From an uncultured Caproiciproducens sp. (GTDB lineage Bacteria; Bacillota; Clostridia; Oscillospirales; Acutalibacteraceae), in assembly GCF_963664915.1 (NCBI RefSeq), contig NZ_OY761810.1, positions 944,661-1,008,660 of the forward strand: a stretch of 64,000 bases of DNA, given 5' to 3'. Made by a program: the position numbers and the translations under genes. The notes under the pieces were generated by a model. It did no database searches. It was not told the origin of the DNA and was given only the letters and a program-made list of their open reading frames with translations. Positions 1 to 64,000 of this stretch are shown piece after piece. Position 1 is the stretch's first letter. Each line of letters begins with the position of its first letter.

Positions 1-237
1 GTATGAAAAACTTGATCCGTAAAAAAGCGGGATTTTTCTTCCTGTAATCAGGATAAATCCGATGGTGGCAAGTCCGCTTGCAAAAATCGTGGTGGAAACA
101 TGGAACCCGGTGAGCAGTGCAACCAGCACTGTTGCCGGAAACATCACGATAATCTGTTGGAATGCGAACAGCAGCAGCTTGAGAACTGGCGGTTTTTCAT
201 CAGGCAAATAGCCCGCTGTGGGTTGTTTGGTTGACAA
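1..237 (-). CDS. Nucleobase permease of the NCS2 family (uracil/xanthine type), N-terminal part
   Basis: The first 79 codons of a gene running off the left edge. The start is a TTG at 237, preceded by GGAGGG at good spacing. The peptide has a short hydrophilic head, then a hydrophobic helix with FAFQQIIVMFPATVLV and a second ending in PLFYGSSFSY. These match the first two helices of the uracil/xanthine:cation symporter family (UraA/PbuX), where a QH-like motif and a GSSF motif occupy these places. It would be an inner-membrane nucleobase importer. The substrate cannot be told from this fragment. It is divergent from fbp, with its own promoter at 282-310. Confidence 0.8.
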   Translation of the reverse strand, partial: MSTKQPTAGYLPDEKPPVLKLLLFAFQQIIVMFPATVLVALLTGFHVSTTIFASGLATIGFILITGRKIPLFYGSSFSY

Positions 238-281
238 AGACGATCCCTCCGTTTATTCTATTAATTTTTGGCTTTCCGTTC

Positions 282-310
282 ATTATACCGTATAATAATG
301 TATGATACAA
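282..310 (-). promoter_or_regulatory. Promoter of the NCS2 permease gene
   Basis: Reading the minus strand, TTGTAT (310-305) and TATAAT (287-282) are separated by exactly 17 bases. The start codon lies about 45 bases downstream. This fits a sigma-A promoter with a perfect -10 box. Confidence 0.55.
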
Positions 311-484
311 CATAAATTTTATATTTATTCATTGTTATTTTACACGTTTATGATTGATTTTTTATTAAAACTATACTATTGTATAAAGGAAAGCGTCAAA
401 TTCAACAAGAATTTTATCCCACAATTGTTATAATGACAAGTGATTTTATACTGTCCCGCAGAATAACATGAGGAGGCAAATTTC

Positions 485-2416
485 ATGATTGACGAGCGAT
501 ACTTAAAGCTTCTGGCCAAGGATTACCCGAATGCACAGGCCGCCGCATCCGAAATTATCAACCTCAGAGCGATTCTAAGTCTGCCAAAGGGCACAGAATA
601 TTTTTTCAGTGATCTTCACGGGGAACACGAAGCTTTTCTATATCAGTTAAAAAGCGCTTCCGGCGTCGTTCGGAAAAAGGTCGACGAGCTGTTTGAGCAG
701 TCCATGTCCGAAGGTGAGCGTGCCGCGCTGGCAAAATTAATTTACTACCCGGAAACTGAATTTTCTGCCGCAAAACACAGTGAGCCCGCAATGGGCGACT
801 GGTGCCGAATCACCATCTACCGCCTGGTGGAAGTCTGCAAAGAGGCCGCCTCCAAATATACCCGTTCCAAGGTTCGCAAAAAACTGCCTGCAAATTTTGC
901 TTATATCATCGATGAGCTGCTCCACGCGGACGGCGCCAGCAACAAGCCCCATTATCACAGCGAAATCATCCGCTCTATCGTGGCGACAAACATGAGCGAG
1001 GAATTCATTACAGCGCTGTGCAATTTGATTCAGCAGCTTCTGATTGACAAACTACATATTATCGGCGATATTTTTGACCGCGGCCCGCGCGCCGACGCGA
1101 TTATGGACGCGCTGATCAACTGTCACGACGTGGACATTCAATGGGGAAATCACGATATTTCGTGGATGGGCGCGGCCGCCGGGAACTGGGCGTGTATCGC
1201 CAACGTCATCCGGCTGGGTATCAGTTACAACAACTTCGATCTGCTGGAAGACGGTTACGGCATCAACCTGCGCGCGCTGTCTGTTTTTGCCGAGCAGACC
1301 TACCGTGACGACCCCTGCGAAGTGTTTATCCCCCATATTCTGGATGAAAACCAATATGACCCCGTCGATATTCCGCTCGCGGCAAAAATGCACAAGGCCA
1401 TGGCAATCATTCAATTTAAAGTGGAGGCCCAGCTTATTCAAAAGCATCCCGAGTACCATATGAACGATAGAATCCTTCTGGACAAAATTAATTTTGAAAA
1501 AGGAACGGTCACGCTCGACAAAAAAGAATATCCTCTGCGCGACACACTTTTCCCCACCGTTGATCCCAAATATCCGCTGGAACTTACCCGTGCTGAAACT
1601 GAACTGATGAAAACCATCACTTCTTCATTCTGCCACAGCGAACGGCTGGAAAATCACATTCGCTTTCTGTATTCCCATGGCAGCATGTATCTGAACATCA
1701 ATTCCAATCTTCTGTACCACGGCTGCATTCCGCTGAAAGAAGACGGCAGCCTTGATACCATCCATCTTTACGGTCAGGATCACTCCGGCCGTGAGTATCT
1801 GGAATTTCTTGACGGCGTGGTGCGCAACGCCTATTTCGCGCCCTCCGGCTCCGCCGAGCGCGAAAACGCGCGCGACCTGATGTGGTATCTCTGGTGCGGT
1901 GCGAAGTCCCCCCTCTTTGGCAAAACAAAGCTCTCCGCCTTTGAGCGCTATTATATCGAAGACCCCGAGGCGCATCACGAGGATATGAATCCGTACTACA
2001 CCTATATGGAGCACCGCTCCACCTGCGAGATGATTCTGAAAGAATTCGGTTTGCCTCCGGCTTCCTCACACATCATCAACGGCCATGTGCCGGTAAAGGA
2101 AGGCGAAAACCCGGTCAAAGGCGACGGCCTTCTGTTTATGATTGACGGCGGTATTTCAAAAGCCTATCAGTCCCAAACGGGCATTGGGGGATACACCTTC
2201 ATTGCCAACTCGCGCTATCTGGCGCTTGCCGAGCATAAGCCGCTCAAATCCGGCTGCAGCGTATGCGAAAATTCGCCGAAGGTCATGGTGGTGGAAGCGA
2301 TTAAACAGCGCGTCACCGTGGCAGACACCGACAACGGCGCGGACCTCAGCAGACAGATTGAGGAACTGACCGCCTTGCTTCAGGCCTATCGCAACGGTAC
2401 TATAAAAGAAAAATAA
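485..2416 (+). CDS. fbp: Fructose-1,6-bisphosphatase, class III
   Basis: Hydrolyses fructose 1,6-bisphosphate to fructose 6-phosphate in gluconeogenesis, in the cytosol. At 643 aa it is close to the large Firmicutes class III enzymes (about 640-670 aa), which are unrelated to the classical FBPase. Metallophosphatase motifs are visible in order: FFSDLHGEHEAF near residue 40 (D-x-H metal ligands), IGDIFDRGPRAD near 195 and QWGNHD near 220 (GNHD), and INGHVPV near 540 (distal His). The ATG at 485 follows AGGAGG at 470-475. mutY follows after 11 bases and is probably co-transcribed. The upstream region has TATAAT at about 431 but no clear -35 box. Confidence 0.95.
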   Translation: MIDERYLKLLAKDYPNAQAAASEIINLRAILSLPKGTEYFFSDLHGEHEAFLYQLKSASGVVRKKVDELFEQSMSEGERAALAKLIYYPETEFSAAKHSEPAMGDWCRITIYRLVEVCKEAASKYTRSKVRKKLPANFAYIIDELLHADGASNKPHYHSEIIRSIVATNMSEEFITALCNLIQQLLIDKLHIIGDIFDRGPRADAIMDALINCHDVDIQWGNHDISWMGAAAGNWACIANVIRLGISYNNFDLLEDGYGINLRALSVFAEQTYRDDPCEVFIPHILDENQYDPVDIPLAAKMHKAMAIIQFKVEAQLIQKHPEYHMNDRILLDKINFEKGTVTLDKKEYPLRDTLFPTVDPKYPLELTRAETELMKTITSSFCHSERLENHIRFLYSHGSMYLNINSNLLYHGCIPLKEDGSLDTIHLYGQDHSGREYLEFLDGVVRNAYFAPSGSAERENARDLMWYLWCGAKSPLFGKTKLSAFERYYIEDPEAHHEDMNPYYTYMEHRSTCEMILKEFGLPPASSHIINGHVPVKEGENPVKGDGLLFMIDGGISKAYQSQTGIGGYTFIANSRYLALAEHKPLKSGCSVCENSPKVMVVEAIKQRVTVADTDNGADLSRQIEELTALLQAYRNGTIKEK

Positions 2417-2427
2417 AGGAAGTGTCC

Positions 2428-3486
2428 ATGGATACTCAATTGTCAAAAATTGTTCGGCCCCTGCTCGACTGGTATGACGCAAACGCCCGCGTTCTCCCGT
2501 GGCGCGACAACCCCACTCCATATAGGGTCTGGGTTTCCGAAATCATGCTCCAGCAGACGCGGGTGGAGGCGGTCAAGCCGTATTTTGAGCGGTTTACCGC
2601 CGCGCTGCCCGACCTTGCCGCGCTTGCCGGCGTACCGGAAGAACAGCTTTTAAAGCTGTGGGAAGGGCTGGGTTACTACAGCCGTGTCCGCAATTTACAG
2701 AAGGCCGCACAGATCATTATGGAACAGTACGGGGGCATTCTGCCCCAACAGCCTGAGGAACTGCTCCGCCTGCCCGGAATCGGAGAATACACCGCGGGCG
2801 CAATTGCGTCCATCGCCTACGGCAAGCCTGCCCCGGCAGTGGACGGCAACGTTCTTCGCGTTCTGTCGCGCGTCACCGCCAGCAGGGAAAACATCGGGGA
2901 ACTTTCCGTAAAGCGCGGCTTTGCCGCCCAACTGCGGGAAATTTATCCCGCCGGACGCGCCGGGGCCTTTACCCAGTCGCTGATGGAACTTGGCGCCATT
3001 GTCTGCCTGCCCAATTCCGCACCAAAATGCGCGGACTGCCCGCTGTGCGGCCTATGTGCGGCGCACGCGCAGGGCAATGAACAGGAGCTTCCGGTCAAAA
3101 CCGAAAAAAAGAAGCGGAAAATAGAAGAAAAAACAGTGTTTCTGATTCTTTGCGGTTCAACGGCAGCCATACGGAAACGGCCGAAAAAAGGCCTATTGGC
3201 CGGACTATGGGAATTTCCCAACGTTACGGGCTCACTTTCTTCACAGGACGCGGAGGAATGGTTGAAAACTTTGGGCATATCCTCAGCAAAAATTGACCCA
3301 CTCCCTGTGGCAAAACATATTTTTACGCATATTGAATGGCACATGATCAATTACCGCGCCACTGTGGGGAATACCGTCCCGGACGGCGGCCTGATCTGGG
3401 TTGAGTGCCGGGAGCTGATCGAATCCTATACGATTCCTGCCGCGTTTCAAAGCTGCATGCAGCAATTTGCCGCCGCGTGTTCTTGA
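2428..3486 (+). CDS. mutY: Adenine DNA glycosylase MutY
   Basis: Removes adenine mispaired with 8-oxoguanine in base-excision repair. The N-terminal HhH-GPD domain has VSEIMLQQTR with catalytic Glu38, the helix-hairpin-helix LPGIGEYTAGAIA (115-127), and Asp139 in VDGNVLRV. Cys193, Cys201, Cys204 and Cys210 form the 4Fe-4S loop, with seven residues between the first two ligands instead of the six usual in E. coli. The C-terminal third is a NUDIX-like 8-oxoG recognition domain. I take the ATG at 2428, seven bases after AAAGGA; an in-frame GTG at 2422 sits too close to that site. A strong terminator follows. Confidence 0.95.
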   Translation: MDTQLSKIVRPLLDWYDANARVLPWRDNPTPYRVWVSEIMLQQTRVEAVKPYFERFTAALPDLAALAGVPEEQLLKLWEGLGYYSRVRNLQKAAQIIMEQYGGILPQQPEELLRLPGIGEYTAGAIASIAYGKPAPAVDGNVLRVLSRVTASRENIGELSVKRGFAAQLREIYPAGRAGAFTQSLMELGAIVCLPNSAPKCADCPLCGLCAAHAQGNEQELPVKTEKKKRKIEEKTVFLILCGSTAAIRKRPKKGLLAGLWEFPNVTGSLSSQDAEEWLKTLGISSAKIDPLPVAKHIFTHIEWHMINYRATVGNTVPDGGLIWVECRELIESYTIPAAFQSCMQQFAAACS

Positions 3487-3501
3487 TTTTCAGGGAAACG
3501 G

Positions 3502-3544
3502 AAAAGGCCGTCAGTCCGGAACCCCGGTCTGACGGCCTTTTATT
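3502..3544 (+). terminator. Rho-independent terminator after mutY
   Basis: AAAGGCCGTCAG pairs perfectly with CTGACGGCCTTT across a 14-base loop and is followed by a T-rich tail. It ends the fbp-mutY unit. Confidence 0.85.
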
Positions 3545-3729
3545 GTAAGTTGTATTGCGTATAAAAAATCCTATATCGTTCGTAGTATAGCACAAATTAT
3601 TTGTATAAACAATGAATAAATTGTGAACATTTCAGTTTTTTTTCGTAATTTGCACTTTAGTCTTATTTGTTGTATGATGAAATCAGATTGTGTGTGATTT
3701 GGTCCGCCTTTCAGCGGCAGGAGAGTAAA

Positions 3730-4488
3730 ATGAAAGCTTTAATTACAGGAGCCAGCTCCGGCATTGGGCGCGATATGGCAAATATTCTGAGTGAGAAAGG
3801 CTGCGACCTGATTTTGGTCGCCCGCCGCAAAGACCGACTGGAGCAGGTGCAGAAAAATTTAAAGACCGAAACGAAAATCATCTGCGCCGATTTATCCATT
3901 GAATCGGCCTGCATAGCGCTTTACGAGCAGGTAAAAGATGAAAACATTGATATCCTGATCAACAACGCGGGATTCGGTGTTTTCGGCGCATTTGACAAAA
4001 CAGACCTGCAAAAAGAACTGCGGATGATCGACACAAATATCCGCGCCGTTCATATTTTGACAAAGCTTTTTCTAAAGGATTTTAAGGCGAAAAATTCAGG
4101 ATATATCCTGAACGTCGCCTCATCTGCCGCGTTTCAGCCGGGGCCCCTGCTTTCCTCCTACTACGCTTCGAAAGCGTACGTTCTGCGTTTAACAGAGGCA
4201 ATCAGCGAAGAACTCCGCCGCAGCGGGAGCGCGGTGCAGATCTGTGCGCTCTGCCCCGGGCCGGTTCACACGGAATTCGACGCGGTGGCCGATGTGAGAT
4301 TCAGCGTAAAAGGATTGGAAAGCCGGTATGTAGCAGAATATGCAATTCGAAAAATGTTCGAGAAAAAGCTGGTGATTGTGCCGGGCACACTGATGAAACT
4401 CACCCGCTTTTTCGGCAAATTTCTTACGGAAAAGCAGATGCTCCGCATCTCCTACCATATGCAAAAAAGAAAAAGCGGCGAACAATAA
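3730..4488 (+). CDS. Short-chain dehydrogenase/reductase (SDR) family enzyme
   Basis: A 252-aa NAD(P)-dependent oxidoreductase of the classical SDR family. The Rossmann motif TGASSGIG is at residues 6-13, INNAG near 77-81, the catalytic serine in VASSAA near 131, and the YxxxK pair is Tyr144/Lys148. A PGPVHT segment after the active site is typical. The arginines after the second strand (VARRKDR) suggest NADPH preference. The ATG at 3730 has AGGAG six bases upstream; a longer in-frame extension to 3667 lacks a ribosome site. The substrate cannot be inferred: DltE/YqjQ-like SDRs of this length act on lipids or short ketones. It stands alone between two terminators. Confidence 0.85.
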   Translation: MKALITGASSGIGRDMANILSEKGCDLILVARRKDRLEQVQKNLKTETKIICADLSIESACIALYEQVKDENIDILINNAGFGVFGAFDKTDLQKELRMIDTNIRAVHILTKLFLKDFKAKNSGYILNVASSAAFQPGPLLSSYYASKAYVLRLTEAISEELRRSGSAVQICALCPGPVHTEFDAVADVRFSVKGLESRYVAEYAIRKMFEKKLVIVPGTLMKLTRFFGKFLTEKQMLRISYHMQKRKSGEQ

Positions 4489-4492
4489 GAAA

Positions 4493-4524
4493 CGAGCCCC
4501 GGAATATTTCCGGGGCTTTTTCAA
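4493..4524 (+). terminator. Terminator between the SDR and HAD genes
   Basis: AGCCCCGGAA and TTCCGGGGCT pair around a 3-base loop, followed by TTTTTC. The two flanking genes converge here. The opposite strand lacks a clean T-run, so it mainly serves the SDR gene. Confidence 0.75.
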
Positions 4525-4529
4525 TGCAA

Positions 4530-5360
4530 TCAGCGGATGTCGAGGAATTTTTTAAGCGCATACGCAATGCCGTCCTCATCATTGGGACGGGTTACATAAT
4601 CGGCAATCTGCTTTACCGATTCGTGGCCATTCGCCATGGCAACGCCGCAGCCCGCAAATTCAAGCATCTGCAAATCGTTCCTCTCGTCTCCGAATGCCAT
4701 TACCTCGCCGGCAGAAATGCCGAGCAGTTCGCACAGGTGGCTGAGCGCGTCGCCTTTGCTGGTGGAAACGCTGTTAATCTCTATATTGTTATTAAAAGAA
4801 GACGTAATGGAAAATTCCTTCATCTCCCCCAGTCTTTTTACCAGCTCATCATGCACGTCCGGTTCCATGAACGGAATATTAATTTTTTCAAGGCACATGT
4901 GGTTGCTTTTTAAATATTGCGGAAGATTCTCTACAAATATCTGATATTTCAAAATCAAATCCATCAAAATCTTCGGATAGTCGCGAAATGTTGGCAGCAG
5001 TCCGGAATGTTCTTTATCCACATAAGAATTCCCTTGACTGTAGGCTTCCACCAGCACATGATACGGCATCAAAAAATCAATGATCTGGTTGGTTTGATCT
5101 TCCGTCATCTGGTTGGAATAAAGAATACGATCTTCTTCCAAATCCACAACCGAGGCGCCGTTTGATGTAATCGCGTATCGGATGGAACCAACATCAAGCA
5201 TTGGCTGCGGAATCATTTGTCTCATCCGGCCTGTCGACGGCACAATCCAGATTCCCTTCGCAGCGGCGGCTCTCAACGTTTTAACAGTTTTCGGAGACAT
5301 CGTCTTATCCGACTTCAAGGCTGTTCCGTCCATATCGAGTGCAATCAGTTTGATATTCAA
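4530..5360 (-). CDS. Cof-type HAD-superfamily phosphatase
   Basis: A 276-aa haloacid dehalogenase-type hydrolase, subfamily IIB (Cof/YidA-like). Motif I is LDMDGTALKSD near residue 8 (nucleophile Asp and acid/base Asp), motif II a serine in VPSTGR near 41, motif III Lys in STSKGDAL near 205, and motif IV GDERNDLQML near 230. Members dephosphorylate sugar phosphates, pyridoxal phosphate or flavin precursors in the cytosol; the substrate is not visible. Translation starts at TTG 5360, preceded by GAGGAGG at nine bases. It is divergent from the two-component genes, with about 250 bases of AT-rich DNA between. Confidence 0.88.
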   Translation of the reverse strand: MNIKLIALDMDGTALKSDKTMSPKTVKTLRAAAAKGIWIVPSTGRMRQMIPQPMLDVGSIRYAITSNGASVVDLEEDRILYSNQMTEDQTNQIIDFLMPYHVLVEAYSQGNSYVDKEHSGLLPTFRDYPKILMDLILKYQIFVENLPQYLKSNHMCLEKINIPFMEPDVHDELVKRLGEMKEFSITSSFNNNIEINSVSTSKGDALSHLCELLGISAGEVMAFGDERNDLQMLEFAGCGVAMANGHESVKQIADYVTRPNDEDGIAYALKKFLDIR

Positions 5361-5545
5361 GATTGATTTCCTCCTCAGATATTCTATATGTGTTTGTTTA
5401 TATTATAACATGCTTCGGGCGCTAGGAAACCATTGTGCGGCTTTATTCTTAGAAAATTCAATATTTGTTTTAAGTCACAAATATTGAAGAATTTTCTTAA
5501 TGAAATCTTTATATATTTAGCCTTTAAATTTCGAGTATATGTGTG

Positions 5546-5552
5546 TTATAAT
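5546..5552 (+). promoter_or_regulatory. Extended -10 promoter before the KdpD-like kinase
   Basis: TATAAT at 5547-5552 is preceded by TG one base upstream, giving an extended -10 box. No convincing -35 is present. The ribosome site of the kinase lies about 40 bases downstream. Confidence 0.4.
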
Positions 5553-5608
5553 GTACTTGTATACCGTAATTTTTTAATAAATTTATTAAACTCGGGAAGT
5601 GATTTATA

Positions 5609-7150
5609 ATTAGAGACAAGCGTACGGGTTTGGTTCACGCACCTGCAATTTCTTCCGCGTGCGTTTTAAAGGACGCTTTAAAAAGCATGCTTGTGCTGAG
5701 TGCTGCCACCTATGTTTCTTTTCTGATTGTAAAGTTATCCGGCAGTTACGATCATCTGGCAGTCATTTATGTTCTGGCCGTTGTGCTGGTCTCAAGAGTC
5801 ACAGCCGGTTATCTGTGGGGAATTTTGGCGGCAATTGCCGGCGTCATCGGTACTAATTACTATTTTACCTTTCCATACCACGCGTTCAACTTTACCATTT
5901 CCGGTTATCCCATTACATTCATCAGCATGCTTGTGGTTTCTATTGTCACGAGCGCGCTGACCGCACAGACAAAAGAGCAGGCGCACCTTTCTGCGCAGCG
6001 CGAAAAACGGACCGAAAATCTTTATGAATTCAGCAAAAAACTCGTTTCGGCAAACGGTTCGGATCAGATTGTAAACCTCACGCTGGAATATCTTTACAGA
6101 TTTACCCATGAAAGCGTGATCTTCTATATAGTGGATCCGTTGACCGCGCAGGGAATCATCAAAAGCACCTGCGTCCGCCACCAAAATCTGCTGATTTCTG
6201 AAGAAGAGAAATTCGCTGCACATCGGGCTTTTACGGACAACATAAAAACCGGAACGGAAAACTGCCTGTATCTGCCGCTTGCCTCGCAGGAAAAAGTTCT
6301 CGGGGTAGCCGGCCTGGTTCATGAAAACAGCGAAGCACCCGAAACCGGCATCCTTACCCTTTTTAATCTTTTGCTTTCGCAGACCGCACTGGCGTTGGAG
6401 CGTCAGCGATTGACCGATAAGCAGCAGCGTCTTATGATGGAAGCGGAAAAAGAAGCCATGCGCACCAATCTTTTACGGGCGGTATCACATGATTTAAGAA
6501 CACCGCTGACCAGTATTCTCGGCGCAAGCGCGGCTATCGCCGAGAACAAGGACCAGATTGATCCGGTCACTCACGACAAGCTGATTGCCGACATCCACGA
6601 AGAAGCCGAGTGGCTGATTCGGATTGTTGAAAATTTGCTGACAGTTACGCGCATCAGCCGGGGCCCGGCCGCACTTAAAAAAATTCCGGAGGCCGCGGAG
6701 GAAGTTGTGGCTGAGTCTTTAAGCCGAACCAGGCGCCGTTTTCCTAAAGCGGAAATTCATGTTTCCGTGCCTTCCGAATTTCTGATGGTTCCCATGGATG
6801 CTACTCTGATTGAACAGGTAATTATCAACCTTCTTGAAAATGCCATCCGGCACGCGGGAAAAGATGTGCCTATCAAACTGGATGTGTTTGTTCAAGGGAA
6901 CCGGGCCGTCTTTCGCGTAAGCGATAAGGGAAGAGGGATTCCGGAAAATGAACTTGCCGGTCTGTTCACAGGGATTTCCACCTCTAAAGACAAAAGCAGT
7001 GATTCTTCAAGAGGAAACGGCATTGGTCTGGGAATTTGCATGTCCATTGTGAAGGCGCATGGAGGCGAGATGAACGCGGTCAATCTGAAGGACGGCGGTG
7101 CGGCTTTTACTTTTATGCTGCCATTAGAGGGAGCTGAATTAAATGACTAA
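5609..7150 (+). CDS. KdpD-like sensor histidine kinase without the KdpD N-terminal domain
   Basis: The protein starts with a four-helix DUF4118 membrane region (about residues 15-115). It continues with a GAF-like segment, then a HisKA dimerisation domain with LRAVSHDLRTPLTS (His at 6488-6490) and a HATPase_c domain with N, G1 and G2 boxes (NLLENAIRHAG, DKGRGIPENE, GNGIGLGICMS). True KdpD (about 890 aa) has KdpD and USP domains first; this protein lacks both. Start choice: TTG at 5630 has no ribosome site, whereas ATT at 5609 lies seven bases after GGGAAGTG and directly follows an in-frame stop at 5600. Neither is certain. It overlaps the response regulator by 8 bases. No kdpFABC is in this window. 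Confidence 0.88.
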   Translation: MRDKRTGLVHAPAISSACVLKDALKSMLVLSAATYVSFLIVKLSGSYDHLAVIYVLAVVLVSRVTAGYLWGILAAIAGVIGTNYYFTFPYHAFNFTISGYPITFISMLVVSIVTSALTAQTKEQAHLSAQREKRTENLYEFSKKLVSANGSDQIVNLTLEYLYRFTHESVIFYIVDPLTAQGIIKSTCVRHQNLLISEEEKFAAHRAFTDNIKTGTENCLYLPLASQEKVLGVAGLVHENSEAPETGILTLFNLLLSQTALALERQRLTDKQQRLMMEAEKEAMRTNLLRAVSHDLRTPLTSILGASAAIAENKDQIDPVTHDKLIADIHEEAEWLIRIVENLLTVTRISRGPAALKKIPEAAEEVVAESLSRTRRRFPKAEIHVSVPSEFLMVPMDATLIEQVIINLLENAIRHAGKDVPIKLDVFVQGNRAVFRVSDKGRGIPENELAGLFTGISTSKDKSSDSSRGNGIGLGICMSIVKAHGGEMNAVNLKDGGAAFTFMLPLEGAELND

Positions 7151-7847
7151 TAAAGCTTCTGTTCTGATTGTGGAAGACGAGGCTGCGATCAGCAATTTTA
7201 TCGCTACCATTCTAACAGCGAACGATTACCGGATACTCAAGACAGAAACCGGTGCTTCCGCAATCTCCATGATCTCCTCCCACTGCCCCGACGTAATCCT
7301 TCTGGACTTGGGGCTGCCGGACATGGACGGTCTTGCGGTCTTGAAAGTTGTTCGGAGCTGGTCCTGTATTCCCATCATCGTCGTTTCCGCACGCGGAAAT
7401 GAAAAGGAAAAAGTCGAAGCGCTCGATTTAGGCGCAGACGACTACATTACAAAACCTTTCGGCACATCCGAGCTGTTGGCGCGCATCCGCACCGCGATCC
7501 GCCATAGCATTAAAATGGAAACCGGCGAAGACATTCCCGGCGGCTTATTCACCAAAGGCGGTCTGTCAATCGACTTTGACAGACATATTGTTACTGTAGA
7601 CGGTACGGATGTCCATCTCACGCAGATTGAGTTCAAAATTGTTGTGCTACTGTCGAAGCACGCAGGCAGCGTTTTGACTTACGCTTTCATGATCAACCAG
7701 ATCTGGGGGCATTTTGCGCAAAGCGACCGTCAGATTTTACGCGTGAACATGGCAAACATTCGTCGTAAGCTCGAGCAAAACACGGCGGAGCCCAAGTACA
7801 TTCTGACCGAGGTAGGCGTTGGCTACCGTATGAGCGACGAACCGTAA
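7143..7847 (+). CDS. KdpE-like OmpR/PhoB-family response regulator
   Basis: A 234-aa regulator. The receiver domain has the acidic pair EDE at 11-13, phospho-acceptor Asp55 in LLDLGLPDMDG, a Thr/Ser switch in VVSARG and Lys in ITKPFG. A winged-helix DNA-binding domain occupies about 135-232, with the KdpE-like end LTEVGVGYRM. It overlaps the kinase gene, so the two are translated together. Family knowledge links such pairs to potassium or turgor control; with no kdp ATPase nearby, the regulon is unknown. No clear terminator follows. Confidence 0.9.
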   Translation: MTNKASVLIVEDEAAISNFIATILTANDYRILKTETGASAISMISSHCPDVILLDLGLPDMDGLAVLKVVRSWSCIPIIVVSARGNEKEKVEALDLGADDYITKPFGTSELLARIRTAIRHSIKMETGEDIPGGLFTKGGLSIDFDRHIVTVDGTDVHLTQIEFKIVVLLSKHAGSVLTYAFMINQIWGHFAQSDRQILRVNMANIRRKLEQNTAEPKYILTEVGVGYRMSDEP

Positions 7848-7900
7848 CATAGGCGTCAATAGATACATTTCATTTTTTTCAAGGGGTTTTATAAAACAAA

Positions 7901-7918
7901 TTGTTATTTTTTTAACAA
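7901..7918 (+). promoter_or_regulatory. Putative Rex (redox) operator upstream of ldh
   Basis: TTGTTATTTTTTTAACAA is an 18-bp palindrome (TTGTTA/TAACAA) that differs by one base from the clostridial Rex consensus TTGTTAAnnnnTTAACAA. It lies about 118 bases before ldh, a known Rex target in Clostridia. Binding of an NADH-sensing repressor is inferred. No rex gene lies in this window. Confidence 0.6.
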
Positions 7919-8035
7919 ATCTTCCGTATATTCGCCTCTAAGGAGATTTGGCAATTATTTCCAGATTAATTAGGTCTATGAGTATAAATGCTCTGTTCTG
8001 TAAATTCTAATAATATAAAATTTGGAGGGATTATC

Positions 8036-8989
8036 ATGAAAAAAGGCAATAAGATTAGTATCCTCGGTGCCGGCAATGTGGGTGCTACCATCGCCTATAC
8101 TCTGACCATCGACGGGATGGCATCCGAGATCGTTCTGGTGGACATTAATCAAAACAAAGCCAAAGGGGAAGCAATGGACATCATCCAAGGCACGGCACTT
8201 TGTCCACCGGTCAACATTTACGCAGGGGACTATTCGGACATTCAGGATTCGGACATCGTCATTGTCACTCTGGGCTGTGCGCGTAAACCCGGTCAGTCCA
8301 GAATTGACCTTGCACAGGGAAATGTCAATATTATCAAGAGTGTTATGCCTCAGGCTGTACATTATGCACCGGACGCCATTTATGTTGTTGTCAGCAACCC
8401 GGTTGACATTATAACCTACACCATTCTGAAAACGACAGGACTTCCGGAATCCCACGTTTTCGGTTCCGGTACACTGCTTGACTCAAGCCGTCTGCGCGAA
8501 AGTCTTGCAAGTACGGTCGGAATCAGCCCTAAAAATATTCATGCCTATGTGTTCGGTGAGCACGGCGATTCCGCAATGGTGCCATGGTCCCTCACCAGCA
8601 TTGGCGGCATGCCGATGAACACCTATCTGAACAGTATGCGCGGTAAAAATCCGGATTTCAAAGAGCTTGACCTGAATGCGATTGAAACCGAGGTCCATAC
8701 CTCCGGCGCACAGGTCATTAGTCTGAAAGGTGCGACCTTTTATGCAATCGCGCTGTCCGCACGCCGCATCTGCGAGTGCATTCTGCGCGATACAAACACC
8801 GTAACCACCCTTTCCGGCATGATCCACGGGGCATACGGTATTGAAGATGTCTGTCTGAGCCTTCCGTTTGTTCTTGACTGCCACGGAATCAGCAGTATGG
8901 AAGCGCCGGAATTGACCCCGGCAGAACAGGAAAAACTGCTTCTCAGCGCCAACACTTTAAAGCAGACCATTGCTTCTCTCGATATTTAA
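8036..8989 (+). CDS. ldh: L-lactate dehydrogenase
   Basis: Reduces pyruvate to L-lactate with NADH, recycling NAD+ in fermentation. The 317-aa protein has the nucleotide fold GAGNVG at 11-16 and Asp35 for NAD preference. Gln87 in the ARKPGQSR loop marks lactate rather than malate specificity. Asn120, Arg151 in DSSRLR and the catalytic His175 in GEHGDS are all present. The ATG at 8036 has TTGGAGGG at good spacing. The malic enzyme gene follows 19 bases later without a terminator, so both are probably one operon under the Rex-like palindrome. The pair links pyruvate reduction and malate decarboxylation, both NAD(P)H-dependent. Confidence 0.95.
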   Translation: MKKGNKISILGAGNVGATIAYTLTIDGMASEIVLVDINQNKAKGEAMDIIQGTALCPPVNIYAGDYSDIQDSDIVIVTLGCARKPGQSRIDLAQGNVNIIKSVMPQAVHYAPDAIYVVVSNPVDIITYTILKTTGLPESHVFGSGTLLDSSRLRESLASTVGISPKNIHAYVFGEHGDSAMVPWSLTSIGGMPMNTYLNSMRGKNPDFKELDLNAIETEVHTSGAQVISLKGATFYAIALSARRICECILRDTNTVTTLSGMIHGAYGIEDVCLSLPFVLDCHGISSMEAPELTPAEQEKLLLSANTLKQTIASLDI

Positions 8990-9008
8990 TTTGAAAGGAT
9001 GTATATAA

Positions 9009-10181
9009 ATGGATTACGCAAAGGAATCGCTTAAGCTTCACTACGAATGGAAAGGCAAAATTGAGGTTGTCAGCCGTGCACCGTTAAACACGCGCGAAGA
9101 TTTGTCGCTCGCGTACACCCCGGGCGTCGCACAGCCCTGTCTTGAAATTCAAAAAGACGTCAACAAAAGCTACGATTTAACCCGCCGTTCCAACCTTGTC
9201 GCAGTTGTTACCGACGGCACCGCGGTGCTCGGACTCGGAGACATCGGTCCGGAAGCCGGCATGCCGGTTATGGAGGGCAAATGTGTCCTGTTTAAGACCT
9301 TTGGCGACGTGGATGCAATCCCGCTCTGCATCCGTTCCAAAGAAGTAGACGATATTGTAAACACCGTCCGCCTTCTTGCCGGCAGCTTCGGCGGCGTAAA
9401 CCTTGAAGACATAGCCGCACCACGCTGCTTTGAAATCGAACGCAAATTAAAAGCGTGCTGCGATATTCCGATTTTTCATGACGACCAGCACGGAACCGCT
9501 GTTGTAACCCTTGCCGCCATGCTCAACGCACTGAAGCTGACCGGCAAAAAGATTGAAGAGATCCGTGTGGTCACCAGCGGCGCAGGCGCAGCCGGTATTG
9601 CCATCATCAAGCTGCTGATCGCGCTCGGCCTGAAGGACGTTATTATGTGCGACCGCAGCGGTGCAATTTATGAAGGCCGCGAGGGACTCAACACAGAAAA
9701 GCAGGAAATGGCCGCAATCACCAACCGCAGCAAACGCAGCGGCACTCTTGCGGACATGCTGAAAGGCGCGGATGTATTCATCGGCGTTTCCGCTCCGAAC
9801 TGCGTCACCGAAGAAATGGTGAAGAGCATGAATAAAGACCCGATTCTGTTCCCGATGGCAAACCCAACACCGGAAATTATGCCGGACCTTGCTCTTGCGG
9901 CAGGCGCGGCAGTTGTTGGAACCGGCCGCAGCGACTTCCCGAACCAGATTAACAATGTTCTGGCCTTCCCCGGCATTTTCCGCGGCGCGCTGGATGTACG
10001 CGCAAGTGACATCAATGATGAAATGAAGATAGCCGCAGCCTATGCGATCGCTGGTTTTGTTACCGACGACAAGCTGGCACCGGACTACATTATCCCCAGC
10101 GCGCTCGACCGCAACGTTGCGGCTGCCGTCGCAAAGGCCGTTGCCGAAGCCGCCCGTAAAACCGGCGTAGCCAGAATCTGA
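9009..10181 (+). CDS. NAD(P)-dependent malic enzyme (oxaloacetate-decarboxylating)
   Basis: Oxidatively decarboxylates malate to pyruvate and CO2. At 390 aa it is the short bacterial form without a phosphotransacetylase tail. Visible motifs are LAYTPGVAQPC near 36 (catalytic Tyr), GLGDIGPEAGMPVMEGK near 75-91 (catalytic Lys), the metal-binding FHDDQHGTA near 155, and the Rossmann loop SGAGAAG near 183. GAAAG precedes the ATG. The gene sits directly behind ldh. NAD versus NADP use cannot be fixed by eye. Confidence 0.93.
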   Translation: MDYAKESLKLHYEWKGKIEVVSRAPLNTREDLSLAYTPGVAQPCLEIQKDVNKSYDLTRRSNLVAVVTDGTAVLGLGDIGPEAGMPVMEGKCVLFKTFGDVDAIPLCIRSKEVDDIVNTVRLLAGSFGGVNLEDIAAPRCFEIERKLKACCDIPIFHDDQHGTAVVTLAAMLNALKLTGKKIEEIRVVTSGAGAAGIAIIKLLIALGLKDVIMCDRSGAIYEGREGLNTEKQEMAAITNRSKRSGTLADMLKGADVFIGVSAPNCVTEEMVKSMNKDPILFPMANPTPEIMPDLALAAGAAVVGTGRSDFPNQINNVLAFPGIFRGALDVRASDINDEMKIAAAYAIAGFVTDDKLAPDYIIPSALDRNVAAAVAKAVAEAARKTGVARI

Positions 10182-10200
10182 CTTAGCATTTTGTATTGTA

Positions 10201-10242
10201 AAAGTCCCGCTCCTGAAAATTTCAGAAGCGGGACTTTTTTAT
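10201..10242 (+). terminator. Bidirectional terminator between malic enzyme and the secreted protein
   Basis: AAAGTCCCGCTTCTGA-type arms (10201-10215 and 10222-10238) pair with one mismatch. T-runs follow on the plus strand, with A-rich bases on the other side. The genes converge here. Confidence 0.8.
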
Positions 10243-10253
10243 TGAATCAGGGA

Positions 10254-12929
10254 TTAAAAACGATGGCTGATTTTATGATAGGCGTCTTGAAAAGAAGTTT
10301 TGAGCCAGGCGAAAAATCCCTGTTTCTTTTCGGTGGCGACCGCTACGGTTTTCGCGGTTTCTTCCGTCTTTTTGATTTCATCCGTTTTCATTACGAACTT
10401 CAATTTTGTGGAAGCACCGTCCGCTGCCTGTGTAAAGATGCCGTACTGGTCGGACAGCTTGACATATTCGTCTTTTCTGGCTATCAGGTCATCCGCGTCG
10501 CTGACTTTTTCCAGGTAATCATTGACCGCGTCCTGATCTTTCAGATCTTCCAGGGTGTTAAATGACGTTTTAAACAAATCGGCGGTTTGCCGGCTGGTTG
10601 CCAGCCGCAGGATTTCCATAATTTTTTTGTTGCTCATCACATCGTCTTTTATTTTTAACAGTGTTGCGACTGTCTGCGGGGACTTATGCAGGCTTGCATT
10701 GTAAAGCGGGCCCGCCAGTTTATCTTTTAAGGATTCAAGGATCGGCCTGCTTTCGTCCATATCATTCATAAGAGTAGGAATCTGGTCTTTAAACGCTTTT
10801 ATCTTCGGGTCATCGTACTCCTTCAGCAAATCTCTCATAACGCCGACATTCTCGCTGTTGTCGTCCAGATCCTTTTTCATATCCTGGATTTTATGCGCCC
10901 ATTTCGTCATATAATGTACATTGTCTTCATCCAGAAGCAGATCCTGCATTTTGTCCACATCGTCGCTCAGGTCATCGTCCTTTTTCAGGCGTTCGAGATC
11001 CTTGCTCAGGTCCTTTACGACAGGCATGGCAGATTGCAGCGTGGAGAAGGTGTCGTCCAGGTCGGACGCGGTAATCTTTTCTTTTTTCAGCCCCGCCTGT
11101 ACGTCGGAAGCGCTCTGCACCACGCTGTACATTTGTTTGGCAAGCACTCCGGCCAGCTGGTCGGAGGTTGTGTCCTCCAGACCGGATGCAATGGAGTCCA
11201 TCGCCTGTGTCAGTTCCGTCATGCTGATCGTTGCTTTTTCGTGATTTGAATCCTTTACCATTTTCTCTTTTAGATTGTTGACCAACTGCTGCACATCCGT
11301 ATTGTCTTTCAGCTGCGCAAAATTTTTGGAGCTTTGCAGCGCATGCAGCAAAATGTAAATATTGACGTCTTTTCCGTCGGCACTGACCAGGCCGGGCACC
11401 TTCACCAGCTCCTGCATCTGCGCACTAAACTGTGATTCCACCTTCGTCCCGACCTGCTGCTCAATGATCGGTTTCAATATAGATTTAATCGTGCTCTCCG
11501 TTAAGAAAGACATGTCGGAAAGGCCATACGCCGACAGCGTGTTGTTCAGAGTACCCAGATTGCCCTGCAATTGCCTCAGGCTGTCTTTAATATCGCCGCT
11601 GGATGAAATCTTTTCAATCGTATCCAGTACGCAGTCGCTGCCGTTCAAACGGTTGACCGCTCTCTTTGCATCGTGCAATGTGTCGTCCAGCCGGTCATAG
11701 ACATCGTCATAATCGTCCAGCACGTCAACCATGTCGTCCAGCTTGCTCATTTGGAAGGTCTGAATTTCATCGTAGTCCTGCAGCAATTTTTTTCCTTTTT
11801 GTATATTTGCGTCCGTCATCCTGTCATTCAAGCCGCGAAGCACCTTGTCGTCCAGCACATATTTGATATCCGCTTTGTCCAGATCGGACGTTACCTTATC
11901 ATACAGCGCGATATTTTTCGTCGTTACGTACTGCGGCAGAATATCGGCAAGCGCCTGATCCGTGTCATAAAAGCTGAACACGTCGTCCACCAGAAGACGC
12001 GCCGCGGCGGTTCTGTCCGGATTGGTAAACAGGCTTCGCACGTCTTTGTTCGGGTCCGCTTTTTCAATGTCATCCTGAATACTTTTCAGTTTGGTCAAAT
12101 TTTCTTTCATTTTGTCAAGGTCATCGGCGTCTTTCAGTTTATCCACGCCGATTAATTCCGGAGTAGCGGCAACCGCAATGGAAGAAAGCTCAAAATCCTT
12201 CACATCCGTTGTGATGTCAAATTCCTCCGGAATAGACAGGTCGTTCAATTCCTTAATGCTGCTTGTAGTCAGATTCAGGCTTTGATTCATTCCCGGCATG
12301 GTCAGAAAGACAACCATCTGCGTGTTTCCGTCCGAAAACAGTTTGCCTTCGCTTAGCTGCACGTTTTGGAACGTCTTAGTGGGCAGGGCAGTCGTCACAA
12401 TCGCCGTCATGGGCGTATACATTTCCACCGTCTTGCCGTTTACTTCTACCTCATGTTTTTCCGTATTCTGAATCTTAACGTGAATCTTAACTTTTCCGCT
12501 TTTCCCGGCCAGATTTTTTCCGTCAATCCGGCTGCCGTCCAGATAATAGGTTACCTCCACATTCAGCGGCGGTTTTTTATCCGTCGTCCCCTTGTAATAA
12601 ATATTTGCCCCGGAGGAACCCGAACGGTTGAGCACCCAGGTCAAACTGCTCCCGTTTTGGATTGGGTTTTCGTTTGACTTTACATTTTCAATGTTTTTTA
12701 AGTCGGATTTATCCGGAATCTCGGTTGTGGTGCTGTCCGAGTGCAGCCAGTCTGAAACAATTGTTTCCTTCACTTTTCCGTCCGTATCCATGTTGACATA
12801 AACCGTTTCATCCTTTTCGGTGGAAGCGGCACTCGCAAAAACGGTACTCGGAGCCGAAAGCGCGAGAAGAAAAGCCAGCGCGATACAGGTGATTTTTCCC
12901 GACTTTTTAATAATATTTTTATTCATCAT
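10254..12929 (-). CDS. Large secreted protein co-encoded with an RND/MMPL exporter
   Basis: An 891-aa protein with a clear signal peptide (Lys-rich start, hydrophobic stretch to about residue 30, AFA/VFASAA cleavage region). No later membrane span is obvious. The first third (about 35-290) is beta-rich. The rest is highly charged, with long helices rich in Lys, Asp and Leu, and probably coiled coil. I do not recognise an enzyme motif. It is last in a TetR-MMPL operon; similar large exported partners accompany MMPL transporters in Clostridia, so a periplasm-like adaptor or substrate-presenting role outside the membrane is inferred. GGGGGG precedes the tandem ATG start. Confidence 0.75.
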   Translation of the reverse strand: MMNKNIIKKSGKITCIALAFLLALSAPSTVFASAASTEKDETVYVNMDTDGKVKETIVSDWLHSDSTTTEIPDKSDLKNIENVKSNENPIQNGSSLTWVLNRSGSSGANIYYKGTTDKKPPLNVEVTYYLDGSRIDGKNLAGKSGKVKIHVKIQNTEKHEVEVNGKTVEMYTPMTAIVTTALPTKTFQNVQLSEGKLFSDGNTQMVVFLTMPGMNQSLNLTTSSIKELNDLSIPEEFDITTDVKDFELSSIAVAATPELIGVDKLKDADDLDKMKENLTKLKSIQDDIEKADPNKDVRSLFTNPDRTAAARLLVDDVFSFYDTDQALADILPQYVTTKNIALYDKVTSDLDKADIKYVLDDKVLRGLNDRMTDANIQKGKKLLQDYDEIQTFQMSKLDDMVDVLDDYDDVYDRLDDTLHDAKRAVNRLNGSDCVLDTIEKISSSGDIKDSLRQLQGNLGTLNNTLSAYGLSDMSFLTESTIKSILKPIIEQQVGTKVESQFSAQMQELVKVPGLVSADGKDVNIYILLHALQSSKNFAQLKDNTDVQQLVNNLKEKMVKDSNHEKATISMTELTQAMDSIASGLEDTTSDQLAGVLAKQMYSVVQSASDVQAGLKKEKITASDLDDTFSTLQSAMPVVKDLSKDLERLKKDDDLSDDVDKMQDLLLDEDNVHYMTKWAHKIQDMKKDLDDNSENVGVMRDLLKEYDDPKIKAFKDQIPTLMNDMDESRPILESLKDKLAGPLYNASLHKSPQTVATLLKIKDDVMSNKKIMEILRLATSRQTADLFKTSFNTLEDLKDQDAVNDYLEKVSDADDLIARKDEYVKLSDQYGIFTQAADGASTKLKFVMKTDEIKKTEETAKTVAVATEKKQGFFAWLKTSFQDAYHKISHRF

Positions 12930-12980
12930 AATCCCCCCGATGAAAATAATTTTCTTTGCCTGTAAATAATAATTATCAAC

Positions 12981-15059
12981 TTATGCAGCTTTTTGATTGC
13001 TTTTCCACCTAAAGCTTGTTTTGGATATGAACGGTTCCGTCACATAGAGCACAGCCGGCAGAATCAGGATAATGATCAGTGCGCTGATGATAGCGCCGCG
13101 CGCCAGCATGCTGCAGATGCTACTGATAATTTCGATCTTGGAGATTATTGCGACGCCGGATGTTGCGCAGAAAAAAACAAGCGCGCTTGTGATGATCGAT
13201 TTAAAGGAAGTATTGGAGGCGATTTTTATCGCTTCCAGCCGGTCATGGCCGGCCCTCAGCTCCTCCTGAAATCTGGTAGTCATCAGGATAGAATAGTCGA
13301 CCGTCGCGCCAAGCTGCACACAGCCGATCACCGTCGGTGAAATAAACGGGATCACCGTGCCGGTAAAATACGGAACGCCCAGATTGATAAAAATGGCGAG
13401 TTCAATAATCGCGGTGAGCAGAAACGGAATGCTGAATGATTGAAACACAACGCCGACAATCAGCAAAATGCATAAAATGGAAATGTAATTTGTCACTTTA
13501 AAATCGACATCGGCAATTTCTATCAGATCTTTTGTCAGCGCACCCTCTCCGGTCATCTGAGAGGTGGAGTCATATTTTTTGGCAATCGTGGAAATTTCAG
13601 CAATCTGCCGGTTTTCCTGATCTTCCGCCGCCTTATAGGTTGAATTGATCATGACAAGCTGACGTCCGTCCTTTTTGCATATGTCCTTAATGCTCTGCGG
13701 AATAAAGTCGTCCGGAACGGCCGGCCCTATGATATCGTCATAGGCAAGCACGTCTTTGACCCCGTCCTGCTTTTTAATTTCGTCCACCATGTTTTCCATT
13801 TGGTACGACGGCATTTTATCGTCGACAATCAGGAAATGAGTAGACAGCATGTTAAACTGACTTTTCAGTTTGTCGGTAGCCACAATGGAATCCAGCGTCT
13901 TCGGCAGCGACCGGTCAAGGTTGTAATAAACCTGCGTATGCGCCTGGGACCATGTCGCCGGAATAATCAGAAGGAGTGCAGCCGTCACAAAAACCCGGCG
14001 ATGTCTGATCAGAAAGTCAGAACCCAGCGCGAAATCAGGAAGCAGATTGCGGTGCATATATTGATGTATCGGTTTGTCAAACTGCAGAATCAGCGCGGGA
14101 AGAACCGTAACCGTGGTGACCACGCCAAGAATGACGCCCTTCATCATGACGATACCGATGTCCTTTCCGAGTGTGAGCCTCATAAAGCACAGCGCAAAAA
14201 ATCCGGCGACAGTCGTCAGGGAACTGCCCGAAAGGGACAGGAACGTATTCTGGATTGCCTGCGCCATTGCGTCGCGCCGGTCCTGAAATTTCGGTTTTTC
14301 CTCATCATACCGGTTGATCAGAAAAATAGAATAGTCCATTGTCACGCCAAGCTGAAGAATGGCAGCGATTGCCTTTGTCACATAAGAAATCTGGCCCAAA
14401 AAAATATTGGTACCGAAATTGTATACAACCGCGAAAAAAATCCCCAGTATGAACACAATCGGCAGCACCCACGACTCAAGGCAGACCATCATCGCGGCAA
14501 GGGAAAGCAGCATGGCAAGCGCCACATAAATCGGCATTTCCTGATCGGAAAGGTCCTTGGTATCTTTGATAATCGCGGAGAATCCGCTTAGAAAACATTG
14601 CTTATTCAGCAGTTTTTTTACATTTCCCAAAGCGGTCAGCGTTTCCGTGGAAGAAGACGACCCGTCGTAAGTAACCAGCATGAGGGTGGATTTGTCGCTA
14701 TAAAACGCGCTTTTCAGCACCTCTGGCAACATTTCCTTCGGTACGCTGATATCTGCAATGTCATCCACCCAGACAGCATTGTTGACCCCGTCCACCTGTT
14801 TAATTTTTTCTTTCAGCGCGGTCACATCCTTTGACGGCATGCTGTCAATAACAAGCATGGATGTCGCCGCATCATGGAACGTGCTTTCTAAAACTTTTTC
14901 CCCTTTTGTCGAATCCAAGTCCTGTGGCAGATATGACAGGATATCATAATTGACAGCAGTTTTAAGAGCGCCGAATATGCTTGGGATTAACAGCAGTAAC
15001 GCAATTGTTAAAATAAGTTTATGGTTTCTTGTCAGCAATTTTGCAATTTTAGATAGCAA
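12981..15059 (-). CDS. RND-superfamily (MMPL-type) transporter
   Basis: A 692-aa membrane exporter with the two-fold RND layout. One helix near residues 12-30 is followed by an extracellular loop and a five-helix block (about 170-340); a second helix near 370, a second loop and five more helices follow (about 530-680). The VTMDYSIFLINR and ATVDYSILMTTRF segments are the paired Asp-containing motifs of helices 4 and 10 that use the proton gradient in MMPL proteins. I place the start at TTG 15059, eleven bases after AGAGGAG, rather than at an upstream codon that would overlap tetR. It is probably a lipid or amphiphile exporter; the substrate is unknown. Confidence 0.88.
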   Translation of the reverse strand: MLSKIAKLLTRNHKLILTIALLLLIPSIFGALKTAVNYDILSYLPQDLDSTKGEKVLESTFHDAATSMLVIDSMPSKDVTALKEKIKQVDGVNNAVWVDDIADISVPKEMLPEVLKSAFYSDKSTLMLVTYDGSSSSTETLTALGNVKKLLNKQCFLSGFSAIIKDTKDLSDQEMPIYVALAMLLSLAAMMVCLESWVLPIVFILGIFFAVVYNFGTNIFLGQISYVTKAIAAILQLGVTMDYSIFLINRYDEEKPKFQDRRDAMAQAIQNTFLSLSGSSLTTVAGFFALCFMRLTLGKDIGIVMMKGVILGVVTTVTVLPALILQFDKPIHQYMHRNLLPDFALGSDFLIRHRRVFVTAALLLIIPATWSQAHTQVYYNLDRSLPKTLDSIVATDKLKSQFNMLSTHFLIVDDKMPSYQMENMVDEIKKQDGVKDVLAYDDIIGPAVPDDFIPQSIKDICKKDGRQLVMINSTYKAAEDQENRQIAEISTIAKKYDSTSQMTGEGALTKDLIEIADVDFKVTNYISILCILLIVGVVFQSFSIPFLLTAIIELAIFINLGVPYFTGTVIPFISPTVIGCVQLGATVDYSILMTTRFQEELRAGHDRLEAIKIASNTSFKSIITSALVFFCATSGVAIISKIEIISSICSMLARGAIISALIIILILPAVLYVTEPFISKTSFRWKSNQKAA

Positions 15060-15088
15060 ATCAATTTCATCTCCTCTTGGAATCAGTA

Positions 15089-15682
15089 TCAGGATAATAT
15101 TTGTTTGATAGAACGGTATAACTCCGGCTTGACAGCGTCTATATGATAGGGAACCTTCAGCACAAGGGAGTTGTAGCAAACTGCGCTCACCATGGAAACA
15201 ATAACGTAAAGCCGGTGCTGGGCGGTCTGATTGTTTACCCCCGTGTTGACAAAATTGCTGATAAACGCATCGATGGCAATGTCCATTTCTTCATCATGCA
15301 TCATTTTTTCATACAATTCATACGTAAGATTTTTATAGATCAGCTCGAGCAGCTTAGTATCCTTTTTAAAGTACTCCACCAGATAATCCACAAAACACGC
15401 AACGGACTGCTGGAAGTCAAAATGATGCGCAGCCTCTTCCTTTTCGACCTCTTCCATGGTGCCGCTCAGGATAGCGGCGCTTTTTTTCAGAATAATTTTA
15501 TCCACAAGGTCGTATTTATCTTTACAATAAAGGTAAAAAGTTCCCTTTGCGACTCCGGCACTTTTCACAATATCGTCAATCACGGTGTTGTGCACTCCGT
15601 TTGACGTAAACAAATCATATGCAGCGTCATAGAGTTTTGTCATTTTAATTCTTTTATTTTCCCTGATTTTTTCATTTCCCAA
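15089..15682 (-). CDS. TetR/AcrR-family regulator of the MMPL operon
   Basis: A 197-aa repressor. The N-terminal helix-turn-helix spans about residues 13-60 and includes VIDDIVKSAGVAKGTFYLYCKDKYDL, the typical TetR recognition helix. The C-terminal two-thirds form the helical ligand-binding domain; residues are variable there, so the ligand is unknown. It is first in the operon with the MMPL exporter and the secreted protein. Two copies of its likely palindromic operator overlap its own promoter, which implies autorepression and induction by an exported compound. Confidence 0.9.
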   Translation of the reverse strand: MGNEKIRENKRIKMTKLYDAAYDLFTSNGVHNTVIDDIVKSAGVAKGTFYLYCKDKYDLVDKIILKKSAAILSGTMEEVEKEEAAHHFDFQQSVACFVDYLVEYFKKDTKLLELIYKNLTYELYEKMMHDEEMDIAIDAFISNFVNTGVNNQTAQHRLYVIVSMVSAVCYNSLVLKVPYHIDAVKPELYRSIKQILS

Positions 15683-15711
15683 AGTTCTCCCCTCCTTTTT
15701 GGTCCTAACGA

Positions 15712-15764
15712 ATGACTATTAGTCATGTTTTACCTACTATAATCCTAAAATGACTATTGGTCAA
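15712..15764 (-). promoter_or_regulatory. Promoter and two operators of the TetR-MMPL operon
   Basis: On the minus strand, TTGACC (15764-15759) and TATAGT (15741-15736) are 17 bases apart. One palindrome, TGACTATTGGTCA (plus strand 15751-15763), covers the -35 box. A second, ATGACTATTAGTCAT (15712-15726), lies just after the predicted start of transcription and is perfect except for its centre base. The shared TGACTATTRGTCA core and the placement strongly suggest a repressor site pair. Confidence 0.75.
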
Positions 15765-15852
15765 TATTATTTTTTTGTTTTCGTATATTAATACAATTTT
15801 ATTTTATTATCAAAAATATTTTCATTAATTTTAAATATAATTTTAATACAAT

Positions 15853-15885
15853 CAAAAAACCGCTCTGGAAAAACCAGAGCGGTTA
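15853..15885 (-). terminator. Second of two tandem terminators
   Basis: An 11-bp perfect stem (AACCGCTCTGG with its complement) has a 5-base loop and is followed by TTTTTT on the minus strand. It backs up the terminator at 15891-15926. Confidence 0.8.
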
Positions 15886-15890
15886 AATAC

Positions 15891-15926
15891 AAAAAAAAGA
15901 GGCTAAGGAAAATCCTTAGCCTCTTA
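15891..15926 (-). terminator. Terminator of the predicted small RNA
   Basis: AAGAGGCTAAGGA pairs perfectly with TCCTTAGCCTCTT around a short loop and is followed by eight T on the minus strand. The T-run lies only on this strand, so it ends leftward transcription. Confidence 0.88.
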
Positions 15927-16024
15927 AATATACAGACCTTACTATCAGCATTGATAGTATGCAAGATGCATGGCGCTAATTCTAATATATCGCGCGAACC
16001 ACGGTTGTTCTGTGCTGTATAACT
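15891..16024 (-). ncRNA. Predicted small structured RNA of about 134 nt
   Basis: A complete transcription unit without a protein gene. The promoter has TTGACA (16059-16054), a 17-base spacer and TATTAT (16036-16031). The predicted start is near 16024, and the strong terminator at 15926-15891 ends it. Inside, TATACAG near the 5' end can pair with CTGTATA just before the terminator, forming a closing stem. Enclosed are ATGCA/TGCAT and ACTATCA/TGATAGT hairpins and a GCGC/GCGC pairing. There is no ribosome site with an open frame. It lies 28 bases after the pgm stop, so an alternative is a processed pgm 3' end, but the perfect -35 argues for an independent gene. I do not recognise a known RNA family. 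Confidence 0.65.
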
Positions 16025-16030
16025 GTTACT

Positions 16031-16059
16031 ATAATATCACTAAAACCTGATTTTGTCAA
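16031..16059 (-). promoter_or_regulatory. Promoter of the predicted small RNA
   Basis: Consensus TTGACA and TATTAT are separated by 17 bases on the minus strand, immediately after pgm. Confidence 0.75.
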
Positions 16060-16086
16060 CACATTTTTGAAAAATATTTTTTTATT

Positions 16087-17784
16087 TTATCGAATTCCTA
16101 ATACCGGGGGTGCGGTTTCTTTCAATTTCTCGATCAAAGCCAACGATTCCGCCTTATTTACGCCCTTTGCCGAAATATAAATTTTAATTTTAGGTTCTGT
16201 TCCGCTTGGGCGGACAACCAGCTTGCTTCCATTTTCCAGACGGTACTCCAGTACATTGGATTTCGGCAGCGTAATGTCGCTTATCTTCTCAACGTCGCAC
16301 CGCTGTGAGGTTTCGTAATCGCTCCAGCCGACCACCTTGCAGTCTGCTACTTCCTTCGGCGCGCCGGAACGCAGATTGTTCATGATTCGCTCCATCTGAA
16401 TCATGCCGTCCTCGCCTTCAAAGCCGAAGCTGACCTGACCGTTTTCAAAATAGCCGTGCTTTTTATAAAGTACGTCCATCGCTTCCACAAGAGTCAGCCC
16501 TTTTTGTTTGTAGTCGTAAGCCATCTGGCAGATCAGCATGCTTGCGCCAACTGCGTCCTTGTCGCGCACATAGCCGCCGGAAAGGTAGCCATAGCTTTCC
16601 TCAAAGCCAAAAATGTAGCGGTCAGCTTCGCCTTTTTCTTCCAGTACTGCAATTTTATCGCCAATATATTTGAATCCGGTCAGAACGCGTTCGAGCTGAA
16701 TTCCATATTCCTCGGCCACGGCCGTCGCCATGTCGGTGCTGACAATCGTCGTAACCGCAAAAGGATTTTTCGGCATTGTTCCGTTTTTCACGCGGCTGCG
16801 GGCGATAAAGTCAAGCAGCAGTACCCCGACTTCATTTCCGCTCATTAAAACAAATTCTCCGTGCTGGTTGACCGCGATTCCGCAGCGGTCACAGTCCGGG
16901 TCGGTTGCGACAAGCAAGTCCGGCTGCACCTTTTCGCAAAGGTCAAGCCCTTTTTGCAGCGCTTCCTTGATTTCCGGATTCGGGAACGGGCAGGTCGCGA
17001 AGGTACCGTCCGGAAATTCCTGTTCCGGCACGACGGTGACATTCTGAATGCCGATCATATCCAAAATGCGCGTCACGCAGACGCGCCCCGTACCGTTCAG
17101 CGGCGTGTACACCACTTTAAGCCCGCTGCATTTTTCTGTAAAGACACGCTGTTTCATCACTTCATTTAAGAAGGAATCAATTACTTCATCCTTGATATAA
17201 CTGATCTTACCCGACTTCAAAGCGGTTTCAAAATCCGCGTGTTTAACATCATTAAAAATATCAAGACTGTTGATTTCTTCCAGAACTTCATCCGCCATTT
17301 CAAGGGTAATCTGGCACCCGTCGTTTCCGTAAGCTTTGTAGCCGTTGTACTTTGCCGGATTGTGGCTCGCGGTGATGCAGATTCCGGCGTCGCAGTGCAG
17401 GTAACGAACCGCGTAGGAAAGGGTCGGCGTCGGTGAAAGCCACAGATAGATGTGTGCCTGAACGCCGTTCGCGGCCAAAACCGCTGCGCATTCACGTGCA
17501 AAAACGTCGGATTTAATGCGGCTGTCATACGCGATGGCCACGGACGGCGCTTTGCCGTGCTTATTCAAATAGTTGGCAAGCCCCTGCGTCGCCTTACGCA
17601 CGGTGTAGATATTCATACGGTTGGTTCCCGCGCCGATCACGCCGCGCAGTCCGCCGGTTCCAAACTCCAGATTGCGGTAAAACCGATCATTTATCTCATC
17701 CGGCTGATTTTGAATCTTTTTTAATTCTTCTGCTAAATCAGGGTCGTCAAGTTTTACATTGAGCCATCTTTCATATTCCGTCAT
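16087..17784 (-). CDS. pgm: Phosphoglucomutase/phosphomannomutase (alpha-D-phosphohexomutase family)
   Basis: Interconverts glucose 1-phosphate and 6-phosphate (or the mannose forms), feeding polysaccharide and UDP-glucose synthesis. At 565 aa it matches the long PgcA-like form. Four domains are recognisable: phosphoserine loop TASHNP with Ser140, the metal-binding DPDCDRCG loop near 300, the sugar-binding GFEESYGY loop near 400, and the phosphate-binding RPSGTEPKIK loop near 530. I choose the ATG at 17784, about ten bases after GGAAGGG; an ATG three codons earlier abuts the ribosome site. The predicted small RNA lies directly downstream. Confidence 0.93.
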   Translation of the reverse strand: MTEYERWLNVKLDDPDLAEELKKIQNQPDEINDRFYRNLEFGTGGLRGVIGAGTNRMNIYTVRKATQGLANYLNKHGKAPSVAIAYDSRIKSDVFARECAAVLAANGVQAHIYLWLSPTPTLSYAVRYLHCDAGICITASHNPAKYNGYKAYGNDGCQITLEMADEVLEEINSLDIFNDVKHADFETALKSGKISYIKDEVIDSFLNEVMKQRVFTEKCSGLKVVYTPLNGTGRVCVTRILDMIGIQNVTVVPEQEFPDGTFATCPFPNPEIKEALQKGLDLCEKVQPDLLVATDPDCDRCGIAVNQHGEFVLMSGNEVGVLLLDFIARSRVKNGTMPKNPFAVTTIVSTDMATAVAEEYGIQLERVLTGFKYIGDKIAVLEEKGEADRYIFGFEESYGYLSGGYVRDKDAVGASMLICQMAYDYKQKGLTLVEAMDVLYKKHGYFENGQVSFGFEGEDGMIQMERIMNNLRSGAPKEVADCKVVGWSDYETSQRCDVEKISDITLPKSNVLEYRLENGSKLVVRPSGTEPKIKIYISAKGVNKAESLALIEKLKETAPPVLGIR

Positions 17785-17900
17785 AAAAAACATTCCCTTC
17801 CAATATAAAATTTCCGCTTACGGCGATTATTCAGATAAACGGATTTTTTCCTGCTGTTATAATTCTAATTAAGATTACCATTTGTTTTGAGAAGTGTCAA

Positions 17901-18365
17901 TTATATTTTCAGGATATTCGTCACAATGCCGGCACTGGTAAGATCAAGAATCCCGTAAGTGCCCCGCCCGCCGTTCAGACTGCCGGGATTCATAATATAA
18001 AGGCCGTTTTCATAGTCCGTCAGCGCGTTATGGGTGTGCCCAAAAAGCAGCACGTCCGCCTTGCGGTCATGCGCCGCCGCTGCTACGGTATACAATCCGT
18101 ATTTAACATTATACGTATAACCATGTGTATAAAAAATATGTTTCCCGCAAAGATTGATGTCTCCGTCATTGGGCAGTGTGGAACCCCAATCGCAGTTTCC
18201 GCGCACCATCAGAAACATTTTATCGGGGAAGCTGTCTTTCATTTCCTGCGCTTCATCCGCGCCGTCGCCCAGATGGATGACGACCTCGGCGGAGGGCTGT
18301 TTTAAAATCGCCTGACGCAGAGCGTACTGATTCCTATGTGTGTCTGAAACCACTAAAATTCGCAT
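17901..18365 (-). CDS. YfcE/MJ0936-type metallophosphoesterase
   Basis: A 154-aa calcineurin-like phosphodiesterase. Metal-binding motifs in order are SDTHRN (8-13), HLGDGAD (31-37), VRGNCDW (54-60), YTHG (80-83) and GHTHNA (103-108). Family members hydrolyse phosphodiesters in vitro, and the natural substrate is often unknown. GGAGG lies eight bases before the ATG. It is divergent from the small-gene cassette at 18448 and downstream of nothing else, so it is likely monocistronic. Confidence 0.9.
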   Translation of the reverse strand: MRILVVSDTHRNQYALRQAILKQPSAEVVIHLGDGADEAQEMKDSFPDKMFLMVRGNCDWGSTLPNDGDINLCGKHIFYTHGYTYNVKYGLYTVAAAAHDRKADVLLFGHTHNALTDYENGLYIMNPGSLNGGRGTYGILDLTSAGIVTNILKI

Positions 18366-18447
18366 TGTAAAAACCTCCGAATGAATGACGGCTCAGCGCC
18401 GGTATATATTAAAGACCCGCATCATACAATGATAGCGGGGTGATTTT

Positions 18448-18618
18448 ATGCCAAACAATGATGCACAAAAGCAACTATTGGAAAGCTTGCTGGGTCAGCT
18501 CAGCGCGGATGACCGCAAGAAGCTGGAAAGTGTGCTTGCCGACAAAACGGCTACGGAAAAAATACTGAGCACACCGCAGGCAAAGGAACTTTTGAAGCAG
18601 TTTACAGGAGGAAAATAA
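18448..18618 (+). CDS. Small hypothetical protein, first gene of a three-gene cassette
   Basis: A 56-aa frame with ATG at 18448 and GGGGTG upstream. It ends one base before the ATG of the next gene, which is the mark of a translationally coupled operon. The peptide is helical and charged (DAQKQLLESLLGQL, then DDRKKLESVL and TPQAKELLKQF). It has no membrane span or signal. I do not recognise the family. The next gene repeats the style of short Leu/Lys helices, so the two may be related or interact. Confidence 0.7.
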   Translation: MPNNDAQKQLLESLLGQLSADDRKKLESVLADKTATEKILSTPQAKELLKQFTGGK

Positions 18619-18978
18619 ATGGATGACCTTGCCGCTAAGCTCAGTGAATTATTAGGCAGCCCAGGCGGCCTTGATAAACTGAAAGGTCTTGCCGGTTTGC
18701 TGGGAGGCGCAGCGGCAGAGTCAGCGACTGACTCTCCCCCGCCCGAATCGCCGCAAAGCGGCGGTTCTCCGCTGGGGATTGACAGTGAGGCTTTGCAGAT
18801 GATGACTAAAATCGCGCCGCTGCTTTCCAGCTTCCGGCAGGAAGACGACAGCACGAGGTTTTTGCATGCTCTTCGGCCCATGCTCGGTGAAGAACGTCAA
18901 AAAAAGCTTGATGAGTCCATCAAGCTCCTGCAGCTGATGCGGATGCTGCCGCTTTTGAAAAGCAGTGGAATAATCTGA
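18619..18978 (+). CDS. Small hypothetical protein, second gene of the cassette
   Basis: A 119-aa protein with ATG immediately after the TAA of the previous gene and AGGAGG within that gene's last codons. An N-terminal helix with a Gly/Leu-rich stretch (GLAGLLGG) is followed by a Ser/Pro linker near 40-55. A C-terminal helical half follows, with MMTKIAPLLSSF and a Lys-rich, Leu-rich end (LLQLMRMLPLLK). No signal peptide or catalytic motif is seen. The function is unknown. Confidence 0.72.
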   Translation: MDDLAAKLSELLGSPGGLDKLKGLAGLLGGAAAESATDSPPPESPQSGGSPLGIDSEALQMMTKIAPLLSSFRQEDDSTRFLHALRPMLGEERQKKLDESIKLLQLMRMLPLLKSSGII

Positions 18979-18988
18979 GGTGTAGACC

Positions 18989-19411
18989 ATGGCCGACAAT
19001 TATAATTATGATATGCAGCGTCTGCAGCAGGATGCCATCCGCCGCGCGCGTGAAATGCAGTCGCGCGCCCAGATGGCGGCTGCCTCGCCGCTGAACCACA
19101 GTGTGCCAAGACCGCCGGCACCGCCCACACCCGCAGCACCGGTCCCGCCGGCCGCCGTGCAGCAAAACCGAAGCGTACCCGCTGAACATCGCGCCCCGGC
19201 TCCGCCGCACCCTTCTGCGCCTGTCCCGGCCGCCGCGCGGCGGCCCGAGCACAACTTTCTTGAAGGCCCATTGCTTGCGCCTGTCAAAGATATTTTCGAC
19301 ATCCTTCTAAGCGACAGCGAGCGTACGCTGATTTTGGCGCTGATCCTTCTTCTGACGGAAGAAAAAGCGGACATCGGCCTGATTTTTGCACTCATGTATC
19401 TGGTGATCTGA
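18989..19411 (+). CDS. Hypothetical protein with Pro/Ala-rich linker and hydrophobic C-terminus
   Basis: A 140-aa protein in three parts. The first is a charged N-terminal helix (QRLQQDAIRRAREMQSRAQ). The second is a long Pro/Ala-rich linker (about 38-85). The third is a C-terminal region with FLEGPLLAPVKDIFDILL, then a predicted membrane-like segment LILALILLL and a second at the very end. It probably anchors at the membrane through its end. The three genes 18448-19411 are tightly packed and co-directional, and are inferred to work together. The stop touches the stop of the convergent gene at 19412 with no room for a terminator. The family is not recognised. Confidence 0.7.
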   Translation: MADNYNYDMQRLQQDAIRRAREMQSRAQMAAASPLNHSVPRPPAPPTPAAPVPPAAVQQNRSVPAEHRAPAPPHPSAPVPAAARRPEHNFLEGPLLAPVKDIFDILLSDSERTLILALILLLTEEKADIGLIFALMYLVI

Positions 19412-20302
19412 CTATTTGTCTGCTGCGGCCTGAATCGCATAAATATATTCCTGATTGGTAGACGGATTGGTTTTCAGTACATATTCCATGTACTTTGTTG
19501 GGGTGGGAGCGGCGACAGTGCTTGTTGTCTGTGTGCGCCACGCATCGCTCGGCGATACGTAGCCTACGCGCAGAACGGTGCTGTCGCCCTGTTTTTTTGC
19601 GTTCTCCGTATAAGGCACAAAATTGCTGTCCGAGGAGTACAGCGCAACGTGGAACTGATTCTCGTCGGAGTTGTATTCAAAAAAAGTTTCCTGAGCAGGC
19701 GTTTTTGGCTGAAGCTGGCAGTTAGGTCCGAAAAGGTCGTGGCAGGAATCCACTACATCGCCGAGCGGCACAAGGATTCTGCCCGCATCGTCGTAGCTGT
19801 TGTAATTGGTTCCGTTATTTTCCGTAATGGTTTTCCAAAGGGAAGCATTCAGGACAAATTCCTCATTGGCTTTGTCGGGTGAGGCAAACGGCTTTGGATC
19901 CTGCATGACGACGGTGGTAAGAAACGAATCATACGCGCGCAGCTTGCTGTCGTCGGTTGCCGCAAAATAGATGCTTTTCCCTATGGAAGCGGCGATAAAG
20001 CCGACCCCTACCAGCGCAAGGATGAGCACCAGCGCACCGACGGCCACTCCGTACCGGTGCCGCCGATGCCGAACGGCCCCTGCATGTTCCGGCGGCAGTC
20101 CGGGCTCTTCGGGCTCCGGCTCAAGGTCGTCGCTCCATTTGGTTAAAAGCTCCTCATCCTCGTTCCGGTCTTCCTCCGGCAGAAAATCGTCGATTTCCAG
20201 ATCCTGCGGCTCGGCAGGGACTGTTTTTTCCGTCGGCTTGTCATACGCTCCGCGATAGTCGGCCGAAAACCCCTCAATCTTCCTTCTCTGTTTTTTACTC
20301 AT
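19412..20302 (-). CDS. Hypothetical membrane-anchored protein
   Basis: A 296-aa protein with a cytoplasmic N-terminus that is very acidic (residues 30-72, mostly Glu/Asp/Pro). A basic patch (RHRRHRYG) precedes one transmembrane helix near 83-108. The extracellular C-terminal domain (about 115-296) contains two cysteines that could pair (SCHDLFGPNC). The ATG is preceded by CGGAG. No family is recognised. A single-span layout with an acidic cytoplasmic tail occurs in Clostridia in proteins linked to the cell envelope, but the function is not known. Confidence 0.75.
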   Translation of the reverse strand: MSKKQRRKIEGFSADYRGAYDKPTEKTVPAEPQDLEIDDFLPEEDRNEDEELLTKWSDDLEPEPEEPGLPPEHAGAVRHRRHRYGVAVGALVLILALVGVGFIAASIGKSIYFAATDDSKLRAYDSFLTTVVMQDPKPFASPDKANEEFVLNASLWKTITENNGTNYNSYDDAGRILVPLGDVVDSCHDLFGPNCQLQPKTPAQETFFEYNSDENQFHVALYSSDSNFVPYTENAKKQGDSTVLRVGYVSPSDAWRTQTTSTVAAPTPTKYMEYVLKTNPSTNQEYIYAIQAAADK

Positions 20303-20319
20303 TTGAAAAACTCCGTTTT

Positions 20320-21564
20320 CTATCTTATTTGGCCGCTTCCGCTGATAATAAATTTGGTTGAGGTCAGTTCGTTCACACCCATCGGCCCGCGCGCATGCAG
20401 CTTTTGTGTGGAAATTCCAATTTCCGCGCCCAGTCCGAATTCCCCACCGTCGGTAAAGCGGGTGGAAGCATTGACATAAACCGCCGCAGAGTCAACCTGC
20501 GCGGTAAACTTCTGCGCATTTTCATAGCTTTTCGTAATAATTGCCTCGCTGTGGCCGCTGGAGTACCGTGCGATATGTTCTATTGCGTCGTCTATCGTAT
20601 CCACAACCCTAACCGCTATAATATAGTCGAGATATTCGGTTTCCCAGTCTTCCTCCACGGCGGGAATGACTTCGGAACCGAGAATCGCGCGCGTTTTTTC
20701 GCAGCCGCGGATTTCAACATGCTTTTCGTCGAGCCGCCCTTTTATCGCCGGGAGCGCCTTTTCAGCAATATCCCTGTGGACAAGCACGGTTTCAATCGCG
20801 TTGCATACCGAAGGGCGGGAAGTTTTCGCATTAAATATGATATTGGCCGCCATTTCGATGTCGGCGTTGTCATCCACATAGACGTGGCAGTTGCCTGAGC
20901 CGGTTTCAATCACCGGCACGCGGGAGTTCTGAACAACGGACTGAATCAGCCCCCTACCCCCACGCGGAATCAGCACATCGATAGATCCGGTCAGCTGCAT
21001 CATTTCCACGGAAGACGCGCGGCTGGTGTCCTCTACCAGCTGGATACTGTCTTTTGGCAGTCCGGCCCGCTCCGCCGCATTGCTCATAATTTCTGCAATG
21101 CAGGTATTGGAGCGTATCGCTTCCTTGCCGCCGCGCAGAATCACCGCGTTTCCGGCCTTCAGACAGAGCGCGGCAGCGTCCGCCGTCACGTTTGGCCTTG
21201 CTTCAAAAATGATGCCGATCACGCCGAGCGGAACGCGCACCTGCTCAATTTTCAGCCCGTTGGGCCGTACGCCCCCGCCGATAATTGTACCGATTGGGTC
21301 GGTCTGTGCTGCCACACTGCGGATTCCCTGCGCCATACCCTTGATTCTGGCGGAGTTCAGCGTCAGCCGGTCAAGCAGGGATTCGTTCATGCCGTTTTTT
21401 TCCGCGGCTTCCAAATCCTGCACGTTCGCGGACAATATTTCACTTTCGCCGTTCTCAATTGCTTCCGCCATTGCGGAAAGAGCAGCGTTTTTCAACGCCC
21501 CTGCCGCCGCGAGTCTGCGGGCAGCGTCTTTTGCGTTTTTCCCCATTTGTTCCAAAACGGTCAT
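20320..21564 (-). CDS. proA: Gamma-glutamyl phosphate reductase (proline biosynthesis)
   Basis: Reduces gamma-glutamyl phosphate to glutamate semialdehyde with NADPH, the second step of proline synthesis. At 414 aa it has the usual length. Family segments GVIGIIFEARPNVTADA near 130-147, RGGKEA, VPVIETGSGNCHVYVD near 210-225, and the catalytic cysteine in TSRPSVCNAIET near 250 are present. Its gene follows proB by 19 bases, so the two form a proBA operon. The ATG is preceded by AAAGGG. Confidence 0.95.
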   Translation of the reverse strand: MTVLEQMGKNAKDAARRLAAAGALKNAALSAMAEAIENGESEILSANVQDLEAAEKNGMNESLLDRLTLNSARIKGMAQGIRSVAAQTDPIGTIIGGGVRPNGLKIEQVRVPLGVIGIIFEARPNVTADAAALCLKAGNAVILRGGKEAIRSNTCIAEIMSNAAERAGLPKDSIQLVEDTSRASSVEMMQLTGSIDVLIPRGGRGLIQSVVQNSRVPVIETGSGNCHVYVDDNADIEMAANIIFNAKTSRPSVCNAIETVLVHRDIAEKALPAIKGRLDEKHVEIRGCEKTRAILGSEVIPAVEEDWETEYLDYIIAVRVVDTIDDAIEHIARYSSGHSEAIITKSYENAQKFTAQVDSAAVYVNASTRFTDGGEFGLGAEIGISTQKLHARGPMGVNELTSTKFIISGSGQIR

Positions 21565-21583
21565 GGTATCACCCTTTCTTATC

Positions 21584-22384
21584 TTACTGCTTTTCCGTGC
21601 CGAAAACTGTCCCTATTTGTACGCCGTCGAAAAGCTGATACAGCGTTTTCGGGTCCGCACCGCTCATCACGCAGCAGGGGATTCCCGCTTCGTTCGCAAG
21701 CGCGGCGGCGCTCACCTTTGTACTCATCCCGCCCGTTCCGCGGCTGGAGCCTGTGCCGCCCGCAAGGGCGCGTATTTCATCGGTGACCTGTGCCACATAC
21801 GGAATCCGGCTGGCCGCCGGGTCAACACGGGGATTCGCGTCGTACAGGCCGTCAATATCCGTTAAGATCACAAGCAGATCGGCGTCGACCAAAATGGCGA
21901 CTGTCGCGGAAAGCGTGTCGTTGTCACCGAAATTATTGCCGACCAGTTCGTCGATTGCAACGGAGTCATTCTCGTTTACCACGGGAATAATATCCATTTT
22001 AATCAGTTCGCTGAACGTATTCTGCGTATTCTTTTTATTATGTTCATTCGCAACAACGTCACCGGTTAAAAGTACCTGCGCCACAACGCGGTTGTACTCG
22101 CCGAACAGCTTGTCGTACATAAACATCAGCTCGCACTGGCCAACCGCGGCGACCGCCTGCTTTTTCTCCGTTTCCTGCGGACGTTCCGGCAGCCCGAGCT
22201 TGCCGACGCCCACGCCGATGGCGCCGGAGGTGACAAGGACGATTTCCCTGCCCGAATTCTGCAAATCGCTCAAGACCTTACACAGCGTTTCCATTCTGCG
22301 CAGATTCAGTTTCCCGTTTTCATAAGTAAGGGTGGAAGTTCCCACCTTAATAACGATTCTTTTTGCCTGTGTTACAGCCGACAT
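21584..22384 (-). CDS. proB: Glutamate 5-kinase, short form without PUA domain
   Basis: Phosphorylates glutamate to start proline synthesis. The 266-aa protein covers the amino-acid-kinase fold: IVIKVGTSTLT at the N-terminus, VTSGAIGVGVGKLG near 50, NENDSVA near 136 and GTGSSRGTGGMSTKVSAA near 205-220 for ATP and metal binding. It stops before the C-terminal PUA domain of enterobacterial ProB (367 aa); short kinases of this kind are common in Firmicutes. The ATG has AGGAGA upstream. Proline feedback control cannot be inferred. Confidence 0.94.
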   Translation of the reverse strand: MSAVTQAKRIVIKVGTSTLTYENGKLNLRRMETLCKVLSDLQNSGREIVLVTSGAIGVGVGKLGLPERPQETEKKQAVAAVGQCELMFMYDKLFGEYNRVVAQVLLTGDVVANEHNKKNTQNTFSELIKMDIIPVVNENDSVAIDELVGNNFGDNDTLSATVAILVDADLLVILTDIDGLYDANPRVDPAASRIPYVAQVTDEIRALAGGTGSSRGTGGMSTKVSAAALANEAGIPCCVMSGADPKTLYQLFDGVQIGTVFGTEKQ

Positions 22385-22598
22385 GTTCGTTTCTCCTAAA
22401 AATTTTATACATGATAGCCATGCTTTTAAAAATAATTTCTTCTTGTTGTCTCCTTGAACTTGATTGGATTACTGTAAATTATATCATAATTCGCTGCTGT
22501 TTTGAAGAACTATATTTAAATCTTCTCCGGTTCGCCCGTGTTGAGAGAATCCCAAGTCTTTATTTCTTCTATAATACGATATAAATTTACAATTTCTA

Positions 22599-22773
22599 TT
22601 GCACTGCTGAAAAAAACACGCTATAATCGGTTTGTAAGGCACAATAAAAAGTGCAATGCAGAGCGGAGTGTTAGGACCACCCCGCCCCTGCATACGGAGC
22701 CAAACCTCCATACGCAACTGAATAATCAGCGCATTGCGGTTATTATTATACCGCCTCTTACTCATTTTGTACA
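22599..22773. other. Palindrome-rich element with promoter-like sequences on both sides; candidate structured RNA
   Basis: Four helices can form in one minus-strand transcript: GCAATGC (22737-22731) with GCATTGC (22659-22653) as closing stem; CTGA/TCAG; GCGTATGGAG (22715-22706) with CTCCGTATGC (22699-22690, two G-U pairs); and GCGGGGTG (22685-22678) with CACTCCGC (22670-22663). A minus-strand TGTACA-17-TATAAT starts just before it (22773-22745). A plus-strand TTGCAC-17-TATAAT (22599-22627) starts from the other side. No good terminator is seen in either direction. It is not a T-box: the AGGGTGGNACC motif is absent. The transcribed strand is open. Confidence 0.4.
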
Positions 22774-22928
22774 GAGGGGAATTCTAATATTCGCGGCACT
22801 TTGATGACGTTGTATATGGATGAAAGTCTGTGTACGGCGTTTTTTGTGCCTTGCGGCAGGAACCGGCGGCATGAGCCCCCCAGCTTTTCCGCCGCCGGAT
22901 TCTTCCTTATCAAAAATATCCGCTATGC

Positions 22929-22965
22929 AAAAAAGCTCCCGAAGCCGTAAGGCTCCGGGAGCTTG
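22929..22965 (-). terminator. Terminator after pnp
   Basis: AAGCTCCCG/CGGGAGCTT with an inner pairing AGCC/GGCT is followed by TTTTTT on the minus strand. It ends the long rimP-to-pnp operon. Confidence 0.85.
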
Positions 22966-22981
22966 CTGTTATATTCTGGTC

Positions 22982-25243
22982 TTAGTCCTGTGGCTCACGC
23001 GGCTTGTTGGTGTTTGCAATAAAACCGTTGCTCGCGCGGGGACGGTCTTCATGGGGACGATCATCACGGCGGTGGTCGTCACGGCGGTCATCGCGGCGTG
23101 GCATCGGGCGGCGGGGCGTATCGGAAATTTCGTTTTCCGGAACCAGACCGTCTATCTCGATTAATGCGTCGCGGCGGGAAAGGTTCAGTCTGCCCTTGTC
23201 GTCTACTTCGAGTACCTTAACCATGATCTGATCGCCGACATTAACAACATCAGTCACTTTGTCAATCCGCTTCACGTCGAGGCGGGAAATATGAACAAGG
23301 CCCTCTTTGCCCGGAGCAATTTCAACAAACGCGCCGAAATCCATGATGCGGGTTACCTTGCCGTTGTAAATCGCGCCCGGTTCCGGGTCGTTTACAATCG
23401 TATCGATGATGGTCATTGCACGCTGGCAGTTTTCAGCGTCGATACCGGAAACGAACACGTGTCCATCCTCTTCCACATCGACCTTTACGCCGCACTCTGC
23501 GCAAATCTTTTGAATCACTTTTCCGCCGGAGCCAATGACTTCACGGATTTTTTCCACCGGAATCAGGGTAGAAAGCATCTTCGGAGCATATTTTGAAAGC
23601 TCTTTGCGCGGTTCCGGAATTGCTTTGAGCATAATTTCATCAAGGATGTAATCTCTTGCGTGATGGGTTTTTTCAAGCGCTTCCTTCACCATTTCCGGTG
23701 TAAGGCCGTCAATTTTTAAATCCATCTGAATCGCGGTAATTCCTTCATGCGTACCGGCAACCTTAAAGTCCATGTCACCGAAGAAATCTTCAAGGCCCTG
23801 AATATCAACCATTGTCATCCAGCGGTCGCCTTCGGTGATCAACCCGCAGGAAATACCTGCGACAGGCGCCTTAATCGGCACACCCGCGGCCATCAGAGCA
23901 AGCGTGGAGCCGCAGATGGAAGCCTGGGAGGTGGAGCCGTTGGAGGACAGGACCTCGGAAACAAGGCGGTATGCGTACGGAAATTCCTCAACAGTCGGAA
24001 TGACCGGGACAAGCGCCCGTTCAGCAAGCGCACCATGGCCGATTTCACGTCTGCCCGGGCCGCGGCTCGGCTTTGTCTCGCCTACGGAGTAGGACGGGAA
24101 GTTATACTGGTGGATATAGCGTTTGCTTGTTTCCTCGTCGATGCCGTCAAGCATCTGGCAGTCGCTCACAGGGCCAAGGGTGGCAACGGTAAGAACCTGC
24201 GTCTGGCCTCTGGTAAACATGCCGGAACCGTGTACGCGCGGCAGAAGGTCAACTTCAGCGGCAAGCGGGCGCATATCGTCCATTCCTCTGCCGTCAACGC
24301 GCTTTTTCTCGTCGAGCAGCCAGCGGCGCACAATATTTTTCTGTGTTTTATACATGCATTCGTCGATTTTAGCGGCCTGATTCGGATAGATCTCGTCAAA
24401 TTTTTCATGAACTTTTTCATAAATCGGCTTCAGCCTTGCGTCACGCACATTTTTGTCGTCGGTGTCAAGAGCAAGCTTGACCTCTTCGGTTGCGAACTCT
24501 TTAATGGCGCTGAGCATCTCTTCATCCGGCTCGTTGCTCGGGTAAGAGAATTTCTCTTTGCCGATTTCAGCCTTGATGCCTTTAATAAATTCAATAATTT
24601 TCTGATTTGCTTCATGGCCGGCCATAATGCCGTTGTACATCACTTCGTCGGTTACAATATTCGCGCCCGCTTCAATCATGGCGATACGGGAATCGGTGGA
24701 AGCGACGGTGACTGCCATTTGGGAAGCTTTGCGCTGCTCGGCGGTCGGGTTAATGACATACTGCCCGTCCACATAGCCAACGGAAACAGTGGAGATCGGC
24801 CCTTTCCAAGGGATGTCCGAAATACTGAGCGCGATGGAAGTTCCGACCATAGCGGCGACTTCCGGCACGCAGTCGTGGTCAACGGCCATCACTGTGCACA
24901 CAACGGACACGTCATTGCGCATATCTTTCGGGAACAGCGGGCGAATTGGGCGGTCAATCACACGGGATGTGAGGACTGCCCTGTCGCTCGGGCGGCCCTC
25001 GCGCTTAATATAGGAACCGGGAATTCTGCCGACAGAATAGAGTTTTTCCTCAAAATCCACGGAAAGCGGAAAAAAGTCAACGCCTTCGCGTGGTTTTGCG
25101 GAAGCCGTTACCGCAACGTGAACAACGGTTTCGCCGTAGCGGACCAGGCATTCGCCGTTTGCAAGCTGTGCCATTTTTCCGGTCTCAACAACGAGCGGAC
25201 GTCCGGCAAAGTCAGTTTCATAGACTTTAAAATTTTCAAACAT
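22982..25243 (-). CDS. pnp: Polynucleotide phosphorylase
   Basis: A phosphorolytic 3'-5' exoribonuclease of the RNA degradosome. The 753-aa protein has two RNase PH domains (about 10-225 and 310-545; the second carries the active site with SNGSTSQASICGSTLALM), an all-helical linker, a KH domain near 555-610 (IPVEKIREVIGSGGKVIQ) and an S1 domain near 625-690. The tail after 700 is extremely rich in Arg and Asp (RRDDRRDDHRRDDR), an unstructured RNA- or protein-binding extension longer than in Bacillus. Last gene of the translation operon, 180 bases after rpsO. Confidence 0.96.
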   Translation of the reverse strand: MFENFKVYETDFAGRPLVVETGKMAQLANGECLVRYGETVVHVAVTASAKPREGVDFFPLSVDFEEKLYSVGRIPGSYIKREGRPSDRAVLTSRVIDRPIRPLFPKDMRNDVSVVCTVMAVDHDCVPEVAAMVGTSIALSISDIPWKGPISTVSVGYVDGQYVINPTAEQRKASQMAVTVASTDSRIAMIEAGANIVTDEVMYNGIMAGHEANQKIIEFIKGIKAEIGKEKFSYPSNEPDEEMLSAIKEFATEEVKLALDTDDKNVRDARLKPIYEKVHEKFDEIYPNQAAKIDECMYKTQKNIVRRWLLDEKKRVDGRGMDDMRPLAAEVDLLPRVHGSGMFTRGQTQVLTVATLGPVSDCQMLDGIDEETSKRYIHQYNFPSYSVGETKPSRGPGRREIGHGALAERALVPVIPTVEEFPYAYRLVSEVLSSNGSTSQASICGSTLALMAAGVPIKAPVAGISCGLITEGDRWMTMVDIQGLEDFFGDMDFKVAGTHEGITAIQMDLKIDGLTPEMVKEALEKTHHARDYILDEIMLKAIPEPRKELSKYAPKMLSTLIPVEKIREVIGSGGKVIQKICAECGVKVDVEEDGHVFVSGIDAENCQRAMTIIDTIVNDPEPGAIYNGKVTRIMDFGAFVEIAPGKEGLVHISRLDVKRIDKVTDVVNVGDQIMVKVLEVDDKGRLNLSRRDALIEIDGLVPENEISDTPRRPMPRRDDRRDDHRRDDRPHEDRPRASNGFIANTNKPREPQD

Positions 25244-25371
25244 ATTGTTCCTCCATTTTTATTGATACGGGAGGCAACAGGTTTAGCAATAAAACCAGCA
25301 TCCGGCGCACGGCTGTTCGTTTCACTGCTAAGGCCCGTCCTTCCCATAAGATTTCAACGGTAGTTGCTTTA

Positions 25372-25410
25372 AATAAAAGCCTAAAGGCAGGCGGTATAAA
25401 CCGCCTGCCC
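25372..25410 (-). terminator. Terminator or attenuator between rpsO and pnp
   Basis: GGCAGGCGG/CCGCCTGCC (9 bp, 6-base loop) is followed by TTTAGGCTTTTATTT on the minus strand. The tail is imperfect, so partial termination with readthrough into pnp is likely. Confidence 0.65.
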
Positions 25411-25423
25411 AATCAGACCGTAA

Positions 25424-25687
25424 TTATTTGCGGATACCAAGCTTTGAGATAATGGTACGATAACGCTCGATGTCGGTCTTCTGCAAATAGTTGAGCAGGC
25501 TTCTTCTTGAGCCAACCATTTTCAACAGGCCGCGGCGTGAGTGATGATCCTTCTTATGAGATTTCAGATGCTCGGTCAGATCATTGATTCTTTTGGTCAG
25601 AACTGCGATTTGAACCTCGGAAGAACCTGTGTCGCCCTCATGTACGGCATACTCTTGAATAATTGCGGTTTTTTCTTCTTTTAACAT
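25424..25687 (-). CDS. rpsO: 30S ribosomal protein S15
   Basis: A primary 16S rRNA-binding protein of the small subunit platform. The 87-aa protein has the family sequence: [20 protein letters not shown] near 17-36, [29 protein letters not shown] near 40-69. The ATG at 25687 lies eight bases after AAAGGGTGG; an in-frame GTG at 25699 overlaps that site and is rejected. The rpsO-pnp arrangement is conserved across bacteria. Confidence 0.96.
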
Positions 25688-25827
25688 AGTGTTTTCCACC
25701 CTTTCATAAATAACCCTCAGTCGCAGAAAAAGGCTGGTGAACTCCCCAAAGGGGCTTATTCCTTAATCCGGGAAAGGGGCATAACGCTGTTTTATTATAT
25801 CATGCCAATTTTGGTTTGTAAATCATT

Positions 25828-26766
25828 TTATGATGCGTCAAAGGAAAAACCGCCGTTTTTCTGAAAATACTCCCTCGCCTGTTCCCCATTTTTTAGGATT
25901 TCCTTTTTCAATTCGTCTAATCCTGAAAATTTGTGCTCCGGGCGAAGAAATTTTATCAAATCAACACGCACGGTTTCTCCGTAAATATCCGGCCCGTGAT
26001 AATCGGTCAGCCATGTTTCCGCCAGAACGGCAAGAGAACCCACCGTCGGTTTCATGCCCACATTGGTCACACCGCAGTACTCTGCGCCACCGAACGATAC
26101 CTTTGAAACATAGACCCCGAAACGCGGGAGGACAAAGTCCTTTGGCACGGCCTGATTCAGCGTTGGAGTGCCAAGCTCGCGCCCGAGCCTGCGGCCGTGC
26201 TGAACCGGCAGAACATACCCGTAGGGACGGCCCAAAAGCCTTGCCGCTTCGTCCACTTCGCCGTTTGCGATCATTGACCGGATGCGCGTGGAGCTGACTG
26301 GTTCGCCGTCGAGCAAAACGGCATGCGTCACCGTGGTTTTGATCCCCCGCTCCCCGCAAAGTTGGGAAAGCATCGTGCTGTCTCCCTTGCCGCCGCAGCC
26401 GAAAGTAAAATTAAAACCGCAGCAAACTTCTTTTGCTCGGCAGACCTGTCTGAGAATGCCATTTACGAATTCCACTGCGGTCAAGTCTTTAATCGCCGAA
26501 AAATTCAAAATGTACAGTTGTTCTACTCCGAATTTTTCCAGCAGGCTGAGCTTTTGCTCCTTTGTGATAATTTCGCCGCCCGCGCTGCCGCCCAAATCGG
26601 TGAGCGGATTGTGCGCAAAGGTGAGGACTGTCGGCACAAGGCCCTGCTTTTTCGCTTCAACCGCTGTGGAAATCACCTTTTTATGGCCAATATGCAGGCC
26701 GTCAAAGCTGCCCAGCGCAACGGCGGAATCGCCGATGGCGGGCGCTAAATCGTAGTAAACTCTCAT
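25828..26766 (-). CDS. ribF: Bifunctional riboflavin kinase/FAD synthetase
   Basis: Converts riboflavin to FMN and FMN to FAD. The N-terminal adenylyltransferase domain has GSFDGLHIGHKKVI near 18-31 and a SSTRIRSMIANGEV loop near 165. The C-terminal riboflavin kinase domain has the GRELGTPTLN segment near 200, where PTxN binds Mg-ATP, and ends in an EHKFSGLDELKKEI tail. Length about 312 aa is usual. I take the ATG at 26766, after AAGGA; a TTG ten codons upstream would overlap the truB stop. Confidence 0.93.
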   Translation of the reverse strand: MRVYYDLAPAIGDSAVALGSFDGLHIGHKKVISTAVEAKKQGLVPTVLTFAHNPLTDLGGSAGGEIITKEQKLSLLEKFGVEQLYILNFSAIKDLTAVEFVNGILRQVCRAKEVCCGFNFTFGCGGKGDSTMLSQLCGERGIKTTVTHAVLLDGEPVSSTRIRSMIANGEVDEAARLLGRPYGYVLPVQHGRRLGRELGTPTLNQAVPKDFVLPRFGVYVSKVSFGGAEYCGVTNVGMKPTVGSLAVLAETWLTDYHGPDIYGETVRVDLIKFLRPEHKFSGLDELKKEILKNGEQAREYFQKNGGFSFDAS

Positions 26767-26792
26767 AACATCCTTACGCTCCAGTTTTAGTA

Positions 26793-27710
26793 TCAATGCT
26801 GATCCGCATCGCAGAAAAGGCGCAGCACGCTGAGTTCCGCTTTTTCCGTTTCAACGGCGCCAAGCCCCAAAAAAATTCCGTCGGGAGAATGCACGCGCAG
26901 CATTGAGCCGCTCTTATTATCCTGCGGCAAAATCGAAACACGCTCCAGGCTGAGCCCTCCGCCGTTTTGGAACCGCTGTGCCTGCGCGGCGGTAACCCGC
27001 AGCGCGGCATGGCTGACGAACAGGCTTTCGGTCGGCCGTACAGCCTGTTCCAGAATTTCCTGTTCGGAAAGCTCCTTTGCCTCATCCAGCGTAACCGCGT
27101 CCTCCAGAGAAAACCCGGCCGCGCGCGTCCTTCTCAGCGAGGACATCACGCCGAACGTTCCCAGTTTTCCCCCGATGTCTGCGCAGAGGGTTCTGATATA
27201 TGTTCCCGCAGAGCAGCGAACCGTGAGTATACCGCTCTGTGTATTTTCGTCAAATTCATTCAAAACAAGCTGATAAATGGTGATCGGACGTTTGTCACGT
27301 TCAACCTCAATTCCCTGCCTTGCAAGGGTATAAAGGCGCTGTCCGTTCTTCTGTACCGCGGAGTACATGGGCGGAAGCTGCAAAATATTTCCGCGGAAAT
27401 AGGGCAGCACAGCTTCAATTTGGTCTTTTTGAGCCTTTTTACCACATTCCTGAATCATCTTGCCGGTCGAGTCCTGTGTGTCGGTGCAGTACCCAAGCCG
27501 AAAGCCGGCCCGGTATTCTTTATCCGTATCATCCAAAAGCGAAGCCGCACGCGTCGCCTTCCCCAGAAGCAGGGGCAGCACCCCGGTAGCCATCGGGTCC
27601 AGTGTACCGGTATGCCCGATTTTCTTCTGTCCGCTCAGCCGCCGCATAACCGCTACCACGTCGAACGAGGTGAAACCCTGCGGCTTGTCTATCACGATGA
27701 CCCCGTTCAT
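26793..27710 (-). CDS. truB: tRNA pseudouridine-55 synthase
   Basis: Makes pseudouridine 55 in the T-loop of tRNAs. The 305-aa protein has the motif GHTGTLDPMATGVLPL near 33-48 with the catalytic Asp, DKEYRAGFRLG near 62, and CSAGTYIRTLCADIG near 168-182. A PUA-like C-terminus follows. Upstream nrnA is 39 bases away, and ribF follows after 26 bases, in the usual Firmicutes order. Confidence 0.95.
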   Translation of the reverse strand: MNGVIVIDKPQGFTSFDVVAVMRRLSGQKKIGHTGTLDPMATGVLPLLLGKATRAASLLDDTDKEYRAGFRLGYCTDTQDSTGKMIQECGKKAQKDQIEAVLPYFRGNILQLPPMYSAVQKNGQRLYTLARQGIEVERDKRPITIYQLVLNEFDENTQSGILTVRCSAGTYIRTLCADIGGKLGTFGVMSSLRRTRAAGFSLEDAVTLDEAKELSEQEILEQAVRPTESLFVSHAALRVTAAQAQRFQNGGGLSLERVSILPQDNKSGSMLRVHSPDGIFLGLGAVETEKAELSVLRLFCDADQH

Positions 27711-27749
27711 GGCTTTCTCTCCTCTTCGTTGTGTTTCCGAATTCTGCGT

Positions 27750-28694
27750 TCAAATATGTTTCCCTATTTCAGCGAGTATCAGCCGCTCGGCTTCCTCCAC
27801 CGTGGTGTTGAAGGTGCAGCCCGCCGCGCCCGCATGACCGCCGCCGCCGAAAGCGGAGCAAATTTTGGAAGCGTTTTGCGGCGGCTGGGCCCGAAGGGAA
27901 ATTTTAAATCCGCCGTCGGACTTTTCACGGATGGTTACGCCGATGATCACGCCCTCGATTGCACGGGGAATGGACGCAAGTCCTTCAATGTCGCCTTCCG
28001 TCGCACCGGTGCTTCGAATCATTTCATTGGTGATTTTAATCACCGCGACGCGGTTATCATAAAAATATCGGATGGAATCCATCACGCAGCGTTCTATATC
28101 AATGCGCGCACGGCTTTTCGTATCAAACATCACACGGTTGATTTTATGGCCGTCGGCACCCTTTTCCACCAGATCCGCTGCAATGCGGTAAGTGGTGGGC
28201 GTCACATTGATGTACTTGAAGCAGCCCGTATCCGTTGTAATGCCCGTATAAAGGCAGTCCGCTATGAAGGTATCGATCTCAACATCCAAAAGATTCAGCA
28301 GATCAAAAATAATCTCGCAGGTGGCGGCTGCTTTCGCATCCACGCAGGAGCGTTTCGCGTAATCCGCATTGGAGGGATGATGGTCGATGCAAAGGTCGAT
28401 CTTATCTCCGTAAAGACTCTGATTCGGTTCCCCGATCAGCTGCAGGTCGGCAATATCCACCGCGACAATCACAGACGGTACAAATTCCTGAATTTCAACG
28501 CCGCTGAAAAGGTACTGGTACTTCGGAACAATCATGTCCGAACAGCGGATTTTAGCGTGTTTTCCCATTTTGTGCAGCCCGCGGCAAAGCGCCGTGGCGG
28601 AGCCGAGCGTGTCGCCGTCCGGATACTGATGGCTTAAAATCAGGATGTTGTCGGCTTCCCGCAAGAAATCGGCCGCTTCATTCCGGCTAATCAT
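27750..28694 (-). CDS. nrnA: DHH-family phosphoesterase (NrnA-type nanoRNase/pAp phosphatase)
   Basis: Degrades very short RNAs and/or 3'-phosphoadenosine 5'-phosphate. The 314-aa protein has the DHH metal motifs: SHQYPDGDTLGSATAL near 21-36, VDIADLQ near 80, CIDHHPSN near 106-113, and the C-terminal DHHA1 loop GGGGHAGAAG near 285-294. The ATG at 28694 overlaps the rbfA stop by eight bases; a GTG at 28706 coincides with the ribosome site. Placement between rbfA and truB is the standard Firmicutes context. Confidence 0.9.
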   Translation of the reverse strand: MISRNEAADFLREADNILILSHQYPDGDTLGSATALCRGLHKMGKHAKIRCSDMIVPKYQYLFSGVEIQEFVPSVIVAVDIADLQLIGEPNQSLYGDKIDLCIDHHPSNADYAKRSCVDAKAAATCEIIFDLLNLLDVEIDTFIADCLYTGITTDTGCFKYINVTPTTYRIAADLVEKGADGHKINRVMFDTKSRARIDIERCVMDSIRYFYDNRVAVIKITNEMIRSTGATEGDIEGLASIPRAIEGVIIGVTIREKSDGGFKISLRAQPPQNASKICSAFGGGGHAGAAGCTFNTTVEEAERLILAEIGKHI

Positions 28695-29043
28695 CTTTTT
28701 TATCACTCCTTAGGTCATTGAGCATCCGCGAAATATTCGCACTGTATTCGATGGAGTCAGTGGCCTTAAAGGTGAGCTCGGGCACATGCCTGAGCTCCAG
28801 ACGGGCGCCAAGCTCATGGCGGATGAAGCCGGAGGCGGATTTCAGTCCGATAACGGCTTTTTTCGCTTGCTCAATGCCCTCCATTGCGCTGACAAAAACG
28901 GTGCAGTAAGATAAATCACTCGTAACGTCTACCCTGACAATGCTGATCAGCCCCTGTACCCGCGGGTCTTTGAGCTCGCGGAATACCGCCGTCAGTTCTC
29001 TTTTGATATCTTCGGTAGTGCGTCCCATTCTGTGGCTGGCCAT
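28687..29043 (-). CDS. rbfA: 30S ribosome-binding factor A
   Basis: A cold-shock and maturation factor that binds the 16S helix-1 region of the 30S subunit. The 118-aa KH-like protein has RTTEDIKRELTAVFRELKDPRVQGLISIVRV at its start and a KSASGFIRHELGARLELRHVPELTF segment near 68-93. GGAGGTATAAC precedes the ATG. It is 30 bases after infB, in the canonical operon. Confidence 0.93.
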   Translation of the reverse strand: MASHRMGRTTEDIKRELTAVFRELKDPRVQGLISIVRVDVTSDLSYCTVFVSAMEGIEQAKKAVIGLKSASGFIRHELGARLELRHVPELTFKATDSIEYSANISRMLNDLRSDKKDD

Positions 29044-29073
29044 GTTATACCTCCGTATTTTACACTCTCCGCG

Positions 29074-31647
29074 TTAGTCCTTGTATTCCTCCATCATGAA
29101 GGCTTCCAGAATATCCCCTTCTTTGATGTCGTTGAAGCGCTCAAGTCCAATGCCGCAGTCATAGCCTTCGGCAACGTCTTTTACGTCATCCTTGAAACGG
29201 CGCAGAGAAGCAATCTTGTCCTCAGTGATGACAATTCCGTCGCGCACAACGCGGATCTGCGCGGCGCGGTTAATCTTGCCCGTGGTAACGTGAGCGCCGA
29301 CGATGGTGCCCACATTGGTAATTTTATAAACTTCGCGGCACTCGGCCTTTCCAAGGGCGAGTTCACGGAATTTCGGCGCGAGCATGCCTTTCATGGCGGC
29401 TTCTATTTCACCGATGCAGTCGTAAATGATGCGGTACAAACGCATATCCACGCCGTCGCGCTTTGCGGTTTCTTCGGCGACCGGATCCGGGCGCACGTTA
29501 AAGCCGACAATAATGGCGTTGGAAGCGGATGCGAGCATAACGTCGGATTCACTGATCGCGCCGACGCCGTTATGAATCACATTCACGCGGACTTCTTCGT
29601 TGCCCAGTTTTTCGAGTGACTGGCGAACCGCCTCGACGGAACCCTGCACATCGGCCTTCACAATGATCTGAAGTTCCTTCATATCGCCCTCTTTCATCTG
29701 ATCGAACAGATTATCCAGGGTGACCTTTGTGCGGGAATTGAACCGTTCTTCCTTGATTTCGGTACGGCGCTGATCGACCAGTTCCCTTGCGAGGCGCTCA
29801 TCGGAAACAGCGTTGAAAATATCGCCGCCGGTCGGCACATCGTCAAGTCCGGTAATTTCAACCGGGACGCTCGGGCCTGCCTGCTCAATTTTTTCACCGT
29901 CCGCATTCGTCATCGCGCGGACGCGGCCAACGGCGGTACCTGCAACAATAATGTCGCCGGTGCGGAGTGTTCCGTTCTGAACAAGCATTGTGGCGATGGG
30001 GCCGCGCCCCTTGTCAAGCCTTGCCTCAATGACGGTGCCCTTTGCCGCTCTGTCCGGGTTCGCCTTGAGCTCCTTCATATCCGCTGTCAATATAATCATT
30101 TCCAGCAAATCCTTAATACCGGCCTTGGTCACGGCAGAAACAGGGATACACGGTGTTTCACCGCCCCAGTCTTCCGGAACAAGTTCGTATTCGGTCAGCT
30201 GTTCCATAACATGCTGCGGGTTGGCGCCCGGCTTATCCATTTTGTTGATCGCAACAATAATGGAAACGTTGGCGGCCTTTGCGTGGTGAATCGCTTCAAT
30301 GGTCTGCGGCATGATGCCGTCGTCCGCGGCAACCACCAGCACGGCAATGTCCGTTACCTGCGCGCCTCTGGCACGCATTGTGGTAAACGCGGCATGGCCC
30401 GGTGTGTCAAGGAAGGTAACGTCGCGGTCGCCGAGCTTTACCTGATAAGCGCCGATATGCTGCGTGATGCCGCCCGCCTCGGAGGCAGTGACATTCGCGT
30501 GGCGAATGGCGTCAAGCAGTGAGGTCTTGCCGTGGTCAACGTGACCCATGACGACAACAACCGGTGCACGCGCAACCAGATTGTCATCCACGTCCTCGCT
30601 GTCATCGATAATCTGCTCCTCGATGGTAACAACGACTTCTTTTTCCACCTTTGCATGGAACTCCAATGCCACCAGCGTGGCGGTGTCAAAGTCGATTGTA
30701 TCGTTGACGGCGGCAAACACGCCCAGCGCCATCAGCTTCTTAATCACCTCGGCGGCAGTTGCCTTTAAGCGCAGGGCAAGCTCGCCGACCGTAATCTCCT
30801 CCGGAATCTGAATGGTAATCGGCTTCGCCTTGCGCTCTAACGCGATACGGCGCAGACGCTCGGACTCGGTCTCCTTGCGGGAGTTCCTCGACCTGCCGCG
30901 GTACTGGGTGCTGCGCTGGGTCAGCTTCTGCTTCTGCACGGTATTGGCCGTGTTGATTTTTTCAGATGCCAGACGGTCATACTTCTCATTATATTTATCG
31001 AGCTCCACATGTGAAGCCCTTGTATCGACAATTCTGCCTTCAGTGCGCTTAATCGCGGCGTTGGGGTCGGTGTTCGCCAGCGGAGCGGGCCTTCTCGGCA
31101 CGCTGTTTTGCTGCGGTCTTGGCGCAACGGCTGCCTTCGGCGAGGTCGGCTTAGGGCCGACCGGCGTGATTTTGCCCGGCCTTACGGCTTTGCGCACCGG
31201 CTTTTGTTCCGAAGCCACCGCGCCCTGAACAGGCACTGCGGTAATCTGGCCGGGCTGTACGGCTACCCGAACCGGCGGCACTGCCGGCTGCACGGACTGT
31301 GCCGCGGCCTGCGGCTGCGCAGGGGTCTCCTGCGGCTGAGCGGGCTGTGGTTCTTTCACCTGCTGCACGGGCGCGTCAGCCACCGGTGTTTCCGGCTGGA
31401 TAATGACGTCCGGTTTTTCCGGTTCAACCACGGTTTCCTTCTTGTTTGCCTCCGCGAAATACGTGTCAAGATTTTCGCTGCTGTTCTTTTGGGTAAAAGT
31501 TTCAAAAACGAGATCCAGTTCGTTTTCATCAAGAGCAGTCATATGTTTTTTTGTTTCGCCGGTATATTTTTCCAAAGTGTCAATAACATCCTTATTCGGA
31601 ACGTTTAGATCCTTTGCCACCTCATGTACCCTGTATTTCATCATCAT
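29074..31647 (-). CDS. infB: Translation initiation factor IF-2
   Basis: A GTPase that brings initiator tRNA to the ribosome. The 857-aa protein has an IF2N domain at the start ([18 protein letters not shown]). A Pro/Ala/Gln-rich linker follows (about 65-190). A second IF2N domain is near 270-325, then the G domain: [12 protein letters not shown] (G1), DTPGH (G3) and NKMDKP (G4). Domains II-IV follow. The linker is low-complexity and may give several initiation sites as in E. coli, but I see no clear internal start. AGGAGG lies about ten bases before the first of three ATG codons. Confidence 0.96.
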
Positions 31648-31662
31648 ATATCAAATTCCTCC

Positions 31663-31986
31663 TCATTCCTCAGTACCGGCTGCTTCCGCCTTGCACAGCT
31701 CAAGCAGCTTCTTAGCGAACCCTGCGTCATTCACCGCGACAACTCCGGTTCGCTTTCCGAGAGCCATGCTGATTTCGTCCATCGTTGCCTTGAATATCAC
31801 TGCTGCAACTTCTTCCTCTTGGGCCACCTGCCGGACTCCGCTGGCAGTGCGGGGTGACAGGTCATCTGCAAGCAGCACCATTTTAGCATTCCCTTTTCGC
31901 AGCGATTCTATCGCCGCGTCATTGCCGAGCGAAAGCCTTCCGGCCCTGCGCGCAATACCAAGAAGATGCAAGATTTTCTCATTCAT
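31663..31986 (-). CDS. YlxQ-type L7Ae-family RNA-binding protein
   Basis: A 107-aa L7Ae/L30e-like protein of the nusA-infB operon. The family core GIARRAGRLSLGNDA (10-24) and KAKMVLLADDLSPRT-like segment near 35-48 bind kink-turn RNAs in homologues. It overlaps the ylxR stop and ends 16 bases before infB. It probably binds rRNA or the operon's own transcript; the exact role is not established. Confidence 0.88.
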   Translation of the reverse strand: MNEKILHLLGIARRAGRLSLGNDAAIESLRKGNAKMVLLADDLSPRTASGVRQVAQEEEVAAVIFKATMDEISMALGKRTGVVAVNDAGFAKKLLELCKAEAAGTEE

Positions 31987-32248
31987 TCCGGCTTATTTCC
32001 TCCTCCATACGGTCAAATACCTCGTCGGGGATTTTACAGGAGAAGGCTTTTTCAAATCTTCTCGCCTTACGAGCTGCTTTCAGGCAGTCTATGTTTTTGC
32101 ACACATACGCGCCACGCCCCGGCTTGCGTCCTGTCAAATCAAGAGATATTTCCTGTTCGGGCGATTTTACCACCCGAACAAGCTCTTTTTTTGGTTTCAT
32201 CTCTCCGCATCCCGCGCACATCCGCATCGGTACCTTTTTCAGATGCAT
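31979..32248 (-). CDS. YlxR (RnpM) RNA-binding protein
   Basis: An 89-aa member of the YlxR family, which in Bacillus subtilis was reported to modulate RNase P. It has the diagnostic motif RMCAGCGEMKPKKELVRVV near 9-27 and GRKPGRGAYVCKNIDCL near 42-58, with paired cysteines. I take ATG 32248, eight bases after AAGGCGG; GTG codons just upstream are less likely. It sits between nusA and ylxQ in the canonical order. Confidence 0.9.
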   Translation of the reverse strand: MHLKKVPMRMCAGCGEMKPKKELVRVVKSPEQEISLDLTGRKPGRGAYVCKNIDCLKAARKARRFEKAFSCKIPDEVFDRMEEEISRNE

Positions 32249-32274
32249 CACACACACCGCCTTACACTAAGAAT

Positions 32275-33329
32275 TTATTTCGCTTCTTCGCCAAAGAAGC
32301 CGCTTTCCGGTTTAATGTCTATTTTCCAACCGGTCAGTTTCGCGGCAAGGCGGGCGTTTTGACCCTTGTTGCCGATCGCGAGGGAAAGCTGGCTGTCCGG
32401 CACGGTCACACGGCAGGCGTGTGAGCCGTCCTGTGCCGGGGTCACGGAAACAACATCTGCGGGCGAAAGCGCGGAGGCGATAAACTTCGACGGATCCTCG
32501 TTGTACTCGACGATGTCGATCTTCTCGCCGCCAAGCTCGTTTACGATGTTGGAAACGCGCGCGCCGCGTGAACCGATACAGGCGCCGACTGCGTCGACGT
32601 CCGGATTATGGCTCAGTACAGCAATTTTTGTGCGGGAGCCCGCTTCGCGGGATATCGCTTTTATTTCAACCGTGCCGTCATAAATTTCCGGCACTTCGGT
32701 TTCAAACAATCTTTTTACCAAATCGGGGTGGATGCGGCTGATCATCGCGCGCGGTCCCTTTTCGGTCTCTTTTACGTCAACCACATACACTTTAATATGG
32801 TCGCCTTCAATTAACTTTTCATCGCCGACCTGTTCGCTCTTCGGCAGAACGGCCTGGGCTTTTCCAATCAGCAGTGTCGCCGCGCCTGTGCGCGGATCAA
32901 CGCGCTCAACCAAAGCGCTGACCAGTTCCTGATGTTTGCTTTGGAACTCCTGCATCATCTGGCCGCGTTCCCCGTCGCGAATTCCCTGCCGGATAATGTT
33001 GCGGGCGGTTTGTGCCGCAATGCGCCCGAATTCTTTGGTGTTCAGCTGAACGCCGACCGTGTCGCCGATTCCTGCGTGGGATCAATATCGCGTGCATCTT
33101 CCAGCAGAATTTCTTTTCCCTGATCTGTTATGTCCTCAACGACGGTCTTGCGCAGATAAACTTCAAATGTCCCCTTTGCCGTATCCATGTTTATCACACA
33201 GTCCTCGTTGCCGTAGCTGTTTTTGCAGGCTGTGACGATCGCCTTTTTAATCCTGTCAAGCATAAAGTCAACAGGAATGCCCCTCTCTTTTTCCAAAAGA
33301 GCAAGGGCCTCGAAAACTTCGCTGTTCAT
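32275..33329 (-). pseudogene. nusA: Transcription termination/antitermination factor NusA, interrupted by a one-base frameshift
   Basis: The N-terminal domain (33329 to about 33075) ends early in a stop at 33042-33044. The continuation is in another frame down to 32275. In the two pieces together (about 351 aa) all NusA domains are present: N-terminal RNAP-binding, S1 (ERVDPRTGAATLLIGKAQAVLP), KH1 with IGSRGARVSNI and KH2 with AIGNKGQNARLAAKLTGW. The frame is restored if one G is added near 33074-33076, where IDPTAGIGDTVG would be expected and the reading is IDPTQESATRSAFS. NusA is essential, so a sequencing or assembly error is the likeliest cause. The start overlaps the rimP stop by 4 bases. 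Confidence 0.9.
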
Positions 33330-33826
33330 TCCTCAATACCTCCAACAATATCATCATCCACCAGCCGTACCGACGAGGCATCTTTCGCAGCCAGTGAAAT
33401 ATTTACGCCTTCTTCTGTTTGAAGGACCATTGTATTTTCCCTGTAATTTTTCAGCACGGCGATCAATTCGCGCCGCCCGTCTTCCATGGGCCGGATCAGC
33501 TTAACGCACACCGATGCGCCCAAAAAGGCCGTAAAGTGTTCGTCACGCACAAGTTCCCGGTCGATTCCCGGCGAGGAAACCTCCAGGCAGTACGCCTGTT
33601 CAATTGGGTCAAGTTCATCCAACGGTCCGTTGATTGCCTTGCTCATCGCTTCGCAGTCGGCAATTCCGACGCCGCCTACTTTATCAATAAAAATCCTCAA
33701 AAACCAGTCTGCTCCCTCTTTTAGGAAGCGGACATCCCAAATGGAAAGCCCCAATTCGGCCGCAATCGGCTCGGCAAGCTTTCGCACGATTTCCACAGTA
33801 TTCCCGTTCTTCTTTTTATATGCCAA
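33326..33826 (-). CDS. rimP: Ribosome maturation factor RimP
   Basis: Needed for late 30S assembly around S12. The 166-aa protein has the N-terminal LGLSIWDVRFLKEGADWFLRIFIDK segment and CEAMSKAINGPLDELDPI, followed by YCLEVSSPGIDREL near 86-99 and an SH3-like C-terminus. Its start is a TTG at 33826, six bases after GAGGTG. An upstream in-frame extension to 33877 would overlap the terminator-like leader hairpin and is not used. First gene of the translation operon. Confidence 0.92.
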   Translation of the reverse strand: MAYKKKNGNTVEIVRKLAEPIAAELGLSIWDVRFLKEGADWFLRIFIDKVGGVGIADCEAMSKAINGPLDELDPIEQAYCLEVSSPGIDRELVRDEHFTAFLGASVCVKLIRPMEDGRRELIAVLKNYRENTMVLQTEEGVNISLAAKDASSVRLVDDDIVGGIEE

Positions 33827-33849
33827 TCCATTCACCTCATAATACAAAC

Positions 33850-33880
33850 AAAAGAGCGGGTCACCCCACTCTTTCATCCT
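33850..33880 (-). terminator. Hairpin in the rimP leader, terminator-like
   Basis: AAAGAGTGGG pairs with CCCGCTCTTT (one G-T pair) and is followed by TTGTTTGT on the minus strand. It ends spoVT and also falls inside the leader transcribed from the promoter at 33899-33927. It may attenuate the rimP operon, as NusA does in its own operon elsewhere. Confidence 0.55.
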
Positions 33881-33898
33881 TCATAATATTACTTATTT

Positions 33899-33927
33899 AT
33901 AATATCACAACAATCATGCAAATGCAA
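33899..33927 (-). promoter_or_regulatory. Promoter of the rimP-nusA-infB operon
   Basis: TTGCAT (33927-33922) and TATTAT (33904-33899) are 17 bases apart on the minus strand. The start would be near 33892, leaving a leader of about 65 bases that holds the hairpin at 33850-33880. Confidence 0.6.
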
Positions 33928-33951
33928 GGGGAAAAGCCAAAAATGTGAAAC

Positions 33952-34488
33952 TTACTCCTCCATTTGTTTTCCCAAAAATGATGCCGCGACCTGTGCAAGC
34001 TTGGTTTCGCTTTCCGAAGGAATTTCTTCTCCGTCATTCGAAAGCAGGATAACCGCACCGGTCACATCGCTGGAAGCGATAATAGGGCAGATGACTTCGG
34101 CCGATCGGTCCACGCCCTCTACGGGTTTAAATCCGGACTTGCCTTTGCTGATGAAATTCGTGCGGCTCTGCATGCATTCCTCCAACTCCGGAGTAACGCG
34201 CCGTTCAAGAAATTCTTTACGTGAAACACCGGCAGCTGCGACAACATGATCGCGGTCACAGATAATGGTGGGCATGCTGATCGCTTTGGTCAGCACATCC
34301 GCATACTGTCCGGCAAAAGTGGAGAGTTCGCCCACCGGCGAGTATTTTTTAAAAATTACTCCTCCCTGCGTATCGGTAAAAATTTCAAGCGCGTCGCCCT
34401 CGCGGATACGAAGCGTGCGGCGTATTTCCTTTGGTATGACAACGCGGCCTAAATCATCAATTCTTCTGACTATTCCTGTGGCTTTCAA
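33952..34488 (-). CDS. spoVT: Stage V sporulation protein T (AbrB-family transition regulator)
   Basis: A forespore regulator that adjusts sigma-G gene expression and germination in Bacillus. The N-terminal AbrB/MazE swapped-hairpin domain reads ATGIVRRIDDLGRVVIPKEIRRTLRI (1-28). A C-terminal GAF-like domain spans about 60-178. Total 178 aa, as in Bacillus. The start is TTG at 34488 after AGGAGG. It is transcribed away from the lipoprotein gene and shows that the organism has a sporulation program. Confidence 0.93.
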   Translation of the reverse strand: MKATGIVRRIDDLGRVVIPKEIRRTLRIREGDALEIFTDTQGGVIFKKYSPVGELSTFAGQYADVLTKAISMPTIICDRDHVVAAAGVSRKEFLERRVTPELEECMQSRTNFISKGKSGFKPVEGVDRSAEVICPIIASSDVTGAVILLSNDGEEIPSESETKLAQVAASFLGKQMEE

Positions 34489-34798
34489 TTTTATTACCTC
34501 CTGTGCGGTGTTGTCTTTGCTTATTATCCGCAGGAAATTCTTTGCTATGCAGTATTTGACAAGGATGATTATGGAAAATTTTTCCCTATTTTTTCCTTTT
34601 ATCTTTCATATGTTTTAAAATAAAAGACTCTTCACGCGCCCCATTTGAGATTAAATCAACATCCTGTCGCAACAGGCCAGCAAAATATACATATTTTTTC
34701 TTTTGCTCTACGCGAAAATACGGTTATACTTGTAAACAGAAGGAAGGAGTACTATAATAAATCATAATAAGTTTTCCAGAATAAATGGAGGTTTTACA
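34489..34798. other. 310-bp intergenic region between divergent spoVT and lipoprotein genes
   Basis: AT-rich, with no open frame I can support. On the plus strand a weak TTGCTC-16-TATACT pair sits near 34704-34731 and may drive the lipoprotein gene. No clear sigma-G box for spoVT was identified by eye. Confidence 0.4.
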
Positions 34799-35254
34799 TT
34801 GAAAAGAATCATAAAATTATGCGCCGCGGTTCTTGCGGCCGCCGCTGTGTTCACGTTGGCGGGCTGTTCCGCACGCACTCCTGTCACGGCGGATGAATTT
34901 AAAAAGCAGGCGGAATCAGCCGGTTTTACGGTAACGGATTCTGCTTCCACCAACACAGATATTGAAAAATCCCTAAGTGCCGTCAAGAGCGAGACCGGCA
35001 CGGAGCTTGCGTTCGTTTCGTTCACGACAGAGAGCGCCGCATCGGAAATGTACGCCAAAGTCAAATCCAGCATTTCTGACGGAACGGGCGGAACCTCGAA
35101 TAACATCGATTCCTCTTCCTACAACAAATACACGCTTGTAAACGGCGAGCTGAACCATACACTGGTGCGCATGAATAAAACCATTGTGTACGGCAAGGCG
35201 ACCACAAGCTACAAAAGCCAAATGGACGACTTGTTCAAGGCAATTAAATACTAA
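34799..35254 (+). CDS. Small secreted lipoprotein
   Basis: A 151-aa protein with a lipoprotein signal: Lys-Arg start, hydrophobic Ala-rich core and lipobox LAGC (C at residue 23). The mature domain (about 125 aa) is mixed alpha/beta and ends with a helix before the C-terminus. The start is TTG 34799, ten bases after GGAGG. No known domain is recognised. The fold order (stretch around TELAFVSF, then helix, then strand and end helix DDLFKAIKY) resembles the partial protein at 63626, which ends EVTNLFKAFKK, so the two may be paralogues. Confidence 0.78.
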   Translation: MKRIIKLCAAVLAAAAVFTLAGCSARTPVTADEFKKQAESAGFTVTDSASTNTDIEKSLSAVKSETGTELAFVSFTTESAASEMYAKVKSSISDGTGGTSNNIDSSSYNKYTLVNGELNHTLVRMNKTIVYGKATTSYKSQMDDLFKAIKY

Positions 35255-35267
35255 ACCTTTCACAATT

Positions 35268-35308
35268 TAAAGGCCGCAGGAGGAAAATCCCCCTGCGGCC
35301 TTTTTTTA
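35268..35308 (+). terminator. Terminator after the lipoprotein gene
   Basis: AGGCCGCAGG/CCTGCGGCCT with a short internal loop is followed by TTTTTTTATTTTT. It lies between convergent genes and directly touches the end of the Rnf-like cluster. Confidence 0.85.
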
Positions 35309-35311
35309 TTT

Positions 35312-35902
35312 TTAAAACAGTTTTCCGCCGGTGAAGCCTGCAAACGCCATGGACAGAATTCCAACGTAAATCAGCACGGCGGGAAGCCCGCTGAACGCTT
35401 TGGGCATATCCGCGTTTTCGCAGCTTTCCGACGTGCGGGAAAAGACAAGGGCGGCCAGGAAAAACGCCAAGCCCGTGCCGAGAGCAAACCCCACTGCATC
35501 GGTCAGGGTAAGCTTAAAGCTTTTCAGTACATACGGCATGGAAAGCACCACGGTATTGATTGCCGCCGGGGACAACAGCTGGCCGTACTTTCTGTAGAAC
35601 TGTGAAAAAAAAGTTTTCGCCAAAAATGCCGTTGCAATATATGCGACTGCGGCACAAAGGGCAAATACAGCCGGCCGCAAAACAATCAGCGTATCGCTGC
35701 CCGCAACGAACGGACCGAGCAGAAACCCCGCGAGCATGGAAATCAGCGTAAACAGCGCAACCAGAACAGAATACAGTCCGAGTGTTTTGGGTTTACGCCC
35801 CGCCCGAAGCACATGGCTGAACCCAATTCCCCCTGCAAAGAGGATATTTTCCGTGGTTACCGCCAAGAGCGCTGTTAAAATCATTTGCACAAAGACGTTC
35901 AT
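35312..35902 (-). CDS. RnfA-like membrane subunit
   Basis: A 196-aa protein with six predicted membrane helices, related to RnfA/NqrE. These proteins sit in the core of the Rnf ferredoxin:NAD oxidoreductase and help carry electrons through the membrane. It has an N-terminal TALLAVTTENILFAGGIG segment and LSPAAINTVVLSMPYVL near 110-126. It differs from canonical RnfA, in which a Cys-containing motif in the first helices binds a shared iron-sulfur centre: I see no Cys in the first two helices here. It overlaps the RnfE-like gene by 4 bases. Confidence 0.75.
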   Translation of the reverse strand: MNVFVQMILTALLAVTTENILFAGGIGFSHVLRAGRKPKTLGLYSVLVALFTLISMLAGFLLGPFVAGSDTLIVLRPAVFALCAAVAYIATAFLAKTFFSQFYRKYGQLLSPAAINTVVLSMPYVLKSFKLTLTDAVGFALGTGLAFFLAALVFSRTSESCENADMPKAFSGLPAVLIYVGILSMAFAGFTGGKLF

Positions 35903-36546
35903 ACGCGGGGCACCCTCCTTTTTTCGGCTTTCCGGCCGCGTTTTTCATTTGCCCACTGGACAAACGCGGCAAAAAATCCTAAAAGAATAAATCCGAAGAA
36001 CGGCAGGGAAACCCCCGCGTCCGCCGTACCGTACACCCCCATGTTGGTGTGCCAAAGACTGCCCTTAAGCCAAAATTCACGAATGGCGGCACTCAGGCAG
36101 ATTACCAGTGAAAACCCGACGGAGCACCCCACGGCGTCCGCGGCCACCGCCCATCCGATATGGGTCGGCGCGTAGTCGTTGGCACGGGACAGGACGACGG
36201 AATTGCAGATCATCAGACTTGCGAACATCCCCAAAGCGGTCACCGCTCCGGGAATCAGTTTGTCGGTCAGCCACGCGGCCGGCAGGTAGATCATAGCCGA
36301 AGCCGCCAGAACCAGTCCCGGGCGAATCCATACAGGCAACATTTCCCCCACAAGACAGAACAAAAGAGCCACCGGCAAAGAGATAAACAGAAACAAAAGC
36401 GACAGTTCAACCGCGTTTTTCATGTTATAGCCCGCGGCCACAACGGGATATAGCCCAAGCGCTCCGACAAGAACGGGATTTTTAAAAAATACCCCGTTCA
36501 GAAAGATTGTGTTTGTTTCACGAAGAAGACTTCTTTTATTCGTCAT
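35899..36546 (-). CDS. RnfE-like membrane subunit
   Basis: A 215-aa integral membrane protein of the RnfE/NqrD family. KNPVLVGALGLYPVVAAG (about 22-39) and FASLMICNSVVLSRAND (about 105-121) correspond to the conserved RnfE helices that normally carry the Cys-bearing NCAIxGRA motif; here one Cys remains (ICNS). I use the ATG at 36546; ATG 36555 abuts the GGGGG ribosome site. It overlaps the rnfD-like stop by 11 bases, so translation is coupled. Together with the RnfA-like protein it would form the heterodimeric membrane core. Confidence 0.75.
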   Translation of the reverse strand: MTNKRSLLRETNTIFLNGVFFKNPVLVGALGLYPVVAAGYNMKNAVELSLLFLFISLPVALLFCLVGEMLPVWIRPGLVLAASAMIYLPAAWLTDKLIPGAVTALGMFASLMICNSVVLSRANDYAPTHIGWAVAADAVGCSVGFSLVICLSAAIREFWLKGSLWHTNMGVYGTADAGVSLPFFGFILLGFFAAFVQWANEKRGRKAEKRRVPRV

Positions 36547-37513
36547 ACGGTTCATCCCCCAGTCTGAGCGCGCCGCACACCAGGGAATTGATCTGCGGAG
36601 CAGCGGCGTTGGCAATCAAGATCGCAAAGCTGGCTCCCTGTTCAAAGGCGCCAAAGCGGCGGAACATCATAATTACGAATCCCGCAAAAGCACCGTAAAG
36701 AATGCGGCCAATCGTCCTGTGCGGCGCGGTCACCGGATCGGTTATCATAAATACGGAACAGAAAAGCAGGGAACCGGACATCAGCTCGTATTTCACCGAG
36801 GTCAGCGCACTGCACGCAATCCGGGGAAAGAACGCCGCAATCAGTACGGCAACGACCAAAAACGAGGCCGTTATTTCCCATCTTGCCGTGCGTTTCAAAA
36901 ACAGAAACAGTCCGCATGCGCAGATAATCAAGATTCCGGTAGTTCCCAAAGGTCCCGCAAACACACCCCAAAGCATGTCGAGCGGCAGAATATCCGGCTT
37001 CAGCCCGCTTTTTAAAACAGCGGCGGGCGAACGGACCAGTTCAGCGGTAAAATTTTCATATGCGGGAATCGTCTGGGACACCGCGGGGTTGAAATAGGAA
37101 AACATCAGTTTTGGCCAGCAGAGCGTTGCAAAGGCAACCCCCGCAGCCGCCGGATTAAACGGCGTATGCCCGATGGAGCCGAACGGCATCTTCGCAACCA
37201 GAATTGCAAAGGCGGCCGCAGCGCAGGGCAGCCATAAAGGCGCGTTCAGCGGCATCAGCATCACAATCATCATACCCGTTACCATGGAGGAACAGTCTGA
37301 AAGGCTGATGCTTTTTGTTTGAATCAGGCTGAACAGGATTTCACACAGCGCACAGGCAAGCATCGTCACTCCCGCCATGACAAGGGGGCGTACTCCGTAA
37401 TGCACCACCGGCAGCACAAGCAGCATGGCAAGCGTAAACAGCACATCCCGCATCATGGAAGAAACGGAGGCTTCGCTTTTCACAAAAGGGGACCTTGCGT
37501 CATTTAATGTCAA
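36536..37513 (-). CDS. RnfD-like membrane subunit
   Basis: A 325-aa protein of the RnfD/NqrB family with about nine membrane helices. The GHTPFNPAAAG motif at 115-125 is conserved in the family. Canonical RnfD carries FMN covalently on a Thr in a GAT-P-L motif; here the aligned region reads LVRSPAAVLKSG (159-170), without that threonine. A serine could serve, but FMN attachment is doubtful. The TTG start overlaps the rnfC-like stop by 4 bases. Order C-D-E-A matches rnfCDGEAB minus G and B. Confidence 0.78.
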   Translation of the reverse strand: MTLNDARSPFVKSEASVSSMMRDVLFTLAMLLVLPVVHYGVRPLVMAGVTMLACALCEILFSLIQTKSISLSDCSSMVTGMMIVMLMPLNAPLWLPCAAAAFAILVAKMPFGSIGHTPFNPAAAGVAFATLCWPKLMFSYFNPAVSQTIPAYENFTAELVRSPAAVLKSGLKPDILPLDMLWGVFAGPLGTTGILIICACGLFLFLKRTARWEITASFLVVAVLIAAFFPRIACSALTSVKYELMSGSLLFCSVFMITDPVTAPHRTIGRILYGAFAGFVIMMFRRFGAFEQGASFAILIANAAAPQINSLVCGALRLGDEPYDE

Positions 37514-38538
37514 TCGAAGTCACCGCTTTTCTTGTATGACGCCGCTTTTGAAATGGCGGCGGTCAAATCTATTCCCGACGGGCACGCAACGGAACAGGCT
37601 GCGCAGCCAATGCATTTCTGTACGTTCGGCATTCTGACCGGGTCGGGCTTTGTGCTTTGTATTTCACGTAAAACCCTCCACGGCACAATGCCGCGCGGAC
37701 ACGCCCGCGCGCATTTTTCACAGCCGATGCAGGGATAGGATTTATTTCTCGGCGTTTTTTTCAGCGCGATCACACAGCGCGTCGCAGCCGTGACCGGTTC
37801 GGACAAATCGGTAACAGCCTTCCCCGTAACGGAAGAACCGGTAATGACAAGCGTCGTCTTTTCGCTCGCCTCGCACGCATCAAGCAGGAATTGCAGCGGT
37901 GTGCCGATACGCACCCGCATATTTCGCCAGTGTTCCACCCCATCGCCCGCCACAGTCACCACCGTAAAGCTCTGTGATTCGCTTTCATCAACAGCAGCGG
38001 TCAGCGCGGCACAGGCCTGCGCGCCGATATATGCGGCATTTTTGCCGGCGGCGAACAGCTTTCTCTTCAAAAGTATCCGCGCAGGGTACCGCTCACCGGC
38101 AAGAATCAAATCCGCCTGAGGGTTTATTTTTTTGATGATGCGCGCCTCTCTTGAGGTCGCAACAGCGATTTTATTTTCCGCGGCGCCGCACGCCCTTGCG
38201 GCGAGCACCAACCCGGCAATAATCGCATCCGTGTTTTCACGCAGCGTCGCCATAGCGCTTGTGGTGCACGGGTCTTCATCGAAGCAGCAGGCAACAATCA
38301 TGTCCGGCTTCAGTCGGCGCAGCCGTTTCAGCTTTTGGGAGAGCGCTGCTCCGTCGAATTCGTCAATAATCTGAGCGGCTTCGGCAGCGGCGATAATCGC
38401 ACCGTCGTCAAGCTTTCCCTGCCGCGCCGCAAGCGGCTGTGACGCCGCTATCCCTTCCGGAACGGGCAGAATCTTTATTTTATGTCTCAGAGAAGCAGTT
38501 TTTTCCTGCTCCAGCTTCACGCCATGCTGAAATATCAC
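37510..38538 (-). CDS. RnfC-like iron-sulfur protein, shortened and lacking the NADH/FMN loop
   Basis: A 342-aa protein (canonical RnfC about 430-450). The C-terminus has two intact 4Fe-4S motifs: C270, C273, C276, C280 (CIGCEKCARACP) and C309, C312, C315, C319 (CIGCAACSVACP). The central part aligns with RnfC through VTVAGDGVEHWRNMRVRIGTPL (194-215). The glycine-rich GxGGAxFP loop that binds NADH/FMN is not found, and the ECEP-like site is DEDP (87-90). It therefore seems unable to oxidise NADH in the standard way. First of the four-gene cluster, just after rpe. Confidence 0.75.
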   Translation of the reverse strand: MIFQHGVKLEQEKTASLRHKIKILPVPEGIAASQPLAARQGKLDDGAIIAAAEAAQIIDEFDGAALSQKLKRLRRLKPDMIVACCFDEDPCTTSAMATLRENTDAIIAGLVLAARACGAAENKIAVATSREARIIKKINPQADLILAGERYPARILLKRKLFAAGKNAAYIGAQACAALTAAVDESESQSFTVVTVAGDGVEHWRNMRVRIGTPLQFLLDACEASEKTTLVITGSSVTGKAVTDLSEPVTAATRCVIALKKTPRNKSYPCIGCEKCARACPRGIVPWRVLREIQSTKPDPVRMPNVQKCIGCAACSVACPSGIDLTAAISKAASYKKSGDFD

Positions 38539-38555
38539 GCTGTCACCCCCAGTCT

Positions 38556-39206
38556 TTATTTCAAATCGGCCGCCGCTTTCAAGTCGCTGATCGCCCGTTT
38601 CGCGTCGTCGGCTTTAAATACGCTTGTCCCCGCAACGCACACATCTACTCCCGCTTTAGCGGCCGTTCCGATCGTCCCCATGTGAATCCCGCCGTCCACC
38701 TGCACCAAAACATCCGGTCGACGGGCTTTCAGTGCGACGACTTTCTCCATCATGTTCTCCATAAAACTCTGGCCGCCGAACCCCGGTTCAACCGTCATGA
38801 CAAGCACCATGAAAAGCTTGTCCAAATACGGGAACACAGCTTCGGCCGGCGTACCCGGTTTAATGGATACCGCAGGTTTTGCACCGCCGGCCAGAATCGC
38901 GGCGATGGTCTTTTCCGGATCGGACTGTGCCTCCATGTGAAAGGTAATAATATCCGCCCCGGCGTCTAAAAAATCAGGAACATACCGGAGCGGTTCATCA
39001 ATCATCAGATGCACGTCAAACGGTTTATCCGTAAATTTGCGTACGGCTTTAATAACAGGCGCGCCAAATGTCAGATTCGGTACAAAATGACCGTCCATTA
39101 CATCCAGATGAATCCAGTCCGCACCGCAGACATCCATTCTGTTCACTTCATTCCCAAGCTGTGAAAAATCCGAAGAAAGCACCGAAGGTGCAATCAGCAT
39201 ATTCAT
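38556..39206 (-). CDS. rpe: Ribulose-phosphate 3-epimerase
   Basis: Interconverts ribulose 5-phosphate and xylulose 5-phosphate in the pentose phosphate pathway. The 216-aa TIM barrel has the signatures APSVLSSDFSQL near 6-17, IHLDVMDGHFVPNLTFG near 32-48, HLMIDEP near 65, VMTVEPGFGGQSF near 135 and VDGGIH near 173. Metal-binding His and Asp residues are present. It precedes the Rnf-like cluster by 17 bases, and may share its transcript. Confidence 0.95.
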   Translation of the reverse strand: MNMLIAPSVLSSDFSQLGNEVNRMDVCGADWIHLDVMDGHFVPNLTFGAPVIKAVRKFTDKPFDVHLMIDEPLRYVPDFLDAGADIITFHMEAQSDPEKTIAAILAGGAKPAVSIKPGTPAEAVFPYLDKLFMVLVMTVEPGFGGQSFMENMMEKVVALKARRPDVLVQVDGGIHMGTIGTAAKAGVDVCVAGTSVFKADDAKRAISDLKAAADLK

Positions 39207-39386
39207 CCCTCCATTACACTTTCCTTTATTCTACCCTAAATTCAAGGTTTTTTCAACGCTTTCAGAACCGGTTGCCTCAAACTTTATAGTGCCTGCCGGG
39301 AACGGGTCCCGGCAGACAATCTATAATAAAGCGGTTGAAATATTTGCCCCGCACTCTATTGTATGCGCGAATCAGTATTTTGGCAG

Positions 39387-39418
39387 TAAAAAAGCTCCGC
39401 AAAAGCGAAGCTTTTCAG
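39387..39418 (-). terminator. Terminator after the three-helix membrane protein
   Basis: AAGCTTCGC and GCGGAGCTT-type arms (one mismatch) are followed by TTTTTTAC on the minus strand. A second hairpin at 39294-39314 (TGCCGGGA/TCCCGGCA) lies further on and lacks a T-run. Confidence 0.65.
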
Positions 39419-39712
39419 TTATTTCTCATCATCACCGGAATGATTCTTCCGATCAGAATCCATTTTGCTCTTTTTGCCTTCCCTGTAATAGACAACGCAA
39501 GCCAAAATCAGTACCGCCGCAGTAATCGCACGGAGCACCCAGCCCCACACCCCGGTGAACAGATTTGCCCCCAGAGCCGCGTTGGCGAGCCACCATCCGC
39601 CAAGAAGGATAAAAAATGCTCCCACGGCATAAAAAACACGATTTTCTCTGCTCATTCGAAAAATAAGGATTAACCCGACGATAAACCACATCGCCGCATA
39701 CACATATGGCAA
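39419..39712 (-). CDS. Small membrane protein with three predicted helices
   Basis: A 97-aa protein with membrane spans near 5-20, 27-48 and 55-75 and a charged, Lys/Asp-rich C-terminal tail. The TTG at 39712 lies eight bases after GGGGAG. Not recognised as a family. It is similar in scale to the next gene upstream but not visibly homologous. It is inferred to be a cytoplasmic-membrane protein of unknown role. Confidence 0.65.
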   Translation of the reverse strand: MPYVYAAMWFIVGLILIFRMSRENRVFYAVGAFFILLGGWWLANAALGANLFTGVWGWVLRAITAAVLILACVVYYREGKKSKMDSDRKNHSGDDEK

Positions 39713-39776
39713 ACAAAACGCTCCCCGCTATTATGATATCTTTTATCATAATCTGAATACAGACGCCTGTCAATCG

Positions 39777-40079
39777 TTACGCACAGGTCTTTTCTCCTCT
39801 GTGCAGTCTGCCCAGCGCGCGCTGTGGGTGCCTGTGCATCCGGCGGTGTCGGAGAAGCGCCTCGCGTCTGAGCTGTGCAAAACAGCAAAATGCCACAACG
39901 GCCTGCAAAACCAGCTGAACGGTTTGGAACAGCCAGTTGCCCGTTCCGGTAAGCAATGAAAATGTTCCCATAAGCGCGGTCATTGCCAAAAGAGCACGGC
40001 CGGACTGCGAACCGGGCTTATACCGCAAAGCCATAAATCCCGCAAACAACAGCATCATCATTCCGATTATAACATTCAT
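39777..40079 (-). CDS. Small membrane protein with an Arg/His-rich tail
   Basis: A 100-aa protein from ATG 40079 (GGGAGG seven bases upstream). Two to three hydrophobic segments (about 2-18, 28-45, 48-65) precede a strongly basic tail (RRHRRMHRHPQRALGRLHRGEK). No family is recognised. The basic tail may bind acidic lipids or nucleic acid, but this is speculation. Confidence 0.6.
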   Translation of the reverse strand: MNVIIGMMMLLFAGFMALRYKPGSQSGRALLAMTALMGTFSLLTGTGNWLFQTVQLVLQAVVAFCCFAQLRREALLRHRRMHRHPQRALGRLHRGEKTCA

Positions 40080-40192
40080 CGTTCTACCTCCCGGGCAAAA
40101 ATCGTTCATATGTTCTTGTTTCATTTATATGATAACACATATGTTCTATTAAATGCAAGCATTCTTTTTTCGCAGGGACATTTATGGTACAA

Positions 40193-40224
40193 CAAAAAAA
40201 GAGCGGGGTTTCCCCCGCGCTCCC
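40193..40224 (-). terminator. Terminator after the 3D-domain protein gene
   Basis: GAGCG(C)GGGG/CCCCGCTC with a GAAA tetraloop is followed by TTTTTTT on the minus strand. Confidence 0.85.
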
Positions 40225-40228
40225 TGTT

Positions 40229-41449
40229 TTACAGAACGTAAATGTTCATATTGCGTACGCCGAAGCTTCTGCACTGGCCAACCGAGTCAAAATATAAGTC
40301 GGCAACAATCCGCCCGTCCATGACCCCGCCGCCGGTGTCCGCCGCGATGGCGTAGCCGTAAACGACTTTTCCGTTCGGGGAGCAGATATACAGCTTGCTT
40401 CCGTACGGAATAATGTTCGGATTGACCGCTACCAGACCGAACGCAGCCGCTCTGCCGGTTGAAGTAGTGCCGCCGCCGGTGTATCCGGTACATCTGCCGG
40501 AAATATATTTTTTGTAGGCAATGGTGTTTCCGTTTTGATCGGTAATGGTTCCGTCACCGTTGATAACCGCGGCACCGGCCGTTTTCTTTTTCGTCCCAAC
40601 AACCGTCACCTGGTCAACCGGTTCTTCAAGCACGGTTTTGCTGACCACCTCACTGGCGGCGACTTTGCCTTCCACCAGCTTCTGACGGGTAACGACGGAC
40701 TGGCTCCCGCTTTTCCCGGGTTCCTTAATTTTACGCTGGCCTTTATAAAGACTGCTGCTGGTTTCATTTTTGTTCTGAAATGCAATGGCCTGTGTTGTAG
40801 CAACATCTTTATAGGTAACCCTTGCGACGGAGATTTTCATCCCCTCGCTGACCGCAGCATCCTTCTTCACGCTGACAATGTCCTCGCTGCCAAGCACAAC
40901 GCCGGCCTCGGCCAATGCTTCGGCAACGGTGCCCTCGCTTACAAGCGCAGACTTTGTCTGCCCGTCTGCAGTAATGCTGACGTCGAATTTTCTTTCAATT
41001 TGAATGTCCGTTTCTTCGGCGACCTTCGCCGCAGGCGCCGGAGTAGCTACGTCATTTTTTCCCAGTGTCACGGATGCCTTTGAAAGCGCCAGTGCCACGG
41101 TGTCGCCATAATGCAGCGTGACGGTTTTTACTGTGCCGTCCACGGCAACGTCGGTTTGTACTGCGCTCTTAACGGTAATCTGGATTTCCCCGCCCGGGGT
41201 TTGTTCCGTACTGCGGACAACAAGATCCTTTTCCCCAACCTTTATATTGGCCGCGGCAAGGATTTCGCTGGTCTTGTCGCTGTACAGCTGTACGGTTTTT
41301 TTCTCTCCGTTATAATCAATCACCGCGTTGCATGTTGCTGCCGTTACAGTGATGACAGAGCTGATTGTGATTGTAATCATGATTGCAAGTGCAACCACTC
41401 TTTTCATTGCGTTTTTCAAACATGCTCTATTTTGTGTGAATAATCGCAT
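40229..41449 (-). CDS. YabE-like cell-wall protein with DUF348, G5 and 3D domains
   Basis: A 406-aa exported protein, probably a peptidoglycan hydrolase acting on the wall or spore cortex. A membrane or signal helix spans about 15-38. Three DUF348 repeats follow (about 42-80, 98-140, 155-195), then a G5 domain (about 205-285) and a C-terminal 3D domain (about 325-406). The 3D aspartates are visible in AADTGGGVMDGRIVADLYF. The family is related to Rpf-type lytic transglycosylases of Firmicutes (YabE). RBS AAGGGTG precedes the ATG. Confidence 0.9.
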   Translation of the reverse strand: MRLFTQNRACLKNAMKRVVALAIMITITISSVITVTAATCNAVIDYNGEKKTVQLYSDKTSEILAAANIKVGEKDLVVRSTEQTPGGEIQITVKSAVQTDVAVDGTVKTVTLHYGDTVALALSKASVTLGKNDVATPAPAAKVAEETDIQIERKFDVSITADGQTKSALVSEGTVAEALAEAGVVLGSEDIVSVKKDAAVSEGMKISVARVTYKDVATTQAIAFQNKNETSSSLYKGQRKIKEPGKSGSQSVVTRQKLVEGKVAASEVVSKTVLEEPVDQVTVVGTKKKTAGAAVINGDGTITDQNGNTIAYKKYISGRCTGYTGGGTTSTGRAAAFGLVAVNPNIIPYGSKLYICSPNGKVVYGYAIAADTGGGVMDGRIVADLYFDSVGQCRSFGVRNMNIYVL

Positions 41450-42085
41450 TTGTTCACCCTTTTCCTCGCTCAGACAGCATAAATATGGACGTCATCCACC
41501 ACATTGCCGAGCTTCAGTTTTTAGGATATGTTTCAATGGCGTAATTATATTCACCTTATGCATAATTGTCAAATTATTATTTACAACTAATTTGTTTATA
41601 TTGCACAAACGCTTCGAAGTGTTTGTGCCGAATTCCTGCCTTTATTTTCCGTATTGGCACGATTATTCCTTTCCTTACGCTTAAGAACAAAGCATTTTCT
41701 GTGCAATATGCAAGAAAATTATAGTTACAATCTTGTTACAAATATTACAGTGTTGTTTATTATGTAAATTATGGCATTATTTCGTTGTTTTTAGGCTGAG
41801 ACGGTTTTATTATAATTAAAAAAATGGCTCTGCATCTAAATTTTTGGTGATTTTGTCCAGCATTTAAATTTTTGTTGTAATTTATATAATCCTGTCTTTA
41901 GTCAGAACAGCGTACAATGATTGAAGGCGAAATCATTTTTCGTATCAAGAAGCAATCCGACGATTATTTCAGGTTGTCACCACGCAAATACGGCTCCGAG
42001 AAGCACAGTGAAACTACTCTATATATAGTATATGCGCACCCTATAAAAGGGCGGCGAACTTTTACAAAAAAATGCTATATATAAT
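41450..42085. other. Gene-poor region between YabE-like and pentapeptide-repeat genes
   Basis: Very AT-rich. No full gene; one 55-codon frame (41917-42084) is listed separately. A segment near 41822-41880, with GGCTCTGCATCTAAATTTTT and a nearby repeated AAATTTTTGTTG-type stretch, looks like the end of a degraded insertion element, but no matching inverted end is visible. Confidence 0.4.
41917..42084 (+). CDS. Possible short remnant gene
   Basis: A 55-codon frame with ATG but no ribosome site. The peptide is basic (IEGEIIFRIKKQSDDYFRL, then RKYGSEKHSE) and ends in KKCYI. The first residues could be the start of a transposase truncated after about 50 codons, which would fit the IS-like end upstream, but I do not recognise a family. 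Low confidence. Confidence 0.25.
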   Translation: MIEGEIIFRIKKQSDDYFRLSPRKYGSEKHSETTLYIVYAHPIKGRRTFTKKCYI

Positions 42086-42117
42086 GAAAAGGGACCCCGG
42101 TTACCCGGAGCCCCCTA
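42086..42117 (-). terminator. Terminator after the pentapeptide-repeat gene
   Basis: GGGG-CTCCGG/CCGG-GG-CCC arms with a GTAA loop are followed by TTTTC on the minus strand. It overlaps the gene's stop codon. Confidence 0.75.
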
Positions 42118-42762
42118 TCTTATAATTAATCCAAGGTATCGGGACAGGTCACAGGCCTGCACCGCCGTGACAACCGCCCCCTGCAATTCTGCGCCGGAAA
42201 GCAGGATGCCATCGATCTCACAGGTTGTAAAATCAATTCCTTTGAGCGGCGCATGAAGGAATTCCGACTCTGCCAAATTGCATTTTTGAAACGCTGTCAA
42301 CTTAAAGCTGCATTGCTGAAAGCTTCCGTTTGAAAAATCGTTTTCCTGGAACCGGCAGCTTTTCATTTTTGCGGAAGTAAAATTCGTATAGGTGCAGACG
42401 CTGTTCTGTATGACAACGTTGTCGAGAACCGCCTCTGAAAAATTGGTTCCCAGCGCTTTGCAGTTTTCAAACCGTACCCTGCGCAGCAGACATTTTGAAA
42501 AGTCGGCATTGGACAGATCGCAGTTGCTGAAAACAACATCCGCAAAATACAGATTTTCAAACGCGCTTTCCATCAACCGGCAGTTTTCAAAGAAGCAGTT
42601 CAGAAAGTCGGAGCCTTCCTCTGCCGCTCCATTTAGCGATACACTTAAAAAGTGATAGCCCTTCACATCCTGTTCTTCTTCCTGCGCTTTCCGAATAACT
42701 TCCTCAAGATCGCTGTGTTCGATTAAATGTTCCGATATTTTTGGTTCTTCTGTTTTTATCAT
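42115..42762 (-). CDS. Pentapeptide-repeat protein
   Basis: A 215-aa protein, from ATG 42762 after AGGAGG/AAGGA. Residues about 50-190 form a right-handed beta helix: repeated A(D/N)LxF-type units such as CDLSNADFSKCLLRRVRFENC, with F or L in the centre. Family members include quinolone-protection proteins and bacteriocin immunity proteins, but most are of unknown role. It overlaps the HxlR regulator by four bases (ATGA), so it is co-regulated. Confidence 0.85.
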   Translation of the reverse strand: MIKTEEPKISEHLIEHSDLEEVIRKAQEEEQDVKGYHFLSVSLNGAAEEGSDFLNCFFENCRLMESAFENLYFADVVFSNCDLSNADFSKCLLRRVRFENCKALGTNFSEAVLDNVVIQNSVCTYTNFTSAKMKSCRFQENDFSNGSFQQCSFKLTAFQKCNLAESEFLHAPLKGIDFTTCEIDGILLSGAELQGAVVTAVQACDLSRYLGLIIR

Positions 42763-43124
42763 TTCGTTTCCTTTTCCTCCTGTAAATTTTTCGGCCCGCC
42801 GAAATTCATTTGTTCTGTTCCCCATGCGGCAAGCTCGTTCAGTGCGGGCATCAGGTTTTCACCCGACGGGGTCAGTGAATATTCGACGTGCGGCGGCATT
42901 TCCATATACTGAATCCGGGTAATCAGCCCGTTCTTTTCCAGTTCCTTCAATGATTGCGACAGCATCATATTGGTGATGCCGGAAACGCTCCTTCTCAACT
43001 CGCTGTACCTTAAAACCCCGTTCCGGCTAAGCGACCACAAAATCGGAAGTTTCCATTTTCCGCCGATCTGCCGTAGGGCGTAGGCAACCGGACATTGCTC
43101 CGTTTTCATCCCGTCATCCATCAT
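42759..43124 (-). CDS. HxlR-family transcriptional regulator
   Basis: A 121-aa winged-helix regulator. CPVAYALRQIGGKWKLPILWSL (11-32) is the HxlR signature with the redox/thiol-sensing type Cys11. RYSELRRSVSGITNMMLSQSLKELE (38-62) is the recognition helix area, and the C-terminal HxlR wing reads MEMPPHVEYSLTPSG. It is divergent from the flavin-binding protein gene at 43237, a layout in which HxlR proteins often control the neighbour. Nearby pentapeptide gene is downstream in the same unit. Confidence 0.9.
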   Translation of the reverse strand: MMDDGMKTEQCPVAYALRQIGGKWKLPILWSLSRNGVLRYSELRRSVSGITNMMLSQSLKELEKNGLITRIQYMEMPPHVEYSLTPSGENLMPALNELAAWGTEQMNFGGPKNLQEEKETK

Positions 43125-43173
43125 TCCTGCTCCTATACTCAGTAAATACTTACTTAGTCAAGTATTTCTGCAT

Positions 43174-43202
43174 ACTTGTATTTTTCTTTCTTTATTTTAT
43201 AA
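43174..43202 (+). promoter_or_regulatory. Promoter of the flavin-binding protein gene
   Basis: TTGTAT (near 43175) and TATAAT (near 43198) are about 16-17 bases apart. The start codon is about 40 bases downstream. A TACTTA/TAAGTA-like direct-inverted pattern (TACTCAGTAAATACTTACTTAG) lies next to it, a possible HxlR site. Confidence 0.45.
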
Positions 43203-43236
43203 TACTATCATAAAAGAGTATAAAGGAGCAATGATT

Positions 43237-43632
43237 ATGGACGAAGTTCTTCAATTTTTAACGGAAAATTCAACTTTTTATCTCGCTACGGTGGAGGGCG
43301 ATCTCCCAAAAGTGCGCCCGTTCGGTTTCGTTATGAAATGCGACGGAAAGATCTGTTTTTGCACTAACAATCAGAAGAATGTATATAAGCAGATGAAGGC
43401 AAATCCCAACATTGAAATTTCAGCCGCCACAAATGACGGAAAGTGGCTGCGTTTAAAAGGCAAAGCCGTTTTCTGCACCAGCAAAGAGAAAAGACAGGCC
43501 GCGCTGACGGCGGCGCCTTATCTCAGCAGAATGTACAGTGTGGACGATGCTATTTTTGAAATCTTTTATATTGACCAGGCTGAAGCAACGTTCAGCAATA
43601 TGAAGGGCGAGTCCAGAACCGTCAGGTTTTAA
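43237..43632 (+). CDS. Pyridoxamine 5'-phosphate oxidase-family (flavin-binding) protein
   Basis: A 131-aa split beta-barrel protein of the FMN-binding PPOX family. Early residues (TFYLATVEGDLPKVRPFGFVM) and NQKNVYKQMKANPNIEISA near 47-65 are typical. The WLRLKGKAVFC strand is near 75. Members reduce F420-, FMN- or heme-type substrates or simply bind flavin; the substrate here is unknown. I take ATG 43237, eight bases after AAAGGAG; ATG 43231 is too close. Likely controlled by the divergent HxlR. Confidence 0.85.
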   Translation: MDEVLQFLTENSTFYLATVEGDLPKVRPFGFVMKCDGKICFCTNNQKNVYKQMKANPNIEISAATNDGKWLRLKGKAVFCTSKEKRQAALTAAPYLSRMYSVDDAIFEIFYIDQAEATFSNMKGESRTVRF

Positions 43633-43681
43633 AAAATGCGCTTTGATAGGGCTTAAACCAGCCCTGTCAAGGCGCATTTTG
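43633..43681 (+). terminator. Long terminator hairpin between convergent genes
   Basis: AAATGCGC-TTTGA-AGGGCT pairs with AGCCCT-TCAAG-GCGCATTT, a 19-bp stem with two mismatches, with T/A runs on both sides, so it can act in both directions. Confidence 0.8.
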
Positions 43682-43711
43682 CTTCCATAACATTTTAATG
43701 TTCCGACCATA

Positions 43712-44206
43712 CTATTTGTGCTTGATCATTTTATAAATGCCGAAGCCCAATCCCCCAAAAAGAGCAAGCATGGAAACAGGCAGGAACCACGCGCCAAGCC
43801 CGGCGGATAAGCCCCTTGCAACCTGTTCGGTTTGCCACTGTAAGTAAAGAAAAATCACGATAATGATACATTTTATCCATTCGAGCATCTGACGGCCCAA
43901 CTTATATTGATATGCCGCATTTTCTTCGGTGATTTCGACCGCGTAGTTATAAGCCCAAGGAAATCTTTCGAGGATGGTCATTGCCACGTAGAGTATGACC
44001 GCCATGACGGGGAGCATAAGCAACGATCCTTTTCCTCCCCACCCGTCCGCCCGGCCGCTGGCCCCGAAATGGGTTGGAATTCTTCCCGGAAGATGAATCA
44101 TCGAAAAAACGGTTAAGCCAATCAATACAAGCAGGGAAAAAAAGGACAATATCTGTATCAACTTCTCGAGCCGGCTGTAGGGCAGTTCGATTTTCGGCCT
44201 CGACAT
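43712..44206 (-). CDS. DUF1648-type membrane protein
   Basis: A 164-aa protein with about four membrane helices. The family signature HLPGRIPTHFGASGRADGWGGKGSLLMLPVMAV (about 38-70) is present. DUF1648 proteins include SdpI-like immunity factors. The ATG at 44206 lies eight bases after AAAGGAG. It follows the DUF3592 gene and may be co-transcribed. Confidence 0.8.
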   Translation of the reverse strand: MSRPKIELPYSRLEKLIQILSFFSLLVLIGLTVFSMIHLPGRIPTHFGASGRADGWGGKGSLLMLPVMAVILYVAMTILERFPWAYNYAVEITEENAAYQYKLGRQMLEWIKCIIIVIFLYLQWQTEQVARGLSAGLGAWFLPVSMLALFGGLGFGIYKMIKHK

Positions 44207-44235
44207 GTCAGGAACTCCTTTCAAACGCTAAGCGC

Positions 44236-44694
44236 TTATAAATCAACAACGCCATGAGCCGACTTTTGAGAATCAATATATACCGTTATTGTATTTTGCT
44301 CACAAACTTTCGGCTGTGACCAGAGAAGATGGCTTTTTCCTTTAAAACTGGAACCTTCTATTTCGTATGTAAAGTGCACCACGTAGGGAGACGATCCATT
44401 CCATCGGGTAAACAGCAATTGCTTTACAGATGTTACATATCCTTTTGTTGGCGTACCCTCACGTAAAAGTAATTTGAATTCCTTTTCTTTTCGGTATGAA
44501 ACTGCACATATTATAATCCCCAAAACCAAAAAAGCACAACCTAAAACCGGGAACCAAAGCTTAGGATCACCCTGTGACGCGAGGTCTGTTTGCAATATGC
44601 CCATCCGTGAGAGGGTTCCTGAAAGGAAAAATACAACCCCGAAAATCAGAAACATTACTCCGAAAAATTTCCACATATTTTCCGGCCTTTTCAT
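44236..44694 (-). CDS. DUF3592-like membrane protein
   Basis: A 152-aa protein. Two N-terminal hydrophobic helices (about 7-27 and 42-62) are followed by a beta-rich extracellular or cytosolic domain (KGYVTSVKQLLFTRWNGSSPYVVHFTYEIEG), typical for DUF3592. The ATG at 44694 follows GGGAGGTG. The function is unknown; the family is often encoded near transporters. Confidence 0.7.
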   Translation of the reverse strand: MKRPENMWKFFGVMFLIFGVVFFLSGTLSRMGILQTDLASQGDPKLWFPVLGCAFLVLGIIICAVSYRKEKEFKLLLREGTPTKGYVTSVKQLLFTRWNGSSPYVVHFTYEIEGSSFKGKSHLLWSQPKVCEQNTITVYIDSQKSAHGVVDL

Positions 44695-44773
44695 CAATCA
44701 TTCACCTCCCGAAATACAAATAAGCCACAGTGGAATCATAGCACTGCAAAATATAAAAGTCAACTTGCGTGCG

Positions 44774-44814
44774 AAAGGCCCGGCACCATCGAAACAGTGC
44801 CGGGCCTTTTATCA
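44774..44814 (-). terminator. Terminator hairpin, copy 1 of a dispersed terminator repeat
   Basis: AAGGCCCGGCAC and GTGCCGGGCCTT are perfect complements with a short loop and a T-tail (TTTTATCAT on the plus side). Near-identical sequences occur at 47721-47763 and 48545-48592, all in the same plus-strand orientation. Confidence 0.8.
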
Positions 44815-45687
44815 TCTTGCTGCGTATACCTTTAATGCCCTGCCAATAAATTCGGACGCTCCTATCCCGTATTTCTTATCCGTTACTTTTATATATGAAG
44901 GATTTGATAAATAAAGGTCCGACATAAGGCCCCAATAGTTGTCTCCCAGATCCATTTTTGCAATTTTGGACGTTTCTTTGTTCATGGTATCCATTTCTTC
45001 AACAATTTCCTGAACCTCGTTTGAAGAAGGGTCTTTGCTTAAATCGGACGTCAGCCTTTCCATTAATTCATTTGTTTTACTCATATAATAATCCAAATTA
45101 TTTTTTATTGTATCAAATCCTTCCATGATCGCTGTAGAATTGCCAAGATTTTTCTTCATAGCTTCCGTATATTTTTCTATGCTTCCAAACTCTTTGATCG
45201 CCATTTTGGCAATCTCAGATTCCTTGGATTTGCCTTTTTCTATAAATTCATTAAATTTATCTACGCTGCCCCAATATTTAGTTACCTCATCCGTATGTTC
45301 ATTTTTAAATGTTTCCAATGCATTAAAATATTCACTCATATCAAATTCTTTAAAACTCATACACTTTTCTCCTTTTACAAGTTTGTCTAATAATTTTAAT
45401 AAACGGTCAAGCCTGTCACGTTTTGCTTGAATCAGGTCTTTCTGATTTTCAAACGCCTTGTGTTTGTCAAACTTAGGATTTTCCAGAATTAACTTTATAT
45501 CTTTTAAAGAAAAATCCAATTCTTTGAAAAATAAAATTTGCTGTAACACTTCCAAGGCATCGTCATCATACATTCTGTAACCCGATTCTGTTACTTCACT
45601 CGGCTTAAACAAACCTATTTCATCATAATATTGTAAAGTACGGACACTTATGCCCGTCAGTTCAGAAACTTGTTTTACCGCTCTCAT
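44812..45687 (-). CDS. MerR-family regulator with TipAS-type ligand domain
   Basis: A 291-aa regulator. The N-terminal MerR HTH has VKQVSELTGISVRTLQYYDEIGLFKPSEVTESGYRMYDDDALEVLQQILFFKELDFSLKDIKLIL (4-70), a long coiled helix follows, and the C-terminal half is the TipAS/antibiotic-binding domain (about 145-290). TipA-class proteins bind thiopeptides and other multidrug ligands. The ATG at 45687 has GGAGG seven bases upstream. Its own promoter carries a 19-base spacer with an inverted repeat, the MerR hallmark, so it is autoregulated. Confidence 0.88.
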   Translation of the reverse strand: MRAVKQVSELTGISVRTLQYYDEIGLFKPSEVTESGYRMYDDDALEVLQQILFFKELDFSLKDIKLILENPKFDKHKAFENQKDLIQAKRDRLDRLLKLLDKLVKGEKCMSFKEFDMSEYFNALETFKNEHTDEVTKYWGSVDKFNEFIEKGKSKESEIAKMAIKEFGSIEKYTEAMKKNLGNSTAIMEGFDTIKNNLDYYMSKTNELMERLTSDLSKDPSSNEVQEIVEEMDTMNKETSKIAKMDLGDNYWGLMSDLYLSNPSYIKVTDKKYGIGASEFIGRALKVYAAR

Positions 45688-45782
45688 CGCTATTCCTCCA
45701 AAGTTTGATTTTAAAGATATCAATTCCGACAAATATCCCGCCGGCTGGAACCCTTTTGCCGAAAATATGAATCTCTATTTAT

Positions 45783-45813
45783 ACAATACACTATCACGTA
45801 ACGTGAGAGTCAA
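45783..45813 (-). promoter_or_regulatory. MerR-type promoter with 19-base spacer and operator
   Basis: TTGACT (45813-45808) and TATTGT (45788-45783) are separated by 19 bases on the minus strand. The spacer is filled by CTCACGTTACGTGATAGTG, part of a CTCTCACGTTACGTGATAG-type inverted repeat. The long spacer is what MerR activators need to untwist the promoter. Confidence 0.8.
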
Positions 45814-45827
45814 TGTTTTTTTAGCAA

Positions 45828-45872
45828 AAATCCGGGACAGCCAACATTTTTTTTGCGGCTGTCCCGGATTAT
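45828..45872 (-). terminator. Terminator after the DNRLRE-domain gene
   Basis: AATCCGGGACAGCC pairs perfectly with GGCTGTCCCGGATT around a 14-base loop, followed by TTTTTGC on the minus strand. Confidence 0.85.
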
Positions 45873-45915
45873 TGATAGTTTCCCAAACCGAATCCACTTT
45901 ATGAATTCACAGCGT

Positions 45916-47028
45916 TTAAATTTCGATCCGTTCCGTTATGCTTGTTCCCACATGGTCCCCGGATTTGACGACAGAAATTATATTCGGTGCAGAACCGGCC
46001 TCGATGTTCGGGATCGGTGTAGCAGTCTCAATGGCGGAAATACTCCATACAGGAACAAATACCGGATTGGTACCGTCCATATCGCTGGCTTTTACAAGCA
46101 TACCGTATTCATTTTTATAGATCAGACCGGCCGTGGTAACCAATGTGTTCAGATCCAGGGTTGCGTTCGTGAAAACAGGGAGATAGTCGTGAATGCTGGT
46201 AACCACGTTCTTATCGCAGCCGGGCGCGAAGACGGGCGCGGGCAGATACGAGATGGAAGGATCATATAAACTGTTGGCAACTGTTATCGCGGAGATATTC
46301 GTAATTGGAACAGAAGCGTATCCGCCGCCTTCCGACAGTACGGCGATTGTTCCATAGGTGGCATCGGGTGATGCATAAAATTCATAAGGGATTCCCTGTA
46401 GATAATAGGCTCCCGACGTATAGATCGTCATGACCTTGTCAGGATACAACGTCATTAATTGCTGGAGAATATTGGACAGCTGAGCATAAATAAAAGAGAA
46501 TGCACTGTTGTCGGAAGACGGCGTGCTGGAATAGGTCAAAGTCAGCGTTGGAAAATATGGTTCGTAGACGATTGCGTTCGTAGCGAACTGAACCGCCCCG
46601 CCGGAGCAAGTGAGAACGATGCCGTCGTTGACATAGGTTCCAGCCAGCCAGTTGTTCACCAGGCTCGTGATGTCAATGCTGACCCTCTGGTACAAATCGG
46701 ATTGATTCACGGAAACCTGCGACGCGGTCGCGGTATACGTTGGCTGCGTATTGTAGGTTACCGTGGAGGTTGAAAAGGAAGAGGTCGCCCGGTTGACCAC
46801 CACCACACTCGGCTCCGCCTGATCTTTGGCAATAAGCGAGAACTGCACCACGGCGCTGTCAACCGACGTAACCGGCAGTGCCGGCAGCGCAAACTGCAAA
46901 AGTCCGTTGCAGCTTTGATAACTTGGGTCTGTCCCGATATACATAACCGGGTAAAAATTCATATTGTTATTTGGCAGTGATGACGATACAAATGTTGTAT
47001 TTGGTATATTGATTGAAATGCTTGGCAT
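45916..47028 (-). CDS. DNRLRE-domain protein, probable spore-surface or appendage component
   Basis: A 370-aa protein without signal peptide or membrane span. The first half (about 12-170) is a beta-sandwich of the DNRLRE type, with LLQFALPALPV and VSIDITSLVNNWLAGTYVNDGIVLTC, which in the family forms intermolecular amide cross-links or carbohydrate-binding sheets. The remainder (about 175-370) is beta-rich and Ser/Thr-rich, consistent with a DUF6385-like end (not verified). Lack of a signal in a sporeformer fits delivery to the spore coat from the mother cell. It is divergent from the jelly-roll gene at 47276, and both share the SD text AGGAGTGACTT. Confidence 0.65.
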   Translation of the reverse strand: MPSISINIPNTTFVSSSLPNNNMNFYPVMYIGTDPSYQSCNGLLQFALPALPVTSVDSAVVQFSLIAKDQAEPSVVVVNRATSSFSTSTVTYNTQPTYTATASQVSVNQSDLYQRVSIDITSLVNNWLAGTYVNDGIVLTCSGGAVQFATNAIVYEPYFPTLTLTYSSTPSSDNSAFSFIYAQLSNILQQLMTLYPDKVMTIYTSGAYYLQGIPYEFYASPDATYGTIAVLSEGGGYASVPITNISAITVANSLYDPSISYLPAPVFAPGCDKNVVTSIHDYLPVFTNATLDLNTLVTTAGLIYKNEYGMLVKASDMDGTNPVFVPVWSISAIETATPIPNIEAGSAPNIISVVKSGDHVGTSITERIEI

Positions 47029-47275
47029 TTAAGTCACTCCTTCCATATAATATATGTCAGTTTTACGGGAACGTTCGATGTCAGACAGCACTTCGGTCCG
47101 AAGGATTTACCGCAAAAAGTCCCATATCCAGCACACATTTCCTCCATCGGATTAATCTTCCATCCCATGAGTGAGGGCCCATAATCTACTAACCCAATTG
47201 TATGAAAATGAGTACTATGTAGTAGCAGGCAGAGCTATAAATCAGATAGCAAATAAACAGGAGTGACTTGGCAAT

Positions 47276-47719
47276 ATGATTAAACTTTATGAACCATCTT
47301 ACGAAAAGGGCTTGTCTGAATTTGCATATATTTACAATTTAGGTGAACAGGCTGTGGCAGTAGCGGCTAAAATATCATTTAGTAATAATGGAATTATTGT
47401 TGGTGCGATCACTCATTCTCCAGGAACCTCCACAATACAAATTGGCAATGCGGGCAATTATGCGATCTGGTTTTACGCTGAAGCTGTAGAGGCAAACCAG
47501 TTTACCCTATTTCAAAACGACACCCCCGTTGCAGGCAGCATATATGGCGCAGGGAGCGGAACGCAAATGAATCTAGGAATAGCCATTATATCCGCGATGG
47601 CTTCAGATATATTAACTGTGCGGAATCATACAAGTGCGTCAGCAGTTACATTGCAAACATTAGCGGGGGGAACTGAAATAAATGCAAATGCTTCCATACT
47701 AATACAAAAAATAAGTTAA
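47276..47719 (+). CDS. BclA-type C-terminal (TNF-like jelly-roll) protein, without collagen-like region
   Basis: A 147-aa protein that looks like the isolated C-terminal domain of BclA, the exosporium hair-like glycoprotein of bacilli. Strands are recognisable: AVAVAAKISFSNNGIIVGAITHS, then NAGNYAIWFYAEAVEANQFTLFQNDTPVAG, then LGIAIISAMASDILTVRNHTSA. There is no GXT collagen repeat, no signal peptide and a short N-terminal lead (MIKLYEPSYEKG). AGGAG lies 12 bases before the ATG. It could trimerise on the spore surface, perhaps with a partner that carries the stalk. Confidence 0.7.
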   Translation: MIKLYEPSYEKGLSEFAYIYNLGEQAVAVAAKISFSNNGIIVGAITHSPGTSTIQIGNAGNYAIWFYAEAVEANQFTLFQNDTPVAGSIYGAGSGTQMNLGIAIISAMASDILTVRNHTSASAVTLQTLAGGTEINANASILIQKIS

Positions 47720-47720
47720 T

Positions 47721-47763
47721 TAAGGCCCGGCACCATCGAGTGGTGCCGAGCCTTTTATCATAT
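47721..47763 (+). terminator. Terminator hairpin, copy 2 of the dispersed repeat
   Basis: GGC(C)CGGCACCA and TGGTGCCG(A)GCC form a 12-bp stem with one mismatch, followed by TTTTATCAT. It ends the jelly-roll gene and points against the lipoprotein gene. Confidence 0.8.
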
Positions 47764-47801
47764 TGTGTAATTCCGTACAAGGAGGGCGTCTTGTCCCCGC
47801 T

Positions 47802-48398
47802 TTACCATAGGTGCTGAAGGTTTAAAATTCCGCTTGAAAGCATACCCCCCAAAACTGCATTTGCAAATTCTGTGGACATAATAATTTTCCACCCGGTCTC
47901 TTCCTTTATTAAGGAAAGTTCAACGTCAAATTGTTTTTCGACACCAACGCTGTTTATGAGGTCAACCAATTCTTTATGTTCCTTGTCACCCACCAGCGTA
48001 GAGAGAACCCCTGATAAATCCTTATTTGTAATCTGAACCTTGACCTTTGCCGAATCTCCCTGTTCATTGACCTTTGTAATTTTATAAGAAAGGCTGGAAA
48101 CAAAGCTTTTAATTAATTTTTCATCTTCTTGGTCAGTCTTGTCACCGAACAGTTTGTTGTCTTTAAAGATAACCGCCCCGTCTTTTGTATCGTTGTTGTC
48201 AACATACTGGTTAAAAATCTTTAAATCCAGTGAAACCAGTGCATCCAGAGCATTTTTTACGGTTTCTTCGGGTGTTCTGTTTTTTAGAGAAATTGTGGAT
48301 GCCGTACCATCTTGATGAACGCCCGCTTTCGGACTGCAGGCTACAAATGACACTGTAATTAGGATTACTAACAACAGCGGTAATATCTTTTTTCTCAT
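47802..48398 (-). CDS. Secreted lipoprotein with a DUF4878-like mature domain
   Basis: A 198-aa protein. The signal (MRKKILPLLLVILITVSFVAC) has a lipobox VAC with Cys21. The mature part (about 55-190) reads like NTF2-like domains (EETVKNALDALVSLDLKIFNQYVDNND... with SYKITKVNEQGDSAKVKVQIT and GWKIIM), common to DUF4878/DUF5105 lipoproteins. It lies between two copies of the repeat terminator. The role is unknown. Confidence 0.75.
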   Translation of the reverse strand: MRKKILPLLLVILITVSFVACSPKAGVHQDGTASTISLKNRTPEETVKNALDALVSLDLKIFNQYVDNNDTKDGAVIFKDNKLFGDKTDQEDEKLIKSFVSSLSYKITKVNEQGDSAKVKVQITNKDLSGVLSTLVGDKEHKELVDLINSVGVEKQFDVELSLIKEETGWKIIMSTEFANAVLGGMLSSGILNLQHLW

Positions 48399-48544
48399 GA
48401 CTACACTCTCCTGTCACACTTATATAACTACCTTAATACAATAATACACCAGTGCTCCTGTTTGTCAATCCTTCGGGTACGAATCATATGTAATAAACCT
48501 TGGCAACCTCTATGCAGGGCTTCAACAGACTCGTTCTATGACAG

Positions 48545-48592
48545 AAAAGGCCCGGCACCATCGAGTGGTGCCGAGCCTTTTATCATATCGTG
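48545..48592 (-). terminator. Terminator after rpsI, copy 3 of the dispersed repeat
   Basis: AAAAGGCTCGGCACCACTCGA-type stem on the minus strand with TTTT beyond it. It is identical to copy 2 across about 40 bases. Confidence 0.8.
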
Positions 48593-48597
48593 TAAAA

Positions 48598-48999
48598 TTA
48601 TCTCTTTGAGAACTGCGGTGCGCGACGGGCTGCTTTCAGACCGTACTTCTTGCGCTCCTTCATTCTTGGGTCACGGGTCAGGAAGCCGGCCTTCTTCAAA
48701 GGAGAACGTAAATTTTCAGTATCAAACTGGAGCAGTGCTCTTGCGATACCATGGCGAATTGCACCGGCCTGGCCGGTAACACCGCCGCCGGCTACGCGGC
48801 AAACAACATCAAACTTCTCATTTGTGCTGGTCAAAACCAACGGCTGACGGACAATCAGCTTAAGGGTGTCAAGTCCGAAATAATCGTCAATATCTCTGTC
48901 ATTAATCGTAACCTTACCGGTACCCTGATAAACTCTTACACGGGCAACGGAGCTTTTTCTTCTGCCGGTTCCATAAAAATATGGTGCTTTCTCGTACAT
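48598..48999 (-). CDS. rpsI: 30S ribosomal protein S9
   Basis: Binds near the 30S decoding site. The 133-aa protein has [36 protein letters not shown] at the start and ends with the basic tail [17 protein letters not shown], which reaches the P-site tRNA. It follows rplM by 17 bases in the conserved rplM-rpsI operon. Confidence 0.96.
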
Positions 49000-49016
49000 A
49001 ATCTAATCCTCCTCCC

Positions 49017-49445
49017 TTATAGTTCCCAGGCCTGCGGCATTTGGGCGGCGTGAGTATGCTCAGCGCCCTCAAACAAACGCAGTCTGCCCAGTGCGGCACG
49101 GCCGATTGTGGTACTTGGAATCATGCCTTTCACAGCAAGTTCCATTGCCCTGCATGGCTTTTCTTCCATAAGGGTGTCGTATCTGACGGCTTTTAAATGC
49201 CCGATATAACCTGTGTGATGATAATAAAATTTCTTTTCGAGTTTCTTTCCGGTCAGCAGTGCTTGTCTGCAGTTGATAATGACGACATGGTCGCCGCAGT
49301 CAACATGAGGAGCAAAAATGACTTTGTGTTTTCCGCGGAGCAAAACGGCGGCCTGTGCGGCAACGCGGCCCAGCGGCTTGCCTGCTGCGTCGAGCACGTA
49401 CCACTTGCGCTCAACTTCGCCGGCTTTTGGCATATAGGTGGACAT
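49017..49445 (-). CDS. rplM: 50S ribosomal protein L13
   Basis: An early-assembly protein of the large subunit. The 142-aa protein has STYMPKAGEVERKWYVLDAAGKPLGRVAAQAAVLLRGKHK (2-41), DHVVIINCRQALLTGKK near 51 and the GMIPSTTIGRAALGRLRLFEGAEHTH near 108-133. AGGAGG lies eight bases before the ATG. Confidence 0.96.
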   Translation of the reverse strand: MSTYMPKAGEVERKWYVLDAAGKPLGRVAAQAAVLLRGKHKVIFAPHVDCGDHVVIINCRQALLTGKKLEKKFYYHHTGYIGHLKAVRYDTLMEEKPCRAMELAVKGMIPSTTIGRAALGRLRLFEGAEHTHAAQMPQAWEL

Positions 49446-49552
49446 AGCTTATACCTCCTGAATTTTGTTTAAAAATATCACAAAACCCCGCCCTTTTGGC
49501 AGGGCTGCCTTTCATAAAAAAGCGCGCCGTAAACAGGCGCAAAGGAATTGCA
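49446..49552 (-). promoter_or_regulatory. rplM leader with two hairpins (possible L13-type autoregulatory leader)
   Basis: On the minus strand, a GCGCC/GGCGC hairpin (49539-49521) is followed by CCCTGCC/GGCGGGG (about 49507-49485), a T-rich stretch and the ribosome site. The second hairpin with TTTTGTG resembles an attenuator. L13 leaders that control rplM-rpsI are known in Firmicutes, but I have not matched this one to the Rfam model. Confidence 0.5.
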
Positions 49553-49558
49553 GTTATG

Positions 49559-49587
49559 ATAATACCACATGCAAACCATCGTGTCAA
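49559..49587 (-). promoter_or_regulatory. Promoter of rplM-rpsI
   Basis: TTGACA (49587-49582), 17 bases, TATTAT (49564-49559) on the minus strand. This is a near-consensus promoter, as expected for ribosomal protein genes. Confidence 0.75.
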
Positions 49588-49707
49588 TAGCAAATGGCGA
49601 TTATTTTAATTTAGTTAGCAGTTTACTCTTATTTTCACGTGTTTTTGCCTTATTTCTCGCTGTCGCTTCTCCGTCATTTCACTTTTTACAGTATTTGCTT
49701 TTAAAAT

Positions 49708-49741
49708 ATTGTCAACCTTTAATAAATTTATGGTTGACAAT
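49708..49741 (+). promoter_or_regulatory. BirA operator before bioY
   Basis: ATTGTCAACC, 14 bases, GGTTGACAAT forms the Firmicutes BirA box (TTGTNAACC-N14/15-GGTTNACAA). Its right half carries the -35 TTGACA (49734-49739); TATACT at 49757-49762 is 17 bases downstream. Biotin-bound BirA would therefore shut off bioY. Confidence 0.85.
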
Positions 49742-49793
49742 ATACATTTCTATGCCTATACTTTATTTATTAATTAATGAATAGGAGCTCTTT

Positions 49794-50342
49794 ATGAAAA
49801 CGAAACAATTGACAATGACCGCAATGTTTACCACGCTTACCATCCTATTTGCACAGATGATTCTTCCGCTGTCCTTCACGCCGGTTCCGCTGTCGCTTTC
49901 CCTGCTTCCTGTTTATCTTTCCGGCGCGATTCTGCCGAAGAAGTACGCCGTTTATTCCCAGCTGGTTTACCTGCTGATCGGCGCCGCGGGTCTGCCGGTG
50001 TTTGCCGGCTTTAAAGGCGGCCCCGGCGTGCTTTTCGGGCCAACCGGCGGCTTTCTCATCGCATACCCGATTATGGCCTTTCTGACCGCTTGGATGCTGG
50101 AACTGCTGAAGAAAAAGACCGTCGTGTCCTGCATTCCCGCCATGCTCGCCGCTCTCGCCGCCTGCTATTTGTGCGGTTCCCTGTTCTATGTCTTTGTGGG
50201 GCATGTCGGCTGGATGAAATCTCTCTCTGTTACAGTTCTTCCCTTTGCTTTGTTCGACATTGTGAAAGTCGCCGCATCCGCACTGCTTGCTCCCGCAATT
50301 AACAAAGCGTTAATCAAGTCAAGACTAATACAAACCGTATAA
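49794..50342 (+). CDS. bioY: Biotin transporter BioY (ECF S-component)
   Basis: Imports biotin; BioY is the substrate-binding membrane subunit of ECF transporters, and can act with a shared energising module not present here. The 182-aa protein has about six membrane helices. Family features are FAQMILPLSFTPVPLSLSLLPVYLSGAILPKKYAV near the N-terminus and GGPGVLFGPTGGFLIAYPI near 75-93. The ATG is preceded by TAGGAG. Regulated by the BirA box just upstream. Confidence 0.94.
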   Translation: MKTKQLTMTAMFTTLTILFAQMILPLSFTPVPLSLSLLPVYLSGAILPKKYAVYSQLVYLLIGAAGLPVFAGFKGGPGVLFGPTGGFLIAYPIMAFLTAWMLELLKKKTVVSCIPAMLAALAACYLCGSLFYVFVGHVGWMKSLSVTVLPFALFDIVKVAASALLAPAINKALIKSRLIQTV

Positions 50343-50418
50343 CAAATTGTCCGTTTTTATGCATTACATACGCGGGAGTTAAGCTACCTACTTTCGGACA
50401 GAGGGCAAAACAGATTCG

Positions 50419-50646
50419 TTATAAAGCCCTTTTCCGCGGATAGGGCTTTTTTTCATCCGTCAGCCCCAAAAGATGATCAACGCTGGTCCGATAATAACCG
50501 GCAATCGCAATAAGAATCGAAGTCGGAATATCATTTTCCCCTGTCTCGTATTTCGAATAGCCCGTTTGCGACATTCCCAGTATCTGTGCAAACTGAGTTT
50601 GTGACAAATCGCTGTCTTCTCTAAGTTCACGTATTCTTTTATACAT
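50419..50646 (-). CDS. Small XRE-family helix-turn-helix regulator
   Basis: A 75-aa DNA-binding protein from ATG 50646 (GGGGTGATGGA upstream). The HTH covers about 3-58: RIRELREDSDLSQTQFAQILGMSQTGYSKYETGENDIPTSILIAIAGYY. No sensor domain is present. The gene is divergent from the 53-aa gene at 50737. The bioY terminator hairpin overlaps its last codons. Confidence 0.85.
   Translation of the reverse strand: MYKRIRELREDSDLSQTQFAQILGMSQTGYSKYETGENDIPTSILIAIAGYYRTSVDHLLGLTDEKKPYPRKRAL
50421..50452 (+). terminator. Terminator after bioY, overlapping the XRE gene end
   Basis: AAAGCCCT/AGGGCTTT with an 11-base loop is followed by TTTTTT. It overlaps the convergent gene's stop codon. Confidence 0.8.
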
Positions 50647-50736
50647 TCCATCACCCCAAACCAAGTTTAGTCTAACCTGTTTCAGAGTATTACATTTTAG
50701 CCTAAAATAGGTTAAAATGCAATAGGGTGATAAAAA

Positions 50737-50898
50737 ATGGAACCTTACCAGAAAATGTACTATCATTTATTTAACAGCGTAACCAATGCCATCCGTGATT
50801 TGCAGAATTCGCAGAAAGAGACGGAGTCCCTTTTTCTGGAGGAAAATTCAGAGCAAAAAACTCCTTCTCTGCGGATTTACCCTAAACATAAAGATTAA
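50737..50898 (+). CDS. Small hypothetical protein, divergent from the XRE regulator
   Basis: A 53-aa frame with GGGTG upstream of ATG 50737. The peptide starts MEPYQKMYYHLFNSVTNAI and continues as a charged, Gln/Glu-rich helix. I recall similar short proteins in Ruminococcaceae, but no function is known to me. Between the two genes, TTTAGTCTAACCTG and TTTAGCCTAAAATAGG form a degenerate inverted pair that could be the XRE operator. Confidence 0.6.
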   Translation: MEPYQKMYYHLFNSVTNAIRDLQNSQKETESLFLEENSEQKTPSLRIYPKHKD

Positions 50899-50909
50899 AC
50901 TAATCCATA

Positions 50910-50944
50910 AGAAAAGGCGGCTGTGAAAATCACTCAGCCGCCTG
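50910..50944 (-). terminator. Terminator after the DAHP synthase gene
   Basis: AGGCGGCTG/CAGCCGCCT with an 11-base loop is followed by TTTTC on the minus strand. Confidence 0.8.
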
Positions 50945-50956
50945 AAAAATCTACGT

Positions 50957-51970
50957 TTATATTTCTCTTCCCAGTAATTCTGCAAGCGCGCCTACTTTTT
51001 TGAACAGATCGGTGTAAGCCTCCGGTGTAAGCTGCTGTGCCGCGTCGCTCATGGCGACTTTCGGGTTCGGATGCACCTCGATAATCAGCCCGTCGGCGCC
51101 CGCTGCAACACCCGCAAGCGACAGGGACGCGATATACCTGGATTTTCCCGCCGCGTGGGACGGATCGATAATAATCGGCAGGCTGCTCCGCTCCTTGACG
51201 ACGGCTACAGCGGAAACGTCAAGCGTGTTGCGCGTCGCAGTTTCAAACGTGCGGATACCGCGTTCACACAGCACAACATTGTAGTTGCCCTCGCTCATAA
51301 TGTATTCGGCCGCGTCGAGCCATTCTTCAATGGTAGAGGAAATCCCGCGCTTAAGCAGAACCGGAATCTTTGAGCGGCCGACTTCACGCAGAAGGCGAAA
51401 GTTTTGCATATTGCGCGCGCCAATTTGCAGCATGTCGCAATATTTTCCTGCAGTATCTATCTGATCATGCGCCACAATTTCGCTGACTACCTTCAGTCCG
51501 CATGCATCGGCAGCTTTCCGCATCAGCTTCAAACCGTCTTCCTCCATTCCCTGAAACGAATAAGGGGATGTTCTCGGCTTGTAGGCCCCACCGCGCAGAA
51601 AACGGGCGCCAGCGGCTTTTACCCCGATCGCCGCCTTGGTAATCTGATCCTCATTTTCGACCGCGCAGGGACCGGCCATCATGACCAGCTTTTTTCTGCC
51701 GATACACTCCTGTCCCACCTGAACCACGCGTCCGTCCGGACACATTTCACGGCTGGCCAGCTTATAGGAATGCATAATCGGAACGCATTTTTCAACGCCT
51801 TCCATCAATTCAAAATCAAACCCGCCCAGTTTCGCCTTGTCACCCAAAATTCCTATGATCGTAGCCTGCGAGCCGGTTGAAAGGTTCGCGCCCAGACCGT
51901 GCTCTTTTAAGACTTCGACTATTTTATCCACATCCTGTTTTGTGGAGCTGTTTTTCATTACAATAATCAT
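50957..51970 (-). CDS. aroF: 3-deoxy-7-phosphoheptulonate (DAHP) synthase
   Basis: Condenses erythrose 4-phosphate and phosphoenolpyruvate, the first step of aromatic amino-acid synthesis. The 337-aa protein is the type I-beta form: an N-terminal ferredoxin-like domain (about 1-70, IIVMKNSSTKQDVDKIVEVL) followed by the KDSA-like barrel with GPCAVENEDQI near 95-105, LRGGAYKPRTSPYSFQGM near 124-141, and PIIIDPSHAAGKSRYIASL near 265. The N-terminal domain binds phenylalanine/tyrosine or prephenate in homologues. The promoter at 52051-52078 precedes it. Confidence 0.93.
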   Translation of the reverse strand: MIIVMKNSSTKQDVDKIVEVLKEHGLGANLSTGSQATIIGILGDKAKLGGFDFELMEGVEKCVPIMHSYKLASREMCPDGRVVQVGQECIGRKKLVMMAGPCAVENEDQITKAAIGVKAAGARFLRGGAYKPRTSPYSFQGMEEDGLKLMRKAADACGLKVVSEIVAHDQIDTAGKYCDMLQIGARNMQNFRLLREVGRSKIPVLLKRGISSTIEEWLDAAEYIMSEGNYNVVLCERGIRTFETATRNTLDVSAVAVVKERSSLPIIIDPSHAAGKSRYIASLSLAGVAAGADGLIIEVHPNPKVAMSDAAQQLTPEAYTDLFKKVGALAELLGREI

Positions 51971-52050
51971 TGTTTCATACCCTTTTCCTATATTCTGGGA
52001 TAATTCCCGCCAAACGCTTTACTAACTTTATGCTTTAAACCGCTAAACTT

Positions 52051-52078
52051 ATTATACCTTTTTTTGCTGAAAATGCAA
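52051..52078 (-). promoter_or_regulatory. Promoter of the DAHP synthase gene
   Basis: TTGCAT (52078-52073) and TATAAT (52056-52051) are 16 bases apart on the minus strand. No T-box or tryptophan-type leader is seen in the 80 bases that follow. Confidence 0.6.
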
Positions 52079-52146
52079 GTGGAAATTCCGTTCAACTGTT
52101 CCAAAATCAAAAAACGGAGTCGCACTTTTCATAATCATGGTATAAA

Positions 52147-52175
52147 AAAACAGCCACCCTATTGGGTGACTGCTT
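52147..52175 (-). terminator. Terminator of the solitary 5S rRNA gene
   Basis: CAGTCACCC/GGGTGGCTG (with one G-T) and AATA loop is followed by TTTTTTTA on the minus strand, a few bases after the 5S 3' end. Confidence 0.85.
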
Positions 52176-52181
52176 TATCGT

Positions 52182-52297
<116 letters not shown>

Positions 52298-52326
52298 TAT
52301 TTTTTACCGTTTCGTTTGACGACTTG

Positions 52327-52332
52327 ATTATA
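52327..52332 (-). promoter_or_regulatory. Probable -10 box for the 5S rRNA
   Basis: TATAAT on the minus strand, about 30 bases before the 5S 5' end. No consensus -35 at 17 bases; TTGCTT is 20 bases away. Confidence 0.4.
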
Positions 52333-52475
52333 ATACCACCATCCCCGACAAAAAGCAAGCGATTTTTAAAAATAAATTAACTTTTTATTACACCAAAGTA
52401 AACTCTTACCTATTATGCCCCGTTAAAACTGTTTTATACGAATTCCAGACGAAATTTATTAAAGTTTTTGCTGAA

Positions 52476-54089
52476 TCAACTGTTTATTTCTGCTGAGCTC
52501 AGCACATTGCGGCAGGCCGCGAAGATTCCGATGGAAACCAGCACATTGCTTACAAAGATCGGCATTCCCAATAAAATGGCAGGAATATCCTTGAAAATCA
52601 CATAAAGCGCCACGCTCATGCCTACTCCCGGCAGCAACAGCACGCCAAGGATCAGCATATACACAAACATGATTACTCCCTTGTTCACCATCTGCCCGAA
52701 CACCCTTTGTGAAAGGACGTTTCCGGCCGTGTAGATGAATCCCATTGAAGCGTAGATCAGCATACAGATCAGGGCCGTAGCCGGATTTGCGCGCAGGATC
52801 AGACACAGCACGGTAAAAATGATTACGCCGTCTATCACCGGCGTAAGAATGGTCGAAAGGCTCGCCCAGAACAATTTTGCAAACGGTTTTTCCGGTACCA
52901 AATAGATGTAGGGCTTCATCAGTTCCAGCGTCCAGTCGCCCGAAGCGTTAAAGAAAAACAGAATGTAGCTGCTCATGGCAAGCGCAATCGCCAATAAAAT
53001 TCCGCCCGACATCCCATCTCCGTCGGCAGCGGTCAGTTTTTGCAGTACGGCGACCATAATAATATTAATGATCAGCAGCACAATGCTGGAGGTGCGGATA
53101 AAGGGAACCCGGTTTCTTCGCTTCATTTCACGGATATGCTTGAAGAAAAAGACATTCGCGCCCCAACCGTGCCAAATCCCGGTATCCGTTACCCGCAGCA
53201 GTTTGCTTTTCATGCTGCGTACTCCGGCCGTATTCCCGCCTTTTACCGCCTGTCTTAATTCAAAGGTGCTTTCGGTTGTCTGAAGTACATCTTCATAATA
53301 ATCTGAGTCGCTCTTTGCAAACAGGAAGATGCTGCCCACAATCGTTGCTGCGTTTAAGACGGCATATAGAATGATGCGTGCCGTATCCGCGTTCATGACT
53401 GCGAAAACCAGCCCTTTGATCCAGCCGACAATAGGGGCGTATTCAATGTACGGGGAAGCAATGGCAGCAAAGAGCGCCTCTTGGTTCGCACCATGAAACC
53501 AAAAGCTGCTCAGGGCAAACGCCGCTATCACGGCGATTTCACCATAAAGAAGAATTTTCACCGTGCTGATTCTTTCCGGGCGGCCGCTAGAAAAGCTGTA
53601 AACAAGCAGGGTGATCAGCTGGATGGTAAATACCATCAGCGCTATACCGCCCACAATCGCCACAACCTGCCATACGGTCACTCCAAAAAGATTGATTGCC
53701 ATTCCTGTATAAAACAGAAGAAATATCATCATAAAAATACTGGATGCCATCTGTTTGACCAACCCGTAAGCAAGAATCTTTTTAGAAGAGATAGGCGAAA
53801 CAAACAGAAAGTTCACATCAGACATTTTAAAGAAAGTGGCGCCGCTCTTCAGCCCGCTTAATATGCTTGGTACCGTAATAAACAGCAGGGCTGCCCAATA
53901 AACCCCGTGAAGGATTCTGATATCAAGATAGCTGCCGGGCGCACGGATTTCACGCTCGGATCCGCTTATCAGCGAAAAAGCAAGCATGCCCGCAACAAAA
54001 ATATATAGAATCAGTCTTGCCGGGTGATGAATCATATCGACGACGGCATTCTTAATACCTTTTCTTACCAAATATAAAATCGCTCTCAT
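52476..54089 (-). CDS. ABC-type exporter permease subunit
   Basis: A 537-aa protein with about 12-14 membrane helices and no ATP-binding motif. It matches the putative ABC exporter family (about 500-550 aa, two groups of helices around a loop near 250-320). It begins with the ABC-2-like head RAILYLVRKGIKNAVVDMIHHPARLIL. It overlaps the ATP-binding gene by 4 bases, so the two form one transporter. The substrate is unknown; genes of this kind are common in Clostridia as lantibiotic-like or housekeeping exporters. Confidence 0.8.
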   Translation of the reverse strand: MRAILYLVRKGIKNAVVDMIHHPARLILYIFVAGMLAFSLISGSEREIRAPGSYLDIRILHGVYWAALLFITVPSILSGLKSGATFFKMSDVNFLFVSPISSKKILAYGLVKQMASSIFMMIFLLFYTGMAINLFGVTVWQVVAIVGGIALMVFTIQLITLLVYSFSSGRPERISTVKILLYGEIAVIAAFALSSFWFHGANQEALFAAIASPYIEYAPIVGWIKGLVFAVMNADTARIILYAVLNAATIVGSIFLFAKSDSDYYEDVLQTTESTFELRQAVKGGNTAGVRSMKSKLLRVTDTGIWHGWGANVFFFKHIREMKRRNRVPFIRTSSIVLLIINIIMVAVLQKLTAADGDGMSGGILLAIALAMSSYILFFFNASGDWTLELMKPYIYLVPEKPFAKLFWASLSTILTPVIDGVIIFTVLCLILRANPATALICMLIYASMGFIYTAGNVLSQRVFGQMVNKGVIMFVYMLILGVLLLPGVGMSVALYVIFKDIPAILLGMPIFVSNVLVSIGIFAACRNVLSSAEINS

Positions 54090-54805
54090 CGCACAACCCC
54101 GCCCGTCTGCGCACCTTCCGTAATGGAAAAGAAGAGTTGCTCCAAATCTTCCCCGGTGCTCTCAATTTCGGCGCGCGTGCGGTTCACGGCGATTTTTCCG
54201 TTCATCATAATCAACGCCTTGTCCCAAAACTCCCTCACACTGTCGAGCATATGCGTGCTGACCAGAATGGCACAGCCGCTGCTGCGCAGTTCCATAAGCA
54301 TCGTTTTCAATTCCTTTATTGCGTGGGGGTCCAGCCCGATTAAAGGCTCATCCATTAAGATCACCTTTGGTTCAGGCAGCAGCGCACAGCATATGCTGAG
54401 CTTTTGCTGCATTCCTTTGGAAAGCTCTTTGCCGAGCTTTTTACGCAAGTCGTCAAGTTCCATACGAACAAGTAAATTTTTCGATTTTTCTTTCCAGTCT
54501 TCCACTCTATACGCCCGAGCAATAAATTCCATATGCTCATACACAGTCAGTGTTTCAATCGGTGCCGGTATTTCCGGAATATAGCCGAAATTCCGTTTTG
54601 CTTCCACGCTTTTATTCGGGTAGCCGCAAACAGAAATATTTCCGTTGAAACGCAGGAGTCCCGCAATGCACTTAATCGCCGTTGACTTTCCTGCGCCGTT
54701 CGGGCCGACCAGCACGGCAATTTCACCCGCGTTTACCTTAAAATTTAAATTATCATTAGCTAATACGTTCCTGTACTTTTTTGTTAAGTTCAATACTTCA
54801 AGCAT
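54086..54805 (-). CDS. ABC transporter ATP-binding protein
   Basis: A 239-aa nucleotide-binding subunit. Walker A is GPNGAGKST near 34-42; the Q-loop is in FGYIPEIPAP; the signature motif appears as LSKGMQQKLSICCAL near 134-148; Walker B is VILMDEPLIGLDP near 153-165; the H-loop is STHMLDS. It is coupled by a 4-base overlap to the permease. Both belong to a CcmA-like export subfamily. The zinc-ribbon gene lies 42 bases upstream. Confidence 0.93.
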   Translation of the reverse strand: MLEVLNLTKKYRNVLANDNLNFKVNAGEIAVLVGPNGAGKSTAIKCIAGLLRFNGNISVCGYPNKSVEAKRNFGYIPEIPAPIETLTVYEHMEFIARAYRVEDWKEKSKNLLVRMELDDLRKKLGKELSKGMQQKLSICCALLPEPKVILMDEPLIGLDPHAIKELKTMLMELRSSGCAILVSTHMLDSVREFWDKALIMMNGKIAVNRTRAEIESTGEDLEQLFFSITEGAQTGGVVR

Positions 54806-54847
54806 GTATACCCTCCAAGTTTCCGTTTATTGCAGATTCTATATTGA

Positions 54848-55360
54848 TTAATAGTAGATTGAATTTCCACTGACCGAAAAAATGTTTGCCGCAAAGCTGA
54901 CAACACACACAATCGCGGTAAGAATCACTACGCCGGTCAGCACAATGGCAATGATGAACAACACTTTCGCACGGTGCGCCTGCTGCGCCGCCATTGGATT
55001 TGCATTTTGAGTTGAATTCTGATTGGGTGCGCCGCATCTGGGACAGTTCATATCATAAAAGTAATGTCTGAACCCGCAGTTCGGGCACGCAACAAAGCTT
55101 CTTGACGAATTTCGTACACAAAGATATATGATTCCCGGAATCAAGCCTAAAAACCCTATCAAAAGGCCCCACATGACCGCGTCTGGATTCGACTTAGCGC
55201 AGGCATCATGATAAGCCGCAAGAGCAAACAGCACCCGTGAGGCGAGTGCAAGCAAGCTGATTGTCAACATGATTAAAACCACACCGACTCCTGCCGACGC
55301 AACAGAGGCAACGCCTCCATTTATGTACCCATGTGTAAACAGTAAATTAATAAAATTCAT
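54848..55360 (-). CDS. Membrane protein with an internal zinc ribbon
   Basis: A 170-aa protein from ATG 55360 (GGAAGGTGG upstream). Helices at about 14-45 and 60-80 are followed by a cytosolic zinc ribbon CPNCGFRHYFYDMNCPRCG (about 92-110). A Gln/Asn-rich linker and a last helix near 132-158 complete it. Such zinc-ribbon membrane proteins are often of unknown role; here it precedes an ABC exporter on the same transcript, so it may be an accessory. Confidence 0.75.
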   Translation of the reverse strand: MNFINLLFTHGYINGGVASVASAGVGVVLIMLTISLLALASRVLFALAAYHDACAKSNPDAVMWGLLIGFLGLIPGIIYLCVRNSSRSFVACPNCGFRHYFYDMNCPRCGAPNQNSTQNANPMAAQQAHRAKVLFIIAIVLTGVVILTAIVCVVSFAANIFSVSGNSIYY

Positions 55361-55399
55361 CGCATGTCCACCTTCCGTCTGTATTAAAGAATTAATACA

Positions 55400-55428
55400 A
55401 TAATACAACAAAACGCCGTAAAAGTCAA
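55400..55428 (-). promoter_or_regulatory. Promoter of the zinc-ribbon/ABC operon
   Basis: TTGACT (55428-55423), 17 bases, TATTAT (55405-55400) on the minus strand. It lies directly after the rRNA operon terminator, so the ABC operon does not depend on readthrough. Confidence 0.7.
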
Positions 55429-55462
55429 ATAGATACCATTTTTTAGCATTTCATTTTAAACA

Positions 55463-55494
55463 CAAAAAAACCCATCCGAAAGGATAGGTTTATT
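55463..55494 (-). terminator. Terminator of the 16S-23S operon
   Basis: AAACCTATCC/GGATGGGTTT (one G-T) with a TTTC loop is followed by TTTTTTG on the minus strand. Confidence 0.8.
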
Positions 55495-55498
55495 ATTA

Positions 55499-55520
55499 TA
55501 CACTGAAAACTGAATAAAGT
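55499..55520 (-). other. 23S rRNA processing stem, 3' arm
   Basis: The minus-strand text CTTTATTCAGTTTTCAGTGT after the 23S gene is complementary to ACATTGAAAACTGAATAAAG before it (58489-58509) with one G-U pair. The long stem brackets the 23S RNA and is the usual RNase III-type processing substrate. Confidence 0.8.
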
Positions 55521-55563
55521 AAAGAAACAGAGCGGGAAAGAGGGTGTACCAAGAAAAACTTAT

Positions 55564-58401
<2,838 letters not shown>

Positions 58402-58770
58402 ATGTGTGTCTTTCTTGGTTCTTCTTTAAAAATTGTAGATTTTATCATTTAAAATAACAAGTTATTTTTCTCGCTTTATCTGCTTCTTCTTTATTCAGTT
58501 TTCAATGTACACCGACGCAGTCGGCTTCGTCACGGATTAACCTGCATGTTACTGCAACTTAAATGCACGCGAACTTTTCCTTTGTGCGTCATTTGACATA
58601 CAATATGCTTTTATCATAACAATTCCAACATACCGTATGTATTTCCAGATTCTTCGGAAGTGTCTTTCGACTGTCCCGCCTCACCTGTTTTGATGACATT
58701 CCTCCGTTACGCGGGCGTCAAACTGAATATTCCATCAATCTTTTCGCGCGGCATAAACGGACTGTGTCCG
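58402..58770 (-). other. Spacer between tRNA-Ile and 23S
   Basis: Contains the 5' arm of the 23S processing stem (58489-58509) and AT-rich text. No further gene is seen. Confidence 0.7.
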
Positions 58771-58847
<77 letters not shown>

Positions 58848-58991
58848 ATATTCACTGGCTAGAGGCTATCCGGTTATCCTTGTGCCCATATAGCCACATT
58901 GTCGCAAACTTAATCAACGGTCGTTTTCGCGTGCTTCAATTTGATGTTTCCATCCAATCTTACCCGTGAATTGACCGCGGACTCTGTCCGC

Positions 58992-59067
58992 TGGTGGAGA
59001 TTAACGGGATCGAACCGTTGACCTCCTGCTTGCAAAGCAGGCGCTCTCCCAGCTGAGCTAAACCCCC
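58992..59067 (-). tRNA. tRNA-Ala (anticodon TGC)
   Basis: 76 nt with encoded CCA. Acceptor GGGGGTT pairs with AATCTCC (two wobble pairs); anticodon loop TTTGCAA gives TGC. In transcription order this tRNA comes before tRNA-Ile, the reverse of the common Ile-Ala order. Confidence 0.97.
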
Positions 59068-59252
59068 ATGTTTGAATCCATAATGCTTACGCATCATGAA
59101 CTATTTACTTGCGGATACTCATTTGAGTTGTTCTTCTCTCGTATTCCACTATTTTTAGAAAGCTCTTAACCTGTTTATGGTGTTACGCGTGCACTTTGCC
59201 GACCTTTTCAGATCCGCTCTGTGCGCGGCATGACACCGGACTCGGTCCGGGG

Positions 59253-59271
59253 CCTTCAAAATTAAACAACG
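59253..59271 (-). other. 16S rRNA processing stem, 3' arm
   Basis: CGTTGTTTAATTTTGAAGG (minus strand) pairs with CCTTGAAAATTAAACAACG in the leader (61088-61106) with one mismatch. The stem brackets the 16S RNA. Confidence 0.8.
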
Positions 59272-59341
59272 ATTCGAATTATTTCTTCCGTAACTCCGAC
59301 CTTGGATGTTAGACCGGCATTTTCAGCTGGTCAGTTCTCCA

Positions 59342-60912
<1,571 letters not shown>

Positions 60913-61223
60913 ATTGTATATAATCACCCTTGCGGATGTTTATACCGATTTTTCAGAGTCTTTGAATAGCTCTAAAATACGATACACTAACGTGTATTTT
61001 GTTGGCTTTTTTGAAGAGTGCCAACTCTCTTTGTCCGAAAGTACATTTAAACTCTCAAATAAATTACGGGTTATTTTAATTCTTCTTCGTTGTTTAATTT
61101 TCAAGGTCCTGTTTGACTAAACTCCGCATCCGCTCTGCGTTTCCGCCGCATCCGCTTCCTTTTGTCGTTTGCGTCTTTCGTAAGGCGCTTATGTATAATA
61201 CCAAATACAACACCGTAAGTCAA
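60913..61223 (-). other. rRNA leader
   Basis: Runs from the promoter to the 16S 5' end. It contains the 5' arm of the 16S processing stem (61088-61106). Otherwise AT-rich, with no gene. Confidence 0.7.
61195..61223 (-). promoter_or_regulatory. rRNA operon promoter
   Basis: TTGACT (61223-61218) and TATTAT (61200-61195) are 17 bases apart on the minus strand, with a run of A/T upstream that fits an UP-like element. Confidence 0.75.
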
Positions 61224-61400
61224 CCCTTTTTGCAAAGTTTTTTAACATTTCTTTAACATTTCTCTTTTTCTCGTCTTGTTCAGGCATTAACTCCCTGTTT
61301 CTTTCTGTTTTGCCGTGCGTTTTTGTGAATCTTTTAATATTTAAGCGCGTTCGGGATAAAATGCCGCCGCTAGGGAAAAATTTTGAAAGAGGTGTTCAAT

Positions 61401-62081
61401 ATGGAAAAGAAATTCAAATATGTTTGGGCAATTGTCGTTGTCGTTTTGGTAAACATCCTTGTTATATCCATTGTTACCAATCTGGGCGGATCGGTACTGA
61501 CCCTTTCCAAAGTAGGCTCACAGGGATCCGAAGTCAAAAGTATCCAAACGAAATTGAAAGATCAAGGATATTATAAGGGCAAAGTCGACGGGATTTTCGG
61601 CAGCGGTACAAAGAGCGCCGTCATCAGCTTTCAAAAGGCCAAAGGCTTGACCGCCGACGGAATTGCCGGCGATAAGACGCTGAAAGCACTGGGAGTCGGC
61701 GGTTCTGCGGGCGCACAGGGCGGTTTCAGCAGCAGTGACGTTACTCTGCTCGCACGCGTCACTTCGGCGGAATCGCGCGGAGAACCTTACACCGGGCAGG
61801 TTGCCGTCGCAGCGGTTATCCTGAACCGGATCCAGCATCCTTCGTTTCCCAACTCATTGGCCGGCGTTATTTATCAGCCCGGCGCGTTCAGTTGCCTGGA
61901 CGACGGCGGAATCAACGCGCCCATCTCCGACACCGCATACAAGGCCGCGCGCGACGCGATCAACGGATGGGATCCCTCAGGCGGCGCTATCTATTATTAT
62001 AACCCCGCCAAGGCCACCAGCAGTTGGATTTTCTCCCGTCCCGTTATTACGGTAATCGGCGACCACCGTTTTTGCAGCTAG
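61401..62081 (+). CDS. sleB: Spore cortex-lytic enzyme (SleB-like)
   Basis: Probably a lytic transglycosylase that degrades spore cortex during germination, or a vegetative homologue. The 226-aa protein has one N-terminal helix (about 7-30), a peptidoglycan-binding domain (about 38-95; GSEVKSIQTKLKDQGYYKGKVDGIFGSGTKSAV) and a Hydrolase_2 (SleB catalytic) domain (about 113-226; ARVTSAESRGEPYTGQVAVAAVILNRIQ, catalytic Glu). Canonical SleB is about 300 aa, so this is a short form without a classical signal. The ATG at 61401 has AGAGGTG at eight bases. Confidence 0.85.
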   Translation: MEKKFKYVWAIVVVVLVNILVISIVTNLGGSVLTLSKVGSQGSEVKSIQTKLKDQGYYKGKVDGIFGSGTKSAVISFQKAKGLTADGIAGDKTLKALGVGGSAGAQGGFSSSDVTLLARVTSAESRGEPYTGQVAVAAVILNRIQHPSFPNSLAGVIYQPGAFSCLDDGGINAPISDTAYKAARDAINGWDPSGGAIYYYNPAKATSSWIFSRPVITVIGDHRFCS

Positions 62082-62102
62082 TTGGTTTATCTTCCTATTA
62101 TA

Positions 62103-62146
62103 GCATTGGCGCAGAACGTATTGATCGTTCTGCGCCAATTTGTTAA
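62103..62146 (+). terminator. Terminator between sleB-like and GH25 genes
   Basis: TTGGCGCAGAACG/CGTTCTGCGCCAA, a 13-bp perfect stem, is followed by TTTGTT. It may work for both convergent genes. Confidence 0.85.
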
Positions 62147-62177
62147 TCAATTGATGATATAATGTTGGGCTGTTTTA

Positions 62178-63371
62178 CTATGCCACGGTCACAACGCACC
62201 GGCGCACGGGACTTTGATTGGGCCTCACAGAATAGATTGAGGTAGTACCGCCCTTGACGCCCGTGACCTTTACATAATAGCTGCCGTTTTGCAGCTTCTG
62301 GGATACAATTTTAACTACGCCGGAATTGCCGGCCGTAAAGATTGGTTTATCGGATATTCCATTCGGAGTAAATTTAAACTGATAGCTCTGGCCGGATTTC
62401 AGCGTCAGCGACGAGCCGGTGTCGGAAAGGATGGACGTATCCGCGGGAGCCTGTGTTCCGGAAGGATAATTCACATAGGAATAGTCCAGATCGACTGCCG
62501 CGTTGATTCCTGCAACAATACCAGTATTGCTGTACTGCCACATCGTGTATGCGCTGCTGTAATTCGGTGCCGCAACATCGTAATGCGCTACCCATTTATC
62601 ATAAGCGTTCAATGCGGGACTGTTTAGATTGGTATTCAACAGACTTGCATTGCTGTAAAGACCCGTTTTATATCCTGCATTTGTAATCGTACTGCAAAAC
62701 GCGGTGACAATTGCCGCGAGCTGGTCGCTCGTCATGGCAGTATGTAAATCATCGTGCTCAACATCAAAGAAAACAGGATAACCCAAATGACGTCCATTCA
62801 GAATGCTGAGGCACATCTGTGCTTCCTGTACGGCTATCTCCGGCGTAGTTGCGTAACTGACATGATAAGCGCCGACTTTGACTCCATTGGCAACAGCGTT
62901 GTCGTAATTGGTGCTGAAACAGGTGTCGGTCTGCGTCTCAGGTAATTCATTGCCGTAGCCGGTGCGCAAAATGGCAAAGTCCACCCCGCTGGCTTTCACG
63001 GCTGCCCAATCAACCACGCCCTGATGCTGCGATACGTCAATGCCCTTCAAAGCAACGTGCACCTCACAGGCCGCGCTCCGGCCGTCCGCCGTTTTCACCG
63101 TAACGATCGTCCTGCCCAAACCTACCGCAGTCACGAGGCCGTTGCTCACTGTCGCCGCACCCGGATTGGTCGAAGACCAGAAGACCCCCTGCGCGGGGTT
63201 CCCGCCGTCGCTGACCGTAAGCGTCGCACATTCCCCCGTTTTCAGGGCAAGGCTTGCGCTGCTGAGCGTCAGTGTGCTCACAGCAGTATCTGTTTCCGCA
63301 GCAAAAGCCGTTGTACTGAATGATACGGCCATAGCAAATACAAGGATAAGGGCGACCCAATTTCTTTTCAT
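62178..63371 (-). CDS. GH25 lysozyme with Ig-like domains
   Basis: A 397-aa secreted muramidase that cleaves peptidoglycan. From ATG 63371 (GGAGG seven bases upstream): signal peptide to about residue 27; a Big_2-like domain (about 30-105); a glycoside hydrolase 25 domain (about 105-300) with GIDVSQHQGVVDWAAVK and the catalytic Asp/Glu in FFDVEHDD; and a C-terminal Ig-like domain (about 310-397) with SGQSYQFKF and GGTTSIYSV. The order of beta-sandwich, muramidase and beta-sandwich suggests wall attachment. Neighbours include the SleB-like gene. Confidence 0.92.
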   Translation of the reverse strand: MKRNWVALILVFAMAVSFSTTAFAAETDTAVSTLTLSSASLALKTGECATLTVSDGGNPAQGVFWSSTNPGAATVSNGLVTAVGLGRTIVTVKTADGRSAACEVHVALKGIDVSQHQGVVDWAAVKASGVDFAILRTGYGNELPETQTDTCFSTNYDNAVANGVKVGAYHVSYATTPEIAVQEAQMCLSILNGRHLGYPVFFDVEHDDLHTAMTSDQLAAIVTAFCSTITNAGYKTGLYSNASLLNTNLNSPALNAYDKWVAHYDVAAPNYSSAYTMWQYSNTGIVAGINAAVDLDYSYVNYPSGTQAPADTSILSDTGSSLTLKSGQSYQFKFTPNGISDKPIFTAGNSGVVKIVSQKLQNGSYYVKVTGVKGGTTSIYSVRPNQSPVRRCVVTVA

Positions 63372-63573
63372 GATTGTTCCTCCATTGGCTTCTTCATATT
63401 TTTCCCGCATAATTAAGTAAAAGATCATGGTTTTTAGATCAATTATCGTTCTATCGGGAGAATGTCATAATATGGTAATTTGTAATTTATATTATATTCC
63501 ATTCTCCGCTCCTGTCAAGGGAAGCAATTATAAAGGAACGCCCAAAGATCCGGCACGGCACAAAGATCTAAAA

Positions 63574-63616
63574 ACAAAAAAAGGACCCTTTCGGCGGTCA
63601 CCGAAAAGGTCCTTCT
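63574..63616 (-). terminator. Terminator after the partial right-edge gene
   Basis: AAGGACC-TTTCGG pairs with CCGAAA-GGTCCTT (one unpaired base) and is followed by TTTTTTTGTTTTT on the minus strand. Confidence 0.85.
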
Positions 63617-63625
63617 GTTTACGGA

Positions 63626-64000
63626 TTATTTTTTAAACGCTTTAAAAAGATTGGTGACCTCTTCCTGATGTTTCTTGTTTTCATCAGAAGTAGCGGTATC
63701 CTTATAAATCATAATATACTTACCGCTGTCGGAAACAACTGCCGGAACATCCTGGTTCATAAGGTTAAACTGATTTTTTGCTTTCACCTCATTCAAAATG
63801 GATGTTGCCTGACTGGACAGGTTTTCGGTGTCGAACTCATAAAGTTCAACGGTAACATTATTTTTTCCGTTATAAGCAAACACATACTTTGCACCGCTTT
63901 TAGCACCGATAAAATCCGCCTTCATTACTGTCGAAGTACCGGAAATTGCGGAATTCGCGGCAAGATATTTTTCCAAACCGGCTAGGTTGTCCTCCATATT
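63626..64000 (-). CDS. Partial secreted/lipoprotein-like protein at the right edge
   Basis: At least 124 codons; it may continue off the right edge, where a signal peptide would be expected. The visible part is a mixed alpha/beta domain: LAGLEKYLAANSAISGTSTVMKADFIG, then KYVFAYNGKNNVTVELYEF, and a final helix EEVTNLFKAFKK. A similar architecture is seen in the lipoprotein at 34799. No family is recognised. Confidence 0.6.
   Translation of the reverse strand, partial: NMEDNLAGLEKYLAANSAISGTSTVMKADFIGAKSGAKYVFAYNGKNNVTVELYEFDTENLSSQATSILNEVKAKNQFNLMNQDVPAVVSDSGKYIMIYKDTATSDENKKHQEEVTNLFKAFKK

What the first reader, a model, noticed from the sequence alone, without database searches (positions are those of the whole stretch)
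35312..38538. A four-gene Rnf-like complex that lacks RnfB and RnfG and has a degenerate RnfC
Canonical rnfCDGEAB encodes a ferredoxin:NAD+ oxidoreductase. Here only C, D, E and A-like genes are present, with 4-11 base overlaps, so they are one coupled unit. The RnfC-like protein has two perfect 4Fe-4S motifs but has lost the GxGGAxFP NADH/FMN loop. RnfD lacks the covalent-FMN threonine (SPAAVLK in place of GATPL). RnfA/E keep the fold but have few of the Cys residues expected in the membrane iron-sulfur centre. Unless B and G are elsewhere, this would be a different electron-transfer complex: ferredoxin-like centres attached to a membrane core, without NAD chemistry. That combination is, to my knowledge, poorly described.
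Basis: partly seen in the sequence, partly recalled or inferred. Interest (0 to 1): 0.8.

Follow-up and report, generated by a model that had tools for sequence, protein, structure and literature searches.

The report
Rnf-derived complex without its electron circuit
A group of anaerobic bacteria carries, beside the normal ion-pumping Rnf enzyme or instead of it, a conserved stripped-down copy that has lost the parts needed to carry electrons through the membrane, which suggests that an ion pump was turned into something else, perhaps a transporter switched by the cell's redox state.

Summary
The four genes are real: rnfC-, D-, E- and A-like, 35312-38538 minus strand, directly behind rpe. The same genome (near Caproiciproducens) also has a complete rnfCDGEAB plus apbE about 1.28 Mb away, so B and G do exist elsewhere. 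That does not explain the window set away. It belongs to a family of 103 distinct loci compared here (rpe upstream in 90); among the 30 best matches in a 291-genome class sample, only same-order genomes had it. Near relatives show purifying selection (dN/dS 0.08-0.27). Two genomes (98% and 85% complete) carry a C-D-E-A set and no detected RnfB or RnfG. Losses: all four [2Fe-2S] cysteines of A/E in the window, at most 2 kept in any of 92 loci; ApbE motif of D in 0 of 103; the RnfC NAD/FMN loop is replaced by a conserved DExDG. Retained: both RnfC [4Fe-4S] motifs (80-81 of 81) and, where C is present, the RnfD riboflavin-pocket residues. Some lineages keep only D-E-A, a few only C-D. Best reading: an Rnf-derived alternating-access complex, uncoupled from the redox pump, with C-D as a redox input. 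Function is inferred, not shown. New variant of a known kind.

The parts
37510..38538 (-). RnfC-like protein (342 aa): no RnfC_N domain found, residual NuoF/SLBB part, two [4Fe-4S] motifs
38350..38364 (-). DEFDG motif (residues 59-63 of C) in place of the GxGGxGFP NAD/FMN loop
   Evidence: alignment position; in 81 aligned RnfC-like proteins D and E each stand in 75
37699..37731 (-). first 4Fe-4S motif of C (C270, C273, C276, C280)
   Evidence: 81 of 81 rows at each Cys
37582..37614 (-). second 4Fe-4S motif of C (C309, C312, C315, C319)
   Evidence: 80-81 of 81 rows at each Cys
36536..37513 (-). RnfD/NqrB-like membrane protein (325 aa)
   Evidence: PF03116 5.6e-74
37028..37030 (-). Ser162 of D at the covalent FMN position, ApbE motif lost
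   Evidence: motif in 0 of 103 diverged, 28 of 32 canonical rows
37154..37156 (-). Asn120 of D, equivalent of riboflavin-pocket Asn124 (C. tetanomorphum numbering)
   Evidence: role from PMC9588780 (passages)
36737..36739 (-). Asp259 of D, equivalent of riboflavin-pocket Asp248
   Evidence: PMC9588780 (passages)
35899..36615 (-). RnfE/NqrD-like membrane protein (238 aa from TTG; likelier start ATG at 36546); cluster Cys replaced by Tyr56 and Ser139
35312..35902 (-). RnfA/NqrE-like membrane protein (196 aa); cluster Cys replaced by Ser29 and Thr117
38556..39206 (-). rpe, ribulose-phosphate 3-epimerase, 17 bases upstream of C; conserved genomic neighbour
   Evidence: PF00834 1.2e-70; upstream in 90 of 103 loci

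Best explanation
An Rnf-derived four-subunit membrane complex that arose by duplication of an rnf operon with loss of rnfG and rnfB, and that no longer runs the Rnf electron circuit. Shown by sequence: loss of the A/E [2Fe-2S] ligands, of the RnfD flavinylation motif, of RnfG and RnfB in the unit, and of the RnfC NAD/FMN loop; retention of both RnfC [4Fe-4S] motifs and, where C is present, of the RnfD riboflavin-pocket residues and of the proline of the RnfD N-arm (the arm that is buried in RnfC in solved Rnf); purifying selection; modular forms C-D-E-A, D-E-A and C-D. Inferred mechanism: the RnfA/E pair, which in Rnf is the alternating-access Na+ path, works without its cluster as a cation (or cation-coupled) transporter; RnfD is the junction; RnfC's clusters exchange single electrons with a cytosolic carrier such as ferredoxin and with riboflavin in RnfD, so that the redox state of the cell gates the transporter. 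In lineages that lost C, D-E-A would run ungated.
For: Of 92 loci with both A and E, 45 keep 0 of the 4 cluster Cys, 46 keep 1, 1 keeps 2. At three of the four sites Ser/Thr are common (A 60 and 48 of 92, E 74 of 98; background 11%), and the neighbouring Asn is kept (A N116 0.90 with C, 0.95 without; E N138 0.81 and 1.00). RnfE Arg of the Na+-path ion pair is kept in 71 of 98. RnfC ferredoxin Cys columns 80-81 of 81; DExDG 75 of 81, where canonical RnfC has the three loop glycines in 31 of 31. RnfD pocket Asn 76 and Asp 73 of 81, arm Pro 74 of 81 with C. dN/dS 0.08-0.27. A 12-row C-less clade is starred 99; 10 of its 12 genomes were searched and hold no second RnfC of this kind. G042 and G004 lack B and G. 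That RnfA/E is the Na+ path and alternates access is from PMC11889175 (passages).
Against: No transport, redox or expression data; no structure could be predicted. At the fourth cluster site (E, first Cys) Ser/Thr stand in only 2 of 98; Cys is kept in 27, and the second Cys of A in 23 of 92. RnfE E115 of the Na+ path is kept in 25 of 98 and is Asn in the window; the RnfA position that I take for E88 is Glu in 0 of 92. Cys to Ser/Thr is also an easy neutral change. C-D-only loci (L055, L056, L058; their genomes have just the two canonical PF02508 genes) show that C-D can persist without the supposed transporter, and the pocket Asn is Q and I in two of them. C presence against pocket Asn rests on 1 starred and 3 total independent contrasts, not significant; L142 lost C but kept Asn; Asp is kept in 10 of 14 rows without C. 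Some copies are broken: the E-like gene of L057 has an inner TGA, and C or D is split in L082 and L097.
Confidence: 0.35

Rival explanations
1. One-way electron-transfer complex: ferredoxin reduces the RnfC clusters, electrons go to riboflavin in RnfD and on to a membrane or external acceptor; A/E only hold the complex.
For: The ferredoxin Cys and the riboflavin pocket are kept where C is present; C-D-only loci exist; two-gene Nqr/Rnf-like complexes whose RnfD-like subunit lacks the covalent site are proposed to send electrons outward (PMC10979944, passages).
Against: FMN-side Asn90 of RnfD is kept in 0 of 103 and Glu185 in 1 of 103, the ApbE motif in 0 of 103, no RnfG was labelled beside these sets, and D-E-A persists without C in 8 genera of one clade.
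Confidence: 0.25
2. Redox-free transporter or envelope-associated assembly; the RnfC clusters are structural and C is an accessory.
For: C is absent while D-E-A stays in a 99-starred clade and in L142 and L057 (three changes on the best tree, one forced by starred branches); an apparently membrane-anchored DUF4015 putative glycosyl hydrolase follows A in 41 of 90 loci.
Against: Each cluster-ligand column of RnfC is Cys in 80-81 of 81 rows; the riboflavin-pocket Asn is mostly kept with C (76 of 81) and mostly lost without it.
Confidence: 0.25
3. Accessory or alternative subunits of the canonical Rnf of the same cell, borrowing its RnfB and RnfG.
For: The full rnfCDGEAB-apbE operon is in the same genome, and a canonical RnfG is found in most of the 60 relatives.
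Against: G042 (98% complete) and G004 (85%, same genus) have C-D-E-A sets and no match for the RnfB FeS domain or RnfG; A/E lack the cluster that B and G would serve.
Confidence: 0.05
4. Decaying paralogue on the way to loss.
For: Loss of many defining residues; some lineages have lost E-A or C; no diverged D in G008 (85% complete); broken copies in L057, L082, L097.
Against: D frame open in 10 of 11 genus genomes, dN/dS 0.08-0.27, a newly conserved DExDG motif.
Confidence: 0.04

Closest known systems
Rnf complex (ferredoxin:NAD+ oxidoreductase, RnfABCDGE)
   Same: Homologous C, D, E, A in the order C-D-E-A; both [4Fe-4S] motifs of C; riboflavin-pocket residues of D; A/E match the Rnf-Nqr family
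   Different: No B, no G in the unit; no [2Fe-2S] ligand set; no flavinylation motif; NAD/FMN loop replaced by DExDG; no RnfC_N domain in the window's protein
Na+-NQR (NqrABCDEF)
   Same: Proposed to descend from a duplicated rnf that lost RnfB, with an RnfC homologue (NqrA) without redox cofactors (PMC4014512 and PMC12174285, passages)
   Different: NQR keeps the [2Fe-2S] between NqrD and NqrE, covalent FMNs and NqrC, and has NqrF; here no gene in place of B or G was found and C keeps its clusters
Two-gene Nqr/Rnf-like complexes (NqrB/RnfD-like plus NqrC/RnfG-like)
   Same: RnfD-like subunit without the covalent FMN site (PMC10979944, passages)
   Different: Those have an RnfG-like flavinylated subunit and a PF00175 NAD domain and contain only two apparent subunits; the window set has A, E and C and no G
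Four Rnf genes of strain BL-6 (relative of Clostridium jeddahense)
   [quoted passage not shown] its relative C. jeddahense JCD, here Faecalispora jeddahensis JCD locus L086, has rpe-C-D-E-A
   Different: Not analysed further in the passages seen; that BL-6's four genes are this set is my inference

Membership tests
Rnf complex | Homologous C, D, E, A genes in one unit | tested here: met
Rnf complex | RnfB and RnfG encoded in the unit | tested here: not met
   absent in the window; with two-sequence profiles and within the fetched flanks none labelled beside the 103 diverged loci
Rnf complex | Four Cys for the A/E [2Fe-2S] cluster | tested here: not met
   0 of 4 in the window; at most 2 in any of 92 loci
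Rnf complex | ApbE flavinylation motif in RnfD | tested here: not met
   0 of 103 against 28 of 32 canonical
Rnf complex | NADH/FMN loop GxGGxGFP in RnfC | tested here: not met
   DExDG instead
Rnf complex | Two [4Fe-4S] motifs in RnfC | tested here: met
Rnf complex | Ferredoxin:NAD+ activity with ion pumping | not testable with these tools
   needs biochemistry
Na+-NQR | NqrF and NqrC in the unit | tested here: not met
   ORFs of the region; only PF02508, PF03116 and ferredoxin/SLBB matches
Nqr/Rnf-like two-gene complex | RnfG-like subunit and PF00175 domain, only two subunits | tested here: not met

The most novel reading that the evidence does not exclude
The alternating-access core of a redox-driven sodium pump has been turned into a cluster-free transporter, with oxygen ligands (Ser/Thr/Asn) where most of the [2Fe-2S] ligands sat, and with a leftover half-circuit (RnfC clusters plus RnfD riboflavin) as a redox switch that several lineages have since discarded.
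Probability: 0.28. Interest if true: 0.85.

Novelty: new variant of a known kind. Interest (0 to 1): 0.62.

Why it matters
Rnf is thought to pump ions because a membrane [2Fe-2S] cluster makes RnfA/E alternate access (PMC11889175, passages). A conserved natural family without the ligands for that cluster makes directly testable whether the core can move ions without redox drive, and would be an evolutionary exit from Rnf other than NQR. Practically, such genes match Rnf families, so genome-based energy models of these anaerobes (gut bacteria and caproate producers among them) can count a pump that is not there.

Tried and rejected
Rejected: pseudogene or local decay as the general explanation, though single copies are broken (L057, L082, L097); completion by B and G from the canonical operon; simple Thr-to-Ser loss at the FMN site, since 6 of 32 canonical RnfD, the genome's own among them, have Ser there; rpe as a key to function, taken as a positional neighbour only (inference).

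Led nowhere or weak: phylogenetic test of C presence against the RnfD pocket Asn, too few independent contrasts. Position of L062 (G042) is unsure: with long rows included it falls among canonical D (support 84); without them it lies on the branch between both groups (diverged alone 100, diverged plus L062 96), so it is either the earliest member or a second case. In the larger tree the diverged rows were joined by unstarred branches (84-91) and two rows of other types fell among them. dN/dS is by a simple count method and several dS values are near or above 1. Paper searches listed no paper that I recognised as describing such a complex, except the BL-6 sentence; only open-licence papers are held, and most hits were seen as listings. 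One search (DUF4015) found one paper, seen as a listing. Canonical A columns rest on 2 full sequences because most canonical loci were cut inside A.

Rows dropped: loci repeating the last 200 aa of another D (110 labelled to 103); A, E and C rows scoring 60 bits or less. Of the 22 loci counted as without C, L033, L081, L087 and L123 end at or near a sequence end, so C may be missing only from view there.
Full report
WHAT IS THERE. Four overlapping minus-strand genes at 35312-38538 encode RnfC-, D-, E- and A-like proteins. rpe ends 17 bases upstream of C (identity).

THE GENOME. The window is G000 C1:944661-1008660, a single 3.1-Mb contig, 98.9% complete. The same genome holds a full canonical rnfCDGEAB at C1:2265594-2270534 with apbE at 2270768-2271838.

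CONSERVATION. By my reading, a diverged D is present in 10 of 11 genus genomes, 17 of 26 other genomes of the family and 5 of 23 other genomes of the order (two of the five, L058 and L062, uncertain). A named-genome scan gave 184 confirmed stretches, of which the best 80 were kept. After removing repeats, 103 distinct loci were compared. rpe lies upstream on the same strand in 90 of 103; several of the other 13 end at contig edges. With two-sequence profiles for RnfG and RnfB, none was labelled beside these sets within the fetched flanks, whereas in canonical relatives G stands between D and E. In 291 genomes drawn across the class 218 have a D match; the 6 best, the window's own and five from the same order, are this kind, and the next 24 loci read all have G. 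Only the 30 best were read, so cases lower down are not excluded. dN/dS between the window and four genus relatives is 0.08-0.27 for the four genes, against 0.04-0.17 for canonical C, D, E and G in three pairs.

RESIDUES. Of 92 loci with A and E, 45 keep none, 46 one and 1 two of the four cluster Cys; canonical E keeps both in 28 of 28, canonical A in 2 of 2 full sequences. RnfC keeps each ferredoxin Cys in 80-81 of 81, while the loop whose three glycines are in 31 of 31 canonical proteins becomes DExDG: D 75, E 75, G 75 of 81, invariant in a 22-row alignment. RnfD has the ApbE motif in 0 of 103 against 28 of 32 canonical. FMN-side Asn90 is kept in 0 of 103 and Glu185 in 1 of 103, but the riboflavin-pocket Asn124 and Asp248 (numbering checked, roles from PMC9588780, passages) stay in 76 and 73 of 81 loci with C, and the N-arm proline in 74 of 81. 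Without C these are 6, 15 and 3 of 22. In the tree subset they are 33, 34 and 36 of 38 with C, and 1, 10 and 1 of 14 without. So Asn and Pro follow C, Asp hardly does; the losses are few on the tree and the test is not significant.

MODULES. Forms seen: C-D-E-A (most); D-E-A (in a 12-row C-less clade starred 99, two of whose rows, L060 and L061, have D alone, plus L142 and L057); C-D (L055, L056, L058). Of the 12 genomes of that clade 10 were searched with a profile of this RnfC: the eight D-E-A genomes gave strong matches only to their canonical RnfC. E in these often bears a long acidic tail. With long rows left out, the 27 diverged D form one side of a branch with support 100.

NOT BORROWED PARTS. 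G042 (98% complete) has one D, a C-D-E-A set (L062), no match for the RnfB FeS domain and none for RnfG; G004 (85%, same genus) likewise. G021 (79%) has no RnfG match, and its one FeS-domain match lies in a 451-aa frame. G009 (87%) has an FeS match in a 577-aa frame and a partial RnfG match at E 4.6e-4. RnfB frames in these genomes are mostly about 260-310 aa.

ORIGIN. In G046, G059, G038 and G039 the canonical rnf is followed on the same strand by a DUF4015 gene (25 of 60 genomes have a DUF4015 match); the diverged set is followed by one in 41 of 90 loci, median gap 27 bases (14 of 14 scanned match PF13200). This suits descent from rnfCDGEAB-DUF4015 with G and B excised (inference). The window's own genome has no PF13200 match.

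MECHANISM. In Rnf, RnfA/E is the Na+ path, alternating access under control of its [2Fe-2S] cluster (PMC11889175, passages; PMC12174285, passages). Here the cluster ligands, the donor B and the acceptor G are missing, so the pump stroke of Rnf as described cannot run. What remains could pass electrons between RnfC's clusters and riboflavin in RnfD, 11.7 A apart in Rnf (PMC9588780, passages). I infer a transporter core (D-E-A) with a redox input (C-D). Rivals are an outward electron path and a redox-free transporter; both remain open.

KNOWN OR NEW. NQR is proposed to come from a duplicated rnf that lost RnfB (PMC4014512, passages). Two-gene Nqr/Rnf-like complexes show an RnfD-like subunit without the covalent site (PMC10979944, passages). 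Strain BL-6 was reported to have only four rnf genes (PMC7764203, passages). Two papers list rnfCDEAB, without G but with B (PMC11456536, PMC10215811, passages). I found no description of a complex lacking the A/E cluster ligands.

Noticed in passing
G046:C43, G059:C18, G038:C13, G039:C12; 41 diverged loci, e.g. L040:10171-11451: An apparently membrane-anchored DUF4015 (PF13200) putative glycosyl hydrolase is encoded directly behind canonical rnf operons in four genomes and behind 41 of 90 diverged sets; its link to Rnf is unexplained.
   Followed up: partly
L043:8052-9296, L045:8469-9962, L047:6225-7427, L048:8177-9349: RnfE-like proteins of C-less lineages carry long acidic, apparently disordered C-terminal tails, some with a similar short motif near the end (SMDDIF in L047, SLDDII in L042, SVEEII in L048).
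   Followed up: no
L047:5418-6191: A CAP-domain (PF00188) gene sits between the D- and E-like genes.
   Followed up: no
L062:6032-11645: C-D-E-A followed by DUF4015 in a genome without a detected RnfB or RnfG; either the earliest member of the family or an independent repeat of the same losses.
   Followed up: partly
L055:2967-5321, L056:8896-11580: RnfC-like proteins of 784 and 894 aa with long low-complexity tails, paired with D only, no E or A beside them.
   Followed up: no
L063, L064, L059: Further partial Rnf-D loci of other types (e.g. C-D plus a weakly RnfG-like protein with an intact NAD loop and ApbE motif in L064), not the same as the window set.
   Followed up: no
L049:15983-17314: A further RnfC-like gene (443 aa) about 5 kb from the diverged set; partial ones also in L108 and L120.
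   Followed up: no
window 34799-35254, +: Small lipoprotein-like ORF converging on the A-like gene; 17 neighbouring ORFs of the compared loci cluster in one group of this type.
   Followed up: no
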